Source: Armatimonadota bacterium
Lineage (GTDB): Bacteria > Armatimonadota > Fimbriimonadia > Fimbriimonadales > Fimbriimonadaceae
NCBI GenBank assembly: GCA_016125185.1
Contig: WGMG01000006.1
Span: 1-64,000, forward strand
Reading direction: 5' to 3'
DNA length: 64,000 nucleotides
Part shown: piece after piece, positions 1-64,000 of the stretch
Layout: each line of letters opens with the position of its first letter
How positions within the stretch are numbered: position 1 is the stretch's first letter
Notes under the pieces: model-generated
Seen by the model: only the letters and a program-made list of their open reading frames with translations
The model's database searches: none
What the model was told of the DNA's origin: nothing
Made by a program: the position numbers and the translations under genes

Positions 1-119
1 CCTGCCATTCCCATTTCGTTCGAACCTTTTCGACGCCAAAACCCTCTAACTAATGGGGAATGGCGAACCCATTTTGCCGAAACTCTGGTTCCCACTCCCA
101 CGTTATACTGAGTAACGAC

Positions 120-848
120 ATGAGCGACGGCGGCTATAGCAGGATCGAGAAAGACTTTCTCGGCAACGAGCGAATGGTCCACTACGATGGGAGTGGAAAC
201 ATGATCGGCGCATCCGATGTCGTGCGCGAACCCGACGGCACCATCCGCATCCCCAACGATCCTGTTGACGCCATACCTACCGCTGCGGCAGCGCCGACTC
301 CCGCCACCGATCCGACCGCCCACATCCCCAACGACGCCGGAAAAGACATGGCCAAGACGCCCAAGACCATGCCGACCAGCCAGGCGGTCACCTACTTTAT
401 TGCCGTCTTCGTCGTCACCATGCTCCTCGGCCTTGGCATCATGTCGGCCATCAAGGCTCGCGGCGGGAACTCCGGTGGAACTACCTCAGCCGTCACGCAC
501 GACATGCCGACTGTGAATAGCACGACGCCCCCGACGTATGCCGATCCGTACCCGCATCGGAGTGACGATCTTCCTCAGGATCCAAAGCCTCGCAACGACG
601 AGCAGCCCGACTACGATCCTGCCATGCCAGACCGCGGACCTCAAAACGACGGCCGCCCTCGCATCAACCCCGAAGACGGTCCCAAGCCGAGCGACGACAC
701 GAATTCCGTCGAGCCAAGCGATGCCAAGCCGGCCAAGACCAACGAAACGCCTCCAGCCAAGAACGGCGACGGAAGCGATCCCATCGACCTAAGGGGCGAC
801 AACGACCCCAAGCCCGATCCGTCCGCCAAGCCCATCGACATCCACTAA
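120..848 (+). CDS. membrane-anchored hypothetical protein with a disordered Pro/Asp-rich tail
   Basis: Function is not recognised. From this start the product is about 242 residues. A hydrophilic N-terminal part of about 90 residues precedes one hydrophobic segment (near residues 92-112, beginning VTYFIAVFVV). The rest is a low-complexity tail rich in Pro, Asp, Asn and Lys that looks disordered and probably extracytoplasmic. The ATG at 120 is preferred over the in-frame ATG at 60. A TATACT box lies at 104-109, so a transcript from it would start close to 120, and the 20 extra residues of the longer form look unstructured. No Shine-Dalgarno is visible. The next gene starts 10 bases after the stop. 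The membrane topology is inferred from composition only. Confidence 0.6.
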   Translation: MSDGGYSRIEKDFLGNERMVHYDGSGNMIGASDVVREPDGTIRIPNDPVDAIPTAAAAPTPATDPTAHIPNDAGKDMAKTPKTMPTSQAVTYFIAVFVVTMLLGLGIMSAIKARGGNSGGTTSAVTHDMPTVNSTTPPTYADPYPHRSDDLPQDPKPRNDEQPDYDPAMPDRGPQNDGRPRINPEDGPKPSDDTNSVEPSDAKPAKTNETPPAKNGDGSDPIDLRGDNDPKPDPSAKPIDIH

Positions 849-858
849 ACTAACTAAC

Positions 859-1701
859 ATGATCAGCGCACTCCCTCTTCTCGTCGTCGCTTCGTTGGTG
901 CAAACCGCGAAGAAGTCCGAGGTAAGGTTGGTCGATCTGACTCCCGTTACCCAAATCGCCCAGTCCACCGTCTTCCAACTCTCTCGCGAGTTCTCTATTG
1001 GCGGCATCGTTCTGGCCGAGGGAATCCAACTCCTCCCCCAAGGCGATGGACCCGAGCGAACCGGTCGGTTGGTCTACTCCGTGCCCAAGGGCTCCGAATT
1101 CTTCAAAGGCAAGTTCGGCATCGCCGATTCCGACGCCGGTCATACGGGTGAGTCCAAGCTCCAAATCGTCCTCGACGGTGAAACCGCCCAAGAACTGAGT
1201 GCGTCCACCGGCGACAAGCCCACCGATTTCCAAGTCACCGTCAAAGACTCGAAGTCGATCATGCTCGTCTTCAAAGGCACGTCGGCCATTGCCGATGCCG
1301 TTTTCACTCCCGAGACTGAAACCGCCAAGCCGACTCCGAAACAACCTCAGCCCGCCGAGCCGGTCGAGACCCCCAAACAGGCTCCGGGCGAACTCGTTCG
1401 CATGAATCTAACTGCGCCGCAAAACGGCGAGGTCGCCAAAAACGACGTCACGTTCAAGTGGGATCCGGTCGACGGCGCCATCAGTTATGGCGTCGAAATC
1501 GTGATGATCACCAACGCCAATCCCAAAAAGATTCCCAGCCGCTTCATGCGCGCTTTCTCGGCCAGCGGGGAGTCTTTCGAATGGAATTTCAGCGACGATG
1601 TTCTCTCGGGGGAATACCAGGTTAGCGTCATCGCATTTGGCAAGAACGGGGTCCTCTCCAAGTTCAGCAACTCCCGACGCTTCAAAGTGACCCGGAAATA
1701 G
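859..1701 (+). CDS. secreted protein with an NPCBM-like region and a C-terminal Ig/FN3-like fold
   Basis: About 280 residues with a short hydrophobic N-terminus that looks like a signal peptide. Residues 20-155 resemble the NPCBM/jelly-roll type of carbohydrate-binding region (strand patterns around IGGIVLAEGIQLLP and SKLQIVLDGE). A Pro/Lys-rich linker follows at about 155-185. The last 95 residues have the pattern of a fibronectin-III-like beta sandwich (VTFKWDPVDGAISYGVEIVM). The TAAACT of the preceding stop region (846-851) sits 7 bases before this ATG, a spacing seen at other genes in this window. It is probably an envelope protein that binds a polymer. Domain calls are by eye and no ligand can be named. 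Confidence 0.6.
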   Translation: MISALPLLVVASLVQTAKKSEVRLVDLTPVTQIAQSTVFQLSREFSIGGIVLAEGIQLLPQGDGPERTGRLVYSVPKGSEFFKGKFGIADSDAGHTGESKLQIVLDGETAQELSASTGDKPTDFQVTVKDSKSIMLVFKGTSAIADAVFTPETETAKPTPKQPQPAEPVETPKQAPGELVRMNLTAPQNGEVAKNDVTFKWDPVDGAISYGVEIVMITNANPKKIPSRFMRAFSASGESFEWNFSDDVLSGEYQVSVIAFGKNGVLSKFSNSRRFKVTRK

Positions 1702-1710
1702 CGGGCTCTT

Positions 1711-1739
1711 TTGGCAATCCCAGGGCGTTTCGGTACAAT
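1711..1739 (+). promoter_or_regulatory. sigma-70-like promoter for the binding lipoprotein, probably leaderless
   Basis: TTGGCA at 1711-1716, a 17-base spacer and TACAAT at 1734-1739. The ATG at 1749 lies 9 bases after the -10 box and no Shine-Dalgarno lies between them, so the transcript would start at or next to the start codon. Confidence 0.6.
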
Positions 1740-1748
1740 ATGAGACCT

Positions 1749-2591
1749 ATGCGCAAGCACTTGCTGGGCGTTCTTCTTGTTGCCGCGTCGTTCGTTGCGG
1801 GTTGCGGTCAAACACAACAGTACGGCGGAATTCCGCGAACCAAGTCGTACCACAATGTCATAAGCCTGAGTCCAAGCACCAGCGAACTGATGTCTCAGTT
1901 CCAAATTCCGCTTATCGGTCGCTCGAAAGCGGATAACTGGCCCGCCGGTCTCAAGTCGGTCCCTATCGTCGGCGATCTCAAGCCCGACTATGAGGCGATC
2001 CAGCGCTTGCATCCCGACCTCATTCTTCTCGACCGCGATCTGTACAGCAGTACGGAAGTCGAAAAGCTCAAAGCGATTTCCGAGGTGCAGGAAATCGGCT
2101 CATATACCGTCGACGACTATATCAAAGAAGTGTATGAGTTGGGCAATAAGCTCGGCAACGAAGACGTCATTTCCGAATACGTCGACAAGGTCGACAGGCA
2201 GCGCCAAACCGCCTTGGGCGACAAGTTCAAAGACCCGATCACCGCCGCGCTGATCATCCCGGACTCCACCGGCCACGAAATGATCGCTGGCGCCAAGACG
2301 TTCCAGGCCGACCTCATCAAGATCATGGGAGCCACTCCGCTCGGTCCCGATTCGAAGCTCTTCGAACCGCTCAATCCAGAGTCGCTCATGACGATGAATC
2401 CCGACTTCATCATCGTTGCCGGAGAAATCAAGGATTTCACCGCCGACGCCCGTTTCGCCAATCTAAAGGCCGTCAAGGAGAAGAAGCTGTTTGGGCTTCC
2501 CCAGGACATCATTCTTCGCCGAGGTGCCCGCGTGGACCAGGCCATCTACCAGGGTCACAAGGCCCTTTCGCTACTGATTAGAGGAGATTAA
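1749..2591 (+). CDS. ABC transporter substrate-binding lipoprotein, BtuF/FepB type
   Basis: The N-terminus is a lipoprotein signal with lipobox VAGC (Cys19 from this start), so the protein is probably membrane-tethered outside the inner membrane. The rest has the pattern of the helical-backbone periplasmic binding proteins for cobalamin, haem or iron-siderophore: an early VISLSPSTSELM motif, then the family-typical YEAIQRLHPDLILLD and PDFIIVAGE segments. At about 280 residues the length fits. No permease or ATPase gene is adjacent, so the ligand cannot be inferred from context. An in-frame ATG at 1740 would add three residues; 1749 is chosen because it fits the promoter at 1711-1739. Cobalamin or another chelated metal is the most likely ligand. 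Confidence 0.75.
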   Translation: MRKHLLGVLLVAASFVAGCGQTQQYGGIPRTKSYHNVISLSPSTSELMSQFQIPLIGRSKADNWPAGLKSVPIVGDLKPDYEAIQRLHPDLILLDRDLYSSTEVEKLKAISEVQEIGSYTVDDYIKEVYELGNKLGNEDVISEYVDKVDRQRQTALGDKFKDPITAALIIPDSTGHEMIAGAKTFQADLIKIMGATPLGPDSKLFEPLNPESLMTMNPDFIIVAGEIKDFTADARFANLKAVKEKKLFGLPQDIILRRGARVDQAIYQGHKALSLLIRGD

Positions 2592-2594
2592 CTA

Positions 2595-3443
2595 TTGCAT
2601 CAAAGAGCTGAGATAGGAGTATTTGGAGGATCAGGCTTTTACAGCCTGCTACAGAACGTTGAGGAGGTCAAGGTGGATACACCGTATGGCGCTCCAAGCG
2701 ACTCGGTCTTTTTGGCCACCGTCAGCGGAAGGAAGGTCGCCTTCCTGCCCCGCCACGGACGCCACCACACCCTGCCCCCGCACAAGGTGAATTACCGAGC
2801 CAACGTCTGGGCCATGCGCTCCCTCGGCTGTCAAGCAATCATTAGTCCCTGCGCCGCCGGTTCACTTCAAAAGCATGTCGAACCCACGCACTTCGTGGTC
2901 TGCGATCAGTTCGTAGACCGCACCAAAGGGCGACTGGACACCTTCTACGACGGGCCGATCGTCACCCACGTCTCGCCCGCCGACATGTACGATAAGGAGC
3001 TTCGTCGAATCGCTGTCGAAACTATCCGTGAAAATGGCATCACCTGCCACGATGGCGGCACCGTCGTCGTAATCCAGGGCCCGCGCTTCAGCACCAAGTC
3101 CGAATCCAAGTGGTTCCACGATCAAGGCTGGGAAGTCATCAACATGACCCAATACCCTGAGGCTTATCTCTGCCACGAGCTCGGCATGGGCGTCGTCAAC
3201 ATTTCGCTCATCACCGACTACGATAGTGGCGTCCACGCCGGAACCGAAGCGGTCAACGCTACCGATGTGCTGGAGGTCTTCAAGGCGAACTCCGAAAAGA
3301 TCAAAAAGGTTGTCTTGGACATGATCGGCAAGATGCCGCAGGACCTCAGTACCATCGGCCACCGACAAGCGCTCCAATACACCCGAGGCGACGGCCACGC
3401 AATGTCCGAAAATGACGTCCGTCTCTTCGAACTTCTAGAGTAG
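2595..3443 (+). CDS. mtnP: S-methyl-5'-thioadenosine phosphorylase (TTG start)
   Basis: Cleaves methylthioadenosine with phosphate to adenine and methylthioribose-1-phosphate in methionine salvage and polyamine by-product removal. The PNP/MTAP family-2 pattern is clear: IGVFGGSGFYSLL near the N-terminus (phosphate-binding loop), FLPRHGRHHTLPPHKVNYRAN, the GPRFSTKSE segment, and NMTQYPEAYL followed by a conserved acidic SLITDYDSG. The 282-residue length is normal. Translation starts at TTG, supported by GAGGAG at 2581-2586 about 8 bases upstream. It begins 3 bases after the previous stop and may share its transcript. Exact substrate choice (MTA versus a related nucleoside) is inferred from motifs. 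Confidence 0.9.
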   Translation: MHQRAEIGVFGGSGFYSLLQNVEEVKVDTPYGAPSDSVFLATVSGRKVAFLPRHGRHHTLPPHKVNYRANVWAMRSLGCQAIISPCAAGSLQKHVEPTHFVVCDQFVDRTKGRLDTFYDGPIVTHVSPADMYDKELRRIAVETIRENGITCHDGGTVVVIQGPRFSTKSESKWFHDQGWEVINMTQYPEAYLCHELGMGVVNISLITDYDSGVHAGTEAVNATDVLEVFKANSEKIKKVVLDMIGKMPQDLSTIGHRQALQYTRGDGHAMSENDVRLFELLE

Positions 3444-3455
3444 TCTAGTAAACAT

Positions 3456-5711
3456 ATGCTCGCTTCGTTGATTGCTTTCAGCGCTTTGGTCAAGGTGCAG
3501 AACCCGCAGTTTCCCAAGCCCGATACCGACTATCCGGCCGCGCTTCAGGATTCCACGGTGTTCCCGTACCTAACCGACGACGACAAGAAGCAACAGTGGA
3601 AGCCGTTCATCGTCGGGCCGGATTGGTCCAACCTGGCGGTGCCCGCTCCTGCTCCCGATGCGACCAAGCTCAAGGTCCTGCTCGTCGTCGCCGAGCGGGA
3701 CTTTTCTGACCCTCGGTACTCCAACATCATGGAGACGCGCGACAAGACCCGCCTGCTCGAAGCCGTCGCTCGTCTCAAGTCTATGTACTTGGCCGCCACC
3801 AACGGCTCGCTCGTACTCGACATCGTTCCGCGCTTCTATCCCGACGCGATCTTCGACATCAAAGAGTTCAAGAACCTCATCGAAGACGAGTACAACGAGT
3901 CCAAATTTGTGGTTGACGACAACGTCGAGCGAGGACCGTTTGCCGCCACCTTGGCGATCTCCAGCTCCCACGTCGACCAAGCCGATGGACAGGCTGACGA
4001 TTTCACCATCAAAGGCTTTGCCGATCTCGGCGGCTCCAGCGACGACGTCTTCCTCGAAAAGTCGCTCTTCGACCTGACCCAACAGAGTATCCAAAAGCGA
4101 CTCGAAAGCCACCTCTCGCTCTTCGAAAATCACTTGTTCGGTGAGAACACGGCGCTCAACATTTCGGACCCGCTGGCCGGACTCGAAAAGGACTACTGGC
4201 GACTCTTCAATCCTGACTTCCGTCAGGACGGCACGCTGCTCACCCAATGGGCGACCGCCAACGCTCTCGCGCCGCATAGAGATCCGAAGGGCCCTGCACC
4301 CGTCCCATCGTCGGCTGTCGAGTCGCCTGGCAAACTAACCCTCGCGGATGGTGTCCTCACCTACGGCGAATACAGCCTCCTTCGCGCCGGCAGTTTTGCT
4401 CTCCCGATGTCGGCCAAATTCAGCACCGCCAAGAGCCTAAAGTTCGACATCAAGGCCACCACCAAGAATCCCATCGCCGTGCAAATTTGGTCCGATGGAA
4501 CTCACAACGCGGGCACCGAAGTGGTCCTCGGCTCGGGCGCAGGCATGGTGCCCATCACTTCCGACGACAAGTGGCAGACCGTCACAATCGACCTTCACCC
4601 CGACCAGAAATCAGTGTTCGGCGTTACGTTCGGAGTGCCGCACAACCTCCTTGGTACGTCGCGCCTCGAAACCGAATTGACGAAGTACGACTTCCGAAAC
4701 TTTACGTTAACCGATGAGCCTGGCCAAAAGAGTGGGGAACTAACCGACTACCACATCCCCGTCTGGAGCGACGAAGAATCTCTTCGAACCATCCTTACAA
4801 CTGGCACTCGCGCCGGCAAGCGCTTCGTCCTTCGCGACCTCGATCGAATCAAGACGATGAAAGGGGTCGTTCCCGAACTCCAAAAGCTTGCTTCCGACGT
4901 AGATTCGGGCATCGCCTACGACGCCACCCGGGCCTATTTCACGACGGTGCTGAGCAACAATCCGACCGACGCCGAAGTGGCCTCCCTCAGCAGCTTCTTT
5001 CACGCCCCACCCACCGAGACTGCCCGCGAAGCCGCGCTCAGTTGTGTTCCGCTACACCCCACGTTTGCCGCCTTCTCCGACGTCACCGGCTGCACCGTCC
5101 GCCTCAACTGGCATGTCCGCAAGCTCGCGATGGCTGCGCTTGGCGCCCTCGACCGAGCCAACGTCAAAGAAAAGATCGGCTGCGAGCAAACCCTGCTGGT
5201 CTCCACCCGCCAAGAGATGGCGACTCTTCGCCTAGCCGCGCTGAAGGAGCTCGATCCTAAGCGTCCGCAGGACCTCGACCGCCTCGTCTCGATCATGGTC
5301 AACGACCCCTGCGAGTCGGTGCGTCTTTATTGCCTCGGAGTCGTCGCCAACTCGGGTCTCGCCACCAAGCAGACCGTCCTTGGCTGTCTCGCCGATGACA
5401 GCCCGACCCTTCGTGAGAAGATTCCCGCCGCCCTCGGCGCCAAGAGCCCTTACCTTCGCGAAGCACTCGACAAAATGGTTGTCGACGCCGACCCATACGT
5501 CCGCGTCTCCGCCCTCCGCTCCTTGGCCGCCGCTGGCGATGTCAAGGAAGGCGAAATCCAAAACGTCTTCACCGACGCCCACCCCGCAGTTCAAATAGAA
5601 GTCCTCGAAGGCGCGAAAAAAGGCGCGTGGAAAATCCCCGCCGATGCCCTCGATAAGCTCAAAGCCAGCCCGATTCCGTACATCGCCGCCACGGCAAAGG
5701 AAATGAAATGA
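3456..5711 (+). CDS. large secreted protein with a jelly-roll region and C-terminal HEAT repeats
   Basis: Function unknown; 751 residues after a probable signal peptide (MLASLIAFSALVKVQ). Residues of about 60-280 form a region not recognised. Residues of about 290-430 look like a beta-sandwich carbohydrate-binding or CIA30-like module (LKFDIKATTKNPIAVQIWSDG, then WQTVTIDL). From about 560 onward there are helical HEAT-like repeats (LRLAALKELDP, VRLYCLGVVANSGL, VRVSALRSLAAAGD). The stop overlaps the rpiB start as ATGA, so rpiB is probably translationally coupled. The pairing with a sugar-phosphate isomerase gives no firm functional hint. It is possibly an envelope scaffold or carbohydrate-associated protein. 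Confidence 0.6.
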   Translation: MLASLIAFSALVKVQNPQFPKPDTDYPAALQDSTVFPYLTDDDKKQQWKPFIVGPDWSNLAVPAPAPDATKLKVLLVVAERDFSDPRYSNIMETRDKTRLLEAVARLKSMYLAATNGSLVLDIVPRFYPDAIFDIKEFKNLIEDEYNESKFVVDDNVERGPFAATLAISSSHVDQADGQADDFTIKGFADLGGSSDDVFLEKSLFDLTQQSIQKRLESHLSLFENHLFGENTALNISDPLAGLEKDYWRLFNPDFRQDGTLLTQWATANALAPHRDPKGPAPVPSSAVESPGKLTLADGVLTYGEYSLLRAGSFALPMSAKFSTAKSLKFDIKATTKNPIAVQIWSDGTHNAGTEVVLGSGAGMVPITSDDKWQTVTIDLHPDQKSVFGVTFGVPHNLLGTSRLETELTKYDFRNFTLTDEPGQKSGELTDYHIPVWSDEESLRTILTTGTRAGKRFVLRDLDRIKTMKGVVPELQKLASDVDSGIAYDATRAYFTTVLSNNPTDAEVASLSSFFHAPPTETAREAALSCVPLHPTFAAFSDVTGCTVRLNWHVRKLAMAALGALDRANVKEKIGCEQTLLVSTRQEMATLRLAALKELDPKRPQDLDRLVSIMVNDPCESVRLYCLGVVANSGLATKQTVLGCLADDSPTLREKIPAALGAKSPYLREALDKMVVDADPYVRVSALRSLAAAGDVKEGEIQNVFTDAHPAVQIEVLEGAKKGAWKIPADALDKLKASPIPYIAATAKEMK

Positions 5712-6145
5712 AAATCGTCCTCGGATCAGACCACGCCGGCATCGAACTTCGCCGCTGGCTAGTCTCCCACCTCCGCGCCGACGGCCACGAATGCACCGAG
5801 GTCGGAGCCCCCGACGAGTCCTCCTACGACTACCCGGACGCCTCGGACGAACTGGCAAAAGTGCTGAACTCGACCGATACCGACTACGGAATCATCATCT
5901 GCGGGACGGGGATTGGAGTAAGCATCCGCGCAAATCGTTATCCATATCTTCGCTGTGCCTTATGCACGACGGAGTACATGGCCTCGATGGCGCGAGAGCA
6001 CAATGATGCCAATGTTCTCGCGTTGGGGGCGCGAGTGTTGGGAACGGAACAGGCGTTGGCCATCGTTAAGACTTTTATCGCCACCAAGGCAAGCGAAATA
6101 CCTAGGCATCAAGCGCGGGTTCGGAAGCTAAGCGCGCCAATTTAG
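5708..6145 (+). CDS. rpiB: ribose-5-phosphate isomerase B
   Basis: Cytoplasmic enzyme interconverting ribose-5-phosphate and ribulose-5-phosphate in the pentose phosphate pathway; some family members act on allose- or galactose-6-phosphate. The RpiB/LacAB fold is evident: SDHAG at residues 7-11, the ICGTGIG anion hole with catalytic Cys65, and His98 in AREHNDANVL. Length 145 is typical. The start overlaps the preceding stop by four bases (ATGA). Although joined to a HEAT-repeat gene, nothing nearby points to allose or galactose metabolism, so the housekeeping role is most likely. Confidence 0.93.
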   Translation: MKIVLGSDHAGIELRRWLVSHLRADGHECTEVGAPDESSYDYPDASDELAKVLNSTDTDYGIIICGTGIGVSIRANRYPYLRCALCTTEYMASMAREHNDANVLALGARVLGTEQALAIVKTFIATKASEIPRHQARVRKLSAPI

Positions 6146-6173
6146 CGTATTCTTGTAATACCAACCAATTCTT

Positions 6174-7466
6174 ATGAAAAGCATCACATCGGCTGGGGTC
6201 GTGATAGGTCTTCTATTCGTCACGATCGCCGGTCTGAAGGTCCGCGAGCGTCAGGAGATTTCCAACGGTGGGTACGGAAGCCTGCGTGACCTTTTTGCGT
6301 CCCGCGACACGCAGGTCGATATCGCCGAGGGCGACTACTACGAGGGCATCTCCGATCTCCTCAAAACAAAATATGTCGATCCGATCAAAGACGACCAAAA
6401 GCTTCTCACCGGCGCGATTCGAGGCATGGTTACCGGCCTCAACGACGCCGACAGTCAGTTTTATAATCCCAACGAGTTCAAAGCCTATAAGGATGCCCGC
6501 GCTGGCGAGTACACCGGCGTCGGCGTTTGGCTTGACTATAAGATGGTCAAAAACCAGATCAAGGTCGCTGGTGTCGATGACGATCTAGAACTGCCGCGCC
6601 TGATGGTCGTCTCCGTCGCTCCCGGCTCGTCGGCCGACAAAGCCGGGGTGAAAGTCGGCGACTTGGTCAGCGAAGTCGACGATCACTGGGTCGTCAACTC
6701 CGAAGACATTCTCAAGTACCGCAAGGCCCAAAGCGACTACCTCAACAAGAAAATCGACTTCAAAACCATCAACGATATGCGCAAGCAGATCAAGATGAAG
6801 CTCGACAAAAGCATGAGCGCAGTCCACGCCAAAGAGCATCTGATCACGGGCACGACCGGCAGCATCAAGGTTACGTTCGAGCACGGCGATAAGACCATCG
6901 ACACAACCCTGGAGAAGGGAACTTACGACATTCCGTCGCTGAAGGAAGAGAACGGCTCGTTCGTCCTCCTCTTCACATCCGGCGCTCCCGAAGCCCTGAA
7001 GAGCTACATTTCCGGCAAATCCAACGTCACCATCGATCTTCGCCACAATGTCCTCGGTGACTTCGAAACAATGCGCAAGTGCCTCAGCGTGATCGCTCCC
7101 GCAGGAGCGTACGGCTACTTCGAAAACCACAACAGTAGCACGCCCATCATCCTGAAGACCGACACCGGCAACGCCAAGCCGCCGAAGATCAAGCTTCTCG
7201 TCGATCCATCGACCCGAGATGCTGCCGAAGTCTTCGCCCTCGCGCTCTCCGCTAAAGGCTACGCAAGCCTAAGCGGAACCGAAATGGGCAACAGCCGCAA
7301 GCATCACGAAATCTGTCAGCTAGCCGACGGCAGTGGCTACACGCTCGCGACCGGCCTGTTCAAGACCGGCACCCCGAAGCCGTCCGACGACAAGCTCGCC
7401 GCCAACGACGGAGCCAAGAGCCCGCTCAACGATAACATCGCCGCAAAGGCAGGAGCCGCCCAATGA
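6174..7466 (+). CDS. S41 (C-terminal processing protease-like) protein lacking the catalytic Ser/Lys
   Basis: Has the S41 layout: N-terminal signal or anchor helix, helical region (YYEGISDLLKTKYVDPI), a PDZ domain around residues 115-170 (VVSVAPGSSADKAGVKVGDLV), then a TSPc-like alpha/beta domain. At the nucleophile motif, where active enzymes have S-x-S-A-x-E, this protein reads TRDAAEVF. The nucleophile position is Asp349, and 24-25 residues later there is Asn373/Ser374 instead of the catalytic Lys. It is therefore predicted to be inactive as a protease. The stop overlaps the start of an intact S41 protease (ATGA), so the pair is probably co-translated. A scaffold or regulator of the active partner is an inference. 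Residues after about 400 are low complexity. Confidence 0.8.
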   Translation: MKSITSAGVVIGLLFVTIAGLKVRERQEISNGGYGSLRDLFASRDTQVDIAEGDYYEGISDLLKTKYVDPIKDDQKLLTGAIRGMVTGLNDADSQFYNPNEFKAYKDARAGEYTGVGVWLDYKMVKNQIKVAGVDDDLELPRLMVVSVAPGSSADKAGVKVGDLVSEVDDHWVVNSEDILKYRKAQSDYLNKKIDFKTINDMRKQIKMKLDKSMSAVHAKEHLITGTTGSIKVTFEHGDKTIDTTLEKGTYDIPSLKEENGSFVLLFTSGAPEALKSYISGKSNVTIDLRHNVLGDFETMRKCLSVIAPAGAYGYFENHNSSTPIILKTDTGNAKPPKIKLLVDPSTRDAAEVFALALSAKGYASLSGTEMGNSRKHHEICQLADGSGYTLATGLFKTGTPKPSDDKLAANDGAKSPLNDNIAAKAGAAQ

Positions 7467-8710
7467 AAATCGCCAAACTGATCGCTTTCGGCGTCGCCCT
7501 TCCAGCCTGTTTCTCGTTCGGCTACTTCTGGCAGGACATCAAAAACGGCCAATTTTCCATTGGCCAGCGAGACCGCCTGCTGGGCATCAAAACCAACGGC
7601 ACCGGCCTCTCCGATGAGGAAGTCTTCGAGCGCAACTACGCCCGCATCTATGCCGATTACATCAAGCACCTCGACAAGACCGAGTTGAAGTATTCCGCCA
7701 TGACCGGTCTCGTGTCCTCGCTCGGCGACCCGCACACCAACTTCTTCGTCCCCAAGGTCAACTCCGAGTTCCGCGATGAGACCCAGGGCAAGTTCTACGG
7801 CATCGGCGCACGCCTGCTCCCCGATCCGCTCGGCGTCAAGGTCGTCTCCGTCTTCACCGACGGCCCGGCCGACAAGGCCGGCATCAAAGGTGGCGACGTA
7901 GTCATCGCCGTAAACGGCAAGGATGTTGGCGGAATGAACTCGGACGACATCGTCCTCCTCATCAAAGGTGAAGAGAACACGACGGTACGCCTGCGCGTCG
8001 TTCGCCCGAACGTCAAAGACCCGATCGACTTCTCAATGAAGCGCGAAAAGGTCGTCCCGCCCAACGTCGAAAGCAAGTACATCGCCGACCAAAACATCGG
8101 CTATATCAAGATTCTCAACTTCGCCCTCGAGGTGCCCGAGCAGTTCGATCGTGAGCTTAAAGCCGTCGAATCGCACAACATCAAGGGCCTCATCATCGAC
8201 CTTCGCGACAACCCGGGTGGCGCGCTTGAAGCCGCCGTCTCGGTCCTTAGCCATTGGGTCGATGGCGATGTCATCGTCAAGCTCCGCGACCGGGCAGGCA
8301 ACGAAGTGCCCACCAACGCGGAAACTGGCGAACTGCATGAATTCAAGTATCCGGTCGTCGTCCTCGTCAACGAGGATTCGGCCAGTGCTGCCGAGATCAT
8401 GGCCGGTGTCCTCAAAGACTACGGCAAGGCCAAGCTGGTCGGCACCCACACGTACGGTAAATTCTCGGTCCAGACGGTGTACGGCCAACGCGACGGTGCA
8501 GGCATCAAGCTGACGATCGCTCGGTACTACCTGCCGAAGTCGGGCGCACTCACTCGCAAAGTAGACGAGGAAGGCGCTTACATCAGCGGCGGAATCCAAC
8601 CCGATGTGCAGGTTGATCTCAACCCCGATGTCGAATTCGATCCGACGACGATGGACAAAGACGCCCAATTCGCAAAAGCTGTGGACGTCATCAACGGCAA
8701 ACCAAACTAA
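7463..8710 (+). CDS. S41 C-terminal processing peptidase, CtpA/Tsp type, with PDZ domain
   Basis: Periplasmic serine protease of the tail-specific family. A hydrophobic N-terminus serves as signal or anchor. The segment LGDPHTNFF marks the conserved helical region, the PDZ domain spans about residues 115-200 (VVSVFTDGPADKAGIKGGDVV), and the catalytic core includes IIDLRDNPGG. The nucleophile Ser308 lies in SASAAE and the general base Lys333 in TYGKF. This 25-residue spacing is the same as the Ser/Lys pair of E. coli Tsp. Length 415 is normal. It is coupled by a 4-base overlap to the catalytically dead paralogue upstream. The likely role is cleavage of envelope proteins; the substrate is unknown. 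Confidence 0.88.
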   Translation: MKIAKLIAFGVALPACFSFGYFWQDIKNGQFSIGQRDRLLGIKTNGTGLSDEEVFERNYARIYADYIKHLDKTELKYSAMTGLVSSLGDPHTNFFVPKVNSEFRDETQGKFYGIGARLLPDPLGVKVVSVFTDGPADKAGIKGGDVVIAVNGKDVGGMNSDDIVLLIKGEENTTVRLRVVRPNVKDPIDFSMKREKVVPPNVESKYIADQNIGYIKILNFALEVPEQFDRELKAVESHNIKGLIIDLRDNPGGALEAAVSVLSHWVDGDVIVKLRDRAGNEVPTNAETGELHEFKYPVVVLVNEDSASAAEIMAGVLKDYGKAKLVGTHTYGKFSVQTVYGQRDGAGIKLTIARYYLPKSGALTRKVDEEGAYISGGIQPDVQVDLNPDVEFDPTTMDKDAQFAKAVDVINGKPN

Positions 8711-8714
8711 TTAC

Positions 8715-8774
8715 GTGCCCTCAGTGGCTAGGCACAGGATCAAAATTTGAATGTGTCTCCAGAGCTACTGAGGG
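8715..8774 (+). other. long inverted repeat downstream of the S41 pair
   Basis: CCCTCAGTGGCT at 8718-8729 pairs with AGCTACTGAGGG at 8763-8774 (12 bp with one G-T pair). A competing short hairpin, GTGCC at 8715-8719 with GGCAC at 8731-8735, overlaps the left arm. It may terminate or stabilise the S41 mRNA. There is no T-run. Confidence 0.4.
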
Positions 8775-8785
8775 TTAAACATAGT

Positions 8786-9374
8786 GGGTGGCACGGTCAG
8801 CGACATCTGGGAAACCTGCTTCGCGGCCCCTGGGAGGGTGGGCTTCACGAAGTTCCCGCCGAGCAAGGCGGAGGAAATGTCTACGATTCCGAGAGGCGAA
8901 GCCGAATCGGAAAACGAAGTGAATCGGGACCGCCCACCAACGTTCGACAAATAGTGGTCAGCCGACCGGGAGTTGTGAGTGTCTCGCTCACATAATTCTT
9001 TCGACGTGGTACTGGTAAAGACGCCTGCTTGTCCTTCGTAGTCCAAGGGACGAGGACGAAGGAGCGAGAAGTTGGGATTTACCAGTGCACCCACCGTTGG
9101 CGACAACCCAAATTCCCTTCCTCACTAAGGGAGGAAGGGTGCAGGGATGGAGGGGACCAGTCACCTACAAACCCCAAATCAAAGATTCCAACTCCCAAAA
9201 AGGGGTGGCACGGTCAGCGACATGCGCGAAACCTGCTTCGCGGCCCCTGGGAGGGTGGGCTTCCAGCCCACCAGCACTCGATAAAGGGAGGTCAGCCGAT
9301 TGGACTGCTCGCTTCACGAAGTTCCCGCCGAAGGGGGTAATGAGCAAAGCGAATTGGGACCGCTCACGAAACCC
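8786..9374. repeat. non-coding mosaic repeat region between convergent genes
   Basis: About 590 bases with no credible gene. It is built from modules that recur in the other two large gaps of the window. A block of about 60 bases (GGGTGGCACGG... to GGGAGGGTGGGCTTC) appears at 8786 and again at 9203. Bases 9073-9263 are collinear, with scattered mismatches, with 14202-14391. A REP-like perfect palindrome, GGTGGGCTtccAGCCCACC, lies at 9254-9272, and CCCTTCCT/AGGAAGGG arms lie near 9116-9140. Open frames that cross it run into the dppC gene and have no recognisable protein character. Confidence 0.75.
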
Positions 9375-10208
9375 CTACGCGTTTCGCGACTTCGGATCGA
9401 AATACGCTCGCAACCCATCACCAATAAAGTTCAAGGCAAACACCGTCAAGCTCAAAACCAAACACGGCGCAATGATCTCCGTCGGATACGAGTTCAACTG
9501 TACCCGCGCGTTGTTGATCAAACCGCCCCAGCTCGGCGTCGGCATCTGGACGCCGATGCCCAAAAAGCTCAGCGTGCTCTCGGCCAAAATCGTGCCCGCC
9601 AGATCAATCATCGAAACCGCCAGCAAGATCCCCGAGATCTGCGGCAACAGATGCTTCATCACCAGATAGGGCGTCGAAGCGCCCGTAGCCCGCGCCGCCA
9701 CCACGAATTCACGTTCCTTGATGCTCGCCAGGGTTGTCTTCGTCAACCGCGCCATCGATGGCCATCCCGTCACCGACAAAGCCACGATAACCGGTAACCA
9801 TCCAGGCCCAAGAATCCCGATGATCAAAATCGCTAACAGGATGTCGGGAAACGCAAACATGCCGTCCGTCAACCGCATCACGGGAACCGCAATCCACCGC
9901 GGCGCGAACGTGCTCACGACGCCCATAAAGACGCCAAACGTTAGGTTGATCGTCTGCACCGCAAACCCGATCAACAAACTAACTCGCGCACCATAAGCGA
10001 TGCGCTGGAGGAAGGATCGGCCGATCTCGTCCGTCCCGAGCGGGGCATGCGGCGTCCCATAAGGCATATGCGGACTCCCCACCGGATCCAGGACCGGCTC
10101 TTTCATCCCCGTCGGGATCATCGGCCCGAAAATCGCAAACAGGATCAACAGGGACATGAACACGATCCCGGCCCAAACCAACGGATCTTTCAGCTTCTTT
10201 CGTTGCAT
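9375..10208 (-). CDS. peptide/nickel-type ABC transporter permease, DppC/OppC family
   Basis: Inner-membrane subunit of an oligopeptide-, dipeptide- or nickel-type ABC importer. It has an N-terminal OppC-type first helix (WAGIVFMSLLILFAIFGPM), then five further hydrophobic segments. The coupling-helix region that contacts the ATPase reads EFVVAARATGASTPYLVMKHLLPQ, close to the family EAA motif. The ATG at 10208 (MQRKKLKD) is preferred; the open frame extends further upstream, but that extension overlaps dppB and is rich in Cys and Trp. The start lies 4 bases after the stop of the DppB-like gene, so they form an operon. No ATPase or binding-protein gene is adjacent. Confidence 0.88.
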   Translation of the reverse strand: MQRKKLKDPLVWAGIVFMSLLILFAIFGPMIPTGMKEPVLDPVGSPHMPYGTPHAPLGTDEIGRSFLQRIAYGARVSLLIGFAVQTINLTFGVFMGVVSTFAPRWIAVPVMRLTDGMFAFPDILLAILIIGILGPGWLPVIVALSVTGWPSMARLTKTTLASIKEREFVVAARATGASTPYLVMKHLLPQISGILLAVSMIDLAGTILAESTLSFLGIGVQMPTPSWGGLINNARVQLNSYPTEIIAPCLVLSLTVFALNFIGDGLRAYFDPKSRNA

Positions 10209-10212
10209 GGGT

Positions 10213-11163
10213 CTAAACCTGAGCCTCCCGAATGCGTGGGTCGAGAATCGGTAGCAACAGGTCCACAATCGTGTTGACCAGCACGAACATCGCACCCGTC
10301 ACCAACACGCACGCCTGAACTACCGGCACGTCGTTGCTCAAAATCGCCTCGATGGTTCGACTGCCGATGCCCGGCATGATGAAGAATCTCTCCACCACAA
10401 AAGAGCCGGTCAGCAAGAACCCGAACGTCGTGCCGATCGTCGTTACCACCGGCAGAATCGCATTGCGAAGCGCGTACTTGGTGTAAAGCCGAAATGGCGG
10501 AACACCTTTCGCAATGCCGGTTCGAATGAACTCCTGCCGCAACGTCTCCACCATCGCGGCCCGTGTCAGTCGCGTCAGCATCGCCATCGGCCGCAGAGAA
10601 AGCACGATGACCGGCAACAGCAGATACATCCACTCCGGCGCGCGCAGTTCCACATCCCAACCCACCGGCAACCGGTCCAATTTGACCGCGAAAATGTACA
10701 CCAAGATCGGCGCCAACACAAAATTAGGCAGAGTAACCCCTAAAGTCGAAATCGTGAGGATGCTCCGATCCGCAAAGCGGTTCTCGCGTATCGCCGCGAT
10801 CGTCCCCAGCGTAATGCCGATCGTCGAGGCCAGAATGATCGCCAAGATCGCGACCTTAGCTGTCATCGGAACCGTGCGCTTCAAAATGTCGGCCACCGGC
10901 TCATGCACGCCTTGGTAGCTCTTACCCCAGTCCCCGTGCGCGATGTCGGAAAGATAGATGCCATACCGCGTCATCAGCGGCTTATTCAGACCCATCTGTT
11001 CGCGGATTCGCTGGTACTGGGCCTCCGTAGCCTTCTCGCCCGCGATATACCGGGCGGGATCGCCCGGTGCCATCGCCGAGGCAACAAACGTGACGAAGGA
11101 GATGATCAAGAGGCTTACCGCGCCAAATGCGAGGCGTAGAAAAAGAGCCTTGATCAATTGCAC
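10213..11163 (-). CDS. peptide/nickel-type ABC transporter permease, DppB/OppB family (GTG start)
   Basis: The partner permease of the gene downstream. It has an N-terminal transmembrane helix (LAFGAVSLLIISFVTFVAS), the diagnostic MAPGDPARYI segment and an extracytoplasmic loop ending in GDWGKSYQG. Five more helices and the EAA-like loop VETLRQEFIRTGIAKGVPPFRLYTK-type region follow. Length 316 is typical. The start is GTG at 11163. On the coding strand, TAAAAT lies 6 bases before it and there is no Shine-Dalgarno, matching the leaderless pattern of the window. A binding lipoprotein of the matching SBP_bac_5 family is encoded about 39 kb away (49487-50884), but a functional link is speculative. 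Confidence 0.88.
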   Translation of the reverse strand: MQLIKALFLRLAFGAVSLLIISFVTFVASAMAPGDPARYIAGEKATEAQYQRIREQMGLNKPLMTRYGIYLSDIAHGDWGKSYQGVHEPVADILKRTVPMTAKVAILAIILASTIGITLGTIAAIRENRFADRSILTISTLGVTLPNFVLAPILVYIFAVKLDRLPVGWDVELRAPEWMYLLLPVIVLSLRPMAMLTRLTRAAMVETLRQEFIRTGIAKGVPPFRLYTKYALRNAILPVVTTIGTTFGFLLTGSFVVERFFIMPGIGSRTIEAILSNDVPVVQACVLVTGAMFVLVNTIVDLLLPILDPRIREAQV

Positions 11164-11180
11164 GAGGAGATTTTAGCCGA

Positions 11181-11717
11181 TCAGTTACTCTTAATGATCC
11201 GGGCAGAGGCGATGCGGTCGCCTTTTTCGATGCTGGTTACCACATCCATGCCACTCGTCACCTTGCCGAACACCGTGTACTTGCCGTCCAAAAACTTGGC
11301 CGGCGTCAGCAGAATGTAGAACTGGCTGTCACCGAGGATATTCTCTTCGGGAATCGAGGCCAATCCCACCGCCCATTGGTCGTTCGGCAGTCCACTCTCT
11401 TCCTTCGGAATTCCCACGCCTGAACCGCCCCGATACTGCTTATCGGTGATCGGTGCGTTGCGCGTATCTGGGTCGCCGACCTGGACCAAAAACGGTCGCG
11501 GCTTCTTCTCGGCTCGGTGGAACTTCAGCCCATCGTAAAAGCCTTGCTTCACCAAATCCATGATGTGGGCGCAGGTCTTCGGTGCGGCCGCGTTGTTCAG
11601 CGTGATGATGAACTCGCCTCTGCCGTCGATCTTAAACAGCACCTGCGCCTGTGCCCAAGCTGCCGCTTGAATCACAAACGCAAAAACGATCAACGTCAAA
11701 AACCGAATTACTTTCAT
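11181..11717 (-). CDS. secreted cyclophilin-type peptidyl-prolyl cis-trans isomerase
   Basis: A signal peptide (residues 1-24, ending AWAQA) precedes a single bacterial cyclophilin domain. Family signatures are present: FIITLNNAAAPKTCAHI, GLKFHR with the catalytic Arg, QVGDP, DSQFYILLTP and LDGKYTVFGKV. The protein should catalyse proline isomerisation outside the cytoplasm, helping envelope proteins fold. Length 178 is typical for a single-domain exported cyclophilin. It lies upstream of, and in the same direction as, the DppBC permeases with an 18-base gap, so it may share their transcript. There is no functional reason to link it to transport. Confidence 0.9.
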   Translation of the reverse strand: MKVIRFLTLIVFAFVIQAAAWAQAQVLFKIDGRGEFIITLNNAAAPKTCAHIMDLVKQGFYDGLKFHRAEKKPRPFLVQVGDPDTRNAPITDKQYRGGSGVGIPKEESGLPNDQWAVGLASIPEENILGDSQFYILLTPAKFLDGKYTVFGKVTSGMDVVTSIEKGDRIASARIIKSN

Positions 11718-11763
11718 TGGCTTCTAATACTATTCTGACGTATGAACCCGAAGATCGTTTTCG

Positions 11764-12312
11764 TCAGTCTTCCAACGCCCGGCCATATCCGTCGATCCGA
11801 ACCTTGCCGCTCAGGATCATAATGCCGTCCACCACCGACCATAAATACAGCGTAAAGCAGGTGATCGGAGTCAAAATAAGCTGGATCGTGCCCAGCGCCG
11901 CATACCCGAGGTACATGCGCCCAAGTCCTGGGCACAGCAGTTGCAGAATCCCCGCCAAAGTCCGACTTTTGTCGCTCTTCGGCAAAACCAGCGTGCGGTT
12001 CACACCGTACGTCTGCATAGAAACCGACCGGTAGCCGGGAATCGAGGCCCCTTCTTGGGGCGGTGTCGGGGAACTAACCGGCGGAGTCGAACCCGGAATC
12101 GGAGGCGGACTCGCAAACGGCTCCATGATCTTGAAGGAGTTCAGAAGCTCGGTCACGTGTCCCGCCGGAAGCCAGTCCGTCATGCCCGGTTTCCAAACGT
12201 AGGTGGACTTTTCGATCACGCCACCCTCGATCAGTTCTTCCATCTGTTCGAGTGTGAGCGGACCTAGCTGTCCAAAAGAGCCTACGTAGTACCAGGCGGC
12301 GGCTTCGCTCAT
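11764..12312 (-). CDS. GYF_2 plus TM2 domain membrane protein
   Basis: Residues 1-55 form a GYF_2-type domain (WYYVGSFGQLGPLTLEQMEELI, then TYVWKPGMTDWLPA), a small proline-peptide-binding fold common in bacterial membrane proteins. A Pro-rich linker with several PPP/PTPP runs follows (about 75-105). The C-terminal 75 residues are a TM2 domain with two transmembrane helices (TLAGILQLLCPGLGRMYLGYAALGTIQL split by a turn, then ITCFTLYLWSVVDGIMIL). The ATG at 12312 is chosen because GAAGGA lies just upstream and the domain begins there; the longer open frame adds unrelated residues that overlap gltX. Function is unknown; the Pro-rich linker may be a ligand for the GYF fold. Confidence 0.75.
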   Translation of the reverse strand: MSEAAAWYYVGSFGQLGPLTLEQMEELIEGGVIEKSTYVWKPGMTDWLPAGHVTELLNSFKIMEPFASPPPIPGSTPPVSSPTPPQEGASIPGYRSVSMQTYGVNRTLVLPKSDKSRTLAGILQLLCPGLGRMYLGYAALGTIQLILTPITCFTLYLWSVVDGIMILSGKVRIDGYGRALED

Positions 12313-12381
12313 GTTTCCTTCGTGAATTCGATATTTACGGTAGGTTGTACCCTTTCGGCTACTCCCTAGGTCTAAGGGCGG

Positions 12382-12387
12382 TACCCT
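12382..12387 (+). promoter_or_regulatory. putative -10 box of gltX
   Basis: TACCCT, preceded by GG, ends 10 bases before the gltX ATG. An identical GGTACCCT element lies 11 bases before leuS (40987-40992), so the two aminoacyl-tRNA synthetase genes share it. No convincing -35 box is seen. Confidence 0.4.
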
Positions 12388-12397
12388 ATTACAAATA

Positions 12398-13948
12398 ATG
12401 TCCGTTCGTGTCCGTTTTGCTCCCAGTCCTACGGGTTTGCTCCACGTGGGAGCTCTCCGCACCGTTTTGTTCGACTACCTTTTTGCCCGCAACAAGGGCG
12501 GTCAATGTATCTTACGCATAGAGGATACCGACAGAACACGATACAACCCGGATAGCGAGCACGAATTCGTCGAAACTCTTCGCTGGGTCGGCATCGAGTT
12601 CGACGAAGGGCCCCATATCGGCGGGCCAAAAGGACCGTATCGGCAGTCCGAGCGCAAAGAGGCTGGCATCTACGCCGAGTGGATCAAGGTTCTCGAAGAG
12701 AAGGGCCACGCCTACAAGGCGTTCGACACCTCCGAAGAGCTCGACCAGATGCGCGAGTTCCAGCAGATCAACAAACGGCAGATCGGTTACTTCGGTGGCG
12801 ACTGGCGCGACGCCGATGCCGCTAAGGTCGAATCCGCCATCGCAGAAGGGAAGCCGTACGTTATTCGCATGAGGATCCCGCGCGATCGCAAAATCGTCGT
12901 GCAAGACGTTATTCGCGGCCGAATCGAGTTCGACTCCAACGTCCTCCCCGATCCCGTGCTTATCAAGGCAGACGGCATGCCAACCTACCACTTCGCCGCC
13001 ATGGTGGACGATCACCTGATGGAAATCACCCATATCCTCCGCGGCGAGGAGTGGATTCCGACGTCGCCCATCCACGCGCTCCTCTTCGAGAACTTCGGCT
13101 GGGAGCCGCCGATTTTCGTCCACTGCCCGGTCATCGTCGGCGCCGATGGCAAAAAGCTCAGCAAGCGCCACGGCGCAACCCGCGTGCTCGACTACATGGC
13201 GCAGGGCTATCTCAAGTCGGCGCTCAAGAATTTCATCGCCCTCATCGGCTGGTCCCCTGGCAACGACGAAGAGGTCATGTCCGAGGAAGATCTGATCCGC
13301 TCGTTCAGCCTGGACGGCCTTCAGCCTTCGCCCGGTCGCTTCGACATGGAGAAGCTTCGCTGGCTAAACGGCGTGCGCATCCGCTCGATGTCACCCGAAG
13401 AGGTTCTCGCCGAGATGGAAGCGCTTTATAGCGAGTCCTATACCAAGCAGTATTGGGATGCCTTCCTCGATGAGGACACGCCCCCCAATCAGCCCAAGAA
13501 GGATGGCAAAAAAATCTGGGCGCAGTTCGAAAACCTCATCCTCTTTGCCCGCAAAGACCGCGAATACGCCCTCAAGTGCATCAAAGAAGAGCAGGAGCGT
13601 GTCACTAACCTCATCGAATTCGGGGAGGCATGCGAATTCTTCATCGTCGAAGAGCCGCCGATGGACCAGAAGGCCGTTGACAAATGGTTTGGCCAGCCCC
13701 ACGTCCGACCGTTGCTGGAGCATATCAAGGCCACCTGTGGAACCGAACAGCTCACCGTTGACGAGTACCGCGAACGCCTCACCCAGTTCCAACTGGACAA
13801 CGGGTTCGAAAAGCTCGGCCCCATCGTGCACCCGACACGTGTCGCCCTAACCGGAAAAACCGCCGGCCCCGGCCTCTTCGAACTCATGTCCGTCCTCGGC
13901 CCCGACCGAATCACCCAACGAGTCAACCGCGCCCTCTCCATGCTGTAA
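12398..13948 (+). CDS. gltX: glutamate--tRNA ligase
   Basis: Class I aminoacyl-tRNA synthetase charging tRNA-Glu (in many bacteria also mischarging tRNA-Gln for later amidation). The ATP-binding HIGH-type motif is within PSPTGLLHVGALR (residues 9-21), and the KMSKS-type loop is KKLSKRHG at about residues 252-258. The LRIEDTDRTR segment is diagnostic. The C-terminal anticodon-binding region is present. At 516 residues it is slightly longer than average. The ATG has no Shine-Dalgarno and sits 10 bases after GGTACCCT, shared with leuS. Two perfect hairpins follow the stop. Specificity for tRNA-Glu only or for both Glu and Gln tRNAs cannot be told by eye. Confidence 0.95.
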   Translation: MSVRVRFAPSPTGLLHVGALRTVLFDYLFARNKGGQCILRIEDTDRTRYNPDSEHEFVETLRWVGIEFDEGPHIGGPKGPYRQSERKEAGIYAEWIKVLEEKGHAYKAFDTSEELDQMREFQQINKRQIGYFGGDWRDADAAKVESAIAEGKPYVIRMRIPRDRKIVVQDVIRGRIEFDSNVLPDPVLIKADGMPTYHFAAMVDDHLMEITHILRGEEWIPTSPIHALLFENFGWEPPIFVHCPVIVGADGKKLSKRHGATRVLDYMAQGYLKSALKNFIALIGWSPGNDEEVMSEEDLIRSFSLDGLQPSPGRFDMEKLRWLNGVRIRSMSPEEVLAEMEALYSESYTKQYWDAFLDEDTPPNQPKKDGKKIWAQFENLILFARKDREYALKCIKEEQERVTNLIEFGEACEFFIVEEPPMDQKAVDKWFGQPHVRPLLEHIKATCGTEQLTVDEYRERLTQFQLDNGFEKLGPIVHPTRVALTGKTAGPGLFELMSVLGPDRITQRVNRALSML

Positions 13949-13962
13949 GACCCATATGGAGT

Positions 13963-14012
13963 GCGCGAACTTGTTCGCGCTATTACCAGCGAAGCCTGCT
14001 TCGCTGGTAATA
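13963..14012. repeat. two consecutive perfect palindromic hairpins after gltX
   Basis: The first is GCGCGAAC (13963-13970) with GTTCGCGC (13973-13980), loop TT. Immediately after it, TATTACCAGCGAAGC (13981-13995) pairs perfectly with GCTTCGCTGGTAATA (13998-14012), loop CT, giving a 15-bp stem. They lie 15 bases after the gltX stop. There is no T-run, so a REP-type element or mRNA stabiliser is as likely as a terminator. Confidence 0.75.
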
Positions 14013-14702
14013 GTAATGTGTGCGACTCGCCCGCCACGAACGGCTGTTGAGGTTGGGCCATTTGGGAGTTGTGAGCGTCACGAGGTTCCCGCTGAAAGGA
14101 AATGAGCGAAGCGAATCGGGATCGCTCACAAAACAAGCACCGGCACTCTGTTTGCGAACTTAGGGAATCAGCCGTGGCACTGGCAAAGACGTCTGCGAAG
14201 CTGGGTTTTACCGGTGTTCCCACCGTTGGTGACAAACCATATTCCCTTCCTCACCAAGGGAGGAAGGGTGCAGGGATGGAGGGGACCAGTCACTTAAAGA
14301 CCTAGAATCCACGGTTTCAACTCCGAAAAGGGGTGGCGCTGTCTGCGACATCTGTGAAGCTTGTTTCGCGGCCCCTGGGAGGGTGGGCTTCACGAAGTTC
14401 CCGCCAGAGGGAAATGAACGAAGTGAATCGGGGCAGCCCACCGACAATCGGTGAAGGAGGTTTGTCGATTGGGAGCTGTGAGCGTCTCGCTCACAAAACA
14501 AGCACCGGCACTCTGTTTGCGAACTTAGGGAATGAGCCGTGACACTGGTAAAGACGTCTGTACCGGTGTTTCCGAATAAGTGACATCCAACCATAAGGCC
14601 GGAAAACAGATTCCCAACTCCCCACAAGCAACCCAATAACCCAACCCCTTCCACACAAACAGCCTTGCCACCTAAGCCCCGAAAACGGTAACTTAACAAC
14701 CG
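14013..14702. repeat. non-coding mosaic repeat region before the dehydrogenase operon
   Basis: About 690 bases with no credible gene. A 73-base module occurs twice with few differences (14123-14195 and 14488-14560; it begins CGCTCACAAAACAAGCACC). The stretch 14202-14391 is collinear with 9073-9263. Small palindromes include CACCGA-caa-TCGGTG near 14438-14452 and CCCTTCC/GGAAGGG arms near 14244-14270. Short open frames here translate to low-quality sequence. The last 40 bases contain the promoter of the next gene. Confidence 0.7.
14665..14694 (+). promoter_or_regulatory. promoter of the dehydrogenase/nucleoside ABC operon
   Basis: TTGCCA at 14665-14670, an 18-base spacer, and TAACTT at 14689-14694 within CGGTAACTT. 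The ATG at 14703 is 8 bases further on with no Shine-Dalgarno between, which predicts a leaderless mRNA. Confidence 0.5.
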
Positions 14703-15560
14703 ATGGCGAAGGTCGGTTTTGTCGGACTCGGTGTGATGGGCGGACCAATGGCGGGCCACCTCCTCAAAGCCGGACACCAACTCACCGTCTGGAACCGAAC
14801 GCCCGGCAAAGCCGACGAGCTCGCCGCCCAGGGCGCGACCGAGGCAAAATCCCTCCAAGAGCTCGCCGAAAACTGCGAAATCATCTTTTCTTGCGTGGGT
14901 CGTAGCGAAGACGTCGCCGAGGTCGTCCGCGCGATGGCCCCCCACGCCAAACCAGGAACCACCTTCGTCGATCACTCGACCATCGAACCGTCGATGGCCA
15001 AAACCCTGCACGAGGAACTCAAGCTGAAGAACCTGAACTTCGTGGACGCCCCGATCACCGGCGGCTCGATGGGCGCGAAGAACGGAACCCTCACCATCTT
15101 CTGCGGCGGAGACCACGACGTCGTCGCCCACGCCATGACCATTATGCTCCCCTACACCAAGCGCGCCGAGCGCGTCGGTGAGGCCGGTCAGGGACAGGTG
15201 ATGAAGCTCGCCAACCAGATCGCCGTTGGCGGCGCGCTGATCGGCTTGTGCGAATGCCTCGCCTTCGCCGAGAAAGCTGGCCTCGACATCCAGCAGGCCC
15301 ACAGCATGATCGGAAGCGGCGCGGGCGGAAGCTGGGCATTCGAAAATTACGGACGCATGATCCTCAATCGTGACTGGACACCCGGATTCTCGGTCAAGAA
15401 TCAGCGCAAGGATTTTGGCTACTGTGAGGCCGCTGCCGGGCAGATGAACGCCGATATTCCTCTGACCGAGCTCGTGAATCGCCTCCTCGGCGTCCTCCAG
15501 AGCCAGGGCCGCGAGGAAGACACCACCGCCGCCCTCTTCGAGGTGTACACCCAGTCATGA
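14703..15560 (+). CDS. NAD(P)-dependent beta-hydroxyacid dehydrogenase (3-hydroxyisobutyrate dehydrogenase family)
   Basis: An N-terminal Rossmann domain begins with VGFVGLGVMGGPMAGHLLKAGH (GxGxxG-type), followed by WNRTPGKADEL, where Asn-Arg-Thr suggests NADP preference. The family substrate motif is DAPITGGSMGAKNGTLTIFCGG. The catalytic Lys region is GQVMKLANQI, with the conserved Lys at the start of the helical C-terminal domain. At 285 residues it is typical. Members reduce or oxidise 3-hydroxyisobutyrate, tartronate semialdehyde, glyoxylate or succinic semialdehyde; which one cannot be decided. The stop overlaps the next start (ATGA), so it is translationally coupled to a BMP-type ABC transporter. 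Confidence 0.88.
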   Translation: MAKVGFVGLGVMGGPMAGHLLKAGHQLTVWNRTPGKADELAAQGATEAKSLQELAENCEIIFSCVGRSEDVAEVVRAMAPHAKPGTTFVDHSTIEPSMAKTLHEELKLKNLNFVDAPITGGSMGAKNGTLTIFCGGDHDVVAHAMTIMLPYTKRAERVGEAGQGQVMKLANQIAVGGALIGLCECLAFAEKAGLDIQQAHSMIGSGAGGSWAFENYGRMILNRDWTPGFSVKNQRKDFGYCEAAAGQMNADIPLTELVNRLLGVLQSQGREEDTTAALFEVYTQS

Positions 15561-17044
15561 CCCTCGCCGTCTCGATGCAGGGAATTTCCAAGCGGTACGG
15601 GACGGTGCAGGCACTCGATGACGTCACATTCGAGGTCGAACAAGGAACCATCCACGCCCTCGTCGGCGAAAACGGAGCCGGGAAAACCACCCTCATGCGC
15701 GCCCTCTACGGTGCGATGCAACCCGATGCGGGCGCCATCACCATCAAAGGTAGAACCGCCGATCTTCACTCATCCGCCGACGCCATCAAGGCCGGGGTCG
15801 GCATGGTCAGCCAGCACTACGGCATCATCGGTGAGCTCTCCAACCTAGAAAACCTAGTCCTCGGCGCCGAAGGTTCACCGATCCTCGACAAGGCATCGAT
15901 GACGACAAGGGCCACCGAACTCGCGTCCAAGATGGGTTTCGAATTCGACTGGTCCGCCGAGTCGTCCACACTCAGTCCTGCCGGTGGACAAAAGCTTGAA
16001 ATCCTTAAACTCTTGTGGCGCAGCAGCAGAATCATGATCCTCGACGAGCCGACGGCGATGCTCTCGCCGCAGGACTCTGACGCCCTGTACACAAGCCTCA
16101 AGCAACTCGCCTACGAAGGCGCGACCGTCATCGTCGTCACTCACCGAATCGCTGAAGTCTTCGACCATTGCCGACGCGTCACCGTTCTTCGCGGCGGCAA
16201 AAAGATCGCCGATCACGAAGTCGCCGACGTCACGCCCGAGCAACTAGCCCAAGAAATCGTCGGCGGGGAAGTCATCGAGCGACCCGAACCCAAAGCCTCG
16301 ACCAAGAACAACGTCCGCCTCCACATCGACCAACTATCGGTCAAAGGCTCCAAGGGCCAAATCGCCGTCAAAGAAGTCAGCCTCAAGGTCAAAGCCGGAC
16401 AACTCGTCGGCATCGCCGGGGTCGACGGCAACGGCCAGCGCGAACTCTTTCAAGCCCTCATCGGCGTCGTCAAACCCGTCTCTGGCAACTTCACGTTCGA
16501 TGGCAACCAATGGGATTCCGAGCCGAGCCAAACCCGCATCGCCGAGGGCCTTCGCATCATCCCCGAAGACCGCCACGACGAAGGCGTGGTCGAAGATTGG
16601 TCGCTCTACGAAAACAGCGCCCTGGGCCTCCAACGCCTCCCCGAATTCCGCAGGCTCACCCGAGCCATGCGCGAGGAAGCGGTCGTCATGGCCGAAATGT
16701 TCAACACCAAGCACGGAAAGCTATCCGATGCGATGGGGAGCCTCAGCGGCGGCAACCAACAGCGCTTCGTTGCTGGACGCGCCCTCCGCATCAGCCCCCA
16801 AATGATCCTGGCTTTCCAGCCCGCCCGCGGCCTCGACCTCAACTCGACCACCAAGGTCTACCAAGAAATCCGCCGAGCCTGCGATCAGGGCGCGTGCGCC
16901 ATCGTGGTCAGCTTTGACCTCGACGAACTCCTCGACTTCTGTGACCGCATTGTCGTCATGTGCCATGGCCACCTCTCCGAGCCCATGTCTCACGAAGCCC
17001 GTGACCGCAACGCCATCGGCCGCCTCATGGTAGGTGCGGCGTGA
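15557..17044 (+). CDS. BMP/nucleoside-type ABC transporter, double ATPase subunit
   Basis: Two tandem ABC domains in 495 residues, as in sugar- and nucleoside-type importers (RbsA/YufO). The N-half has Walker A GENGAGKTT, a degenerate signature LSPAGGQKLEI and Walker B IMILDEPTAML. The C-half has a modified P-loop, GVDGNGQRELF, a good signature, LSGGNQQRF, and Walker B MILAFQPARGLDL. The asymmetric pattern is typical of this family, with one canonical and one weak site. It overlaps the upstream dehydrogenase by 4 bases and the downstream permease by 4 bases. The predicted role is to energise uptake of nucleosides or related compounds. Confidence 0.88.
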   Translation: MTLAVSMQGISKRYGTVQALDDVTFEVEQGTIHALVGENGAGKTTLMRALYGAMQPDAGAITIKGRTADLHSSADAIKAGVGMVSQHYGIIGELSNLENLVLGAEGSPILDKASMTTRATELASKMGFEFDWSAESSTLSPAGGQKLEILKLLWRSSRIMILDEPTAMLSPQDSDALYTSLKQLAYEGATVIVVTHRIAEVFDHCRRVTVLRGGKKIADHEVADVTPEQLAQEIVGGEVIERPEPKASTKNNVRLHIDQLSVKGSKGQIAVKEVSLKVKAGQLVGIAGVDGNGQRELFQALIGVVKPVSGNFTFDGNQWDSEPSQTRIAEGLRIIPEDRHDEGVVEDWSLYENSALGLQRLPEFRRLTRAMREEAVVMAEMFNTKHGKLSDAMGSLSGGNQQRFVAGRALRISPQMILAFQPARGLDLNSTTKVYQEIRRACDQGACAIVVSFDLDELLDFCDRIVVMCHGHLSEPMSHEARDRNAIGRLMVGAA

Positions 17045-18039
17045 AGGTCCGAATCCCGATCCTCTTCGCCTGCTCCATCGTGGTGATCATCCTTTCGCTG
17101 GTGGTCGTTAAGGCCAACATCGGCGAGACGGTCGCGACCATCTTCACCGGCTCCCTCGGCAATGCCCTCAAAATCAGTGGGACCATCAAAGAGATGACCC
17201 CGCTCCTCATCCTCGGTGCGGCCGTCTACCTCGCCCTGAAGGCTGGTCTCTTCAACATTGGCGCTGAGGGCCAGTACCTCGTGGGAGCCTGCTTCGGAAG
17301 CTACGCCATGATCGCCATCGGCGGCCCCGTCGGCGTCGCCGTCGGATGCATCGTCGGTATTGTCGGCGGAGCGCTGTGGGCCCTCCCTGCGGGTGTCATC
17401 AAGGCTTATCGCAACGGTCACGAGGTCATCACGACCATCATGCTCAATTCCATCGCGCTCTACATGACCCGCGCGATCGTCGCCGGACCGATGAAAGGAG
17501 CCGATCAGCACACCGCCTCGACCTCGGTCATGCCCGCCAACACCCAGCTCACGCCCCTCCTCACCATCGGCAAGCTGGAAATCCCTCAGTCGTTCGTCGT
17601 CGGAATCCTCATCGTCATTGCCATCGGCTATTGGCTCAACAAAACCGTGTCGGGCTACGAGCTAAAGGCTGCCGGTGCAAACCCGACTGCCGCCCAGTTC
17701 GCCGGCGTCAAAACCAAGCAGGTCACTGTCAAGGCCATGATGCTCAGCGGTGCGCTCGCAGGTCTCGCCGGTGCCCTCCAGGTCGCCCAATTCGAACACC
17801 GCTTTTACGACGGCTTCGCCACCGGATACGGCTTCGACGCCCTCGGTGTCGCCCTCCTCGCGGGTTCGAATCCCTTCTACCTTTTCCTCAGCGCGTTCTT
17901 TTTTGGTGCCCTCAACAAGGGCGGAACCGCCATCGCCATCCTCGGCGTCGACAAAGGCATCACCATGGTCGTCCTCGCTGTGGTCATCCTCATGTTCGCG
18001 TCGGTCCGCTATGGCCGCAAGCAGGTGAATCATGGTTGA
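17041..18039 (+). CDS. BMP/nucleoside-type ABC transporter permease (YufP-like, GTG start)
   Basis: 332-residue inner-membrane permease of the BPD_transp_2 family with about nine hydrophobic segments. The family hallmark is present: KAGLFNIGAEGQYLVGACFGS, then the cytoplasmic loop YRNGHEVITTIMLNSIALY that contacts the ATPase. GTG at 17041 overlaps the stop of the ATPase gene by four bases, and its own stop overlaps the next permease by eight, so the three subunits are co-translated. The gene for the lipoprotein binding subunit (BMP family) is not in the window. Confidence 0.88.
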   Translation: MKVRIPILFACSIVVIILSLVVVKANIGETVATIFTGSLGNALKISGTIKEMTPLLILGAAVYLALKAGLFNIGAEGQYLVGACFGSYAMIAIGGPVGVAVGCIVGIVGGALWALPAGVIKAYRNGHEVITTIMLNSIALYMTRAIVAGPMKGADQHTASTSVMPANTQLTPLLTIGKLEIPQSFVVGILIVIAIGYWLNKTVSGYELKAAGANPTAAQFAGVKTKQVTVKAMMLSGALAGLAGALQVAQFEHRFYDGFATGYGFDALGVALLAGSNPFYLFLSAFFFGALNKGGTAIAILGVDKGITMVVLAVVILMFASVRYGRKQVNHG

Positions 18040-18871
18040 TTTCCTCCTTCAAACCGTCACCATGTCCGCGCCGCTCATCCTCATGGCGATGGCAGGATAC
18101 ATGAGCGAACGGTCCGGCGTCATCAACATCGGGCTCGAAGGCAAAATGCTCACTGCCTGCTTTGTCTGTGCCGCCTTCGCACCGCGTTTCGGAGCAATCG
18201 GCGGAGTCGCCCTCGCCATCGTCGCCGGAATCATCATCAGCCTCCTCCACTGGACGCTCACCCAGGTCTACCGCATCGACCATATCATCTCCGGCATGGC
18301 CATCAACCTCCTGGCCTCCGGTGGAACCGCCTTCCTCGTCGGCTCCGGCATCGGCAAAGACATCCTCAGTGACGCCCAACGACTCCCGCTCCCACTCTAT
18401 TACGGCCTCGCTATCGTCTCGCCGATCATCCTCTACGCCGTAGCCAATCGCACTCGCTTTGGCCTTCGGCACAAAAGCGTCGGAAGCGATCCCGACAAAG
18501 CCCGTTTGCTCGGTATCAACCCCCAAACCGTCCGCTTCGGCGCGCTGATCTGCACCGGCATCTTCTCCGGCATCGCTGGCTCGCTCCTCGTCACCGAGAC
18601 CTCTGCCTTCACCAAGGACATGACATCCGGTCGCGGCTACATCGCCCTCGCCGCCCTCATCCTCGGCGGCTGGCGACCCATCCCCGCCGCCCTCTCCTGT
18701 CTGCTCTTCGGTTTTGCAACCGCCGTCCAGATTCAGATGAGCGGCAAGCCGCTCTTCGGAATGGAAATTCCGTCCGAAATCTGGAAAATGTTGCCGTATA
18801 TTGTAACGTTGTTGGCTCTCGCGGGGCTCCTGGGGCGAAACCGCACTCCCGCCGGGTTAGGGAAGCATTAA
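18032..18871 (+). CDS. BMP/nucleoside-type ABC transporter permease (YufQ-like)
   Basis: 279-residue second permease of the transporter, again BPD_transp_2 type with about eight hydrophobic segments. The motif ERSGVINIGLEGKMLTACF near residue 25 matches the NIGLEG signature of this subunit, and YRIDHIISGMAINLLASG is the matching cytoplasmic loop. It overlaps the upstream permease gene by 8 bases. The next gene starts on the base after its stop, so a secreted protein may be part of the same operon. Confidence 0.88.
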   Translation: MVDFLLQTVTMSAPLILMAMAGYMSERSGVINIGLEGKMLTACFVCAAFAPRFGAIGGVALAIVAGIIISLLHWTLTQVYRIDHIISGMAINLLASGGTAFLVGSGIGKDILSDAQRLPLPLYYGLAIVSPIILYAVANRTRFGLRHKSVGSDPDKARLLGINPQTVRFGALICTGIFSGIAGSLLVTETSAFTKDMTSGRGYIALAALILGGWRPIPAALSCLLFGFATAVQIQMSGKPLFGMEIPSEIWKMLPYIVTLLALAGLLGRNRTPAGLGKH

Positions 18872-20032
18872 ATGAGTATTGTTCAGATCATTGCGTTATT
18901 GCTGAGTCCGGTTCCTCTTCCTCCCACTTCCGAAGCCGCTTCCATCGCCAATAAGCTCGAAGCTGCCCATAACAAAATGACGACCGCTGCGGTCTTCGTT
19001 AGTGACGGCCTATCCGCCGCTATTCCGTCCAAGCTCTACATGTCGCCGTCCTATTGCGTCCTGGCCATGCCCAACCAGCAGATCGTTGAGCTCCGCACCA
19101 CCGAGGTCAAATTCTTCGACCAGCTTTTCAACCAGGTCGCCTCGATGAAGCCGCAAAAGCCGCTGAAGATTCCCGAGTCGTCCTCTTCCGTCGCCATTGT
19201 CCAGCGCGAGCCTCTCGCCTGGCTGGTGGACTCGGTCCAGCGAAACCAATTCTTCACCGAGGTCAAACGCGACCCTCGTTGGTCAGTTGGTGCGGGCAAG
19301 CTCGTCCTCAACGACGCCAAAAAGAAGATTCATTCCGAAGTTGTATTCGACTCCAAATACCACGTCACCCAAATCAAGATGTCGCTCAACAACAAGACGT
19401 TGACCGACTGGCGCTATCGCTACGTGGCCGGCAACGAAATCCCTGGCATTCCCAAGACGGCCAGGGAGGTCAAGGGCCTCTCGCCTCGGCCCGCCATCCC
19501 CGCTAAGACCCAAGCGCCTGCCGTCGAAACCGCCCAAAAGCTTTGGCGTTCCGTCAGTCGCCTCGAAAATCGAACCGTCATCCAGGCCAACAACGACGGC
19601 ACCTACGAACTCACCTTCCACCCCGGCGAGATCAAAGAAACCGGCCCCGAAGGCTCATGGACTCTCCGAGGCACCACCCTCGATATCAAGCCGAATAAGG
19701 GCAAGAGCCTAACCCTCAAAGGCGAAAGTGGTAAGTTTCTCGAAGGTCTCCGCTCGGCTGGCATTACCGCCTCGCCGTTCGCCTGGTATATCCTCAACCG
19801 AAAACTGCCTTACCTAGACGTTTTCGATGGATGCCAAACCCTCGAACTGGAAGGCACCGGCAGCTTCGAAGGAAAAACGATGTCGATCCTCTCCGTCAAG
19901 CGCCCCGGTTCGCGCGTCCGACTCTACGTCGATCCCACTACCGGCGACCTTGATATGGTCAGTAGCGACGCCGTCGACGCCAAAACCGGCGAAGTGATTA
20001 GCAGTTCGCGGATGAAGATTACTTACCGATAA
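18872..20032 (+). CDS. secreted protein of unknown function, possibly LolA/LppX-like fold
   Basis: 386 residues after a short hydrophobic signal (MSIVQIIALLLSPVPLPPTSEA). The pattern of an early helix (IANKLEAAHNKMTTAAVFVS) and then beta strands with repeated acidic Gly turns recalls outer-membrane lipoprotein carrier or sigma-E regulator-like folds, but this is weak. A middle linker near 195-210 is Pro/Ala-rich. The second half contains a TYELTFHPGEIKETGPEGSW strand pair. It starts immediately after the preceding permease stop, with GGGA about 8 bases upstream, and ends in a 14-base convergent overlap with the S41 protease gene. No catalytic motif is visible. Confidence 0.6.
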   Translation: MSIVQIIALLLSPVPLPPTSEAASIANKLEAAHNKMTTAAVFVSDGLSAAIPSKLYMSPSYCVLAMPNQQIVELRTTEVKFFDQLFNQVASMKPQKPLKIPESSSSVAIVQREPLAWLVDSVQRNQFFTEVKRDPRWSVGAGKLVLNDAKKKIHSEVVFDSKYHVTQIKMSLNNKTLTDWRYRYVAGNEIPGIPKTAREVKGLSPRPAIPAKTQAPAVETAQKLWRSVSRLENRTVIQANNDGTYELTFHPGEIKETGPEGSWTLRGTTLDIKPNKGKSLTLKGESGKFLEGLRSAGITASPFAWYILNRKLPYLDVFDGCQTLELEGTGSFEGKTMSILSVKRPGSRVRLYVDPTTGDLDMVSSDAVDAKTGEVISSSRMKITYR

Positions 20033-21335
20033 CCCGCGTATCGCGGAGGTGGATGCGCTCAGCGATCGCCAGCGCCGCCTCGATGGCTTTGTCTGGCGCG
20101 GTCGGCAGCAGAATTTTCGGGTCTTCCGCTGTCACGTCCGGGTCGATCGGGTGTCCCTCTAATCGCTCCGAAGATGGCGTCAGATAGTCCGCCACCGGTA
20201 TTTGGAGTGCAAACCCGTTCGTCGCGCTCGTAAACGTCGAGAACAGCACCGCTCCCGCCGACTTCGAACCGATCACCGTACACGATAGGTTGGACATATC
20301 GACCACGACCTTGCCGTCCTTATCGACCGTTTTCTTGCCGTACAAATCGCGCATCGCTGCCGTAAAGATTTCGCTCGCGCTACCGGTACCGGCGTTGATC
20401 AAAATGATCAGGTTGCCCTTGTAAAGGTTGTCCTCTTTGCGCGGCGTCATGATCATCGTATTCGCAAACGGCGTCAACTCGGCCAACTCCTTCGGGTCCC
20501 GCTTCTCCTCTTTCTTAAACTGCGTCACACTGTTTCGGTCGAGCATAAAGCCAAGCTTCAGCTTCGGGTCCACAAAGTATCCCGCCAGGTGCAATAGGTT
20601 GAATACCGAACCGCCTCCGTTGAACCGCAGGTCCACCACCAGGTTCTTGGCTTTCATGGCTTGGTCCATAAACCCGTCGATCGCCTTCGGATCGTAAGCC
20701 TGGTCGAAGGTGTTGACCTTCAGGTATCCGGTCGAGTCGTTCAGCATGCGAAACTCATCCTTCCGCACCGTCGAAAATGGTCGCCGAGTGATTGTGTACT
20801 CGAACAGCTTCCCGTCCGCTTTGCGGATTTTCAGCTTCACTTTCGACCCGTTTTCACCTGTCAAAACCGTGGTCGGCGTAATCTTCTTGCCGTCGATCTC
20901 CAGCATTGTATCGCCCGGCTCCAAGCCTGCGTCGCTCGCCGGACTCTTTTCGACCACACGAATGATGATCCGCCCGTTGCCGTCCGGGGACGGCTGACTG
21001 CTCACCCCGATCCCAACGGTCTGGCCGGTGTTTCGGATGTTCGCATCGCGCGGCGTCGCCAGCACGATATGGCTGAATCCGAACTTTTGTAAAGCTTCGT
21101 TCACCGCCGCCTTGAACTCATCATCGTTCTTCGCCGCGTCGATTTTCGGCCGCTCGGTCTTCAGAAACTCTTCCCATTTCTTAAAGTCGGTGCCCGGAAT
21201 AAAGGCCGCGTTCTCAATCGTCGAGGAAAGCCTCTGCAATATCTCGTCGCGAACCTCCGGTTTGCCATCGATGGTTTGGGCGTAGCCAAGCGCCGCCAGG
21301 GCCAGCGAAAGTCCGACGAGAAGGGATTTCTTCAT
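20019..21335 (-). CDS. secreted S41 peptidase with PDZ domain
   Basis: A clear signal peptide (MKKSLLVGLSLALAALGYAQ) leads a 438-residue protein. The helical N-terminal region is followed by a PDZ domain (about residues 110-175, VVEKSPASDAGLEPGDTMLEIDG). The TSPc catalytic core contains LVVDLRFNGGG and the nucleophile motif GTGSASEIF with Ser319. The Lys loop is of the SKSAGA type found in the IRBP-like S41 branch rather than the GKG of Tsp, so the general base may differ. It is the third S41-family protein in the window and the only one on this strand. The 3' end overlaps a convergent gene by 14 bases. Substrate unknown. Confidence 0.85.
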   Translation of the reverse strand: MKKSLLVGLSLALAALGYAQTIDGKPEVRDEILQRLSSTIENAAFIPGTDFKKWEEFLKTERPKIDAAKNDDEFKAAVNEALQKFGFSHIVLATPRDANIRNTGQTVGIGVSSQPSPDGNGRIIIRVVEKSPASDAGLEPGDTMLEIDGKKITPTTVLTGENGSKVKLKIRKADGKLFEYTITRRPFSTVRKDEFRMLNDSTGYLKVNTFDQAYDPKAIDGFMDQAMKAKNLVVDLRFNGGGSVFNLLHLAGYFVDPKLKLGFMLDRNSVTQFKKEEKRDPKELAELTPFANTMIMTPRKEDNLYKGNLIILINAGTGSASEIFTAAMRDLYGKKTVDKDGKVVVDMSNLSCTVIGSKSAGAVLFSTFTSATNGFALQIPVADYLTPSSERLEGHPIDPDVTAEDPKILLPTAPDKAIEAALAIAERIHLRDTRVIGK

Positions 21336-21359
21336 GTTAATAACCTTTGATACGCAAAA

Positions 21360-21662
21360 CTACTCGGCTTTGACTTCAACTTCAATGCCGATTTGCCGGA
21401 TGATCCGGGCGACCGTCTCACACTCTTCCTTATCGGCAAAATGAACGTTGGATTTACCCAAATGGTCGATTTCCCACGTCTCGATCTCCGCCTCTTCCAG
21501 GGTGCAGTGGGTCGCCACCAACAGGATCATGACCACCTCTTCGTAGGTGTTGAACTCGTTGTTGTAGACGATCACCATCCAAGACTCGTTCTCGACGCTT
21601 TCGTTTCCCGCGAGATCGGGCCGCTCGATGGTCTCCGTCGAATTCAGGATCAGTCGTCCCAT
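21360..21662 (-). CDS. ClpS-like adaptor, copy B (His retained)
   Basis: 100 residues with the ClpS fold pattern: WMVIVYNNEFNTYEEVVMILL, then a helix with EAEIETWEIDHLGKSNVHF and a final ECETVARIIRQIGIEVEV. ClpS delivers N-degron substrates to the ClpAP protease. Compared with E. coli ClpS, the ligand residues Asn34 and His66 have counterparts Asn34 and His67. The Asp35-Asp36 pair is Asn35-Glu36, and the Met gatekeeper position is Tyr40. The ATG at 21662 is preferred because the longer open frame is the antisense-like extension into copy A. It overlaps the stop of copy A by 13 bases. ClpA is not in the window. Confidence 0.75.
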   Translation of the reverse strand: MGRLILNSTETIERPDLAGNESVENESWMVIVYNNEFNTYEEVVMILLVATHCTLEEAEIETWEIDHLGKSNVHFADKEECETVARIIRQIGIEVEVKAE

Positions 21663-21934
21663 TCCGGTTGGACGGCGCTCTTCACGCCGATATTTTCCAT
21701 GGCCTGCGCCACGGCGGTACAGTCTGCCTCGGTCGAAAAGTGAACCGGCGCTTTGCCATAAGCCTGCGCTTCCCACGCTTCCATTTCGGCTTCTTGGACG
21801 TCGCATTTGGTAGCGACCATCAGCGTCAAAACAACCAACTCCAGCGGAGTCTCATCGTTGTCGAAGATAAGAGTCATCCACCGGCCGCTCGTGCCGCTAT
21901 CGGTAATTTCAGGTTGCTGAAGCGTTTGGCTCAT
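21650..21934 (-). CDS. ClpS-like adaptor, copy A (His lost)
   Basis: 94 residues, again with the ClpS pattern (WMTLIFDNDETPLELVVLTLMVA, then AEMEAWEAQAYGKAPVHF and AVAQAMENIGVKSAV). The Asn26-Asp27 pair survives, but the ligand loop is one residue shorter than in E. coli ClpS. The His needed to bind the N-terminal residue is replaced by Ala58. Canonical N-degron binding is therefore doubtful. The gene overlaps the upstream YfhO-like gene by 26 bases and the second ClpS-like gene by 13, so the three are co-expressed. It may have become a regulator or bind another ligand. Confidence 0.72.
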   Translation of the reverse strand: MSQTLQQPEITDSGTSGRWMTLIFDNDETPLELVVLTLMVATKCDVQEAEMEAWEAQAYGKAPVHFSTEADCTAVAQAMENIGVKSAVQPEWDD

Positions 21935-24101
21935 GCTTTCGGATGCTGAGAAGGGTTCCCAAGAGAAGGATACCTATACCAATTATAACGCCAATAAAGT
22001 TCGTCCGTCCCGAGTAGTCGATCCGAATCGTGCTCTGTTGGCCGTCAGTCTTAATCAATCGCCAGCCATCCTTGTCCTCGACTGTGGTGTTCGGCGTCGA
22101 GGTTTTCATGCCTGGGAAATAGCGGTCACGAACGAGAATCTCCGTCGCGCCAGGTGCTGGCTTGATCGTTTGGTGATCGTAACCATCATCGATGATATCC
22201 CCACCGTTGATTCGCGAATCGGATGTAGGAATTCCGCTCATTGAGTCAGTGGACACTGGATGTTTGACCCCAAGGTCCACTAATGCTTTGGTGGAGGCGA
22301 CGGTGAGATCATCCAAACTCTTCGCCCGCAATAGCGCCATGTTTCCATTCTCAGGCGGGAAGGGATCGCCGACCGTCTTCAACTTCTCCACGAACTTGGC
22401 ATCGAGGATTGAGTCGTAGCCGTACAGATCGTGAACCCGCGCCAGACTCGCGATGTTGGGCGGCATCGTCGCCTTTGGCGTCGTGACCATGCTCCAACTC
22501 TGCGAGGCAAAGACCTTCCGCTCCTGGCTGGGAATATTCAGGTTCGGCACCTCCAACGGCTTCCCGCTCAAGGGATGCTGCCCCAACAGCGTCAAAGCCG
22601 CCATCCCCGCCGGAAGAGCCGCCATCTTCGGCAGCTTCTTCGAAGCATACAACGCTAAAACAACGGCCGAAAGCAGGGCCGAAATCGCAATTCCCGGCAG
22701 GTATGGCTTGGTGGTCAAGCCGATGATCTTGCCGAGCGAGTCGTCGCCCGGCTGCCCCAGCATCCCGCCCAGCATGTTCATCAAGTTAAAACCGAGGCCC
22801 AAAAGAACGAGCGGGATCAAACCCATCGCCAGCCATTTCTTCGATCCATCGCCCTTCGCCTCTAGCCGGTCATAACCGATCGCCCCGAGCAAGCAGAGCC
22901 CCAATACGATCAAGATGTGCGCTCGCCCTGGTGAGCCCGTCGCCGACCAGCCTGGGAAGTAGAAGAACAATAGCTGGTTCATAGGCGAGCCAAACGCGAG
23001 CAAAACCCCAAGCACGACCAACGAGACCGGCACCGCTACACTCGCCGACTCTTCGTCTTTCCCTCGTCGTGCAAACAAAGCGAACAGCGCGAGCGAAAGC
23101 GCGATCGGCGTCACCCACAGTGCGCACTCCGCCGGATTTGCGCCCGGCTTCACAAACATCGACCAATAACCGTTTGGTACGCCCGACCCCTCGATCTCGC
23201 TGGCCTTGATCGACGGATCACCCAACAGCTTCGGATTAACGAGGCTCAGCGCCTCGTAAGGGGCTAAAACCCCCTTGCTGTAGCCCTGATACCCCTGCTC
23301 GGTCGGCGTGTTGCGCCGATGGCTCGTCGCCGAATTCTTGAGCACGATGCCGAGTTGGGGCGCCGATGCCGCCACGCCGACGAATAACGCCAATAGCGTC
23401 GCCAATACCGACACCTTTCGCACCGAAATCGCCGTCCAAGCCCAAACCACGAACGCCGCGAACATACCGTAGAAAGCAAACTGCAGGTGCCCGGCGTAGA
23501 TCATCATCGCCGTGGCCAACGCCGTCAAAAAGAATCCTAGACGTCGGTTCGGCATCGTAATCCCCGCCAGCACCCAGGGAATCCACGCCACCGTCGTCGG
23601 CACGCTCGCCAGCGGTGCCCAGGCGACCATGAACTGCGACAAGGCAAATGCCGTCGCCCCCAAAAGCGCTCCGCCTTCCGACACCTTCAGGTTGCGCAAA
23701 AAGGCGAACAGACCCCAAGCGGCCAGAAACAGATGCAGGACTCCAAGCAGGAGAATCTTAAATCCCGTCGATCCCGGCAGAAATGCGAACACCATGTGCG
23801 GCAGATAGAACCCACCCGACTGTGAGTTCGCCGTCAGCGGTTGACCCGCTAGCTGATATGGGTTCAAAATCGGAGCCTGCCCATGCCGCCAGGAATCGAA
23901 AACCAAGTCCCGCCAAGGCAGAAACTGAAGCACACCATCTGCTTGAAGCACGTCCCAGCCGTAGTCCGGCTTCGGCGCATCCGGCGTGACCATCGTCTGA
24001 ATATGCTCGGTCGGCCCCAACTCCTGCCCCGAAACCAGAGCCACCGAGTAGGGAAGAAACGCCACCACCAAAAGAAGAAGAAATATCTGCCAGCGTTTCA
24101 T
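21909..24101 (-). CDS. polytopic membrane protein, YfhO-like
   Basis: 730 residues with roughly a dozen hydrophobic segments and long extracytoplasmic loops. The pattern is that of the YfhO/GT-C-like integral membrane family: the first loop carries DVLQADGVLQFLPWRDLVFDSW, then NPYQLAGQPLTANSQSG. Helices follow to about residue 500, and a large soluble C-terminal domain ends in one last helix (FIGVIIGIGILLLGTLLSI). YfhO relatives help modify teichoic acids or other cell-surface polymers in Firmicutes; the role here is inferred only from the fold. It is the first gene of an operon with two ClpS-like genes. A repeat region lies just upstream of the start. Confidence 0.7.
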   Translation of the reverse strand: MKRWQIFLLLLVVAFLPYSVALVSGQELGPTEHIQTMVTPDAPKPDYGWDVLQADGVLQFLPWRDLVFDSWRHGQAPILNPYQLAGQPLTANSQSGGFYLPHMVFAFLPGSTGFKILLLGVLHLFLAAWGLFAFLRNLKVSEGGALLGATAFALSQFMVAWAPLASVPTTVAWIPWVLAGITMPNRRLGFFLTALATAMMIYAGHLQFAFYGMFAAFVVWAWTAISVRKVSVLATLLALFVGVAASAPQLGIVLKNSATSHRRNTPTEQGYQGYSKGVLAPYEALSLVNPKLLGDPSIKASEIEGSGVPNGYWSMFVKPGANPAECALWVTPIALSLALFALFARRGKDEESASVAVPVSLVVLGVLLAFGSPMNQLLFFYFPGWSATGSPGRAHILIVLGLCLLGAIGYDRLEAKGDGSKKWLAMGLIPLVLLGLGFNLMNMLGGMLGQPGDDSLGKIIGLTTKPYLPGIAISALLSAVVLALYASKKLPKMAALPAGMAALTLLGQHPLSGKPLEVPNLNIPSQERKVFASQSWSMVTTPKATMPPNIASLARVHDLYGYDSILDAKFVEKLKTVGDPFPPENGNMALLRAKSLDDLTVASTKALVDLGVKHPVSTDSMSGIPTSDSRINGGDIIDDGYDHQTIKPAPGATEILVRDRYFPGMKTSTPNTTVEDKDGWRLIKTDGQQSTIRIDYSGRTNFIGVIIGIGILLLGTLLSIRKHEPNASAT

Positions 24102-24663
24102 GCGCGCATTGCTGAGGTTACCGCTTGCAGGGATGGAGGGACACCGTGAAACGCGGAAAAGAGGTCAGCCCATGTGGACTGCTAGACTTGTCCTCGCCAA
24201 CTGGGAGGGTGGGCATCTTGCCCACCGGCAACCGATGAACAGAGGTCAGCCCTCTGGGAGTTGCGAGCGTCACGAAGTTCCCTTCCTCCCTCGGGAAGAG
24301 CCCTTGAAAATCTACGCCGCAAAGGCGTGGATTTTTGAGGTTAGGGCGCAGGGATGGAGGGACACCGTGAAACGCGGAAAAGAGGTCAGCCCACGTGGAC
24401 CGCGAGATTTGCCTCGACAACTGGGAGGGTGGGCATCTTGCCCACCGACAACCGATGAACGGAGGGCAGCCGATTGGGAGTTGCGAGAATCGTGAAGTTC
24501 CCTTCCTCCCATGGGAAGAGCCCTTGAAAATCTACGCCGCAAAGGCGTGGATTTTTGAGGTTAGGGCGCAGGGATGGAGGGGCACTGCGAAAAGCGGAAC
24601 GATGGTCAGCCGACTGGGAGTTGCGAGCGTCTCGCTCGCAGAACAAAGAAATCTAGAATCAAC
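24102..24663. repeat. tandem repeat of about 220 bases with REP-like palindromes
   Basis: Two full and one partial copy of a 220-221 base unit start at 24127, 24348 and 24568 (GCAGGGATGGAGGG). Each full unit holds GGTGGGCAtctTGCCCACC (24208-24226 and 24428-24446) and a second hairpin, AAAATCtACGCC/GGCGTgGATTTT (24307-24335 and 24527-24555). The first 15 bases resemble the repeats at 9140 and 14270. No convincing gene is present; frames that read through give repetitive peptides on both strands. Confidence 0.85.
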
Positions 24664-25008
24664 TCAGCAGTAAATAACCTGCTGAAGAGCCTTCGAGTGC
24701 GTCGGATCCTTTGCCAAAATAAACTTCAGATTCGAGCAGGCCTCCTCGTACATCCCCAGCATCATCTGCGTCATCGCAAAGTCATACCGGACATCGAGGT
24801 TCTCAGGATACTGTCGAGCAAGGGCCTCAAGCGCCGCCAGAGAGCCTTCGAAGTCACCCTCGAAACCCAACACCAGCGCCATCTGATGACGAGCGTTCAC
24901 ATGACCTGGATCGGCGGACAACACCTTGCGAAAGCACTCTTTCGCTTCTGGGTAGTTCCCCTCGCATCGCAGCTCGAACCCTCGTTGGTACAGTCCCTCA
25001 ATTTCCAT
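24664..25008 (-). CDS. TPR-repeat protein
   Basis: About 114 residues made of three tetratricopeptide-like helix pairs. The repeat boundaries can be seen at GLYQRGFELRCEGNYPEAKECFRKVLSADPGH, NARHQMALVLGFEGDFEGSLAALEALARQYPEN and VRYDFAMTQMMLGMYEEACSNLKFILAKDPTH (each of about 34 residues). No signal peptide, so it is probably cytoplasmic and a protein-binding adaptor. ATG at 25008 (MEIEGLYQ) is chosen over the ATG at 25032 because the promoter at 25033-25062 would initiate near 25026. The partner is unknown. Confidence 0.7.
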   Translation of the reverse strand: MEIEGLYQRGFELRCEGNYPEAKECFRKVLSADPGHVNARHQMALVLGFEGDFEGSLAALEALARQYPENLDVRYDFAMTQMMLGMYEEACSNLKFILAKDPTHSKALQQVIYC

Positions 25009-25032
25009 CGAATAGCCAAAAGCCCAAGTCAC

Positions 25033-25062
25033 ACTTTAGCTTGCTGGTAGCGTCCACGTCAA
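25033..25062 (-). promoter_or_regulatory. promoter of the TPR gene, flanked by a 10-bp inverted repeat
   Basis: On the minus strand, TTGACG (25057-25062) and TAAAGT (25033-25038) are separated by 18 bases. Perfect arms AAAGCCCAAG (25019-25028) and CTTGGGCTTT (25071-25080) flank it on either side. The arms could bind a regulator or form the ftsH 3' hairpin. Confidence 0.45.
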
Positions 25063-25109
25063 GTAGGGTGCTTGGGCTTTCTGTTGAACTTTCGTAACAA
25101 ATAGTTACT

Positions 25110-27050
25110 TTACGCGGGTCCCGGCTCAAGTCGCGGAGGCTTCAGCGACTGGCCCGATCCCACTTCTGAATCCTTTACGGGTTCCACCGCTCCAGAAGTT
25201 TCAGGAACCGGCTTTATCGGCGGAAGTTCGCGACCTTCCATGACCGCCAGGAACTCGTCGCGATCCAAAGTCTCGCGCTCCAAGAGTGCTTTCACGATCT
25301 CGTCGAGCTGCTTTCGGTGCGTGTTTACGATGTCCACCGCACGCTGATAGCAGCGGTCCACAATCGCGCGAACCTCTTCGTCGATCTGCTTGGCGATGTC
25401 CTCGCTATAGTCGCGCTCTTCGTAGTAGTCGCGACCCAAGAAAGGATTCTCCTTGCTTCGACCGATCGCCAGGGTACCGAGCTTCTCGCTCATGCCGTAC
25501 TTGGTGATCATCGCCCGAGCGATCGCCGTCACGCGCTGAAGGTCGCCGGATGCGCCCGTCCAGACTCGCCCAAAGGCAGTCTCTTCGGCCACACGTCCAC
25601 CCAGGAGCGTCGTGATGTCGTCGATCAATTCTTCCTTGCTGACCAGGTACTTGTCCGCTTCCGGCAGGCTCCAGGTCGATCCCAGCGACATGCCGCGCGG
25701 CAAAACCGTAACCTTGTGAACCGGATCGCTGTGTTCCAGCAACTCGCCGATCAAAGCGTGTCCGGCTTCGTGGTAAGCGATCACTTCGCGCTCTTCGCCG
25801 TTCATGATTCGGCTCTTTCGCTGAGGACCTGCAATCACTCGGTCCAAAGCCTCTTCGAGGTCGATCATGCCGATCTTGCTTCGGTTGCGTCGAGCCGCCA
25901 ACAGCGCGCCCTCGTTCAGGGTGTTTGCCAGGTCGGCGCCCGTAAACCCGGGGGTTCGCTTGCTCAGCGTTTCCAGGTTGACTTCGCCCTCAAGCGGCTT
26001 GCCCTTGGAGTGAATCTTCAAGATTTCGAAGCGTCCCTTCTGATCGGGAGCATCGACCACGATCTGTCGGTCGAATCGTCCCGGGCGCAGAAGCGCTGGG
26101 TCCAAAACGTCGGGTCGGTTCGTCGCTGCGATCAAAATAACGCCGGAGTTCGGGTCAAAGCCGTCCATCTCGACCAGAAGCTGGTTGAGAGTCTGCTCGC
26201 GCTCATCGTGGCCACCGCCGAGGCCTGCGCCTCGCTGGCGTCCGACCGCGTCGATTTCGTCCACGAAGATCAGCGAAGGGCGATGCGCCTTGGCCGTCTC
26301 AAAAAGGTCTCGAACTCGCGCCGCACCCACACCGACGAACATCTCAACGAAGTCCGAACCGGAAATGTGGAAGAACGGCACGCCTGCCTCACCCGCGATA
26401 GCGCGTGCGAGGTGCGTCTTACCGACGCCTGGGGGGCCCGTCAGCAAGATTCCCTTCGGAATCTTGGCGCCGAGCGCCGCATACTTCTTGGTGTTTTTCA
26501 AGAAGTCGACGACTTCAAAAAGCTCTTGCTTGGCCTCGTCGATGCCCGCCACGTCGTCAAACGTGACCTTGGGGCCGCTTTCGCCGACTCGCCGAGCCTT
26601 GCTCTTGCCAAAGTTCATCGCCTGTGAGCCCGATGCTTGGGCCGCGCGGATGAAGAAGAACCAGAGGATCGCAACGATGATCAGCGTCGGAGCAAAGACT
26701 CCGATGATGTTGACGATGGCGCTGCTCGCGCCGGGGCCAACGACGTTCAAAGGAATGTGGGCGTTGTTTAGCTTGTCGAGGAGTTCGCGTGCGTTCGGGT
26801 TAGTCACCTCGAGGTAGGTGCACTTATAGTCCTCGCCGGTGGTCGCCAGCTTGCCGGTGATCTCGTTCTGCTGCCAGGTGGCGTCGAGAACTGCACCAGA
26901 ATCCACCTTCTGCATCAGCTCATACGGCTTCAACTCGGCGATGTGAGTTTTAAAGCCCATACCCTTGGGCGCCAGGATGCTCAAAACGATGAAGCCAACC
27001 AAAAATAAGGTGGCAACAATGATGATGGCGTTTCGACTGTTATTTCTCAA
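25110..27050 (-). CDS. ftsH: ATP-dependent zinc metalloprotease FtsH (TTG start)
   Basis: Membrane-anchored AAA+ protease that degrades misfolded membrane proteins and selected regulators. Two N-terminal transmembrane helices (about residues 8-25 and 115-135) flank the periplasmic domain. The AAA domain has Walker [10 protein letters not shown] (about 205), Walker [12 protein letters not shown], the pore motif FVGVGAARV and the second-region arginines [14 protein letters not shown]. The zinc site is AYHEAGHAL (near 426). The tail of about 30 residues is Pro-rich. The start codon is TTG with GGAGAA just upstream. It lies 70 bases downstream of tilS in the same direction, an arrangement also known from other bacteria. 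Confidence 0.95.
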
Positions 27051-27119
27051 TCTTTCTCCAGAATGGGGTCTAGCAGTATCTACGCTTACCCCATGCTTGA
27101 CGTTACGATGAACGTTCTT

Positions 27120-28493
27120 TTACTGTATCGGTTCAAATTTCAACTCAACTACCGTTGAGCAATCGTCGCCTCTATACATTCTGTGCGATAAACAGACTCC
27201 TGGCAACCAAATTGGTCCAAGAAAATCGCAAATGAGAGGCAATCTAACTCTAGCCGCCGCAGTGAGCTTTGCTTCCGATAACAAGTCGCTAACTTTCCGA
27301 GTTCCTTCGAATCCCAAAGGCTGCATGCTATCGCCCTGCTGAGTAGACCGGAAGTACAGATCGCCGCGAATCTGAGACTTGGGAATCTGAACGTGAAGCG
27401 CGGCTCGCTGAACCGGCAGAGAGGCCGATGGCCGCTCAATCGCCATGATTTTCCATCCAAACTCCTCGCTCTCGGTTTCTCCCGGACAAGTGATTCCAAA
27501 TCGAAACGGTTCCGTGGGTCGGAGGACCCGGAAATGGACCTTCTCTCCGTCCCATTCGCACACCACTTCGCCCCCATCCGCCGTCAGTGATCCTCGTTCG
27601 GACCGAATCTCCTCCGCCAACAATTCTGTCTGGTCGTAGTCGATGGGTGCCCCCAAAGACTGAAAGGCTAGCCGCGCCGCCCGCTTGAACAAGACCGCCG
27701 GTAGGGAAGTCAGATGCGCCTTCGAGAAAGCGACCTCCACGTCGCGAGTCAGGAACGCCAATTCCCCGTTCATAACCACTTCGGATTGCTCCAGCGCCGC
27801 CGCCGCTGCACCGTTCAAGAAACGATCTTCTTCTTCCAAGATCGAAGCGCACCGCGCCATCGCCGCCTCGTAACGAGGATTCAACACCGCGAACTCAGGC
27901 GTCACGCGCTGGCGGATGCGCACGCGCGAAAAATCGAGGTTGTCGTTGCCTGGGTCGTTGTGAAACCAAAATCCCTGAGCCTCGCAGTAAGCCGTCGTCT
28001 CTTCGCGGCCGAAAGACAGCAGAGGACGCACGATATTCCCCCTTCGTGCCGGAATTCCCGTCAGGCCTTGCGGACCCGTGCCCCGCGCCAGGTTGAACAA
28101 AATCGTCTCCACGTGGTCGGACCGTGTGTGCGCCGTCGCAATCAGGTCGCACTCCAATCGCCTCGCCGCCTGCTCCAAAAAGTTGTAGCGCGCCATTCGG
28201 CCCGCTTCCTCGATGCCCATCCGCAGGTCCGTCGCCATGCGGGGTACGTCCGCCTTGCCCGAAACAAATGGAATATCGAGCTCCTGGCAGAACGCCTCGC
28301 AAAGCTTCATCTCCTTGTCCGCCTCCGGCCGCTGGCCGTGGTGCAGGTGCGCCGCGATCACGTCGTAACCCGAAATCTTCAATAGATGCAGGAGGCACGT
28401 GCTGTCGGCTCCGCCGCTGTAGCCGACAAGGATCTTCGCGTCTGGAGCAAGAAGACCACTCTCAAAAAGGTGTCGCTGAAACTGCTCCTGCAC
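27120..28493 (-). CDS. tilS: tRNA(Ile)-lysidine synthase (GTG start)
   Basis: Modifies the wobble cytidine of tRNA-Ile(CAU) with lysine so that it reads AUA. The PP-loop SGGADS is at residues 26-31 from this start, and AHLHHGQRPEADKE and IATAHTRSDHVETILFNLARGTG are the family segments. The C-terminal TilS domains are present, giving about 458 residues. GTG at 28493 is proposed because the longer open frame crosses into the divergent photolyase gene and has no family character; a CTG at 28502 with AAGG upstream is an alternative. It is divergent from the photolyase gene and followed by ftsH. Confidence 0.9.
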   Translation of the reverse strand: MQEQFQRHLFESGLLAPDAKILVGYSGGADSTCLLHLLKISGYDVIAAHLHHGQRPEADKEMKLCEAFCQELDIPFVSGKADVPRMATDLRMGIEEAGRMARYNFLEQAARRLECDLIATAHTRSDHVETILFNLARGTGPQGLTGIPARRGNIVRPLLSFGREETTAYCEAQGFWFHNDPGNDNLDFSRVRIRQRVTPEFAVLNPRYEAAMARCASILEEEDRFLNGAAAAALEQSEVVMNGELAFLTRDVEVAFSKAHLTSLPAVLFKRAARLAFQSLGAPIDYDQTELLAEEIRSERGSLTADGGEVVCEWDGEKVHFRVLRPTEPFRFGITCPGETESEEFGWKIMAIERPSASLPVQRAALHVQIPKSQIRGDLYFRSTQQGDSMQPLGFEGTRKVSDLLSEAKLTAAARVRLPLICDFLGPIWLPGVCLSHRMYRGDDCSTVVELKFEPIQ

Positions 28494-28537
28494 ACAATTC
28501 AGCGTACCTTTCCGCCTTAGTTGCGTAGAAGCCCTTG

Positions 28538-29929
28538 GTGAAACGAGCTCTCTGTTGGATTCGACGCGACCTGCGCCTCCACGACCATCGCGCGCTCTAC
28601 GAGGCAACCCAAGCGTTCGACGAAGTCGTCGTCGCCTTCGTCCTCGACACCACCATCCTCGACCGCATCCCCGACAAACGCAACCGTCGAGTCACGTTCA
28701 CCCTCGAATCCCTGCGCGAACTCGACGCCAAACTTCGTGCCCACGGATCCCAATTGCTGGTCCTCCACGGCGACCCCCGTGCCGAAATTCCTCGCGCCGC
28801 CAAGAGCCTCGCATGCCAAGCCGTCATCGCCGCCCACGACTTCGAACCCGCCGCCACCAACCGAGACGAACAAGTCAAAAAAGAGCTAAAAAGTATAGGT
28901 TTATATTTCTATACCTATAAAGATCAAGTCATCTTCGAACGAGGCGAAATCCTCTCGCAAGCCGGCGCACCGTTCCGCGTCTTCACCCCCTATTCCAAGG
29001 CCTGGTTGTGCCATTTTGTGCCAAAACGCGACGCCGCCGACTACCAACCAAACCTCCAAAAGCTCCTCTCCCAATCGCAAATAGCGCCCCACTCCCAAGA
29101 CCTCTCCTACGACCTCATTGGCTACCAAAAGGCCGATCTCTGGCTCGCCCCTGGCGAAGACTCTGGACAAACGGCCCTCAAGCAATTCGAGCGAAAAATC
29201 GATGGCTATAAAGACCATCGCGATTTCCCCGCCGATGATGGAGTCAGCTACCTCTCAGTACATTTTCGCTTCGGCACCGTCTCCATCCGCGAAGCCGTCC
29301 GCGCCGCCCTCGCCAAAGACTCCGAGGGAACTCGCAAGTGGCTGATGGAACTCATCTGGCGCGAGTTCTACCAAGACATCCTCGGCAACTTTCCCGAAGT
29401 CGTCGAGACGACCTTCGATCCTCAATATCGAAGCCTCGAATGGCCTGGTTCGGATGAGCATTTCCATCTCTGGTGCCAAGGCATGACCGGCTACCCCATC
29501 GTTGATGCCGCCATGCGATGCCTCAACCAAACCGGCTGGATGCACAACCGCCTCCGCATGATCGTCGCCTCATTCCTCACCAAGGACCTGCTGGTCGACT
29601 ACAAAAAAGGGGAAGCCTACTTCGCTGCCCAACTCCTCGACTACGAACTCGCCTCCAACAATGGTGGCTGGCAGTGGGCCTCCAGCGTGGGGTGCGATGC
29701 CCAGCCATACTTCCGCATCTTCAACCCTTACCTCCAGAGTCGAAAGTTCGATCCCAAAGGCGATTTCATCCGCCAATGGGTCCCAGAGTTGAAGGATCTT
29801 GATAACGAAGCCATTCACTGCCCGAACCCGATGGATCAAGCAATGATGGACTACCCCGCACCGATTGTCGAGCACGATGAAATGAGAAAGAGAGCGATCG
29901 CGTTGTTCGAGTCGTACCGAAAGGCTTAG
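28538..29929 (+). CDS. phrB: class I deoxyribodipyrimidine photolyase (GTG or TTG start)
   Basis: Repairs UV-induced pyrimidine dimers with blue light, using FAD. The N-terminal photolyase domain begins [17 protein letters not shown]. The FAD-binding domain carries [19 protein letters not shown], then [24 protein letters not shown] (including the Trp of the electron-transfer chain) and the family tail [18 protein letters not shown]. About 463 residues, full length. The open frame starts with TTG at 28535 directly followed by GTG at 28538; GTG is chosen. An AT-rich patch with a 7-bp inverted repeat (TATAGGT/ACCTATA, 28894-28919) lies inside the gene without disturbing the frame. The stop overlaps the convergent diguanylate cyclase stop by four bases. 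Confidence 0.93.
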
Positions 29930-32718
29930 GCCGAATTTCGCATCGATTCCTGGCCCGCATCGTCAACGCGAACGCAGTTTCGTCCCGCCTCTTTAGCGGC
30001 GTACAAAGCCGAGTCAGCCCGGTCGATAAACGTCGCCGGATCGTAGCCCACCGAAGCCACTCCGAAGCTCGCCGTGACGCTGCGGTAAGGAAGTTCGATC
30101 TCTTCGATCTCCTTTCTCAAGCGTTCGGCTAGCTTGATCGCGCACCATAGGTCGGTGTCCGCGCACAGCACGATGAACTCCTCGCCGCCCCAACGAGCCG
30201 GTAGGTCAGATTCGCGACAGGTCATCGCCAACACGTCGGCAACTTTCTGAAGGACGATATCCCCCGCCTTGTGCCCGAAGTCATCGTTGAACTTCTTGAA
30301 ATGATCGACGTCCAGCATGATCGCCGTGAGCTGTCGTCCCGCCTTGTGAGCATGCTGAATCGAGTGCGAAAGTCGCTCCACAAAAAGGCGTCGATTTGCG
30401 ATCCCGGTCAGCGCGTCGGTTCGACTTTCCATTTCCAAACGTTGGTTTGCCTCGGCCAAAAAGTCGGTGTGCTGAACCAGGCTCTGCGTGTACTCCTGAT
30501 TCAAGAGGTCGCTCAGCTTTCGTTCGGTGATGTCCTGTATTTGCGATACAAAACGCGACGGACTGCCATCGGTGTTACGGATGAGTGAAACGCAAAGCAG
30601 AATCCAAATGAGCTGCCCATCCTTGCGGTAGTACCGCTTCTCCATCGTGTACGTGGAAATCTCGCCAGCAAGCATGGCGTAAACATGATCGAGATCTCGG
30701 TCCAGATCGTCCGGGTGGGTTATTGCTTGAAAATCAATTTGCAGCAATTCCTCCTTCGGGTAACCCACGATTTGGCAGAGGGCCGGATTGACATACATCC
30801 ACTTTCCATCAAGCCCGACCTGGGCCATTCCAATCGGCGCATTCTCGAATAATTGTTCAAGGTCGTCGTTGGCTTGTCGAAGCTGATCGGCCGCTTCCCG
30901 AAGGCCCGTAACATCCTGAGAGGTGAGAAGCACTTTCTTCACGGTTCCGTCGAAGGAACGCTCCAGAACGCATTCCCGGTAAGCAATCCAACGCCAGTTT
31001 CCATCCCCATTGCATATTCGATGTTCGAATTCGTAAATCTCGCCGTCGAGCAGCTTCCGCACATCTGAAAATTGCTGAAGAGTCTTGGCCCAGTCATCGG
31101 GGTGGACCATCTTCTTAAGCAGCGGTAACCCTCCGTCGAGAATCTGCTCTTCAGTGAGTCCCAGCGATTCGTGTCCAAAGCGGTTCGAATAGACCATTCT
31201 TCGGCGATTGAGGTCAAAGACGTAAGTTGCACTCGCCGAAGAATCCGACAAACCTTCAAGGAACCTTCGCTCTTCAAGTTGCCGCTTCGCCAAGTTGGAG
31301 ACACGCTCCAAAAGCACGAGACAAAGAAAAGTGAGTCCCGTAACCGCAAATCCGACGAGCAAGATCAACAGGCCGAATTGGGAGGTCCAGGCGTTGGTAA
31401 GGTTTAGCGGTTGGACATAGACTTTCCAATCAAGTTTCCATCGTTCGACGTCGCTTTCTCCACTGACGGGGAAACCCTCCTTCAAAGGTTCCTTTTTGTA
31501 GATGACCGAATCGCCTTCGACGATTTGGTACGTGTACTTGTCGCCAAGCTCGCTCGGGATTGCCCTGGAGAACCGGTCGACCAAGCAAACTCCTGCGATC
31601 AAGCCGTTGTACTTGCCGTTGCGGTAGGTTGGTGCATAGATCAGAATTCCCTTCCCACCCTGTCTCAGATTCACCGATTGGGAGACGCTAACTGAACCGG
31701 ACCGTTTTGCCCTTTGCGCAGCCAAAAGCCTCCGACCAGTCATCGAAAGGTTCTGGTTTAGGACCTGCTCGTTGCCGGTCAGGGGTTCGACCCATCGAAT
31801 AAACCCATCCTCATCCAGCCATTCCACGGCCTTGAATTCGGGGTAATCCTGCAAATAGGCTCTCGCGTCCTGAGACCAGTACTGGTGCTCGGACTCGATT
31901 CCCATGCTCATTCGAGAAGCCATGTGCGAAATGGCATTGGCATCCGCGTTGATTCGAGCCTCGATGTAGCTGCGAATTTGGTTTGCGCTTCGCTGATCTT
32001 CCACCTGAAGGTGTGTGATCTCCTGGGCGACCTGCGCCGAATACAGCACAAAAGTTCCCAGAAGGAAGCTGAGGGCTGCCGGATAGGGAAGCCAGTTCAA
32101 TCTCCATTCATACGTGCGACACCGCAGAATCGCAGTGACCGCCAAGGCCATGTTGAGAAGCATGAAGGCTAGCGAGGCAAGCGGCGGAAACTGATTTCGT
32201 GCAGCAAATTCAGGTGTCAGGTTGATTCCCGAGAGGTCGCATGTAAACAGGATAAGACTGCTGACCGACACAAAAGTTGAGATCGATCCGACCGCGATCG
32301 TCCAAGCTTTCGTCCACTTTCCAATTGGCTTGAACGCGATCAGCAGACCGATCAAAAGACACAGAAGCGCGGCGCAAAGGGCGAATGGTGCAAGGAATAG
32401 GTGAACACCCTGAGGAGGCGCACCTGGTGGCGGCATAAATCCTCCGCCAGGGCCTGCCGGTGGTAGTGGCGGAGGAAGGGTCCAAAATACGAGCGAGGCC
32501 AGGGCCAGAATGATCGCGGGAACCGAAAGGATGGAAGAGACTGAACGGCGTGACCGGAGAGAAAAAAGGAGCGAGATGGAAAGGCAGAAAAGGCACAACG
32601 ATACGCTCAAATGCATTGGATTCAGTGCATTGAGGTGAAACAGGCTACTCGCTGTCGAAACGAGCCCAAAGACGCCACTGGCAACGACGAAAGAGTTCGT
32701 GAGTTGACGGGCGCCCAA
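29926..32718 (-). CDS. diguanylate cyclase: membrane region, CHASE, two PAS and GGDEF domains
   Basis: 930 residues. The N-terminal third has about seven hydrophobic segments with a Pro-rich loop. An extracytoplasmic CHASE-type sensor follows at about residues 245-440 ([17 protein letters not shown], then [16 protein letters not shown]), closed by a helix near 460. Two PAS domains lie at about 500-610 and 625-740 ([20 protein letters not shown]). The GGDEF domain begins [12 protein letters not shown], with active site GGEEF near 843. RESD lies five residues before it and is a complete I-site for product inhibition by c-di-GMP. Active cyclase activity is therefore predicted. There is no EAL domain. 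Confidence 0.9.
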
Positions 32719-32873
32719 CCGTTGGTTCTTCGAAGTTCTGATTTTGGAGCCTTCCGCATGGAATGATCGGCGAATTGGGCACCCAAATGAAGGACTCGGG
32801 GCATGAAAGTTATGCCCCGTCGTAGAATTAGACTCCTTAGCCTAAAGATTGAGCTTTGAGCCAGCCGAACGGC

Positions 32874-34010
32874 CTAGCAAACGGCCTGTTCGGTGTCGGC
32901 GTCGAACACATGGATGCGATCGAGGTTGATGCAGAATTCCGACTCGGTCATCGGCTTCAACTTCGTCTCCTTGTCGATCGATGCCACGAGCCGCAGATCG
33001 CCAATCGTCAGATAGGCAACGTACTCGTGGCCGAGTGGCTCCATGACATCGACGGTCGCTTTGATCGTGTTCTCGTGCGAGGGGGTCACGTTCGAAGGAA
33101 CGCTCTTGTCGTAAATCTCTTCGGGTCGAATGCCGAGGATGACCTTCTTGCCTTCGTAGTTTCGAATCGCATCCTGAACCGGAGCGGGGAGTACGAAAGC
33201 GCCTGCATCGATTTTTCCGCCGATGATCGAGGCGTCGATGAAGTTCATGGGAGGCGAACCGATGAATCCGGCGACGAACTTGTTGGCCGGATGGGCATAG
33301 ACGGTTTCCGGCTTGTCGCATTGCTGGAGAACACCGTCCCGCATGATGGCCATTCGCTCGCCCATGGTCATCGCTTCAACCTGGTCGTGCGTGACGTAAA
33401 TCGTGGTGATACCGAGCTTGCGGTGAAGAGAGATCAGTTCGTAACGTGTCTGAACGCGGAGTTTGGCGTCAAGGTTCGAAAGCGGCTCGTCCATCAGGAA
33501 GACCTTTGGCTTTCGCACGATGGCGCGGGCCAAGGCGACGCGCTGTCGCTGGCCGCCAGAAAGCTCCTTCGGCTTACGTCCGAGGTACTTCTCGATATCG
33601 AGCATTCGCGCCGCTTCCTTCACGCGGTTGTCGATATCTTCCTTGATCTTTTTCGCCTCGGCGGCGTGAGAAACCTGCCACATGAAGCCTTTCAACTCAC
33701 GCAGGCGGAGGCCGAACGCGATGTTGTCATATACGTTCATGTGGGGGTACAGCGCGTAGTTTTGGAACACCATCGCGATGTCGCGATCCTTCGGAGGAAC
33801 GTCGTTGACGCGAACCTCGCCGATCATGATATCGCCGTCGCTAGCCTCTTCGAGCCCCGCGATCATCCGCAAAGCGGTCGTTTTTCCGCAACCCGATGGT
33901 CCAACGAGGACCATAAATTCTTTGTCTTTGATTTCGAGGTTGAGGTTGTCGACGGCTTTGACGTCTTTGCCAAATACTTTGCTGATGTTACGGAACGCGA
34001 CTCCTGCCAA
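32874..34010 (-). CDS. sugar ABC transporter ATP-binding protein, MalK/UgpC/MsmX type
   Basis: 378 residues. Walker A GPSGCGKTTALRMIAGLE, Q-loop MVFQNYALYPHM, signature LSGGQRQRVALARAI, Walker B VFLMDEPLSNLDAKLR and the switch His in TIYVTHDQVEA are all intact. The C-terminal TOBE/OB region of MalK-like ATPases follows (ILGIRPEEI). The helical subdomain between the Q-loop and the signature carries an extra stretch of about 20 residues (around FMWQVSHAAEAKKIKEDI) not usual in MalK. No permease or binding protein is adjacent, so it is likely a shared ATPase serving several sugar importers, as MsmX does in Bacillus. Confidence 0.9.
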   Translation of the reverse strand: MAGVAFRNISKVFGKDVKAVDNLNLEIKDKEFMVLVGPSGCGKTTALRMIAGLEEASDGDIMIGEVRVNDVPPKDRDIAMVFQNYALYPHMNVYDNIAFGLRLRELKGFMWQVSHAAEAKKIKEDIDNRVKEAARMLDIEKYLGRKPKELSGGQRQRVALARAIVRKPKVFLMDEPLSNLDAKLRVQTRYELISLHRKLGITTIYVTHDQVEAMTMGERMAIMRDGVLQQCDKPETVYAHPANKFVAGFIGSPPMNFIDASIIGGKIDAGAFVLPAPVQDAIRNYEGKKVILGIRPEEIYDKSVPSNVTPSHENTIKATVDVMEPLGHEYVAYLTIGDLRLVASIDKETKLKPMTESEFCINLDRIHVFDADTEQAVC

Positions 34011-34105
34011 TGATTTCTCCTAATTTCTGATGGAAGTGTGACGGATTATAACCCGATACGGAAGCATTGTGGTAGCTTCGAATGGGGCCGAGGTCAAATT
34101 CCTTT

Positions 34106-34849
<744 letters not shown>

Positions 34850-34861
34850 TTCGCTCGCGCG

Positions 34862-35818
34862 ATGCCATCAAATCTGTCGTACAGTAGTTTTACTGTGGGA
34901 GTTTTGATGGCAGTTGTTGCCGCCTTTGCAAACGGAGCAGTACAGGCGGTCGACCCAATCGAAATCGTCGATCAGAAGGATGCGCCATTCGTTCTTCGTT
35001 CGGACCAAGTCGATGTGTTTCCCAAGCAATTTGTCATTGGCTCGCGTGAAGGTCAAAAGCCCGGATTTTTTCTCATCCGTGAAAGCCGATTCGACGCGAA
35101 GCTTTATGACCAAGCAAAGACCGACCTGAAGGACGTGACCATCATCCGCATTGTGCGGAAGGAGAAGGACGGAAAGCTTTCCGGCTGGGATTTGGCGGGC
35201 AAGAGCCAGGCCGTCGATGAAGCTAGTGTTCCCGCCCCAGTTCGAAGCTCGTTGAAAGAGGGAATCTTAGCTGTAGAGATAGGCGGAGCCTATCGGAGCG
35301 AGGGCGGGAGTTCCGTGCTCCTGACCCAGCCCGCCGACGCGCACATGATCGTCAACGGCTCGACTCGCCGGGCTTGGACGACGTTTTCGTCAACCGACAA
35401 GTTTGTGGACATCCTCGTTCGGGTCGAAGGACGGCGGGAGGTCGGAGCGTTTAGCGCCAAGCCTGGCGAACCGACGTCCATTGACGGCTCTCAATTCCAG
35501 GTGCTGCCCGAGCAAGTTCCACTCACTGCCGACAAACAAGAAGGACGCAAGGTGCATCAATTGGGTAAGTCGCTATTCGACTATAACCTCAAAATCGATG
35601 TGGATTGGGACGCTCTCCAAGCAGCGAACCCAAACGTGCTCGAACTCAGTTCGTCTTCCGAAAGTAAGTCGCTCGGTGGCGATCCGCCAACCCTTCTCGT
35701 CTCCAGCACCACACCGATCAAATTCTGGAAACAGATCATCGTGATCCGCCACTCAACGTTGGCTGGCTATTTTGGACATGTGCCAGCCGCTCCGATAGCG
35801 ACTTCGGATCGGTCATAA
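34862..35818 (+). CDS. secreted protein of unknown function
   Basis: 318 residues with a probable signal peptide (FTVGVLMAVVAAFANGAVQA). No domain is recognised. The mature part has alternating strand-like stretches (FVLRSDQVDVFPKQFVIGSREG, FFLIRESRF, TIIRIVRKEKDGKLSGWDLAG) and no Cys cluster or catalytic motif. The second half contains KLFDYN-like and SSSSESKSLGG low-complexity pieces. It starts 12 bases after the prepilin-like gene, so the two may be co-transcribed, and ends 13 bases before the MutL-type gene. A role in the envelope is inferred only from the signal. Confidence 0.5.
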   Translation: MPSNLSYSSFTVGVLMAVVAAFANGAVQAVDPIEIVDQKDAPFVLRSDQVDVFPKQFVIGSREGQKPGFFLIRESRFDAKLYDQAKTDLKDVTIIRIVRKEKDGKLSGWDLAGKSQAVDEASVPAPVRSSLKEGILAVEIGGAYRSEGGSSVLLTQPADAHMIVNGSTRRAWTTFSSTDKFVDILVRVEGRREVGAFSAKPGEPTSIDGSQFQVLPEQVPLTADKQEGRKVHQLGKSLFDYNLKIDVDWDALQAANPNVLELSSSSESKSLGGDPPTLLVSSTTPIKFWKQIIVIRHSTLAGYFGHVPAAPIATSDRS

Positions 35819-35831
35819 TCTAGGGACTACC

Positions 35832-37736
35832 ATGTCCAAAGACATTCGGCGCATCGTTGCCACCGACTGTGGCTCTACGACCACGAAAGCGATCCTCATC
35901 GAAAAGAACGACAAAGGCGAGTATCGTCTCGTTGCCCGCGGCGAGGCCCCGACGACCGTCGAACGACCCTTCGAAGACGTGACCATCGGCGTTCTGAACT
36001 CGATCACCGAACTCGAAGAGATCACCGAGCAGACGGTTCCCGAAGGATTCGAGAAAGGTCGCCGAAAGCTCCTGAAGGAGAGCAAGGTCCACAGTCTCAC
36101 GAAGGAAGACAAGCCAATCGCCGACTCTTCCGGGACGCTCGACGGCGCCGAATACTATGTTTCGACTTCATCCGCCGGTGGCGGACTCCAGATGATGGTC
36201 GCTGGAGTCGTGAAGGCGATGAGTGCCGAATCGGCCGAGCGAGCCGCCTTGGGCGCGGGTGCAATCTTGATGGATACCCTCGCGGTCGATGATGGACGAA
36301 AGGAATTCCAAAAGGTCGAGCGTCTTCGCCAGCTTCGCCCCGACATCATTCTCATGTCGGGCGGAACCGACGGTGGAAACGTGGACCGACTGATCGAAAT
36401 GGCGGAAGTCATTCGCCGTGCCGACCCCAAGCCTCGCTTTGGCGATATGAAGCTTCCGGTCATCTTCGCGGGTAACAACGCCGCGCAGGACAAGGTGAAA
36501 ACGGTCCTTGGCGAGACGATCGAAACCAAGATCGTCGATAACCTTCGCCCTACGCTGGATTCCGAAAACCTCGGTCCAGCTCGCGAAGAAATCCATGAGA
36601 TGTTCCTCGAGCACGTCATGCAACAGGCACCGGGCTACTCCAAGCTCCTCGATTGGGCCAGCTTCGAGGTCATGGCGACACCGAACGCGGTGGGCAAACT
36701 GCTGAAGGAGTACGCAGTTCAGGAGGGCATCAACGTTCTCGGCGTGGACATCGGTGGCGCGACCACTGACGTTTTCTCAGTTTTCGAATCTTCACCCGGC
36801 GGTGAGCGCATCTACAACCGAACGGTATCGGCCAACCTCGGCATGAGCTACTCGATCTGTAACGTGCTGAAGGAGGCGGGCGTCGAGAACATCGCCCGTT
36901 GGCTCCCGTTCGAGATTGATCCAGCCGAGGTCCGTAACCGACTGCGAAACAAGATGATTCGTCCGACGACGATCCCGCAAACGTACGAAGACCTGCTCAT
37001 CGAACACGCGGTTTCCCGCGAAGCCCTTCGCCTTGCGTTCCTACACCACAAGTCGCTCGCCCGAAACCTCACCGGTTCCGCCCAGCAGCGCGACGTCGGC
37101 CAAATCTTCAACCAGCAGGAAAGCGGTCAGACCCTCGTCAATATGATGAAACTGGACATGATCATCGGGTCCGGCGGGGTGCTTTCTCACGCTCCGAACC
37201 GAGCGCAGGCCGCGCTGATGATGATGGACGCCTACCAGCCAGAAGGAATCACGATGTTGACGGTCGACTCGATCTTCATGATGCCGCACCTCGGCGTGCT
37301 GTCCGAGCACCTGTACGAAGCGGCGAAGGAAGTCTTCGAGCGCGACTGTATCGTTCGAATTGGAACCTGTATCGCGCCAGTCGGCCAAGGCAAAGATGGT
37401 GAGCATTGCGTCCGTATCGCCGGTGCGGGAATCGACGAATCGGTTCCGTTTGGAGTCATCAAGATCATTCCTTACACCACTTTGCAGGGCGACACGATTA
37501 CGGTCGAACCGGGGCGCAATTTCGACGTCGGCGCGGGCAAGGGCAAGCCGGTCATCGTTCGCCGATTCGACACCGCGCGCGGCAATCGAGACCAAACCAC
37601 GAACCTGATCGAAGGAACGATCGGCCTGGTGGTCGATACCCGCGGACGATCGTTCGATATAGACTTGAACACACCGGGGCGAATCCAAAAACTGCGTTCC
37701 TACCTCAGCGCGTTCAACCTACCTCTGCCGAAGTAA
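35832..37736 (+). CDS. MutL/GlmL-type ASKHA ATPase (mutase-associated chaperone family)
   Basis: 634 residues of the MutL family, whose members sit beside glutamate mutase or related B12-dependent aminomutases and are thought to be reactivating chaperones. ASKHA-fold signatures are clear: IVATDCGSTTTKAILIE (phosphate 1), SGGTDGGNVDRLIEMAEVIRRA, then the second phosphate motif NVLGVDIGGATTDVFSVF. The family end block, MIIGSGGVLSHAPNRAQAALMMMDAYQPEG, is present. No mutase gene (S or E subunit) lies within the window. The ATG lies 12 bases after CATAAT (35814-35819) and no Shine-Dalgarno is seen. Confidence 0.8.
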   Translation: MSKDIRRIVATDCGSTTTKAILIEKNDKGEYRLVARGEAPTTVERPFEDVTIGVLNSITELEEITEQTVPEGFEKGRRKLLKESKVHSLTKEDKPIADSSGTLDGAEYYVSTSSAGGGLQMMVAGVVKAMSAESAERAALGAGAILMDTLAVDDGRKEFQKVERLRQLRPDIILMSGGTDGGNVDRLIEMAEVIRRADPKPRFGDMKLPVIFAGNNAAQDKVKTVLGETIETKIVDNLRPTLDSENLGPAREEIHEMFLEHVMQQAPGYSKLLDWASFEVMATPNAVGKLLKEYAVQEGINVLGVDIGGATTDVFSVFESSPGGERIYNRTVSANLGMSYSICNVLKEAGVENIARWLPFEIDPAEVRNRLRNKMIRPTTIPQTYEDLLIEHAVSREALRLAFLHHKSLARNLTGSAQQRDVGQIFNQQESGQTLVNMMKLDMIIGSGGVLSHAPNRAQAALMMMDAYQPEGITMLTVDSIFMMPHLGVLSEHLYEAAKEVFERDCIVRIGTCIAPVGQGKDGEHCVRIAGAGIDESVPFGVIKIIPYTTLQGDTITVEPGRNFDVGAGKGKPVIVRRFDTARGNRDQTTNLIEGTIGLVVDTRGRSFDIDLNTPGRIQKLRSYLSAFNLPLPK

Positions 37737-37745
37737 GGCTTCCGT

Positions 37746-37776
37746 CCCTCCCAGGATCGGCGTATCCTAGGGAGGG
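37746..37776 (+). promoter_or_regulatory. hairpin covering the Shine-Dalgarno of the next gene
   Basis: CCCTCCC (37746-37752) pairs with GGGAGGG (37770-37776). Inside it AGGAT (37753-37757) pairs with ATCCT (37764-37768) after a bulged A, loop CGGCGT. The right arm is the Shine-Dalgarno of the ATG at 37779, so folding would hide it. It could also be the 3' hairpin of the MutL-type gene. Confidence 0.5.
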
Positions 37777-37778
37777 GC

Positions 37779-38681
37779 ATGACCAAACGCGCAAAAATCA
37801 TCCTGGGCACGGTTTTGGGTCTTGTTGTCTACGCCTGCATCTTTGGATTCATTAGTGTCCTTAATTTCGTCGATTCGAAGGCGTACTATCAAACGCCCAA
37901 GGTATTTACAACCGACGGGGCGAGACTCTTTGTAGGCGACCAGAATAAGAGATTTACTTACCACCAAATATTTGCAGATCGGCAAATACGGATCGACGGA
38001 GCCGAGGTCTATGCCTGGTTAGAGGGTTCTGCGATCCACGTATGGATCCAAGGCGTGCAAACCGACCACGAACTCAATCGACCGGATTACCCAGTTTGGT
38101 CGCCAACTAAGCAGGAGTTCTATTTCGTGGATAGCGAGAAAGGCGACATGACCATGTCGCGAATTTGGAAATGGTCGAAAGCCACCGGCTTCATTCCCAT
38201 CTCCAAACCGGAGCGCAATCTATTCTACTTACGGGTTGCCCGAGACGGATTGCATCTGACGGCTATGCAATACCTTTGGGACCAGCGCCAAGAAAACGCC
38301 CTCGTCGTCTGCAACGTAAGCGGCGAACGCATGCGGAAATACAGTTACGGCTACTACAACTTTAGCGCAGACATGATCGGGGAGGATGATTTCTTGGTCA
38401 ACACGCATTACCAAGGACAAGCGCTTACCTTCGAAGGTGATTCGATCCACACCTACCGCTGGTCTCCCAGGAAGAAGCAACTTACGCCGTTTGCCGTCAA
38501 TGGTCGGCCCGTATCGGATACTATTGCCTTCGGTGGCAAGATTTACGCCTTGTTTCAGGAACCGAGTTATCACTACTATCCGTGGATGGTCGCTCGCGAG
38601 ACGGACAGGGTCTCGGTGGTTCCTTTGACTTCTGATCTCAGCCGACCCAGCGGGCCGACTCAGCTTCTGAGCGGCTACTAA
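37779..38681 (+). CDS. membrane-anchored protein, possible beta-propeller
   Basis: 300 residues. One N-terminal transmembrane helix (AKIILGTVLGLVVYACIFGFISVL) with a basic start predicts an anchored extracytoplasmic protein. The rest has several blade-like strand patterns with aromatic and acidic pairs (YPVWSPTKQEFYFVDSEKGD, NLFYLRVARDGLHLTAMQY, HTYRWSPRKKQLTPFA) as in WD40-like or TolB-type propellers. No catalytic motif is seen. The Shine-Dalgarno (AGGGAGG) is strong but sits within a hairpin. The start of the CvfB gene follows the stop by two bases. No family assignment is possible by eye. Confidence 0.5.
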   Translation: MTKRAKIILGTVLGLVVYACIFGFISVLNFVDSKAYYQTPKVFTTDGARLFVGDQNKRFTYHQIFADRQIRIDGAEVYAWLEGSAIHVWIQGVQTDHELNRPDYPVWSPTKQEFYFVDSEKGDMTMSRIWKWSKATGFIPISKPERNLFYLRVARDGLHLTAMQYLWDQRQENALVVCNVSGERMRKYSYGYYNFSADMIGEDDFLVNTHYQGQALTFEGDSIHTYRWSPRKKQLTPFAVNGRPVSDTIAFGGKIYALFQEPSYHYYPWMVARETDRVSVVPLTSDLSRPSGPTQLLSGY

Positions 38682-38683
38682 CT

Positions 38684-39511
38684 ATGAAGATCGGCGAATA
38701 TCAGCATCTGCGTGTGATCGGGGAATCCGAGCATGGACTCTATTTGGGCGATGGTGCATCCAAGGTGTTGCTCCCCAATAACCAGTGCCCCGACGATCTA
38801 TTGATTCGAGATTCTATCGAGGTCTTCATCTACACCGACTCCGAAGACCGTCCCGTTGCCACGACGGATCGACCGTACGGAATCGTGGGCGATTTCGTGG
38901 TTCTGCGGTGCGTGGGTACTACGCGCCACGGGTCCTTTCTTAACTGGGGCTTGGCCAAGGACCTTTTTTGTCCGATTCGCGAACAACACTTTCCGATGTT
39001 GGAGGGAGCCGGCTACTTGGTTCGCATTTATTTGGACCCGGTGTCGAACCGAGTCGCGTGTTCGACGCGGATCGAGCGGTATCTTTCGACCGACGGAAGC
39101 GAGTTTGAACCGGGGCAAAAGGTTTCGATCATGGTGGCCGATTTCACCGACGACTTCATTGCTGTGATCGTCGAGGGACGGGTCAAGGCGTCGATCTTCC
39201 CCGACGAGTGGCATGAATCGCTGGAACTGGGCGAGGTTCGAGACGCTTATATCAAGCGGATTCGCGGGGATGGAAAAGTAGCGATCTCGCTTCGGCCTCA
39301 GGGCTATCAGGCGGTGATTGGCGAACGCGACCGCATTCTGTCGGCTCTTCGAGAGAACGGTGGCTCGCTACCGGTTTCGGACAAGTCCTCGCCGGAGGAG
39401 ATTCATCGTCGATTTGGCTTGAGTAAAGGTGCGTTCAAAAAGCTGATAGGGGGTCTGATGAAAGAGGGGCTGATCGACATCGAACCGCAGTCCATTCGCC
39501 TCAAGTCCTAA
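38684..39511 (+). CDS. cvfB: CvfB-like S1-domain RNA-binding protein
   Basis: 275 residues in the CvfB/YitL arrangement: S1-like domains (YLGDGASKVLLPNNQCPDD near residue 20; GTTRHGSFLNWGLAKDLFCPIREQ near 85; FTDDFIAVIVEGRVKASIFPDEW near 160), then a C-terminal winged-helix domain (SPEEIHRRFGLSKGAFKKLIGGLMKEGLI). The C-terminal block is very diagnostic. CvfB is a conserved RNA-binding virulence and regulatory factor in staphylococci; targets here are unknown. It starts 2 bases after the previous stop and overlaps the convergent phosphotransferase gene by 11 bases. Confidence 0.88.
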   Translation: MKIGEYQHLRVIGESEHGLYLGDGASKVLLPNNQCPDDLLIRDSIEVFIYTDSEDRPVATTDRPYGIVGDFVVLRCVGTTRHGSFLNWGLAKDLFCPIREQHFPMLEGAGYLVRIYLDPVSNRVACSTRIERYLSTDGSEFEPGQKVSIMVADFTDDFIAVIVEGRVKASIFPDEWHESLELGEVRDAYIKRIRGDGKVAISLRPQGYQAVIGERDRILSALRENGGSLPVSDKSSPEEIHRRFGLSKGAFKKLIGGLMKEGLIDIEPQSIRLKS

Positions 39512-40283
39512 TGAGGGATCGCACTTCCTGGGAGGTCGAGTCTCCATACCGACCGTACGACCGCTGGTTCTCCGTTGCGTAGCGGCTCTGGTCGAGTATG
39601 TGGATGAGGATATTGCGCCGCGTCAGTTCGGAGATCGGCCCGTAGCCTTCGAGGGTGACACTCAAGAACTTGGCCGGAATATAGCGCAGATCGACGCTTC
39701 GATTGGCCCATCCGGCATCGCCCCAGTCAATGATGGCGGTTAGCTTTCCATCCTCGACGAGGATATTGTCTGGATGGAGGTCTTGGTGACAGAAGACATA
39801 TGGTTCGGTCGTATCGAACGTCCAATTCGGTGGCATATCAAGGTCATTTGTTTCGATGGTCCAGGCGGGATCAAGAAGATTTTGGGGATCGTCGACGACG
39901 GTCACTCGGTCGTGAAACGAACGGATCGCCCGCCCCAAGTCACGAAAGAATTCGTCCGGATTAGGCAGATCAGTTATCTGCGAGAGTGGAATCCCGGGCA
40001 CGCGCTGATAGATGGTAACGAGACGGGGCACGATATCCATATCTGAGTCGAAGACAACTAAGTCAGGCGTTCGGATGTGTTGGTCGGTCAATGCAGGGAC
40101 AGCCACGGTCTCGGTCCAAACATCGGATTCGTAGTTCTGATTTTTGTTGATGCGGACGACGAACTCGCCTGCAAACCAGACCTCGTTGACGACTCCCTCG
40201 AACTCACTTCTAAATGGCATTCCAGACGGAAGGCCGTGTTTAGCTAGTAGGTCATCGACTATCTGGGATGAAAACTCAGGCAT
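39501..40283 (-). CDS. aminoglycoside phosphotransferase (APH)-family kinase
   Basis: 260 residues of the protein-kinase-like APH fold. The catalytic loop is YVFCHQDLHPDNILV (HxDxxxxN with Asp as base) and the metal motif is IIDWGDAGWANRSVDL. The N-lobe holds the nucleotide-binding Lys region at EFVVRINKNQNYES. The ATG at 40283 (MPEFSSQ) is preferred; the open frame extends 24 residues further but without homology-like pattern. Substrates of the family range from aminoglycosides to choline and homoserine, and nothing here fixes which. It is probably not a resistance determinant. Overlaps cvfB at the 3' end by 11 bases. Confidence 0.8.
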   Translation of the reverse strand: MPEFSSQIVDDLLAKHGLPSGMPFRSEFEGVVNEVWFAGEFVVRINKNQNYESDVWTETVAVPALTDQHIRTPDLVVFDSDMDIVPRLVTIYQRVPGIPLSQITDLPNPDEFFRDLGRAIRSFHDRVTVVDDPQNLLDPAWTIETNDLDMPPNWTFDTTEPYVFCHQDLHPDNILVEDGKLTAIIDWGDAGWANRSVDLRYIPAKFLSVTLEGYGPISELTRRNILIHILDQSRYATENQRSYGRYGDSTSQEVRSLIRT

Positions 40284-40396
40284 TGGTCCCTTTGAGTATT
40301 GCACCCTTGCGGTTGAGGCAAGATGTGTAATGCGGAGATGACCCTCGCGGCGCAACCAAGGCGAAATCCTTGTGCCCGCTCAGCAAAATTGTTGCC

Positions 40397-40885
40397 CTAT
40401 CGAACGGTTTCGAACCAGCCGCAGATGGGGTGCCTTGAGTCATTTGGATCGATTTGCAGTCGAACGTAATATCCTGCGCATGGACGTACAGCATAACCAA
40501 ATCCACTTTGAGACACGATGTCTAGTGGTCCAGATGATGGTGTCCATCTGTCACTCTCCTTCTCGGTCATCACGAGCTCAAGGCCTTCCCCAAAGTCCTG
40601 AAACTTTTGATTAAGGAAGTCGATGTCGCTCTTCTTCTTGGAGTCCCGCCTAATCCAAGTGACATTTTTTGTAATACGCGGCTCATCATTGTCAGTTTTG
40701 GGCCGAATCAATCCGTGACTTTCAATCCGAAGTTTTGCCTTGCAGTAGGTTCGAATTTTTTCGAAGTCCTGATACTCAAAGGATCTCAGCATGCGCTGAT
40801 ACTTCTTCGGAGCATGAAGAATAATGGAGTACCCTTCCGGGCCGTCTTGGTGTGTCGCCAAAATAATGAAAGCAATCGTAACCAT
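40397..40885 (-). CDS. hypothetical protein in an AT-richer patch
   Basis: 162 residues, not recognised. No signal peptide or membrane segment beyond a weakly hydrophobic first ten residues. It has a Lys-rich central part (KKYQRMLRSFEYQDFEKIRTYCKAKLRI, then WIRRDSKKKSDIDFL) and an aromatic C-terminus with two Cys. Base composition is visibly more AT-rich than the neighbours, as with the HNH gene further on, so it may be a recent arrival. Upstream on its strand TATAAT (40901-40906) lies 15 bases before the ATG. Alternatively it may be a fragment; there is no paralogue in the window. Confidence 0.4.
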   Translation of the reverse strand: MVTIAFIILATHQDGPEGYSIILHAPKKYQRMLRSFEYQDFEKIRTYCKAKLRIESHGLIRPKTDNDEPRITKNVTWIRRDSKKKSDIDFLNQKFQDFGEGLELVMTEKESDRWTPSSGPLDIVSQSGFGYAVRPCAGYYVRLQIDPNDSRHPICGWFETVR

Positions 40886-40986
40886 CTCGCTTGGTCCAAT
40901 TATAAGTCAAACATTTCACGAGCAAAGGGTGGATATGCGATCGCACCAAAGAATTTCAGCCATCGCCCTCCGCCTCAACAAGCAGG

Positions 40987-40992
40987 TACCCT
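40987..40992 (+). promoter_or_regulatory. putative -10 box of leuS, shared with gltX
   Basis: GGTACCCT (box TACCCT) ends 11 bases before the leuS ATG. The same eight bases precede gltX at 12380-12387. No Shine-Dalgarno is seen between box and ATG. Confidence 0.4.
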
Positions 40993-41003
40993 TATAGGTT
41001 CAA

Positions 41004-43685
41004 ATGTTCGACAAATACGTGCCCGCCGAGTTCGAAGCTAAGTGGCGCGAAAGGTGGCTAAAGGCAGACTTGTTCTTGACCCGAGAGGATGCTGGCCGCC
41101 CGAAGTTCTACGGCCTCGATTTCTTCCCCTACCCAAGCGGCGCGGGCCTAAGTGTCGGACATGCACGCAACTACGTTCCCACCGACGTCACCTGTCGCCT
41201 GAAGTTCATGCAGGGCTACAACGTTCTGCACCCGATGGGCTTCGACGCGTTCGGCTTGCCCGCAGAGAATGAGGCGATTAAGCGGAAGAGCCACCCGGCG
41301 CCGATGATCGAGAACTATGCCGCCAACTATAAGCGGCAGATGGACCTGATCGGCATCGGCTTTGACTGGTCACGGTCGTTCAAAAGTTCCGACCCGAGCT
41401 ACTACAAGTGGACGCAGTGGATTTTCGAAATCCTGTATCAGCGCGGCTTGGCGTTCCGAAAGCTTGGCGCGGTGAACTGGGATCCGGTCGATAAGACGGT
41501 GTTGGCCGACGAGGAGGTCATCGCGGGCAGGGCGGAGCGGTCGGGTGCGATCGTCGAGAAGAAGTGGATTCCGCAGTGGTACTTCAAGATCACCGATTAT
41601 GCCCAACAGTTGATCGACGACCTCGATCTCATCGACTGGCCGGACGGCATCAAGGCGATGCAACGAAACTGGATCGGGCGAAGCGAGGGATGCCAATTCA
41701 CGTTCGCCGTGGCCGGGACGGGGAAGAAGGAAGAGGTCTACGACCTGGATTCGGAAGAGCGCGGGTTTGAGCGGGCTCTGCACTTCGATGTATTCACCAC
41801 GCGAATCGACACGATTTTCGGCGTGACTTTCTGCGTCCTTGCCCCCGAGCATGCGATCCTCGAGCTTCTGCCCGTGACCGAAGAAGATCGGGCGCGGATC
41901 AAGGAGTATCAGGAGCAGGCGAAGCTGCTGAGCGACATTGATCGAACCGCGGAGAACCGCGAAAAAACGGGCGTGTTCACCGGAGCCTATGCCGTGCATC
42001 CCTTCACAGGCAAGCATGTTCCGATTTGGATTGCCGACTACGTTCTGGCCACCTATGGCACGGGCGCCATTATGGCGGTGCCGGGGCACGATCAGCGCGA
42101 CTTTGACTTTGCTTCGAAGTTCGGAATCGACATCGTACCGGTCATCATCGGCGAAGGCGGACTGGATGAGGTCCAGACCTTCTTTGGCGAAGGAAAGGCG
42201 TTCGAAACCAAGGAAGGAACGCTTGTTAATTCCAGCTATTACGACGGCCAGACGGTGGCCGACGCCCAGCACAATTTGGGCGTGAGGCTGGAGACGGACG
42301 GAATCGGCAACCGCAAGATTCAGTACAAGCTCCGCGATTGGCTGATCTCTCGCCAGCGGTATTGGGGTTGCCCGATTCCGGTAATTCATACCAAGGACGG
42401 CGAGGAGCAGTTGGTGCCTCTCGCCGACTTGCCGGTCGAGCTTCCGTACGTCGAAAGCTACGAGCCATCGGGCGATGGATCTTCACCGCTTGCGCACATC
42501 CCCGAGTTTGTGAACTGCACGGATCGCGACGGGCGTCTGGCGCGGCGCGAAACGGACACGATGGGCGGCTTTGCCTGTTCGTCGTGGTACTTCCTTCGCT
42601 TCTGCGACCCCGAGAACTATGAGAAGGCGTGGGACCAGGAGCGGGTGAACTACTGGATGCCGGTGGACGTGTACGTCGGCGGCGCCGAGCATGCGGTCAT
42701 GCATTTGCTGTATGCCCGGTTCTGGACCAAGGTCTTGTTCGACGCAGGATATGTGACCGTTCGCGAGCCGTTTTCGACCTTGAAGAATCAGGGCCAGGTT
42801 TTGGCGTCGACCCCCTACCGAAAGCCTCGAGAAGGTGAACGCCTTGAGGTTGGCGAAGAGGGAATCTTGGTCTCGTTCGATGAGGCCAGACTGTTGCCGG
42901 AAGAAGATTTGACCTGGCGATGGGTACGCATGTCGAAGTCGAAAGGAAACGTCGTCACGCCGGATGAGGCGGTCGAAAACTACGGTGCCGACGCGCTTCG
43001 CATGTACCTGCTGTTCGTGGCTCCGTTCCATGCCGACGTGCAATGGTCGAACGAAGGCATGCAGGGCATGGTCCGGTTCCTGTCGCGCATCTTCAAATTC
43101 GCATCCGAAATCAAACCGTACTTTGTCGCCGATTGGAAGGATGTGGTGTCTTTCGAAGAGTTCGACGACACAGGTAAAGCCGTGCGGCGAAGCACCCACA
43201 AGACGATTCGCAACTGCACCAAGGATCTGGAAGACTTCGGCTACAACACGTATGTTTCGTGGCTGATGAAGTATCTGAACGAGTTGAACGAGCAGTTGGA
43301 CCGGGCGCGAACGCGGCTTGGAACAGATCGCTCGTTGGCATTGGCGTTTTCGGAGGCTCTGGAGTCGCTGATCTTGATGATCTCGCCCGGCGCGCCGCAC
43401 TCGGCCGACGAAATTTGGGAGTCACTGGGTCAGGAAGGGTTCACTTACCATCGCGAATGGCCGAGTCACGACGAGGAGTTGGCCAAGGACAGCGAGGTCA
43501 CAATCGCGGTTCAGGTTAACGGGAAACTGCGCGATACTTTGCAGGTTGCCGCAGACGCAGGCGAAGACGAGATCAAGGCCATGGCGTTCGAAAGTGTCAA
43601 GGTTAAAGCCTACACGGACGGTAAAGAAGTGAAGAAGGTCATCGTGATTCCCAAGAGATTGGTTAACATCGTAGTGGCAGGTTAA
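41004..43685 (+). CDS. leuS: leucine--tRNA ligase
   Basis: Class Ia aminoacyl-tRNA synthetase charging tRNA-Leu. The HIGH-type motif is in PYPSGAGLSVGHARNY (about residues 38-53), and the KMSKS loop is RMSKSKGN (642-649). The CP1 editing domain lies between, with the TYGTGAIMAVPGHDQRDFDFA block that clears mischarged tRNA. The zinc-ribbon and anticodon-binding domains and a C-terminal segment VAVQVNGKLRDTLQV are present; 893 residues is slightly long. The ATG has no Shine-Dalgarno and follows GGTACCCT as in gltX. The next gene starts 2 bases after its stop. Confidence 0.96.
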   Translation: MFDKYVPAEFEAKWRERWLKADLFLTREDAGRPKFYGLDFFPYPSGAGLSVGHARNYVPTDVTCRLKFMQGYNVLHPMGFDAFGLPAENEAIKRKSHPAPMIENYAANYKRQMDLIGIGFDWSRSFKSSDPSYYKWTQWIFEILYQRGLAFRKLGAVNWDPVDKTVLADEEVIAGRAERSGAIVEKKWIPQWYFKITDYAQQLIDDLDLIDWPDGIKAMQRNWIGRSEGCQFTFAVAGTGKKEEVYDLDSEERGFERALHFDVFTTRIDTIFGVTFCVLAPEHAILELLPVTEEDRARIKEYQEQAKLLSDIDRTAENREKTGVFTGAYAVHPFTGKHVPIWIADYVLATYGTGAIMAVPGHDQRDFDFASKFGIDIVPVIIGEGGLDEVQTFFGEGKAFETKEGTLVNSSYYDGQTVADAQHNLGVRLETDGIGNRKIQYKLRDWLISRQRYWGCPIPVIHTKDGEEQLVPLADLPVELPYVESYEPSGDGSSPLAHIPEFVNCTDRDGRLARRETDTMGGFACSSWYFLRFCDPENYEKAWDQERVNYWMPVDVYVGGAEHAVMHLLYARFWTKVLFDAGYVTVREPFSTLKNQGQVLASTPYRKPREGERLEVGEEGILVSFDEARLLPEEDLTWRWVRMSKSKGNVVTPDEAVENYGADALRMYLLFVAPFHADVQWSNEGMQGMVRFLSRIFKFASEIKPYFVADWKDVVSFEEFDDTGKAVRRSTHKTIRNCTKDLEDFGYNTYVSWLMKYLNELNEQLDRARTRLGTDRSLALAFSEALESLILMISPGAPHSADEIWESLGQEGFTYHREWPSHDEELAKDSEVTIAVQVNGKLRDTLQVAADAGEDEIKAMAFESVKVKAYTDGKEVKKVIVIPKRLVNIVVAG

Positions 43686-43687
43686 GG

Positions 43688-44419
43688 ATGAAGAACTGGT
43701 TGATTGCCGTTGGAGTTGTGGTCGGGCTGGGAGCCGTAATGTTTCTTTCTGACCGGCCGGTTAAGGGGCCTGGAGATACCGATATCCTTCGAAGTCCGAA
43801 CGACTACCAAAATACGATGAATCAGGCCAAGATTCTGGCCCTGCCCATCCTGCAGAAAGCGCAAAACGGCGAAGAGGTGTCGAAGGCTGACCAGGATAAG
43901 CTCCGCCAGGCGCTGAAGCTGTTCGAATCGATGAACAATTACGAGCCGCGACGTGTGGATACCCAGTTTGGTGCGGGCCGAATCCTCATGATCCTTGGCG
44001 AAAAGGAGCGGGCAGTAGAGAAGTTGCAGCAGGCCGTGAACGATCGCGACACCGATCCGAACGCCAAAGAACCCGGCGTCCAACAGACGGTTTTTGAAGC
44101 GGAAGCTCGACTCTCCGAACTGATGCTTGACCTAGCTGCCGAAGAGATCGCGAATTCCAATTCGTTCTCACAATCGGGCGACAAAGTTGGGGCCGAGGCG
44201 GCAAAAAAGAAGTCCGAACTTTACTACCAAAAGGCTCTCGACTACGCGAATGCGGCGGTGGCTGCTGTGCCGAATTCCTACCTTTACTTGGTGGATCGCG
44301 GCAACGTGTACCTCGCCGTCGGCAAAAAGGATTTGGCCAAGAAAGACTTTGAGGCCGCCAACGCTCTCGCGCCGGGCGACCCCCGAGTCAAAATGGCGAT
44401 GAAGCTGATCGAGCCTTAG
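43688..44419 (+). CDS. membrane-anchored TPR protein
   Basis: 243 residues. An N-terminal hydrophobic helix (WLIAVGVVVGLGAVMFL) anchors it. The remainder is helical with TPR-like pairs: KLRQALKLFESMNNYEPRRVD, ARILMILGEKERAVEKLQQAV and the final repeat YLYLVDRGNVYLAVGKKDLAKKDFEAANALAPGD. Probably a periplasmic or surface adaptor. It begins 2 bases after leuS and so is likely co-transcribed; a functional link to aminoacylation is not implied. The stop overlaps the convergent STN-domain gene by four bases (TTAG). Confidence 0.65.
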   Translation: MKNWLIAVGVVVGLGAVMFLSDRPVKGPGDTDILRSPNDYQNTMNQAKILALPILQKAQNGEEVSKADQDKLRQALKLFESMNNYEPRRVDTQFGAGRILMILGEKERAVEKLQQAVNDRDTDPNAKEPGVQQTVFEAEARLSELMLDLAAEEIANSNSFSQSGDKVGAEAAKKKSELYYQKALDYANAAVAAVPNSYLYLVDRGNVYLAVGKKDLAKKDFEAANALAPGDPRVKMAMKLIEP

Positions 44420-46680
44420 GGTTTGGGCGGGACCGGTGGATTACCGCCCGCTTTTGCCGCCGCAGCCTTGATTCCGTCCATCGCCTTCATTCGATCTTGC
44501 AGGCTCTGGGGCAGTTGGTCCTTCGTGTACGCCTTCGAGTTATCCACCGAGACATCGTAGAGGGTGGCTATGTACGAGGCGTTGCGCCCAAGCCGGAAGA
44601 ACAGAATGTACGAGGTTTGCTTCGCCAGGTGGTACTCGTCGAAGTTTCGCTTGAGGGCGGCACCGAAGCCAGGAATATCGCTATTCATCATGCTCAACAT
44701 CTCGGGCATCGTGATCATGCTATTGCCGGTCGATTTGTCGGTTGCTTTGACGCTATCGAGCGCCATTGTTTTGAGTTGGATAGAGCCAACTACCGGAATG
44801 CCGTCGGGAAGCAGAACCGTTCGTTCGCTATCCATGGCCGACTCTCCCATGCCGAGCATCGACATCAGTGGACCTGCCATCGACATTCCAAGGCCGGTCA
44901 TGCCGGCCATATCGTTTGTATCCTCACTGTCCGCGCCAAAGGCTTTCGCCATCTCGTCGTCAAACTTCATTGGCGGCATGGTTCCGTTGTAGACCATCCG
45001 GCTGAGGATGGTTCGCTGTGGCGGTGTCAGAGCCGCAAGCGAAACCGGTCGCTTGGCGGCAAGACTCTCCTTTTGGAAGTCTGTAAGCGTCGCGTATAGC
45101 TTCAGCGAATCGAAACCGATCGACGTAAGGGCCGAGGCGGAGCCGAGGTCGGAGGTGTGGAATACGGCTGTGACGAGGGGAAGAGCAAGGAGTTCCGAAC
45201 CCCGCGCTGAATCCTGGGCGGTAGCGAAGGTCGCGCAGTCGTCGAGGTTAACATAACCCTTGGTTTGACCAGCCTTGATCAAGTTGGAAAGGGCGTCACG
45301 TTTGCAGAAGGCAGAGCGCAGTTCAAGTGGCGATGACGCTTGCATGAGTTGCCAACTGCCGTCTTCGGCGATCTTCTCAGTTAGGCTTCGGTCGATCGAG
45401 TCCATGACCCCTTCGATCGTCTGGTCCGGCTTGATAAGCTGTTCGGCCAGCGTTTGAATGACGTCGTCCGATGGCAGGGCGACTACGTTTTTGCCTTGTG
45501 ATGCCTCATAGTCGAGGATTGGGCCAAGCAGATACGCCAGCGGTTCGTTCTTCTTTGGGTCGGCCATCAGGGACTGAATGGATGCGGGAATTCCATGAGG
45601 AGTCGGGACTTGGGTTTGGCTGAAGATACTGTCTTCGCCGACGAACATCGACATCGCGCCAGCGAAGCCACTCTGCGCTTTCATCAGCATGCCCATGAAC
45701 GGGTCGATCTTCTTGCCGTCCTCAAGGGCCTGGGCGTAGTTCCGAGCGGCCACCGCCACGTCTAGCTTGGTTTCCCCCTTCACCTTCGGGCGGGCATCCT
45801 CGGGGTTCACGATGGGCAGTTGGACGGTGCGGCTGTAGACGCCGACGCCGTCACCGGTGTACGCGGCGATCTCCACCGACAGCGTCTTTCGCTGGCTAAT
45901 CTGGAAGATCGCTTGGAAGGTCTGAATTTGGTTCACCAGTTCGGGATGGCGAAGTGGCTTGCCGCCGAACATCATGGACATGTCAAAGCCCTGGTTCTGG
46001 TCGTTGCCAGCTTTGGCCTTCGGTTCTTCCGCCGCGAGCTTCTTGATGTGGTCACGAATGGCGTTGATCGCTTTGCCGGGCATCAGCGCTTGCATCTGCG
46101 TTGGAGTGCTGCTGAGGACGACTCGTCGGCCCTCGACGATGGAGCTTAGGTCTTTCGATCCGATGACCTTCAGCAGGTTCATCGTGCCCTCGTCGGCGTC
46201 AAACATATGGCCGAAAATCTCACCCATCATCTTGGAAATAGCTTTGGGGTCGTTTTGGGCTCCCTTGGCAAGCTCCTCGATATCGGCTGGCTTCCTCTTT
46301 TCGGGGGCGGGCTGGTTGATGGTCGCTTCGATGGCGGCGATGAGGTCGGGATCGCCGGCCTTTTCTTGGTCATGGCGGAGGTCTTGCGGCGCAATTAGAT
46401 AGTAGTTGTCGTCTTTCTTTTCCCACTCCGCCCCAGACACTGATGCCAGCTTGTCCAGAAGGTCTTTGACCGACACATCCTTGACATTAATGTAGACCGG
46501 GTAAGCCTTCAGGTCGCCGAACGCGGCCATGGGGATGTGAGTTTCGGCCGAAATCCTAGCAACGACATCGCCTAGCGGTTCGAAGTCGCTTTTGAATGTA
46601 ATCGTCGATTGCTGGAATCCCAGAACGGTGGCTAAAGCAAGTGACAGCATGTTTGTCTTAGTTATACGCGGTTTGGCCAT
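44416..46680 (-). CDS. large exported protein with an N-terminal STN-like domain
   Basis: 754 residues with a signal peptide (LSLALATVLGF). Residues 25-95 form an STN/secretin-TonB-like fold (ITFKSDFEPLGDVVARISAETHIP, then VYINVKDVSVKDLLDKLASVSGAEW and YYLIAPQD), typical of secretins and FecA-type receptors. The remaining 650 residues are helical and low in diagnostic motifs, with a Met/Gly-rich stretch near 600 (DMAGMTGLGMSMAGPLMSMLG). It lacks the C-terminal secretin beta-domain pattern. The start is divergent from the rluD-like gene, 32 bases away, with a GAATTC palindrome between. It may be an envelope polymer-associated protein; function is unknown. Confidence 0.6.
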   Translation of the reverse strand: MAKPRITKTNMLSLALATVLGFQQSTITFKSDFEPLGDVVARISAETHIPMAAFGDLKAYPVYINVKDVSVKDLLDKLASVSGAEWEKKDDNYYLIAPQDLRHDQEKAGDPDLIAAIEATINQPAPEKRKPADIEELAKGAQNDPKAISKMMGEIFGHMFDADEGTMNLLKVIGSKDLSSIVEGRRVVLSSTPTQMQALMPGKAINAIRDHIKKLAAEEPKAKAGNDQNQGFDMSMMFGGKPLRHPELVNQIQTFQAIFQISQRKTLSVEIAAYTGDGVGVYSRTVQLPIVNPEDARPKVKGETKLDVAVAARNYAQALEDGKKIDPFMGMLMKAQSGFAGAMSMFVGEDSIFSQTQVPTPHGIPASIQSLMADPKKNEPLAYLLGPILDYEASQGKNVVALPSDDVIQTLAEQLIKPDQTIEGVMDSIDRSLTEKIAEDGSWQLMQASSPLELRSAFCKRDALSNLIKAGQTKGYVNLDDCATFATAQDSARGSELLALPLVTAVFHTSDLGSASALTSIGFDSLKLYATLTDFQKESLAAKRPVSLAALTPPQRTILSRMVYNGTMPPMKFDDEMAKAFGADSEDTNDMAGMTGLGMSMAGPLMSMLGMGESAMDSERTVLLPDGIPVVGSIQLKTMALDSVKATDKSTGNSMITMPEMLSMMNSDIPGFGAALKRNFDEYHLAKQTSYILFFRLGRNASYIATLYDVSVDNSKAYTKDQLPQSLQDRMKAMDGIKAAAAKAGGNPPVPPKP

Positions 46681-46712
46681 ATCGGCTTCAAGAATTCGGT
46701 ATTTTGAGACCT

Positions 46713-47621
46713 ATGTTGCGGCTGACCGTTGATTCACTGGATCGTCTCGATAAGTTCTTGGCCGCGCGATTTCCCGACCACTCCCGATCCAAGATTGCCA
46801 AGCACATCGAGGAGGGGAAGGTGCTGGTGAATGGGAACGGCGAGAAGTCGTCGTTCAAGCTTCGGATTGGCGATGTTGTCGAGATGGAGGAGTTGAGCGA
46901 GACGGAGGCTCACGACCTTACTCCGTTCGCGATGGAAATCGAGATCGTGTACGAAGACGATGACATGCTGATCGTCAATAAGCCGCGCGGCTTGGCGGCA
47001 CACCCGGCGGCGTCTCTGCGGGAGCCTTCGTTGGTGAATGTCCTGTTAGCGCGGGGCGGGGAGCTCAGCACGATTGGTGGCGAGTTCCGACCGGGCATCG
47101 TGCATCGGCTCGACAAGGATACGACCGGCCTGATGGTGGTGGCGAAGAACGACTTTGCCCACGCCGCGCTGGCGGCGATGATCGAAAAGAAAGAGGCTCA
47201 TCGGCGTTACTTTGCCGTGGTGGCAGGGGAGGTGGATCGGGACGTCTTCACGGTTGACGCACCGATAGCGCGCAACCCAGCCAACCGACAGCAGATGACG
47301 GTCGACGTGCATGGCAAGCGAGCGGTGACGCATGTGAAGAAGGTGGCGCGGTTGGTGCAGGGGACGCTGGTCGCGTGCCGACTGGAGACGGGGCGCACCC
47401 ACCAAATTCGAGTCCATTTGCGGGCGCTTGGGCACCCGGTGCTGGGCGATTCCCTGTATGCGCCGAAGGAGCAGAGCGTTGGACCAATGCAACTGCATGC
47501 CGCGTATTTGGCAGTGGTTCAGCCACGGACGGGCGAACCAGTGGCAGCGTATGCGATGCCGCCGGAAGATTTTTCGGGTCGGGAGTTCGCCGCTCGGGAT
47601 GTGATCGAGGGGTTTGAATAG
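46713..47621 (+). CDS. RluD-family 23S rRNA pseudouridine synthase
   Basis: 302 residues. The N-terminal S4 domain (LDKFLAARFPDHSRSKIAKHIEEGKVLVNG) is followed by the catalytic domain: VNKPRGLAAHP, then HRLDKDTTGLMVVAKND with the catalytic Asp in the RLDK motif, and a C-terminal GRTHQIRVHLRALGHPVLGD. It isomerises uridines in 23S rRNA helix 69 or equivalent positions (RluD type); which of RluC or RluD cannot be fixed. ATG at 46713 is chosen because TATTTT (46700-46705) lies seven bases upstream; a TTG at 46704 is in frame and would add three residues. Before the ATG, GAGACCT is identical to that before the lipoprotein gene at 1749. Confidence 0.9.
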   Translation: MLRLTVDSLDRLDKFLAARFPDHSRSKIAKHIEEGKVLVNGNGEKSSFKLRIGDVVEMEELSETEAHDLTPFAMEIEIVYEDDDMLIVNKPRGLAAHPAASLREPSLVNVLLARGGELSTIGGEFRPGIVHRLDKDTTGLMVVAKNDFAHAALAAMIEKKEAHRRYFAVVAGEVDRDVFTVDAPIARNPANRQQMTVDVHGKRAVTHVKKVARLVQGTLVACRLETGRTHQIRVHLRALGHPVLGDSLYAPKEQSVGPMQLHAAYLAVVQPRTGEPVAAYAMPPEDFSGREFAARDVIEGFE

Positions 47622-47629
47622 AGTCCAGG

Positions 47630-47659
47630 TTGGAGTAACTGGAGTAAATTCGCTAAACT
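47630..47659 (+). promoter_or_regulatory. promoter of the HNH nuclease gene
   Basis: TTGGAG (47630-47635), an 18-base spacer and TAAACT (47654-47659). The ATG at 47669 follows 9 bases later without a Shine-Dalgarno, so a leaderless transcript is likely. Confidence 0.5.
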
Positions 47660-47668
47660 CATTTCAAT

Positions 47669-48583
47669 ATGAACCTATACGTTGGAGTGACCGACTACGA
47701 TTGGTTTCGCCAACTTAGATCGGACCAGCCAAGCGAAGTGAACTTTTGGTTACCTAGCCCAAATCAAGGATTTCGATATCTTAATCCCGGCCAACCATTT
47801 CTCTTTAAACTTCACTCTCCAAGAAACTACATTGTTGGCGGTGGGTATTTTGCGTGCTTTTCGGTGTTGCCTGTCTCTTTAGCTTGGGATGCTTTCGGCA
47901 GGAAAAATGGTGTTGAAAGTAAAGCAGAACTTTTATCGAGAATCACAAAGTACAGAAGCAAAAGCGAACGACTTTCCGATCCGGAGATAGGTTGCATAGT
48001 CTTAACGGAACCATTCTTTTTCGATGAGGAAAATTGGATTGATCAACCGAGTGATTGGAGCCCAAACATCGTGCGCGGGAAAGGATACGGCATGTACCAT
48101 GGTATTGGGGGCCAAATTTGGGATCAGATTCTGGGACGAGCCACGATGGTTGTAAGAGAGCAATCAAGGAACCAAAGGGAAATGTTTGGCAACTCTTACT
48201 TACAGAAGGCCCGCCTTGGTCAGGGCGCGTTCCGAGTCTTGACCCTTCAAAATTATAGTGGCCGATGTTGTATTACCGGCGAAAACACAGCTCCAGTACT
48301 ACAGGCCGCCCATATACAGGCTGTTCACAAGGATGGAGACCATCGACTTCAAAACGGCCTACTGATGCGTGCCGACATCCATATTCTTTTCGACCGTGGG
48401 CTCATTGGAATGGACGAGGACTATAGAATTCGGATTAGCCCTCAAATTCGCGAACAATACCTGAATGGGCGGGTCTATTACGAACACGATGGACAGTTAA
48501 TGAGGTCAATCCCGAAAGATGAAGAATTACGTCCAGATCGAGACTTACTAAAGGTAAGAATGGATGAAATGTTTGTGGCCTAG
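47669..48583 (+). CDS. HNH endonuclease with an N-terminal PUA-like domain, probable modification-dependent nuclease
   Basis: 304 residues. The N-terminal 150 residues match a family of bacterial HNH proteins with a PUA/EVE/SRA-like fold: YVGVTDYDWFRQLRSD, then GQPFLFKLHSPRNYIVGGGYF and IGCIVLTEPFFF. The C-terminal HNH domain has CCITGE with His215 (AAHI), Asn229 (LQNGLL) and His238 (ADIHILFD) as ββα-metal residues. It is thought to act as a modified-DNA-dependent nuclease in relatives. The gene is visibly more AT-rich than flanking housekeeping genes and stands alone, with no methylase, suggesting horizontal acquisition. Defence use is an inference. Confidence 0.75.
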   Translation: MNLYVGVTDYDWFRQLRSDQPSEVNFWLPSPNQGFRYLNPGQPFLFKLHSPRNYIVGGGYFACFSVLPVSLAWDAFGRKNGVESKAELLSRITKYRSKSERLSDPEIGCIVLTEPFFFDEENWIDQPSDWSPNIVRGKGYGMYHGIGGQIWDQILGRATMVVREQSRNQREMFGNSYLQKARLGQGAFRVLTLQNYSGRCCITGENTAPVLQAAHIQAVHKDGDHRLQNGLLMRADIHILFDRGLIGMDEDYRIRISPQIREQYLNGRVYYEHDGQLMRSIPKDEELRPDRDLLKVRMDEMFVA

Positions 48584-48586
48584 TAC

Positions 48587-49447
48587 TCAAAAATCCACCG
48601 GGCGCAGGTAGTACTCGTTGATGGCCGTGTTGCTCAGCATTGCCACGGTTGGAAGTTTTCGCTTCCAGTGCGTACTGCTGACGCGTCGCCACACGATGTC
48701 GACTTCGGCTTCGGGAAAGCCCATTGCGATTAGTGCCGAGCGAGTGTAGCCCTGCACGACGTAGTGCAGAATGCGGTCGGCCTTCAGGTACGAAATGCCG
48801 AAGTCACTCTCGTCGGTTTGCCCCTTCACCAGATCGGCGGTCGCGGGCTTTTTCACGATGATCGATGGGACACCGAGGGCTTCGGCGAGATCCCAAACTT
48901 GCGTTTTGAAAAGGTCGCCAATCGGGTTGATCGGAGGGGCATCGTCGGCGTGCCACGTGTAATAGCCGAACAGTCGCTCGCTTTTGTTGCCGGTGCCGAT
49001 GGGAATGCCTCCGACCTCGGCGCTTTGGTCGAAAAGGACGATCATACGGCTCCGCGCACAGATGTTGCCCAGCCGCTGGGAGTTGATGTCGTGGTCGAAC
49101 TTCGCGTATCCATCAACCATGTCTGTGATCGGGATCGTTTCGCAGTGGATGCCGAGGTCATCGATGACCAACTGAGCATGGTCAAGACTCTCCTGACTCG
49201 AAATCTTGTAGGGCATGCGGAAAGCGTAGGTGTTCTCCGGTCCAAACGCTCGGGCGCAGAGATACGCCACCACAGCTGAATCCACGCCACCGGACAGGCC
49301 CAATACGACCTTCTTCATTTGCCGTCGCCGAATCACCTCGTCTTGCAGAAATGCCGTCAGCCAGTTTGCCACCTGCTCGGCGTTGATGGCCAGCGGATTG
49401 GGGTCGAGATCGGCGATCTTTGGCGCGCGGATGACGGGTAGCGGCAT
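48587..49447 (-). CDS. nadE: NAD+ synthetase, ammonia-dependent form
   Basis: 286 residues. The adenylation PP-loop SGGVDS is at residues 52-57, followed by a TGNKSERLFGYYTWHADDAPPINPIGDLFKTQVW block that is diagnostic of NadE. It has no N-terminal nitrilase/glutaminase domain, so ammonia rather than glutamine is the likely amide donor. It completes NAD+ synthesis from nicotinate adenine dinucleotide. The ATG has TAAACT seven bases upstream on the minus strand (49455-49460) and no Shine-Dalgarno. It is convergent with the HNH gene, whose stop is 3 bases away. Confidence 0.94.
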   Translation of the reverse strand: MPLPVIRAPKIADLDPNPLAINAEQVANWLTAFLQDEVIRRRQMKKVVLGLSGGVDSAVVAYLCARAFGPENTYAFRMPYKISSQESLDHAQLVIDDLGIHCETIPITDMVDGYAKFDHDINSQRLGNICARSRMIVLFDQSAEVGGIPIGTGNKSERLFGYYTWHADDAPPINPIGDLFKTQVWDLAEALGVPSIIVKKPATADLVKGQTDESDFGISYLKADRILHYVVQGYTRSALIAMGFPEAEVDIVWRRVSSTHWKRKLPTVAMLSNTAINEYYLRPVDF

Positions 49448-49454
49448 TGACTTC

Positions 49455-49460
49455 AGTTTA
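49455..49460 (-). promoter_or_regulatory. putative -10 box of nadE
   Basis: On the minus strand TAAACT ends seven bases before the nadE ATG. The same TAAACT-7-ATG arrangement occurs at 846 and 51048. Confidence 0.4.
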
Positions 49461-49486
49461 CAGTTTGGAGTCGGGAGTTTGCCGTT

Positions 49487-50884
49487 TTATGGCGCGGGTG
49501 GGTCGCTGCGCTTGAGGACCAAATCGCGCTGGATATAGAGCGGCACACCAGGTGTGTCCTGCTCGATGAGGGCGTACGCCTTTTGAATGTTCTTAGTCGT
49601 GTCGATGCCGCGCTGGGCTTCTTCGATAAGCAAATCCACCTGGGGATTGTTGTAGCCGGAGTGGTTTTCACTGCTCTTGGAGTGGAAAAGCATCGGAATG
49701 GTGTTGAGCGGGCCATCGAAGTCCGGTTGCCACCCGGTGAAAAGGATCGGGATTTCGCCTTTGGCATTCTTCTCCAGCATGGCGCCGCTGGGCATCGCTC
49801 GGCCCTGGACGTCCATTCCCGCGCTCCGCAATGTTGTCACCACCGCCTCCACACTCGGGTTCTGCATGCCAATCTCAGCATACGTGATCTCGAAATGGGC
49901 TTTCGAGACGATCTTGGGGTTCGTGATGCCCGACGAGGGCAATGGGTCGGTGCCCGAAAGGGCGAGGAAGTTGCTCGCTGGGGTGACGACCCCGCCAAGA
50001 ACCTTGGCGAAATCTGTGTTAGCGTGGACGATGCTGCCAACCTGATAGCGAAGCTCCTTGGTGAGTTCGAGCTTCGTTTTCGGATTGAATTGGAGGTAGA
50101 CCAGGGTGGTCGGACCACCTTTGTCGAGGTTGGCGTGCTTGCCCACGACGCCCGCCTCGTGGGCGGCGAACATCGCATAGTCGGCTTGGTTGGTGTCGAA
50201 GAGGTTCAGTCGGTTTGCAGAGTCGCCAGCGAATCGGAAGCGGAGGATTTGCCCGGTTTTGGTTTGCTTGAGCTTCCATTCGCGACCCGTTTCGACGCTT
50301 TCGAAGGTCCAGTTGCCCGCACCATAGCCCGGGTTGGTGTCGGTAATGGGCTTTCGGAGAGCGACCGTTTTGTGGTTGACGACGCCGAAAGCGGTGTTCT
50401 TCAGCTTGTTGATGAAGCTGGCGTCGATGTGGCTGAGTTGGATGACGACCGAGCCATCCGGCTGAAGCTTGACGCCCTGCAAATGCTCGGATTTTCCGTT
50501 GGTGAAGTCCTCGCTGCCGATTATTTCAGATGCGAACTGGTTACCCAGCCCGGACTGGTTTTCGGGGAGAAGGCACCGCTCAAGCGTGAAGCGAATGTCG
50601 TCGGCCGTCACTGGGTCGCCGTTGCCGAACTTCGCATCCTTAACCTTCAGGTAATAGACCGTCGGTTTGTCCTGGCCCATGTCCTCGCAGAGTTGGCCGA
50701 TAGACGGATAGACATAGGAGAGAACTTTGCCAGTGGTCCAATCCTGGATCGCGGCCGGGTCGAGCGTTTTCACATCGTAGCGGGTCAGCCAAACGAATTC
50801 GTTGGATTTCCTCGGCGTGTCGGACATTTTCGAGCATCCGGCGAGGATGAGGGTGACGGCAAGAATCGCCAGGGTCCGAGTCAT
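49487..50884 (-). CDS. peptide/nickel-type ABC substrate-binding lipoprotein (SBP_bac_5)
   Basis: 465 residues. The lipoprotein signal is MTRTLAILAVTLILAGC with the lipid-modified Cys17. The body has the SBP family 5 pattern: FVWLTRYDVKTLDPAAIQDWTTGKVLSYVY near the start, then LKVKDAKFGNGDPVTADDIRFTLERCL, and a C-terminal domain with GIPILFTGWQPDFDGPLN-type segments. It binds peptides, nickel or related solutes extracytoplasmically. On the minus strand TACAAT (50891-50896) lies six bases before the ATG. No permease or ATPase adjoins it. The DppB/DppC genes at 9375-11163 are of the matching type, but the pairing is untested. Confidence 0.85.
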   Translation of the reverse strand: MTRTLAILAVTLILAGCSKMSDTPRKSNEFVWLTRYDVKTLDPAAIQDWTTGKVLSYVYPSIGQLCEDMGQDKPTVYYLKVKDAKFGNGDPVTADDIRFTLERCLLPENQSGLGNQFASEIIGSEDFTNGKSEHLQGVKLQPDGSVVIQLSHIDASFINKLKNTAFGVVNHKTVALRKPITDTNPGYGAGNWTFESVETGREWKLKQTKTGQILRFRFAGDSANRLNLFDTNQADYAMFAAHEAGVVGKHANLDKGGPTTLVYLQFNPKTKLELTKELRYQVGSIVHANTDFAKVLGGVVTPASNFLALSGTDPLPSSGITNPKIVSKAHFEITYAEIGMQNPSVEAVVTTLRSAGMDVQGRAMPSGAMLEKNAKGEIPILFTGWQPDFDGPLNTIPMLFHSKSSENHSGYNNPQVDLLIEEAQRGIDTTKNIQKAYALIEQDTPGVPLYIQRDLVLKRSDPPAP

Positions 50885-50890
50885 GTGGTT

Positions 50891-50896
50891 ATTGTA
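50891..50896 (-). promoter_or_regulatory. putative -10 box of the binding lipoprotein gene
   Basis: TACAAT on the minus strand, six bases before the ATG at 50884. No Shine-Dalgarno intervenes. The 176-base divergent gap also holds AGGCGA/TCGCCT and CCCCTT/AAGGGG hairpins. Confidence 0.4.
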
Positions 50897-51060
50897 CGGT
50901 GAGGGAAGGAGAGTTCGACAGGCGATTGTCGCCTATCCCCCCGGTTCGTTCCTCACCGGCCCCTTCGCCAAGGGGCATCTCATTATTGCTAGCCGGAGTC
51001 AATCGTTTGACTATACTGCGCGAGGTTCCATCGGAATCGAATTCGACTAAACTCTAGCCG

Positions 51061-53199
51061 ATGACTTTTGCTTTGGCTGCTATTCTCCTTTCTGCTTCCC
51101 AAGTAGACAATCTTTCGGCTTTCGCCGCAGGCTTTGCCGAGAAGGCGGGGACGCTTACCGCCAATGGCGGACTGCCGGGAATCGTGATGGCGTTTGGGCC
51201 CAACGCCGAGGTGCTGGCGGTGGCCAAAGACGGCAAGACGACCAAGCCGATCATCGCCGCCGCGACGTACGGCAAGGGGCGGGTCGCGATCCTCGGGCAC
51301 GGAAGTATTCTCGCCAAGCCGGGCAACGAGGCGATGTCGCGCACGTTGTTTGCGTGGGTTCATCAGTCAAGTAAGCCGATCGGACTCTTCACCAACATTC
51401 CGCTGAGTCCGGCGTTCGGCGAACCCAAGACCTACCGAAGCAAAAGCTCGATCCCCGCCGCCATCCGCGAGTGCGGCACGCTGGTCTTCGATCAAGACCC
51501 AGGCGATGGCGACCCGAAGGTCGAGGAAATGCTCGATCAATACGTGCGGGACGGCGGTGGACTGGTGCTGGCTGGTCCGGCGTGGGGATGGCTCCAGTTG
51601 CATCCTGGACAAGAGCTTTGGAAGGATCATGGCGGTCAACGCTTGCTCTCCAAAATGGGCCTCGGATTTGCAGATGGGACGATCGATCCGGTGAAAGGGC
51701 AGATCGATTTATATCCAGCCAAACCGGCTCAGCAAGTGGGGCGTGCGATGGCGATGGTCCGAAGCAAACGCATGTTGTCGCCCGAGGAGGCAAAGCTGGT
51801 CGGCGAAACTTTGGAGACGGCCATGGGTGCATTGGCACCAGACAATCCGATCCAGAAGCAGCTCGAATCGATGCTGAACGCGGATCAAAACGACATCCGT
51901 CCGACGAAGGAAAAGCCGCTCACTGCCAGCCAATTTCAACTCAGGCTCGCGGCCCAATACTACGACAAGATGTGGCGTCAGCTTCCGCCCGAAAAGGTGA
52001 CTGCTCATCCGGCGGCACAGGACTTTCCCGGACCGGTGACCACGACTGAACGCACAGACATGGAAGTGAGGATCGGCGGAAAGAAGCGTCGATGGTGGTC
52101 AACGGGCGCCTACGCCGCACCTGGAGAGGTCGTCACGGTTCGACTGCCGCAAGAACTGCGTGGCCTTGGAATTCGGCTGCGTATCGGCGGTCATCGGGAC
52201 ACGCTTTGGCACCTGGACAAGTGGGAGCGATTCCCGAGCATCACGCTTGAGGTGCCGATCAAGAACGGTGTTGGTAAGGCGGCCAACCCGTTTGGAGGAC
52301 TGGTGTACCTCGTCTGCGACAAGGTCATCCCGTCCGGTACGGTCGAGATCGAGCATGTCGTCCAGGCACCGGTTTACTTCTTAGGGCAGACTTCGGAAAG
52401 TGAGTGGAAGAAGATTCGGACGTCGGGAGTGCCGTGGGGTGAAGTCGTAGCCAATAACTGCGTGGTGTGCGTGCCGTCGTCGGTTCTCAAGACGCTAGAC
52501 GATCCTAAACCGGTTGCTGAGTATTGGGACGAGGTGGTGCAACAGGTTGAGTTTTTGTACTCCGTGCCGGAGGGCACCAACGAGGAACGCTACCAAGTCG
52601 ATCGGCAGATTTCGGCGGGTTACATGCACTCCGGCTATCCGATCATGACGTGGGAGGACGTGTCGGCCAAGTTCGTCGATATCTCGATTCTACGTGGCAA
52701 CGATGGCGACAAGAATTGGGGCTTTTACCATGAGATTGGGCACAACTTCCAACGGCCCTCGTGGACTTGGAGCGGATGGGGTGAGACGACCAACAACCTG
52801 TACAGCCTCTACGGCGGTGAGCATTTTAACCACGACATGAGTGGTGGGCACGGCGCGATGAAGGTGGACAAGCGCGAGGAGCGAATGAAGACGGTCCTCG
52901 CCAATCCGGGCAAGGAAGAGTATTTCGACAAGGACCCTTGGTACGGGTTGACGTTCCTGCGGGCGATCCGGGAAGAGTTCGGATGGAAGCCGTTCCAGAC
53001 TATTTTTGCCGAGTTTCGCGATCTTCCGCGCGACCAACAACCGAAGTCCGAACTCGAGAAGCACGACCAGTTCTTGGTGCGCATGTCGACCATCCTGAAG
53101 CGGGACCTCAGCCGTTACCTCATGGCATGGGGGGTGCCGCTTTCGGATGATGCGAAGGCGAAGTGTCGCCAATATCCCGAGTGGATGCCGAAAGTGTAA
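51061..53199 (+). CDS. secreted M60/enhancin-type metallopeptidase with an N-terminal amidotransferase-like region
   Basis: 712 residues. A short signal leads a region (about residues 25-230) with a glutamine-amidotransferase/ThuA-like fold pattern (GRVAILGHGSILA, then GGGLVLAGPAWGW). The M60 domain follows: HEIGHNFQ at 557-564 is the zinc HEXXH motif, and the second metal ligand is Glu575 in GWGETTNN, 14 residues after His561. M60 enzymes cleave mucin-like glycoproteins or are viral enhancins. The gene has TAAACT (51048-51053) seven bases before the ATG. The natural substrate cannot be deduced; cell-surface or extracellular protein degradation is probable. Confidence 0.82.
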   Translation: MTFALAAILLSASQVDNLSAFAAGFAEKAGTLTANGGLPGIVMAFGPNAEVLAVAKDGKTTKPIIAAATYGKGRVAILGHGSILAKPGNEAMSRTLFAWVHQSSKPIGLFTNIPLSPAFGEPKTYRSKSSIPAAIRECGTLVFDQDPGDGDPKVEEMLDQYVRDGGGLVLAGPAWGWLQLHPGQELWKDHGGQRLLSKMGLGFADGTIDPVKGQIDLYPAKPAQQVGRAMAMVRSKRMLSPEEAKLVGETLETAMGALAPDNPIQKQLESMLNADQNDIRPTKEKPLTASQFQLRLAAQYYDKMWRQLPPEKVTAHPAAQDFPGPVTTTERTDMEVRIGGKKRRWWSTGAYAAPGEVVTVRLPQELRGLGIRLRIGGHRDTLWHLDKWERFPSITLEVPIKNGVGKAANPFGGLVYLVCDKVIPSGTVEIEHVVQAPVYFLGQTSESEWKKIRTSGVPWGEVVANNCVVCVPSSVLKTLDDPKPVAEYWDEVVQQVEFLYSVPEGTNEERYQVDRQISAGYMHSGYPIMTWEDVSAKFVDISILRGNDGDKNWGFYHEIGHNFQRPSWTWSGWGETTNNLYSLYGGEHFNHDMSGGHGAMKVDKREERMKTVLANPGKEEYFDKDPWYGLTFLRAIREEFGWKPFQTIFAEFRDLPRDQQPKSELEKHDQFLVRMSTILKRDLSRYLMAWGVPLSDDAKAKCRQYPEWMPKV

Positions 53200-53205
53200 G
53201 GTTTG

Positions 53206-54207
53206 CTAGTTGCCGTACTTCTTGAGGAACTGGTCGATGTAGCCGAAGCGATCCTTCTTTTCCTTGACGAGGTCCTTGGCGTACTTCACGCAGATCGCCC
53301 GATAGTTCGGGCGGTCCTTGAGGTACTGCAGAATTTGGGCTTTGGTGAGTTCATATTCGTCGAGAAAGCCGTTCTGTTTGTCAGTCTGCGAGAGCCATTT
53401 GTAAAGAATCTGATCGATTTCCCAATGGGCGACGGGCTGAAGCTCGCTGATGAACGAGCGCGGGAGCGTGTCGGGTTTACCCATGGGCCAGCGACCATAG
53501 GTGTTTCGCAGGGCTTCGACGGCTAGATCGACCGAATCGCCGGGAAAGTAATTTCGGTAGCGGCTAAAGCCGTACACCATTCGGGCGTAGGTGTCGGGCT
53601 TTTTGACATCGACCCGCAAGAGAGATTGAAGTTCGGCCGGCGTGAGCTTGCCCCAATCGGCTTGGGCCTGCTTCTGGATCGCCGGATGATCGGAAGCCGA
53701 GCAGAAAAGTGTGATCTTGCCGGGGAAGAGGATTCCGTACGAACGATTAACGATCTGCCCGAGTGCAAAGTAAGCGAGATCGCCACGGGTGACGGCATGA
53801 ACATATGGCTTCGCCCCGTTGACCTGCTCCATGGTCACGACATCCCAATATTCGGCTCCCATCTGCCGCGCGAGAGGGTCGTACGCCTCGTACGCCACCA
53901 CCTTCGTGTCCTTATCGCCTTGGATCATCAGCTTGGTTTGAGACTGATCGGGAAGCTGGCTGACCAGGTAAGGGACGGCGTCGGCTCCGAGCGAGACTAG
54001 GTCTTCCAGCGCCGACAATGAACTCTTGCGGGGCCCCATGGTGTCGGTGTGGAACTCGTCCACGAACTCAAATTTGTCGGCTATGTACCGGCACTGGGTA
54101 GTGATTTGGGCCCGGATGACGTCGGCCGGTTCCGCAGCCGCCTTGTCGAGAAGGCCAGCGGCTTGGTCGCGAGCCGCAAGGACGATCATGGCAAGCGCGA
54201 TGGTCAT
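53206..54207 (-). CDS. exported hypothetical protein
   Basis: 333 residues with a weak signal (MTIALAMIVLAARDQAAG). No domain is recognised. The middle contains a helix-rich part (QADWGKLTPAELQSLLRVDVKKPDTYARMVYGFSRYRNYF). The C-terminus has many charged helices (QILQYLKDRPNYRAICVKYAKDLVKEKKDRFGYIDQFLKKYG). The acidic YIADKFEFVDEFHTDTMGPRKSSL segment near residue 40 precedes a HEAT-like LVSLGADAVPYLVSQL. It is divergent from the YCII-like gene (52 bases between starts) and convergent with the M60 gene (7 bases between stops). Confidence 0.5.
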   Translation of the reverse strand: MTIALAMIVLAARDQAAGLLDKAAAEPADVIRAQITTQCRYIADKFEFVDEFHTDTMGPRKSSLSALEDLVSLGADAVPYLVSQLPDQSQTKLMIQGDKDTKVVAYEAYDPLARQMGAEYWDVVTMEQVNGAKPYVHAVTRGDLAYFALGQIVNRSYGILFPGKITLFCSASDHPAIQKQAQADWGKLTPAELQSLLRVDVKKPDTYARMVYGFSRYRNYFPGDSVDLAVEALRNTYGRWPMGKPDTLPRSFISELQPVAHWEIDQILYKWLSQTDKQNGFLDEYELTKAQILQYLKDRPNYRAICVKYAKDLVKEKKDRFGYIDQFLKKYGN

Positions 54208-54219
54208 GGATGTCTACAG

Positions 54220-54247
54220 TTTACGGCTAAACGGCGTATGCTATAGT
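54220..54247 (+). promoter_or_regulatory. promoter of the YCII/ECF42 pair
   Basis: TTTACG (54220-54225), a 16-base spacer and TATAGT (54242-54247), 11 bases before the ATG at 54259. GGCGT and ACGCC (54232-54257 region) form an inverted repeat around the -10 box. The same repeat could also be an operator. Confidence 0.4.
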
Positions 54248-54258
54248 TCGAAAACGCC

Positions 54259-54669
54259 ATGTCAACGACGAACCGCACCAACGAATATCTGCTTCTCCTG
54301 CGCAACGCGCACTGGGGCAAGGACCTTAGTCCCCAGGACGCGCAGGATGGGCTCGTCGCTTTTGGAGTGTGGCTGGAAGACCTCCGTGCGCGAAATCTCT
54401 TGAAGGCGGGGCAGCCGCTTGGGTCCGAGGGACACTACGTCACGGTTGCGATGGATGGACCGTTTGTGGAGACCAAAGAGGCGGTTGGCGGGTACCTGCT
54501 TTTGGAGACCGAGTCGTACGAGGCGGCTTGCGAAGCGGCGAAGGCGTGCCCGGTTTTGAAGCACGGCATGGAGATCGAAGTTCGACCAATCATCCGTCAG
54601 TGCGACTTGATCGACGAATTGGGAATGTCGTCAGACGTCTTGCCGACGGTTGGCGCTCCTTCATCCTAA
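54259..54669 (+). CDS. YCII/DGPF-domain protein
   Basis: 136 residues of the YCII-related family. The DGPF-type motif is VAMDGPFVETKEAVGGYLLLE, preceded by EYLLLLRNAHWGKDLSP and followed by helix YEAACEAAKACPVLKHGMEIEVRPI. The family is often encoded beside ECF42-type sigma factors, as here, where the next gene starts 3 bases after its stop. The biochemical role is unknown; a regulator or dehydratase-like ferredoxin fold is proposed for relatives. Promoter at 54220-54247. Confidence 0.85.
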   Translation: MSTTNRTNEYLLLLRNAHWGKDLSPQDAQDGLVAFGVWLEDLRARNLLKAGQPLGSEGHYVTVAMDGPFVETKEAVGGYLLLETESYEAACEAAKACPVLKHGMEIEVRPIIRQCDLIDELGMSSDVLPTVGAPSS

Positions 54670-54672
54670 TTC

Positions 54673-55944
54673 GTGTCGACCGTCGCCGAACTGACCGATA
54701 GCTTCTTCCGGCATGAGTCGGGAAAGGTGGTCGCGATGCTGGTCAAGTCGTTTGGACCGGAGCATCTGCAACTGGCGGAGGACGTGGTTCAAGAGGCGAT
54801 TGGTAGGGCCCTGCGGACATGGCCATTTTATGGCGTTCCCGATAACCCGGCGGGGTGGATTACCCAGACGGCCAAGAACCTTGCGCTCGATGCATTGCGC
54901 CGGGATCAGGTGGTCAAAAAGAAGCAGGTCCAGATGTTCGGGTCGGTCCACAAGTGGTCTTCGCGAGTCGATGAAATCGACTTTGAGAACTTTGGCGAAG
55001 AGGTGGAAGACGCCTTGCTTCGCTTCATGTTTGTTTGCTGTCATCCCGAGATCGCCGAGAACACTCGGCACGTTTTGGCACTCAAAACGTTATGCGGTTT
55101 CAGTGTCCGCGAGATTTCCCACGCCTTGCTCGCCAATGATGCGACGATCGGAAAGCGGCTTACTCGGGCGAAGGAGAAGCTGGCGGAAGGCAATGTGACG
55201 ACCCAGCTTCCGGTCGGCCCCGAATTGGAGCCGCGATTGAATGGGGTTTTGACGACCCTGTATCTGCTGTTCAACGAAGGATACAAGGCATCGAGCGGCG
55301 AGAATCTGGTGAGGGAGGAGCTTTGCGCGGAGGCGATCCGCCTGACGTCGATCCTCGCCGGTCTGCCGGTAGGAGATAAGCCACGGGTTCATGCGCTTTT
55401 GGCCTTGATGCTTCTCAGCGCGGCGCGGCTGAATACGCGGGTAGACGGTAACGGGAACATGCTGTTGCTAAAAGATCAGGACCGTTCGAAGTGGGATCGT
55501 GAGTTGATTGACCAAGGATTGTGGCATTTGGGCCAGTCAGCGACCGGAAACGTGCTGGATCGGCTGCACTTACAGGCGGCAATCGCGGCTGCTCATTCGG
55601 TTGCACCCAACTACGAATCGACGGACTGGGCGTCTATCTTGCTCATGTACGACGAACTGTTGGCGCTCGATCCATCGCCAGTCGTGGCGTTGAACCGGGC
55701 CGTCGCGGTGGGGATCATGCGCGGAGCGAGGTTGGGCATCGTGGCTCTGGATGAGATTGCTGGACGCGAGCAGTTGGATTCCTACTACCTCTACTTTGCG
55801 GTGCGGGCCGAGTTCGAACTGGAGCTAGGGCGGAGCGACATTGCGCGCGAGCTTTTGGAAAAGGCTTCGACTCTGACTGATACGGATGCGGAGAAGGCCT
55901 TTTTGAACCAACGTATGGCCCAAATCCAAGTTTTTTCGCAGTAA
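54673..55944 (+). CDS. ECF42-type RNA polymerase sigma factor with long C-terminal extension (GTG start)
   Basis: 423 residues. The N-terminal half is an ECF sigma factor: region 2 in LAEDVVQEAIGRALRTWPFYGVPDNPAGWITQTAKNLALDALRRD, region 4 in TLCGFSVREISHALLANDATIGKRLTRAKEKL. The C-terminal 230 residues (DUF6596-like, TPR-type helices ending SYYLYFAVRAEFELELGRSDIARELLEKA) characterise the ECF42 group, in which this part controls activity in place of an anti-sigma factor. The neighbours are a YCII protein (upstream, 3 bases) and an SRPBCC protein (downstream), typical ECF42 companions. The regulon is unknown. Confidence 0.88.
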   Translation: MSTVAELTDSFFRHESGKVVAMLVKSFGPEHLQLAEDVVQEAIGRALRTWPFYGVPDNPAGWITQTAKNLALDALRRDQVVKKKQVQMFGSVHKWSSRVDEIDFENFGEEVEDALLRFMFVCCHPEIAENTRHVLALKTLCGFSVREISHALLANDATIGKRLTRAKEKLAEGNVTTQLPVGPELEPRLNGVLTTLYLLFNEGYKASSGENLVREELCAEAIRLTSILAGLPVGDKPRVHALLALMLLSAARLNTRVDGNGNMLLLKDQDRSKWDRELIDQGLWHLGQSATGNVLDRLHLQAAIAAAHSVAPNYESTDWASILLMYDELLALDPSPVVALNRAVAVGIMRGARLGIVALDEIAGREQLDSYYLYFAVRAEFELELGRSDIARELLEKASTLTDTDAEKAFLNQRMAQIQVFSQ

Positions 55945-56033
55945 TTTCTTCCCTCTGTCCGAATGCGAATCGTTCGTTCGTTGGTGATACAGAGGACCCG
56001 AGACGAGCTGAAACCCTTCTCGGGAAGGACAAA

Positions 56034-56501
56034 ATGACAAAAGAAATGAAGCAAACGAAGACCGATCGAGAACTCACCTTGACGACGACCATCGCGGCTC
56101 CGCGAGCGAAGGTTTACGAAGCCTGGACGGAACACTTGCCCGAATGGTGGGGACCGCACGGAACCACGGTTCCCGAATACGAGATGGAATTGAGGCCGGG
56201 CGGCAGACTCCGAACAGTAATGATCATCGAGGGTAACCGGTACGATACGGACGGAGTGTTTCTCGAGGTTTCGCAAGACTGGATCATCTTCACGGACGCC
56301 TTCAAACCAGGTTGGATTCCCAATCCTGAAAAGTTCTTTGTAGGCGTATTCGAGTTCAACGATGTGCCGGAAGGCACCGAGGTTGTGGCTCGCGCCCTGC
56401 ACTGGGACGAGGCCGCTCGACAGAAGCACGAAGAGATGGGCTTCTTCGGTGGATGGGGCCAGATGCTCGAACGACTGGAAGCCGTCGCGACGAAACTTTA
56501 G
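56034..56501 (+). CDS. SRPBCC / AHSA1-like protein
   Basis: 155 residues of the START/AHSA1-type cavity fold. Diagnostic are TTTIAAPRAKVYEAWTEHLPEWWGPHG, then RPGGRLRTVMIIEGNRYDTDGVFLEVSQ and the last helix EEMGFFGGWGQMLERLEAVA. Such proteins bind small hydrophobic ligands or are toxin-type and stress-related. It follows the ECF42 sigma gene by 89 bases, has AAGGA 8 bases upstream of the ATG, and belongs to the usual ECF42 neighbourhood. Ligand and regulation unknown. Confidence 0.82.
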   Translation: MTKEMKQTKTDRELTLTTTIAAPRAKVYEAWTEHLPEWWGPHGTTVPEYEMELRPGGRLRTVMIIEGNRYDTDGVFLEVSQDWIIFTDAFKPGWIPNPEKFFVGVFEFNDVPEGTEVVARALHWDEAARQKHEEMGFFGGWGQMLERLEAVATKL

Positions 56502-56545
56502 GCGGGAGAAGTCTCGGTCCGGGGGGCGGACCGAGACTTTGAAAT

Positions 56546-59095
56546 TTAACCTTCTTCCTTCAGCAATCCGAGGCCGATATCGACGCCCTGCCCACCAGAA
56601 GTCTGGTGGCAATGGACAGCAATCGTGACCTTTGCCCCCGGCTTGAGCAGTTTCTTGGCCGCCGATAAAATCGTGATCGGTCCGTAGTTGGTGACGAATC
56701 CGCCCTCGCGGCCAGCCAGAACGCCATTGAAATAGACTTCGACATCCTCGTCGTGATATCCGTAGAGCACGGCCTTGGCGTAGTCCGCTTTCGGTAGCGT
56801 GACGGTGCGGCGCATCCAAATGTCGCCGGTCTTCCACTCGGTGCGGACCTCGATGCCGGGCGTGCCGTTGGTGCCAAAACCGGCCTTGCCCTTGGCCCAA
56901 TCGCCGTCGTCGAAGCCGGCAGCCTCCCATCCTGGAGCTGGCATCATCGTGGTATAGGCCCAAGTCGGTTCGCTCGTCTTGCCGGAGGCGATGATGTTTT
57001 CAATGACCGGCGGTTTGGGGAGCGGCGCGTACTTACCGAGCTTGAAGGTGTCGCGCTTCGCCCAGCGACGCCACATCGAACGGTCATCGAGCATCTTGAT
57101 AAAGAAGCCACCGACCACGGGGCGAGCGTGCATGCCGCCGCTCTTCGGGTTGTCGGTGATGTACGAGTCGGCGATGGGATCGCGGGTGGTCGTCTCGTTG
57201 ACGTAGTCGAAAATAGGATTGACGATCGTTTCAAAGTCGCTTTGGTTAGTGGCCATCGTCGCACTCCAAATCGACCAGTCGGTCTTGGTGAGCTTGGTGC
57301 GCGAATCCAGCGGAAGGCCGTACTTCAGCATCTTGGTTTTGTAGTAGGCGATCTCCATTTCTCGAACGGAGTCGGGGAAGATGCCGAGGTTCAAGAGCTG
57401 GTCCCACACGAGGTTGTACTTCTGGCTCCATGTGCCGGGTCGGTCGAAAGCGAGTACCGAGTGGTCTCCCTCGATGGCGACCGACATCCAATGTTTGGCG
57501 TCGGCTAGGGCGAGGTCGGTGAACTTCTTGCCTTTGGCGGTTTCGCCCCGCATCTTGCACAGATCGCCGTAGGCGGCTAGGCCGAGGATGGCTTTGACGC
57601 TCAGGTTGGCATTGTGGGCGAGGTGGCCCATGAAGTCGTCGGTACAGAGCTGATTTTCGGGGTCGAGGCCGTACTTTTCGAGGTACGTCGCCCACTGCGT
57701 CAACTGGGGCCAGTAGAGGTTGGCGAACGACGGCGAACGCTCGATTTGAGCGATGGCATCCGTCATGAGGATCATGTTCGCGCTTTCCTCAACCGGCATA
57801 CCTTCGCCGCCGTCATCGCGCCCGGTGACCTGCGGGTAGGTGCCGAGATCGTGTGGGGCGTTGGGGAATTTCCAGTGTGGCGAGCCTGCATACATGAAGT
57901 TCGAGACCAGCGACGCCTTCATGAGGGTCGGGCTAAGAAGGAGCCAGATCGGGGCCATCGGGTAGATGACGTCGACGGTGGCGATGTCGCCGTTGCTGGT
58001 GTTCTCCTTGGTGAAATAAAGCGGCTGCTTGTTGGCGTCGGCAGCGAGGCCGTTGGCGGCTACGCATTCGCGGTAGGAGAGGGCAAGGATCTTCGCGTAC
58101 TTGTCGCCTCCAGCTTGTTCGGCGTCGGCTACGAGGTCAGAGTCGAACTTTTGACATCGGGCTCGGAGCGTGTCGTAATCCTTCTCCGCGGTCTTAAAGA
58201 GGTCGGCGGGCTCAGCGCCATTGCGTCGCCAGAAGGGGCGAAGCTTTTTGCCGTAATACTCGATGGCGTAGATTTCGTCGTAGCCGATCATCATGTGGCG
58301 ACTGACGGTCTGCTTTCCGACCGAGCCTAGCGAGAAGGCGAAGCCGACCGCGGGTTGATCGTCGTCGGCCGAGCGTGGCATTCGCGAATCGAGGTTGCCG
58401 GAGAGCGTTCCGGTGTTGGTGAAGTCCGATTCCAATGACTGGTTGGCACCGATGGCCGACTTGGCTTGCGAGGTCTTGGCCACTCCATACAGATAGCCCC
58501 AATCGATGCGGGCGTCGTCTCCGGCGGGCCGGAGGTAAGTTTGGTCGGCGGCCCCGATGCGGAGGGCGGTCAGGTCGCCCATCGACTCGCGCTTCCATTC
58601 GATTTTGCGGTTGGGCTCGTTGACGGTCAGCAATCCGCTCGAACTCTCGAAGACCTGAACGTCGTGCTTTTGGCCATCGTTGGAGGTCACATCCCAGGTG
58701 AGATAGGTGACGGGTCGTGCGAAGACATCGAGGTCGTCGGGCAGGGAAGGTGTGAGGAAACTCATCACGACCGTGACCTTAGAATTCTCAAATACGTAAG
58801 TCGTGCGGGTGGGGAAGACCTTAAGATTGGTTTGGGGAAGGACTTGGGTGACGGATGCGCTTTTACCGAGGATGCGATAGGTGACGCCGTCGACTCGGAT
58901 CAAGGAAACCAGGGGGTGGGGACGATGCGTCCAGTGTCGAGTGACGTCGTCGGTGGCGTTATCGGCTTCCGACCAAACGCTCAGGTAGGGGTCGCTGGTG
59001 AGGAGCGGAACTGCGGGCGGGCGTAGTGACTCTCGTGCCTGTTGACCCGTCGAGAAGTGGGGCATCGAGGCGAGCAAAAGGGGTACGAGCGACAT
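56546..59095 (-). CDS. GtaA-like glutaminase A-family protein (DUF5127/DUF4965/DUF1793) with beta-sandwich tail
   Basis: 849 residues with a signal peptide. The three blocks of the glutaminase A family are seen: N-terminal beta domain (LLTSDPYLSVWSEADNATDDVTRHW near residue 35), the central DUF4965 part (YVEKSPS-like segments around KFPNAPHDLGTYPQVTGRDDGGEGMPVEESANM) and the helical C-domain (DFMGHLAHNANLSVKAILGLAAYGDL). The last 150 residues form a galactose-binding-like domain (GWEAAGFDDGDWAKGKAGFG, then VEVYFNGVLAGREGG). Biochemical evidence for glutamine hydrolysis in the family is fungal; a glycoside-type reaction is also possible. Confidence 0.8.
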   Translation of the reverse strand: MSLVPLLLASMPHFSTGQQARESLRPPAVPLLTSDPYLSVWSEADNATDDVTRHWTHRPHPLVSLIRVDGVTYRILGKSASVTQVLPQTNLKVFPTRTTYVFENSKVTVVMSFLTPSLPDDLDVFARPVTYLTWDVTSNDGQKHDVQVFESSSGLLTVNEPNRKIEWKRESMGDLTALRIGAADQTYLRPAGDDARIDWGYLYGVAKTSQAKSAIGANQSLESDFTNTGTLSGNLDSRMPRSADDDQPAVGFAFSLGSVGKQTVSRHMMIGYDEIYAIEYYGKKLRPFWRRNGAEPADLFKTAEKDYDTLRARCQKFDSDLVADAEQAGGDKYAKILALSYRECVAANGLAADANKQPLYFTKENTSNGDIATVDVIYPMAPIWLLLSPTLMKASLVSNFMYAGSPHWKFPNAPHDLGTYPQVTGRDDGGEGMPVEESANMILMTDAIAQIERSPSFANLYWPQLTQWATYLEKYGLDPENQLCTDDFMGHLAHNANLSVKAILGLAAYGDLCKMRGETAKGKKFTDLALADAKHWMSVAIEGDHSVLAFDRPGTWSQKYNLVWDQLLNLGIFPDSVREMEIAYYKTKMLKYGLPLDSRTKLTKTDWSIWSATMATNQSDFETIVNPIFDYVNETTTRDPIADSYITDNPKSGGMHARPVVGGFFIKMLDDRSMWRRWAKRDTFKLGKYAPLPKPPVIENIIASGKTSEPTWAYTTMMPAPGWEAAGFDDGDWAKGKAGFGTNGTPGIEVRTEWKTGDIWMRRTVTLPKADYAKAVLYGYHDEDVEVYFNGVLAGREGGFVTNYGPITILSAAKKLLKPGAKVTIAVHCHQTSGGQGVDIGLGLLKEEG

Positions 59096-59146
59096 GTCGG
59101 CAGTATATCAGCCCGTGCTTTTGGACATTAATTCTTGAGCATATTC

Positions 59147-59184
59147 TGGACATATGAACGCCGTCAGAAACGGCTATATGTCCA
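59147..59184 (-). terminator. nested hairpin after the DinB-like gene
   Basis: TGGACATAT (59147-59155) pairs with ATATGTCCA (59176-59184), and GCCGT (59160-59164) with ACGGC (59170-59174) inside it. It begins two bases beyond the DinB-like stop, on its 3' side. No T-run follows, so termination is only a guess. Confidence 0.35.
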
Positions 59185-59185
59185 A

Positions 59186-59659
59186 TCAGTACGACTTGCG
59201 ATCGCCGAGAAGGGTCTGAATGTAGGCGATCTGGCCGGTGTGCCAAGTGGTGTTCCAGTACTGGTATAGGATCAGGTCTTTGTAAGTGGTTTCGTAGCCC
59301 CAGGGTTCGAGGACGGATTCTTCGAGCCTCTCGGTGGGGAAGGTTCGGATCGCCTTTAGCAACAGGTCGAGGTTAAATTCCAGCACGCGTTCGCACTCGG
59401 CCAGAGTGGTCCATTCCGCCTTTTCCTTCCTCATCTTTTTGAAGTAAGCCTCGGTTCCGGCACCCGCGACTTCCTCGCCTCGGAACAGCTTCGCCATGTC
59501 GCGTGGCTCCTGGGCTATTTCTTGCAACATACTCAGAACGGAACGCGAATCGGGACTAGGTTCCCAGGTGATTCGGTCCTCCGGTATCGCTTTTGCATAT
59601 CTCAGAAACGTTTCGGTCGCGGAATGCGTTATATCCGCTACATGAGTCTGGAAATACAT
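59186..59659 (-). CDS. DinB-like (DUF664-type) four-helix protein
   Basis: 157 residues of the DinB/YfiT-like superfamily, metal-binding four-helix bundles used for thiol transfer or stress responses. The start MYFQTHVADITHSATETFLRYAKAIPEDRITWEPSPDSRSVLSMLQEIAQE fits the family, and the final motif is YWNTTWHTGQIAYIQTLLGD, where His in WNTTWHTGQ is a metal ligand; an N-terminal His is in the QTHVAD segment. The ATG at 59659 is preferred because the longer frame is not family-like. Its start overlaps the divergent glycosyltransferase start by 18 bases. Function unknown. Confidence 0.75.
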   Translation of the reverse strand: MYFQTHVADITHSATETFLRYAKAIPEDRITWEPSPDSRSVLSMLQEIAQEPRDMAKLFRGEEVAGAGTEAYFKKMRKEKAEWTTLAECERVLEFNLDLLLKAIRTFPTERLEESVLEPWGYETTYKDLILYQYWNTTWHTGQIAYIQTLLGDRKSY

Positions 59660-60460
59660 GATCAAGACGTTACCCGGCGGTACAGTAGGAGGATAGTTAC
59701 ACACACCGACGTTTCGATCATTATTCCTGCCCTCAATGAAGAGGCAACCATTAAGGCCGTCGTCGATCGATGCCTGGAATTGCCGCTCGAAGTCCAAGTC
59801 ATTGTGGTGAACGACGGGTCGGGTGATCGGACCCTCGAAATTCTTCAAACCTACGGCGATCGCATTACGCTCTTAACGAATCCCGCGCCATCAGGCAAGG
59901 GGCACGCGATCGTGCAAGCCCTGCCTTATGCCCAAGGTGTGGCGACGATCGTGCAAGACGCCGATCTGGAATACTCGCCAGAACAGATTCCCAGCCTCGT
60001 TCAGCCGATCCTCGATGGCGCTGCAAACGTGGTGTACGGAACGCGGTTTGCCCACGGCTTCGCCAAAGACATGGCGTTGCCGAACAAGGTCGTCAATATT
60101 CTCTTGGCGTGGTCGGTTCGCATTCTCTTTGCTAAGAAGATCACCGATGAGGCGACCTGCTACAAGGCGTTTCGCACGAGCCTGCTCCAGAGCTTTAACC
60201 TGCAATGCGTTCGATTCGAATTTTGCCCCGAGGTAACCGCCAAGGCCCTGCGGAGTAAAGAGAAGATCATGGAACTGCCAATCGACTATGTTCCGCGGTC
60301 GAAGGATGCGGGCAAAAAGATTCGATGGTACGACGCACCGGAGGCGTTTTGGACGCTATTTCGTTACCGATTTTGGCGACCGAGCGCGCCGTCCGCGAAG
60401 GCGGCGATTACTGAGCCTCAATCGGAACCAGAGACGCCACCCGTTTCAATTCCTGACTGA
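59642..60460 (+). CDS. glycosyltransferase family 2
   Basis: About 272 residues from this start. The GT-A fold is evident: VSIIIPALNEEATIKAVVDRCLELP, then VIVVNDGSGDRTLEILQTYGDR with the nucleotide-binding Asp, the DxD-like motif in TIVQDADLEYSPEQIPSLVQPI, and DYVPRSKDAGKKIRWYDAPEAFWTLFRYRFW as an acceptor-side segment. It lacks transmembrane helices and resembles the dolichyl-phosphate mannose synthase-like group that adds sugars to lipid carriers. The start is uncertain: an AGGAGG at 59687-59692 is not followed by a usable start codon, and the ATG at 59642 overlaps the divergent gene. It overlaps the 3' end of the motE-like gene by 53 bases. Confidence 0.85.
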   Translation: MSLEIHDQDVTRRYSRRIVTHTDVSIIIPALNEEATIKAVVDRCLELPLEVQVIVVNDGSGDRTLEILQTYGDRITLLTNPAPSGKGHAIVQALPYAQGVATIVQDADLEYSPEQIPSLVQPILDGAANVVYGTRFAHGFAKDMALPNKVVNILLAWSVRILFAKKITDEATCYKAFRTSLLQSFNLQCVRFEFCPEVTAKALRSKEKIMELPIDYVPRSKDAGKKIRWYDAPEAFWTLFRYRFWRPSAPSAKAAITEPQSEPETPPVSIPD

Positions 60461-60899
60461 CTTTCGAAGCCTGATCGGGCTTCATCAGTACTAGAAGCTG
60501 AGCCACCTTTTCCGAGTCCATCTCGTTGAGAACGAGGGCCAAATCAGAGGGTTTCCACTTCTCGGTGACCTTGAGGAGTCCATCGGCGGGCATTTCGTTC
60601 CAGACTTCGGCGAGTTTCTGAGCGCCCTTCTTGTCGACGACTTTGGTGGTTGGCGCGGGTTCTTCGGGCGGTGGGGCCTCTTCCTTCTTGGGTTCGACCT
60701 TTGGCGCGGGCGCGTCTTCAGTTTTGGCCGCGGGGGCCAGTGGCGGAATCGGCTTCTTCTTCGGCGTAATACCGGGAATGTTGATTTTGCCGGTGAAGGC
60801 GAGGCCAGCGACGGCTCCGGCGGCAATGAGAAGCAATAAGACGACTAGGCCGATGATCAGCCCGATCTTGCTCTTCTTTTTGCCCGCCTTGCCTGCCAT
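60408..60899 (-). CDS. MotE/MgtE-N-like protein with an N-terminal membrane helix
   Basis: 163 residues. An N-terminal helix (IGLIIGLVVLLLLIAAGAVAGLAF) is followed by a Pro/Lys/Glu-rich linker (residues 45-90). The last 70 residues form a MgtE-N/MotE-like helical domain (QKLAEVWNEMPADGLLKVTEKWKPSDLALVLNEMDSEKVAQLLVLMKPDQASKVSQEL). MotE is a chaperone for MotC in flagellar motor assembly in some bacteria. The start overlaps the stop of the lytic transglycosylase gene by one base (TAATG) and the gene follows fliJ, so it is a flagellar operon. Function here is inferred from that context. Confidence 0.75.
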   Translation of the reverse strand: MAGKAGKKKSKIGLIIGLVVLLLLIAAGAVAGLAFTGKINIPGITPKKKPIPPLAPAAKTEDAPAPKVEPKKEEAPPPEEPAPTTKVVDKKGAQKLAEVWNEMPADGLLKVTEKWKPSDLALVLNEMDSEKVAQLLVLMKPDQASKVSQELKRVASLVPIEAQ

Positions 60900-61582
60900 T
60901 ATCGCTTACCAAGTTGCGTCATGATTCGATTGACGTAATTCTGAGTTTCGGGGATATTCGGAATTCCTTTAGCCTGATCGACCCGAGTTGGCCCCGCATT
61001 GTAGGCAGCGAGCGCCATTTCCGTATTGCCGTTGTATCGCTTCATCATTTGACTGAGGTACTTGGCCCCGCCGGTCAAATTCTCGTAGGGATTGAAAGGA
61101 TCGACGACCCCGAGCGTCTTTGCCGTATCCGGCATCAACTGCATCAGGCCCATCGCGCCTGTCTTGGAAACTTCGTCCTGGTTATAGTCGCTTTCGGCTT
61201 CGACCACGGCTTTGAGGAGCGACTGATCGATGTTCTGCTCGCGGGCAACCTGGGCGATGAGTCCCTGGACATGCATCTTGTCTGCCTGCGGGTGGCTGGC
61301 CAAGTTGGCGATCGGTCCCCCACTGATGTTGAAGCCGCCGTCCATCGGACTAGCCGGGGGGAGGGGGCCAAGCTTCTCGTCTCCGGTGGAGCCGTTCATG
61401 CTGATGTTGCCGACGAGAGGGGCTGGGGTGCCATCTCCATCGATCTTTCGTTGTGTCTCGCGATCGAGTTGGTTTTGAAATTCCTGCCGTCGGCCGGCGG
61501 TCATGCGGGCTCTGATTTCATCCATTCGTGAGCGAATGGCATCGGGGCCCTTGGGTTGAAAATCGATTTCGGGAAAACTCAT
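60899..61582 (-). CDS. lytic transglycosylase, SLT domain, in a flagellar operon
   Basis: 227 residues. The first 100 residues are a charged, disordered region with no signal peptide that can be seen. The C-terminal SLT domain has the catalytic Glu in AVVEAESDYN, the KTGAMGLMQLMPDTAKTLGV segment, NPYENLTGGAKYLSQMMKRY and AYNAGPTRVDQAKGIP. It cuts peptidoglycan glycan strands, probably to open the wall for the flagellar rod. It overlaps fliJ (ATGA) and the motE-like gene (TAATG). An alternative role in murein turnover remains possible, but the neighbours favour flagella. Confidence 0.88.
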   Translation of the reverse strand: MSFPEIDFQPKGPDAIRSRMDEIRARMTAGRRQEFQNQLDRETQRKIDGDGTPAPLVGNISMNGSTGDEKLGPLPPASPMDGGFNISGGPIANLASHPQADKMHVQGLIAQVAREQNIDQSLLKAVVEAESDYNQDEVSKTGAMGLMQLMPDTAKTLGVVDPFNPYENLTGGAKYLSQMMKRYNGNTEMALAAYNAGPTRVDQAKGIPNIPETQNYVNRIMTQLGKR

Positions 61583-62001
61583 GCGGCTTTACGTTGCTGG
61601 ACGGTCCACTCATCGAGGGCCGCCTGCTCAATGCGGTTCTGTTTGTACATCCATGCTTCGTATGCTTTGTCTCGGAGCTTTTCCAAAACTCCCTTGTCCT
61701 GTTTCTTCGTCATCCACTCGTCGCGAGCCTGCTCTTCTTCCTCCATCAACTGATGGATGAGGAGCTTGAGGGCGCGCTCGTGGTCGTCGAGTTTCTGGAC
61801 TCTGATTTCGAGTTCTTGGCGAGCATTGAGGTCGTCGGCTCCGGCTGAGAGAAGGAAGCGGCGGTCGTCTTCGAGTTGGAATAGCTCATTTTCGGCCTCC
61901 ATTCGGGCTACATATTTGGCCAAAAAGTTATCTTTGGCCCAGCCTTCCTCGAGGTCTCGGTATTCCAGTACCCTTTGTAGACGAAACGCAAAATTGCTCA
62001 C
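61579..62001 (-). CDS. fliJ: FliJ-like flagellar export protein (GTG start)
   Basis: 140 residues of nearly uninterrupted coiled coil with the FliJ start FAFRLQRVLEYRDLEEGWAKDNFL. FliJ is a soluble component of the flagellar type III export apparatus that works with the FliI ATPase. The length is close to the typical 147. The start codon is GTG at 62001. Downstream lie the transglycosylase and the MotE-like gene, overlapping by four and one base, but fliI is not in the window, as the gene upstream is lnt. A tandem heptamer and a T-run lie in the 5' gap (62048-62082). Confidence 0.82.
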   Translation of the reverse strand: MSNFAFRLQRVLEYRDLEEGWAKDNFLAKYVARMEAENELFQLEDDRRFLLSAGADDLNARQELEIRVQKLDDHERALKLLIHQLMEEEEQARDEWMTKKQDKGVLEKLRDKAYEAWMYKQNRIEQAALDEWTVQQRKAA

Positions 62002-62047
62002 AAGTTTTGTATCGGAAGCCTGAGAGTCTTCTTTAGGTTTTTTTTCG

Positions 62048-62082
62048 GTGAACCGTGAACCGTGAACCGTGAACCGCGAACC
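62048..62082. repeat. five tandem copies of a 7-base unit upstream of fliJ
   Basis: GTGAACC occurs four times, followed by one GCGAACC, immediately next to a T-run (about 62037-62045). It sits between the lnt stop and the fliJ GTG. Short repeats of this kind can change copy number, so phase-variable expression of the flagellar operon is conceivable. Confidence 0.6.
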
Positions 62083-62092
62083 GCTTGGGCAA

Positions 62093-63493
62093 TTATAAGT
62101 CGTAGATTAGCAGTTTGCGTTCGCCCTCGGGGATTTGGGCTCGGATTTGCCCGTGGGGATCGATGACCATCGTTCGGCCAAGACTGCCCACGCGAGTGAT
62201 CCACTTTCCGGTTTCGACGGCTCGCCAACGGGCGGCGATGACCAGGCGCGGAATGGCGTTGGTGCCGATGTACCAATCGTCGAGCGACATGACGGCCAAA
62301 AAGCTCGCATCGAGGTTTTGAAATTCCTTGGCGGAACCGGGGAAGAGAGCTTCAAAGCAGATGAGCGGGCCGACCGTGATGCCCTTTTTGACCTCGAGCG
62401 TATGGCGCTCGCTTCCGGCGGCCAGATCGCCGGTCGGAAGTTGGAATCCGGCAGGGTAGGGAATGATGCCACGGAAGGGAACGTACTCGCCGAAAACCAC
62501 GAGTCGCTTTTTGTCAGTGTAGCGGAAACCGTGACCGTCCCATAAGTAGGCACCCTGATAGCGTGGGCCGGTTCCGTGCTGAGTTCCGAATAGCACTTCC
62601 AGGTTCGGATACAGCGAGAACGGCGTCTCGGGGGTGGTGCGGAAGGAGGCGATCCCCTCGGGAAGGATGAGAAGGTCGGCTTGTTGGGCCATCGCCTGTT
62701 GGCTGAGGTCATCGACGGCCTCTCGCACTCGACTTGCTTCGGTATGTTGGTCACCATAGGCGAGGTCGGTGCCGAGTTGGCCAAGGGCCACGCGGAGGCC
62801 AAGTTTCTGCTCGGACTTTGGCGTGCCCAGGTTGGCAAGAAGCACGGCGGCGGCGAAGCAACAGGCGAAGATGATCAGGGGACGGCGGAGTCGGGCGAAG
62901 TCGGCGCGGAGTGATCGGATGAAGTCGAAACGAACGATCGTGAGGAATGAGTTGACGGCCAAGACCAGGAACATCGCGTACGAGGCCGTTTGGAGGCTCT
63001 TGGCCAGCACGGAGTAGGCAATGAGTGGTTCGCCGATTGGGCAGAACGGAAACTCTAGTTCAGGGATGTTCATCCGTGCCAGTTCGGTGACGGTTAGTAG
63101 AATGGCGAACGCAAGCGAGGACTGTAAGAAACCGATTCGGGCTCTCAGGACGCACGCAAGGCCATAGAAGGTGCCCCAGACGGTGCCGACGACGATGATG
63201 ACAAAGATGCTAACGAGAAGCGAATTGGTCCAACGGCCAACGAACTGGGCGAGCCAGTAGGTGTTCATCAGCGCGTAGAAATAGCCGAACGTCAGGCCAG
63301 CCACGAACGGCCGCTTGGAGTATTCGCGGAGCCAGTAGAGGAACGGCGCATAACAGAAAAACGCCAGCCAGGCCGTCCATGGTGAGCCGTACCAAAACAG
63401 GTGGATGAAGCTGAGGCCGAAGCCGAGAGCGAGGATGCGCAGGCTCCGTGTTCGGTCAAGAGTTGGGACTTCCTTATCGGCTTCCATCGGCAA
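62093..63493 (-). CDS. lnt: apolipoprotein N-acyltransferase
   Basis: 466 residues. Adds the third acyl chain to membrane lipoproteins, consistent with the lipoproteins seen in this window. About six N-terminal transmembrane helices precede a nitrilase-type domain in which the triad is visible: Glu in LLILPEGIASF, Lys in DKKRLVVFGEYVPFRG and Cys in VGPLICFEALFPG. The length is a little shorter than E. coli Lnt (512). The start MPMEADKE overlaps the end of the upstream phosphatase gene by 20 bases. There is a possible start at 63487 also. Confidence 0.9.
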   Translation of the reverse strand: MPMEADKEVPTLDRTRSLRILALGFGLSFIHLFWYGSPWTAWLAFFCYAPFLYWLREYSKRPFVAGLTFGYFYALMNTYWLAQFVGRWTNSLLVSIFVIIVVGTVWGTFYGLACVLRARIGFLQSSLAFAILLTVTELARMNIPELEFPFCPIGEPLIAYSVLAKSLQTASYAMFLVLAVNSFLTIVRFDFIRSLRADFARLRRPLIIFACCFAAAVLLANLGTPKSEQKLGLRVALGQLGTDLAYGDQHTEASRVREAVDDLSQQAMAQQADLLILPEGIASFRTTPETPFSLYPNLEVLFGTQHGTGPRYQGAYLWDGHGFRYTDKKRLVVFGEYVPFRGIIPYPAGFQLPTGDLAAGSERHTLEVKKGITVGPLICFEALFPGSAKEFQNLDASFLAVMSLDDWYIGTNAIPRLVIAARWRAVETGKWITRVGSLGRTMVIDPHGQIRAQIPEGERKLLIYDL

Positions 63494-64000
63494 CCCCGCT
63501 CACCACGTCGATGCCTGCCAGGTGTGATACGTCGTTGTAGCGGATCAGACGCAGACCTCCGTCGGGTCGAGGTTCGAGCTCGTTGATGCAAGCGTTGCTG
63601 AACCGGAAAGCGTTGGAAAGCGAGACATCTCCACTTAAGAACATCGCCAGAAGGAGCGAACAAGTTCCCCCGTGGGCGACGATTGCGGTGTCGATCTTGC
63701 GCTTTTGGACGTCATCGACAACCGACTTGACTCGGTTCCAGACGTCGACGAACGATTCGCCACCGGGAGGCGTGATCTCGTTTCGCGTGACGCCTTTGAA
63801 GTCGGCCTCGAAGCCGAAGCGGATGCCGATCTCGGCGAACGGCTGTCCCTCCCACTCACCAAATCCGCGCTCGCGGAGTTCGGGCAGAATCTCGACGGGA
63901 ACCTTGGTGTTTCGGGCGATTTCGTCGGCGGTTTGAGAAGCTCGCTGAAGGTCAGAGGTCAGAAGACGCCGAATTGGCAAGTCGAGAAAAGCCTTGCCTG
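63474..64000 (-). CDS. histidine phosphatase (phosphoglycerate mutase-like), cut by the window edge
   Basis: The frame runs open to the window end and lacks the N-terminal RHG motif, which must lie beyond 64000. What is visible is the branch-2 part of the histidine phosphatase fold: the segment before the first visible residues (GKAFLDLPIRRLLTSDLQRA) is the conserved S-x-L-x-R-A block, then the second catalytic His in AIVAHGGTCSLLLAMF and Glu in LRERGFGEWEGQP. The apparent TTG at 63978-63980 is an internal Leu, not the start. Members act on sugar phosphates, cobalamin precursors or phosphoproteins. The gene is upstream of lnt and overlaps it by 20 bases. Confidence 0.8.
   Translation of the reverse strand, partial: GKAFLDLPIRRLLTSDLQRASQTADEIARNTKVPVEILPELRERGFGEWEGQPFAEIGIRFGFEADFKGVTRNEITPPGGESFVDVWNRVKSVVDDVQKRKIDTAIVAHGGTCSLLLAMFLSGDVSLSNAFRFSNACINELEPRPDGGLRLIRYNDVSHLAGIDVVSGVADGSR

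Follow-up and report, generated by a model that had tools for sequence, protein, structure and literature searches.

A conserved tandem pair of divergent ClpS proteins in Armatimonadota as candidate N-degron adaptors

The 64,000-nucleotide stretch of Armatimonadota DNA analyzed here (the window) contains two divergent clpS genes in overlapping tandem, a pair that is conserved across Fimbriimonadales-type genomes, i.e., the whole order. Judged from sequence and predicted structure, both products are fairly likely to be N-degron adaptors for ClpCP, with ClpS-D as a bulky-hydrophobic reader and ClpS-U as a diverged second reader. ClpS is a small adaptor that reads the first amino acid of proteins and thereby selects them for degradation, and Aat is the N-degron writer that makes Leu/Phe N-termini. 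In the proposed mechanism, ClpS-D and ClpS-U would act as N-recognins, catching the first residue of a protein and passing the protein to ClpC-ClpP. ClpS-D, the putative older copy, would be the main reader of Aat-made Leu/Phe N-termini and of other bulky hydrophobic ones, using a carboxylate version of the pocket that replaces the textbook one and has the same residues as that of UBR1/UBR2. ClpS-U, whose pocket is near-textbook (N34/H66) in most species and has drifted to D34/Q66 in this lineage, probably reads an overlapping yet different set of N-termini. YfhO would be a co-transcribed neighbor.

The genes are read from the minus strand in the order yfhO-like (24101-21909), clpS-U (21934-21650) and clpS-D (21662-21360). 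They encode a YfhO-like polytopic membrane protein of 730 residues, a second divergent ClpS of 94 residues (ClpS-U, pocket D25/D27/L31/Q57, corresponding to positions 34/36/40/66 of E. coli ClpS) and a divergent ClpS of 100 residues (ClpS-D, pocket N34/E36/Y40/D66). The yfhO-like gene shares 26 nt with clpS-U, and the end of clpS-U shares the 13 nt ATGGGACGACTGA (21650-21662, minus strand) with the start of clpS-D, an overlap that probably couples translation of the two. The original prediction had described these three reading frames and both overlaps, and the sequence confirms them; it omitted the flanking genes. A gene for an S41 (CtpA-like) protease with a signal peptide-like N-terminus (20019-21335, minus strand; Pfam Peptidase_S41 3.9e-28 plus PDZ) starts 24 bp past clpS-D, and tilS, ftsH and TPR genes lie upstream of the yfhO-like gene on the same strand. 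By synteny, the secreted-looking S41/PDZ protease occupies the same place directly after clpS-D in many relatives. The ftsH gene (25110-27050, minus strand), part of the conserved tilS-ftsH-TPR-yfhO-clpS-U-clpS-D order, is context outside the proposed mechanism, as is the short TPR protein gene (24664-25032, minus strand; Pfam TPR), which keeps its position between ftsH and yfhO. The interval between the TPR gene and yfhO holds a 220-bp tandem repeat of 2.2 copies (24127-24611), and a short core that contains the palindrome GGTGGGCATCTTGCCCACC is found again at about 20 further genomic sites.

Both products exceed the curated cut-off of 23 bits for Pfam ClpS (PF02617), ClpS-D at 45.9 bits and ClpS-U at 25.9 bits, and they are the sole ClpS matches of a profile search in the 4.5 Mb genome. 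The 13-nt start overlap is itself conserved, 44 of 72 related pairs having an ATG/GTG in frame at that offset. By all three findings, the genes are not a chance occurrence. AlphaFold models of ClpS-D and ClpS-U, built from 47 and 48 related sequences with mean pLDDT of 83.5 and 88.8, respectively, each show a confident ClpS core and a low-confidence N-terminal tail. The ClpS-D model superposes on many solved ClpS structures with Z of 13-15 (top 14.8) and 1.0-1.3 Å over 75-79 residues, and the ClpS-U model on several with Z of 12-15 (top 15.0) and 1.1-1.4 Å over 75-78 residues. The top structural matches of both models are solved ClpS entries, many holding N-degron peptides, and both copies superpose on peptide-bound ClpS at 1.0-1.4 Å. 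A single-sequence search with ClpS-U against solved structures gave no match. The N-terminal ~24 residues of ClpS-D are predicted to be disordered (residues 1-21 mostly with pLDDT below 50), and the first 20 residues of ClpS-U, with pLDDT averaging 58-67, likewise form a predicted disordered extension. The YfhO-like protein of the window itself has no match to Pfam YfhO (PF09586) at E 1, and 5 of 10 orthologs do match, with a best E of 8e-6.

Over 67 core residues, ClpS-D and ClpS-U are identical at 27, and they share 14 and 13 residues, respectively, with E. coli ClpS. The textbook ClpS pocket consists of N34/D36/M40/H66, with Met40 as the gatekeeper. Across residues 28-76, both copies align with E. 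coli ClpS without a gap, and this alignment gives N/N/E/Y/D at positions 34/35/36/40/66 of ClpS-D and D/N/D/L/Q in ClpS-U; the ligand loops are of equal length (NNEFNTYEEVV in ClpS-D, DNDETPLELVV in ClpS-U and NDDYTPMEFVI in E. coli). For ClpS-D, the alignment agrees with the earlier reading of Asn34, of Asn-Glu replacing Asp35-Asp36 and of Tyr at the Met40 gatekeeper position. Three other residue assignments do not survive it. The counterpart of His66 in ClpS-D had been taken to be His67 and is Asp66, and the replacement in ClpS-U had been given as Ala58 and is Gln57, each being one residue off, and the loop of ClpS-U, once described as one residue shorter, is not. The α-amine contact positions 34/36/66 are thus N, E and D in ClpS-D and D, D and Q in ClpS-U, polar or acidic in both yet different from the textbook set. 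The D34/Q66 combination of the window ClpS-U is shared with one relative (L145), and most other relatives differ at 34 and 66. Phylum-wide, both ClpS types have near-invariant Cys53, Cys81, Trp63-Glu64 and His74 (E. coli numbering). At the ClpA-contact positions 79/82/84, which are Glu/Glu/Lys in E. coli, ClpS-D has E, E and V and ClpS-U has A, T and V; with two of three contact residues kept in ClpS-D and none in ClpS-U, the case for the delivery step is weakened, most of all for ClpS-U.

In relatives, the pocket positions 34, 40 and 66 co-vary. Of 99 ClpS-D-type sequences, 98 have Asn or Asp at position 34, 89 have Asp or Glu at 36 and 98 have Asp or His at 66; Tyr40 is partnered by Asp66 in 56 of 56 cases and by His66 in none. 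A correlated-evolution test gives likelihood ratios of 62.1 for 40/66 and 22.6 for 34/66 (p 0.00015), with a maximum of 18.4 for the other 27 columns against 66; a sister-pair test of 34/66 is underpowered, having two supported independent pairs only. Outside the clade, Tyr40 goes with Asp66 in 5/5 sequences (three from Armatimonadota, UBR1 and UBR2) and Met40 with His66 in 14/14. Among the 75 ClpS-U-type sequences, 65 have N34/H66 and most have an acid at 36; 12 of them combine Tyr40 with His66, which shows that the 40/66 pairing does not hold everywhere. Order-wide, the two types differ at 66/40, being mostly D/Y in ClpS-D and H/F/M in ClpS-U. In Caulobacter ClpS, the residues equivalent to 34, 36 and 66 grip the α-amine (PMC12493166), which, together with the patterns at these positions, argues that amine binding is kept. 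The original prediction had proposed that the altered pockets could change specificity, which these data support, or that the proteins may read no N-terminal residues, which is unsupported for ClpS-D, since its amine positions are kept and co-vary in the 99 relatives. Comparison with one relative (L037) indicates that both genes are under purifying selection, which is weaker on clpS-U: clpS-D has a pN/pS of 0.15 and clpS-U one of 0.41, both rough values with synonymous sites near saturation.

The window pair resembles E. coli and Caulobacter ClpS, the ClpAP adaptors, in profile, modeled fold (1.0-1.4 Å), disordered N-terminal extension, polar α-amine contacts and the presence of Aat in the genome, but differs in its ~20% core identity, its Tyr40/Asp66 or Leu/Gln pocket, the absence of Lys84, a tandem location away from clpA and a genome with ClpC in which no ClpA was found. 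Leptospira also has two ClpS per genome, and its ClpS1 shares three substitutions with ClpS-D, namely Tyr as the gatekeeper, Asp in place of His66 and Val in place of Lys84 (PMC12493166). Unlike in the window, Leptospira clpS2 adjoins clpA and clpS1 lies elsewhere, and the two are no recent tandem duplicate, as they share only 17% identity. Leptospira ClpS proteins inhibit ClpA, for which the ClpA N-domain is required (PMC12493166). In cyanobacteria, ClpS1 and ClpS2 are likewise paralogs that work with ClpC, their measured specificities differ and ClpS2 accepts Leu, Val and Ile as well, yet no tandem layout is described there (PMC7966870). Two ClpS proteins per genome and a Tyr/Asp pocket are therefore already known from cyanobacteria and Leptospira; a literature search found neither an order-wide coupled tandem ClpS pair beside yfhO nor a ClpS study of Armatimonadota.

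The four pocket residues of ClpS-D, Asn34, Glu36, Tyr40 and Asp66, are identical to those in the ClpS-like N-domain of human UBR1/UBR2, although that domain belongs to a large ubiquitin ligase. The UBR ClpS-like domain type binds type-2 N-degrons, i.e., bulky hydrophobic N-termini (PMC4447728). A further proposal, speculative and rather doubtful at present, is that a UBR-type ClpS-D might take β-branched N-termini (Ile) along with Leu/Phe, in which case the coupled pair would share out the N-degron code, one reader being of UBR type and the other of ClpS type. The tree support that would tie ClpS-D to UBR is 86, on a long branch. The ClpS-D/ClpS-U profile gives strong UBR matches, which at first resembled a special kinship, but the profile of canonical-like ClpS from the phylum matches UBR equally (40 versus 39.5 bits), and we do not claim specific descent.

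The public records nearest to the window are metagenome assemblies of Fimbriimonas and other Armatimonadota. A ClpS match is present in 161 of the 291 Armatimonadota genomes sampled, and almost all genomes of the window's family and of related families carry two matches, separated by about 300 bp. Of 72 distinct related pairs, 52 have YfhO as the next gene upstream, on the same strand, a lower bound because some of the 20 pairs without it lie near contig or stretch ends; the order tilS-ftsH-TPR-yfhO-clpS-clpS is found in about half of the loci compared, often with S41 next. The trio that the original prediction had recommended seeking in relatives is thus widely conserved, with the pair itself order-wide, contrary to the lack of conservation that would have refuted that prediction, and its view of two divergent ClpS paralogs in an unusual layout away from clpA is supported. 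In a ClpS tree of 161 sequences and 91 columns, which has many weak forks, ClpS-U types form one clade (44 rows, SH-aLRT 97) nested among ClpS-D types, and ClpS-D types are also present in outgroup families with no ClpS-U partner. This distribution fits a history in which ClpS-D predates the order and a tandem duplication in an ancestor of the order gave rise to ClpS-U. A canonical-like ClpS (NDD...H66), which was not found in the window's family, may also be present in outgroup genomes. One genome (G105, locus L250) has an additional ClpS-like gene, its third, which diverges further and is not part of the tandem pair.

The gene overlaps, the frequent yfhO neighbor and the nearby S41 protease and FtsH genes could be taken as signs of a membrane-linked adaptor module for envelope proteins that comprises ClpS-U, ClpS-D and YfhO, as the original prediction had raised in part. 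Gene order in relatives makes this barely plausible. The pair has no adjoining YfhO in, e.g., L039, L046, L053 and L062, it has moved apart from a YfhO kept elsewhere in L050, and the outgroup loci examined have single ClpS-D genes with no YfhO detected nearby; furthermore, both models combine a disordered tail with a ClpS core of soluble type. As the pair and YfhO separate in some genomes, the module is unsupported, and YfhO is better regarded as a neighbor of two candidate N-degron adaptors.

The genome encodes the partners that such adaptors would need: Aat (E 3.5e-60), ClpP (2.1e-79) and a ClpC of 866 residues with double Clp_N. A Clp_N profile search of the genome matched ClpC, ClpB, one stand-alone Clp_N protein and one weak match, with no ClpA among them. 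The stand-alone protein, of 261 residues (L106:3353-4138; contig C6 about 1558350-1559140), has a double ClpC-type N-domain without AAA+ and could be a competitor for, or a store of, Clp adaptors. Among the 291 phylum genomes, ClpS and Aat occur together in 124, ClpS only in 37, Aat only in 8 and neither in 122, and Aat is found in 56 of 62 genomes with typed ClpS-D versus 21 of 44 without, all counts being uncorrected for kinship and incomplete assemblies. Where a ClpS-D type is the only ClpS match, Aat is present in 6 of 7 genomes (G027, G028, G034, G045, G055 and G209, not G203), and ClpS-D is kept without Aat in G072, G129 and G203, among others. Single-copy genomes in the window's family are mixed: G079 has ClpS-D with Aat, G108 has ClpS-U with Aat, and G132 and G133 have ClpS-U with no Aat. 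We thus dropped the idea that ClpS-D alone serves Aat, given G108, and the division of labor between the two copies is tentative in view of ClpS-D without Aat and of ClpS-U alone with or without it. In a sister family of the order (L070, L072 and other f3/g41 loci), a canonical-like ClpS is kept and Aat was not found, the reverse of the window's family.

That either copy can be the sole ClpS beside Aat (ClpS-D in G079 and G045, ClpS-U in G108) is what plain redundancy would predict, i.e., two copies that have one specificity, are retained for dosage and do not divide their function; this is very unlikely, since the order-wide difference of the pockets at 66/40 is left unexplained by dosage. 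It is less improbable, though still unlikely, that ClpS-U binds no N-degrons and acts on ClpC otherwise, as an anti-adaptor or regulator competing for the ClpC N-domain, leaving ClpS-D as the sole reader. The window ClpS-U, in which His66 and Asn34 are replaced by Gln and Asp, respectively, lacks all three checked E. coli ClpA-contact residues, evolves faster than ClpS-D and has the lower ClpS profile score, and E. coli ClpS is known to inhibit the work of ClpA on other substrates (reviewed in PMC12493166). However, most ClpS-U types keep N34/H66 and the acid at 36, Aat is retained in G108, where ClpS-U is the only ClpS, and the missing contact residues speak equally against ClpC binding. The lost ClpA-contact residues, the mixed single-copy/Aat genomes, and the deviation of the window ClpS-U from most relatives at 34 and 66 together with its weak profile score, also count against the account that we favor, in which both proteins would be N-degron readers for ClpCP.

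Collectively, our findings describe a ClpS duplication that spans the order, is probably translationally coupled and goes together with Aat, the N-degron writer. They also suggest that the combination of Tyr40 and Asp66 is a second pocket design, shared by Armatimonadota, by Leptospira ClpS1 and by human UBR1/UBR2, and that would provide a testable rule for how N-recognins switch the first residues they read.
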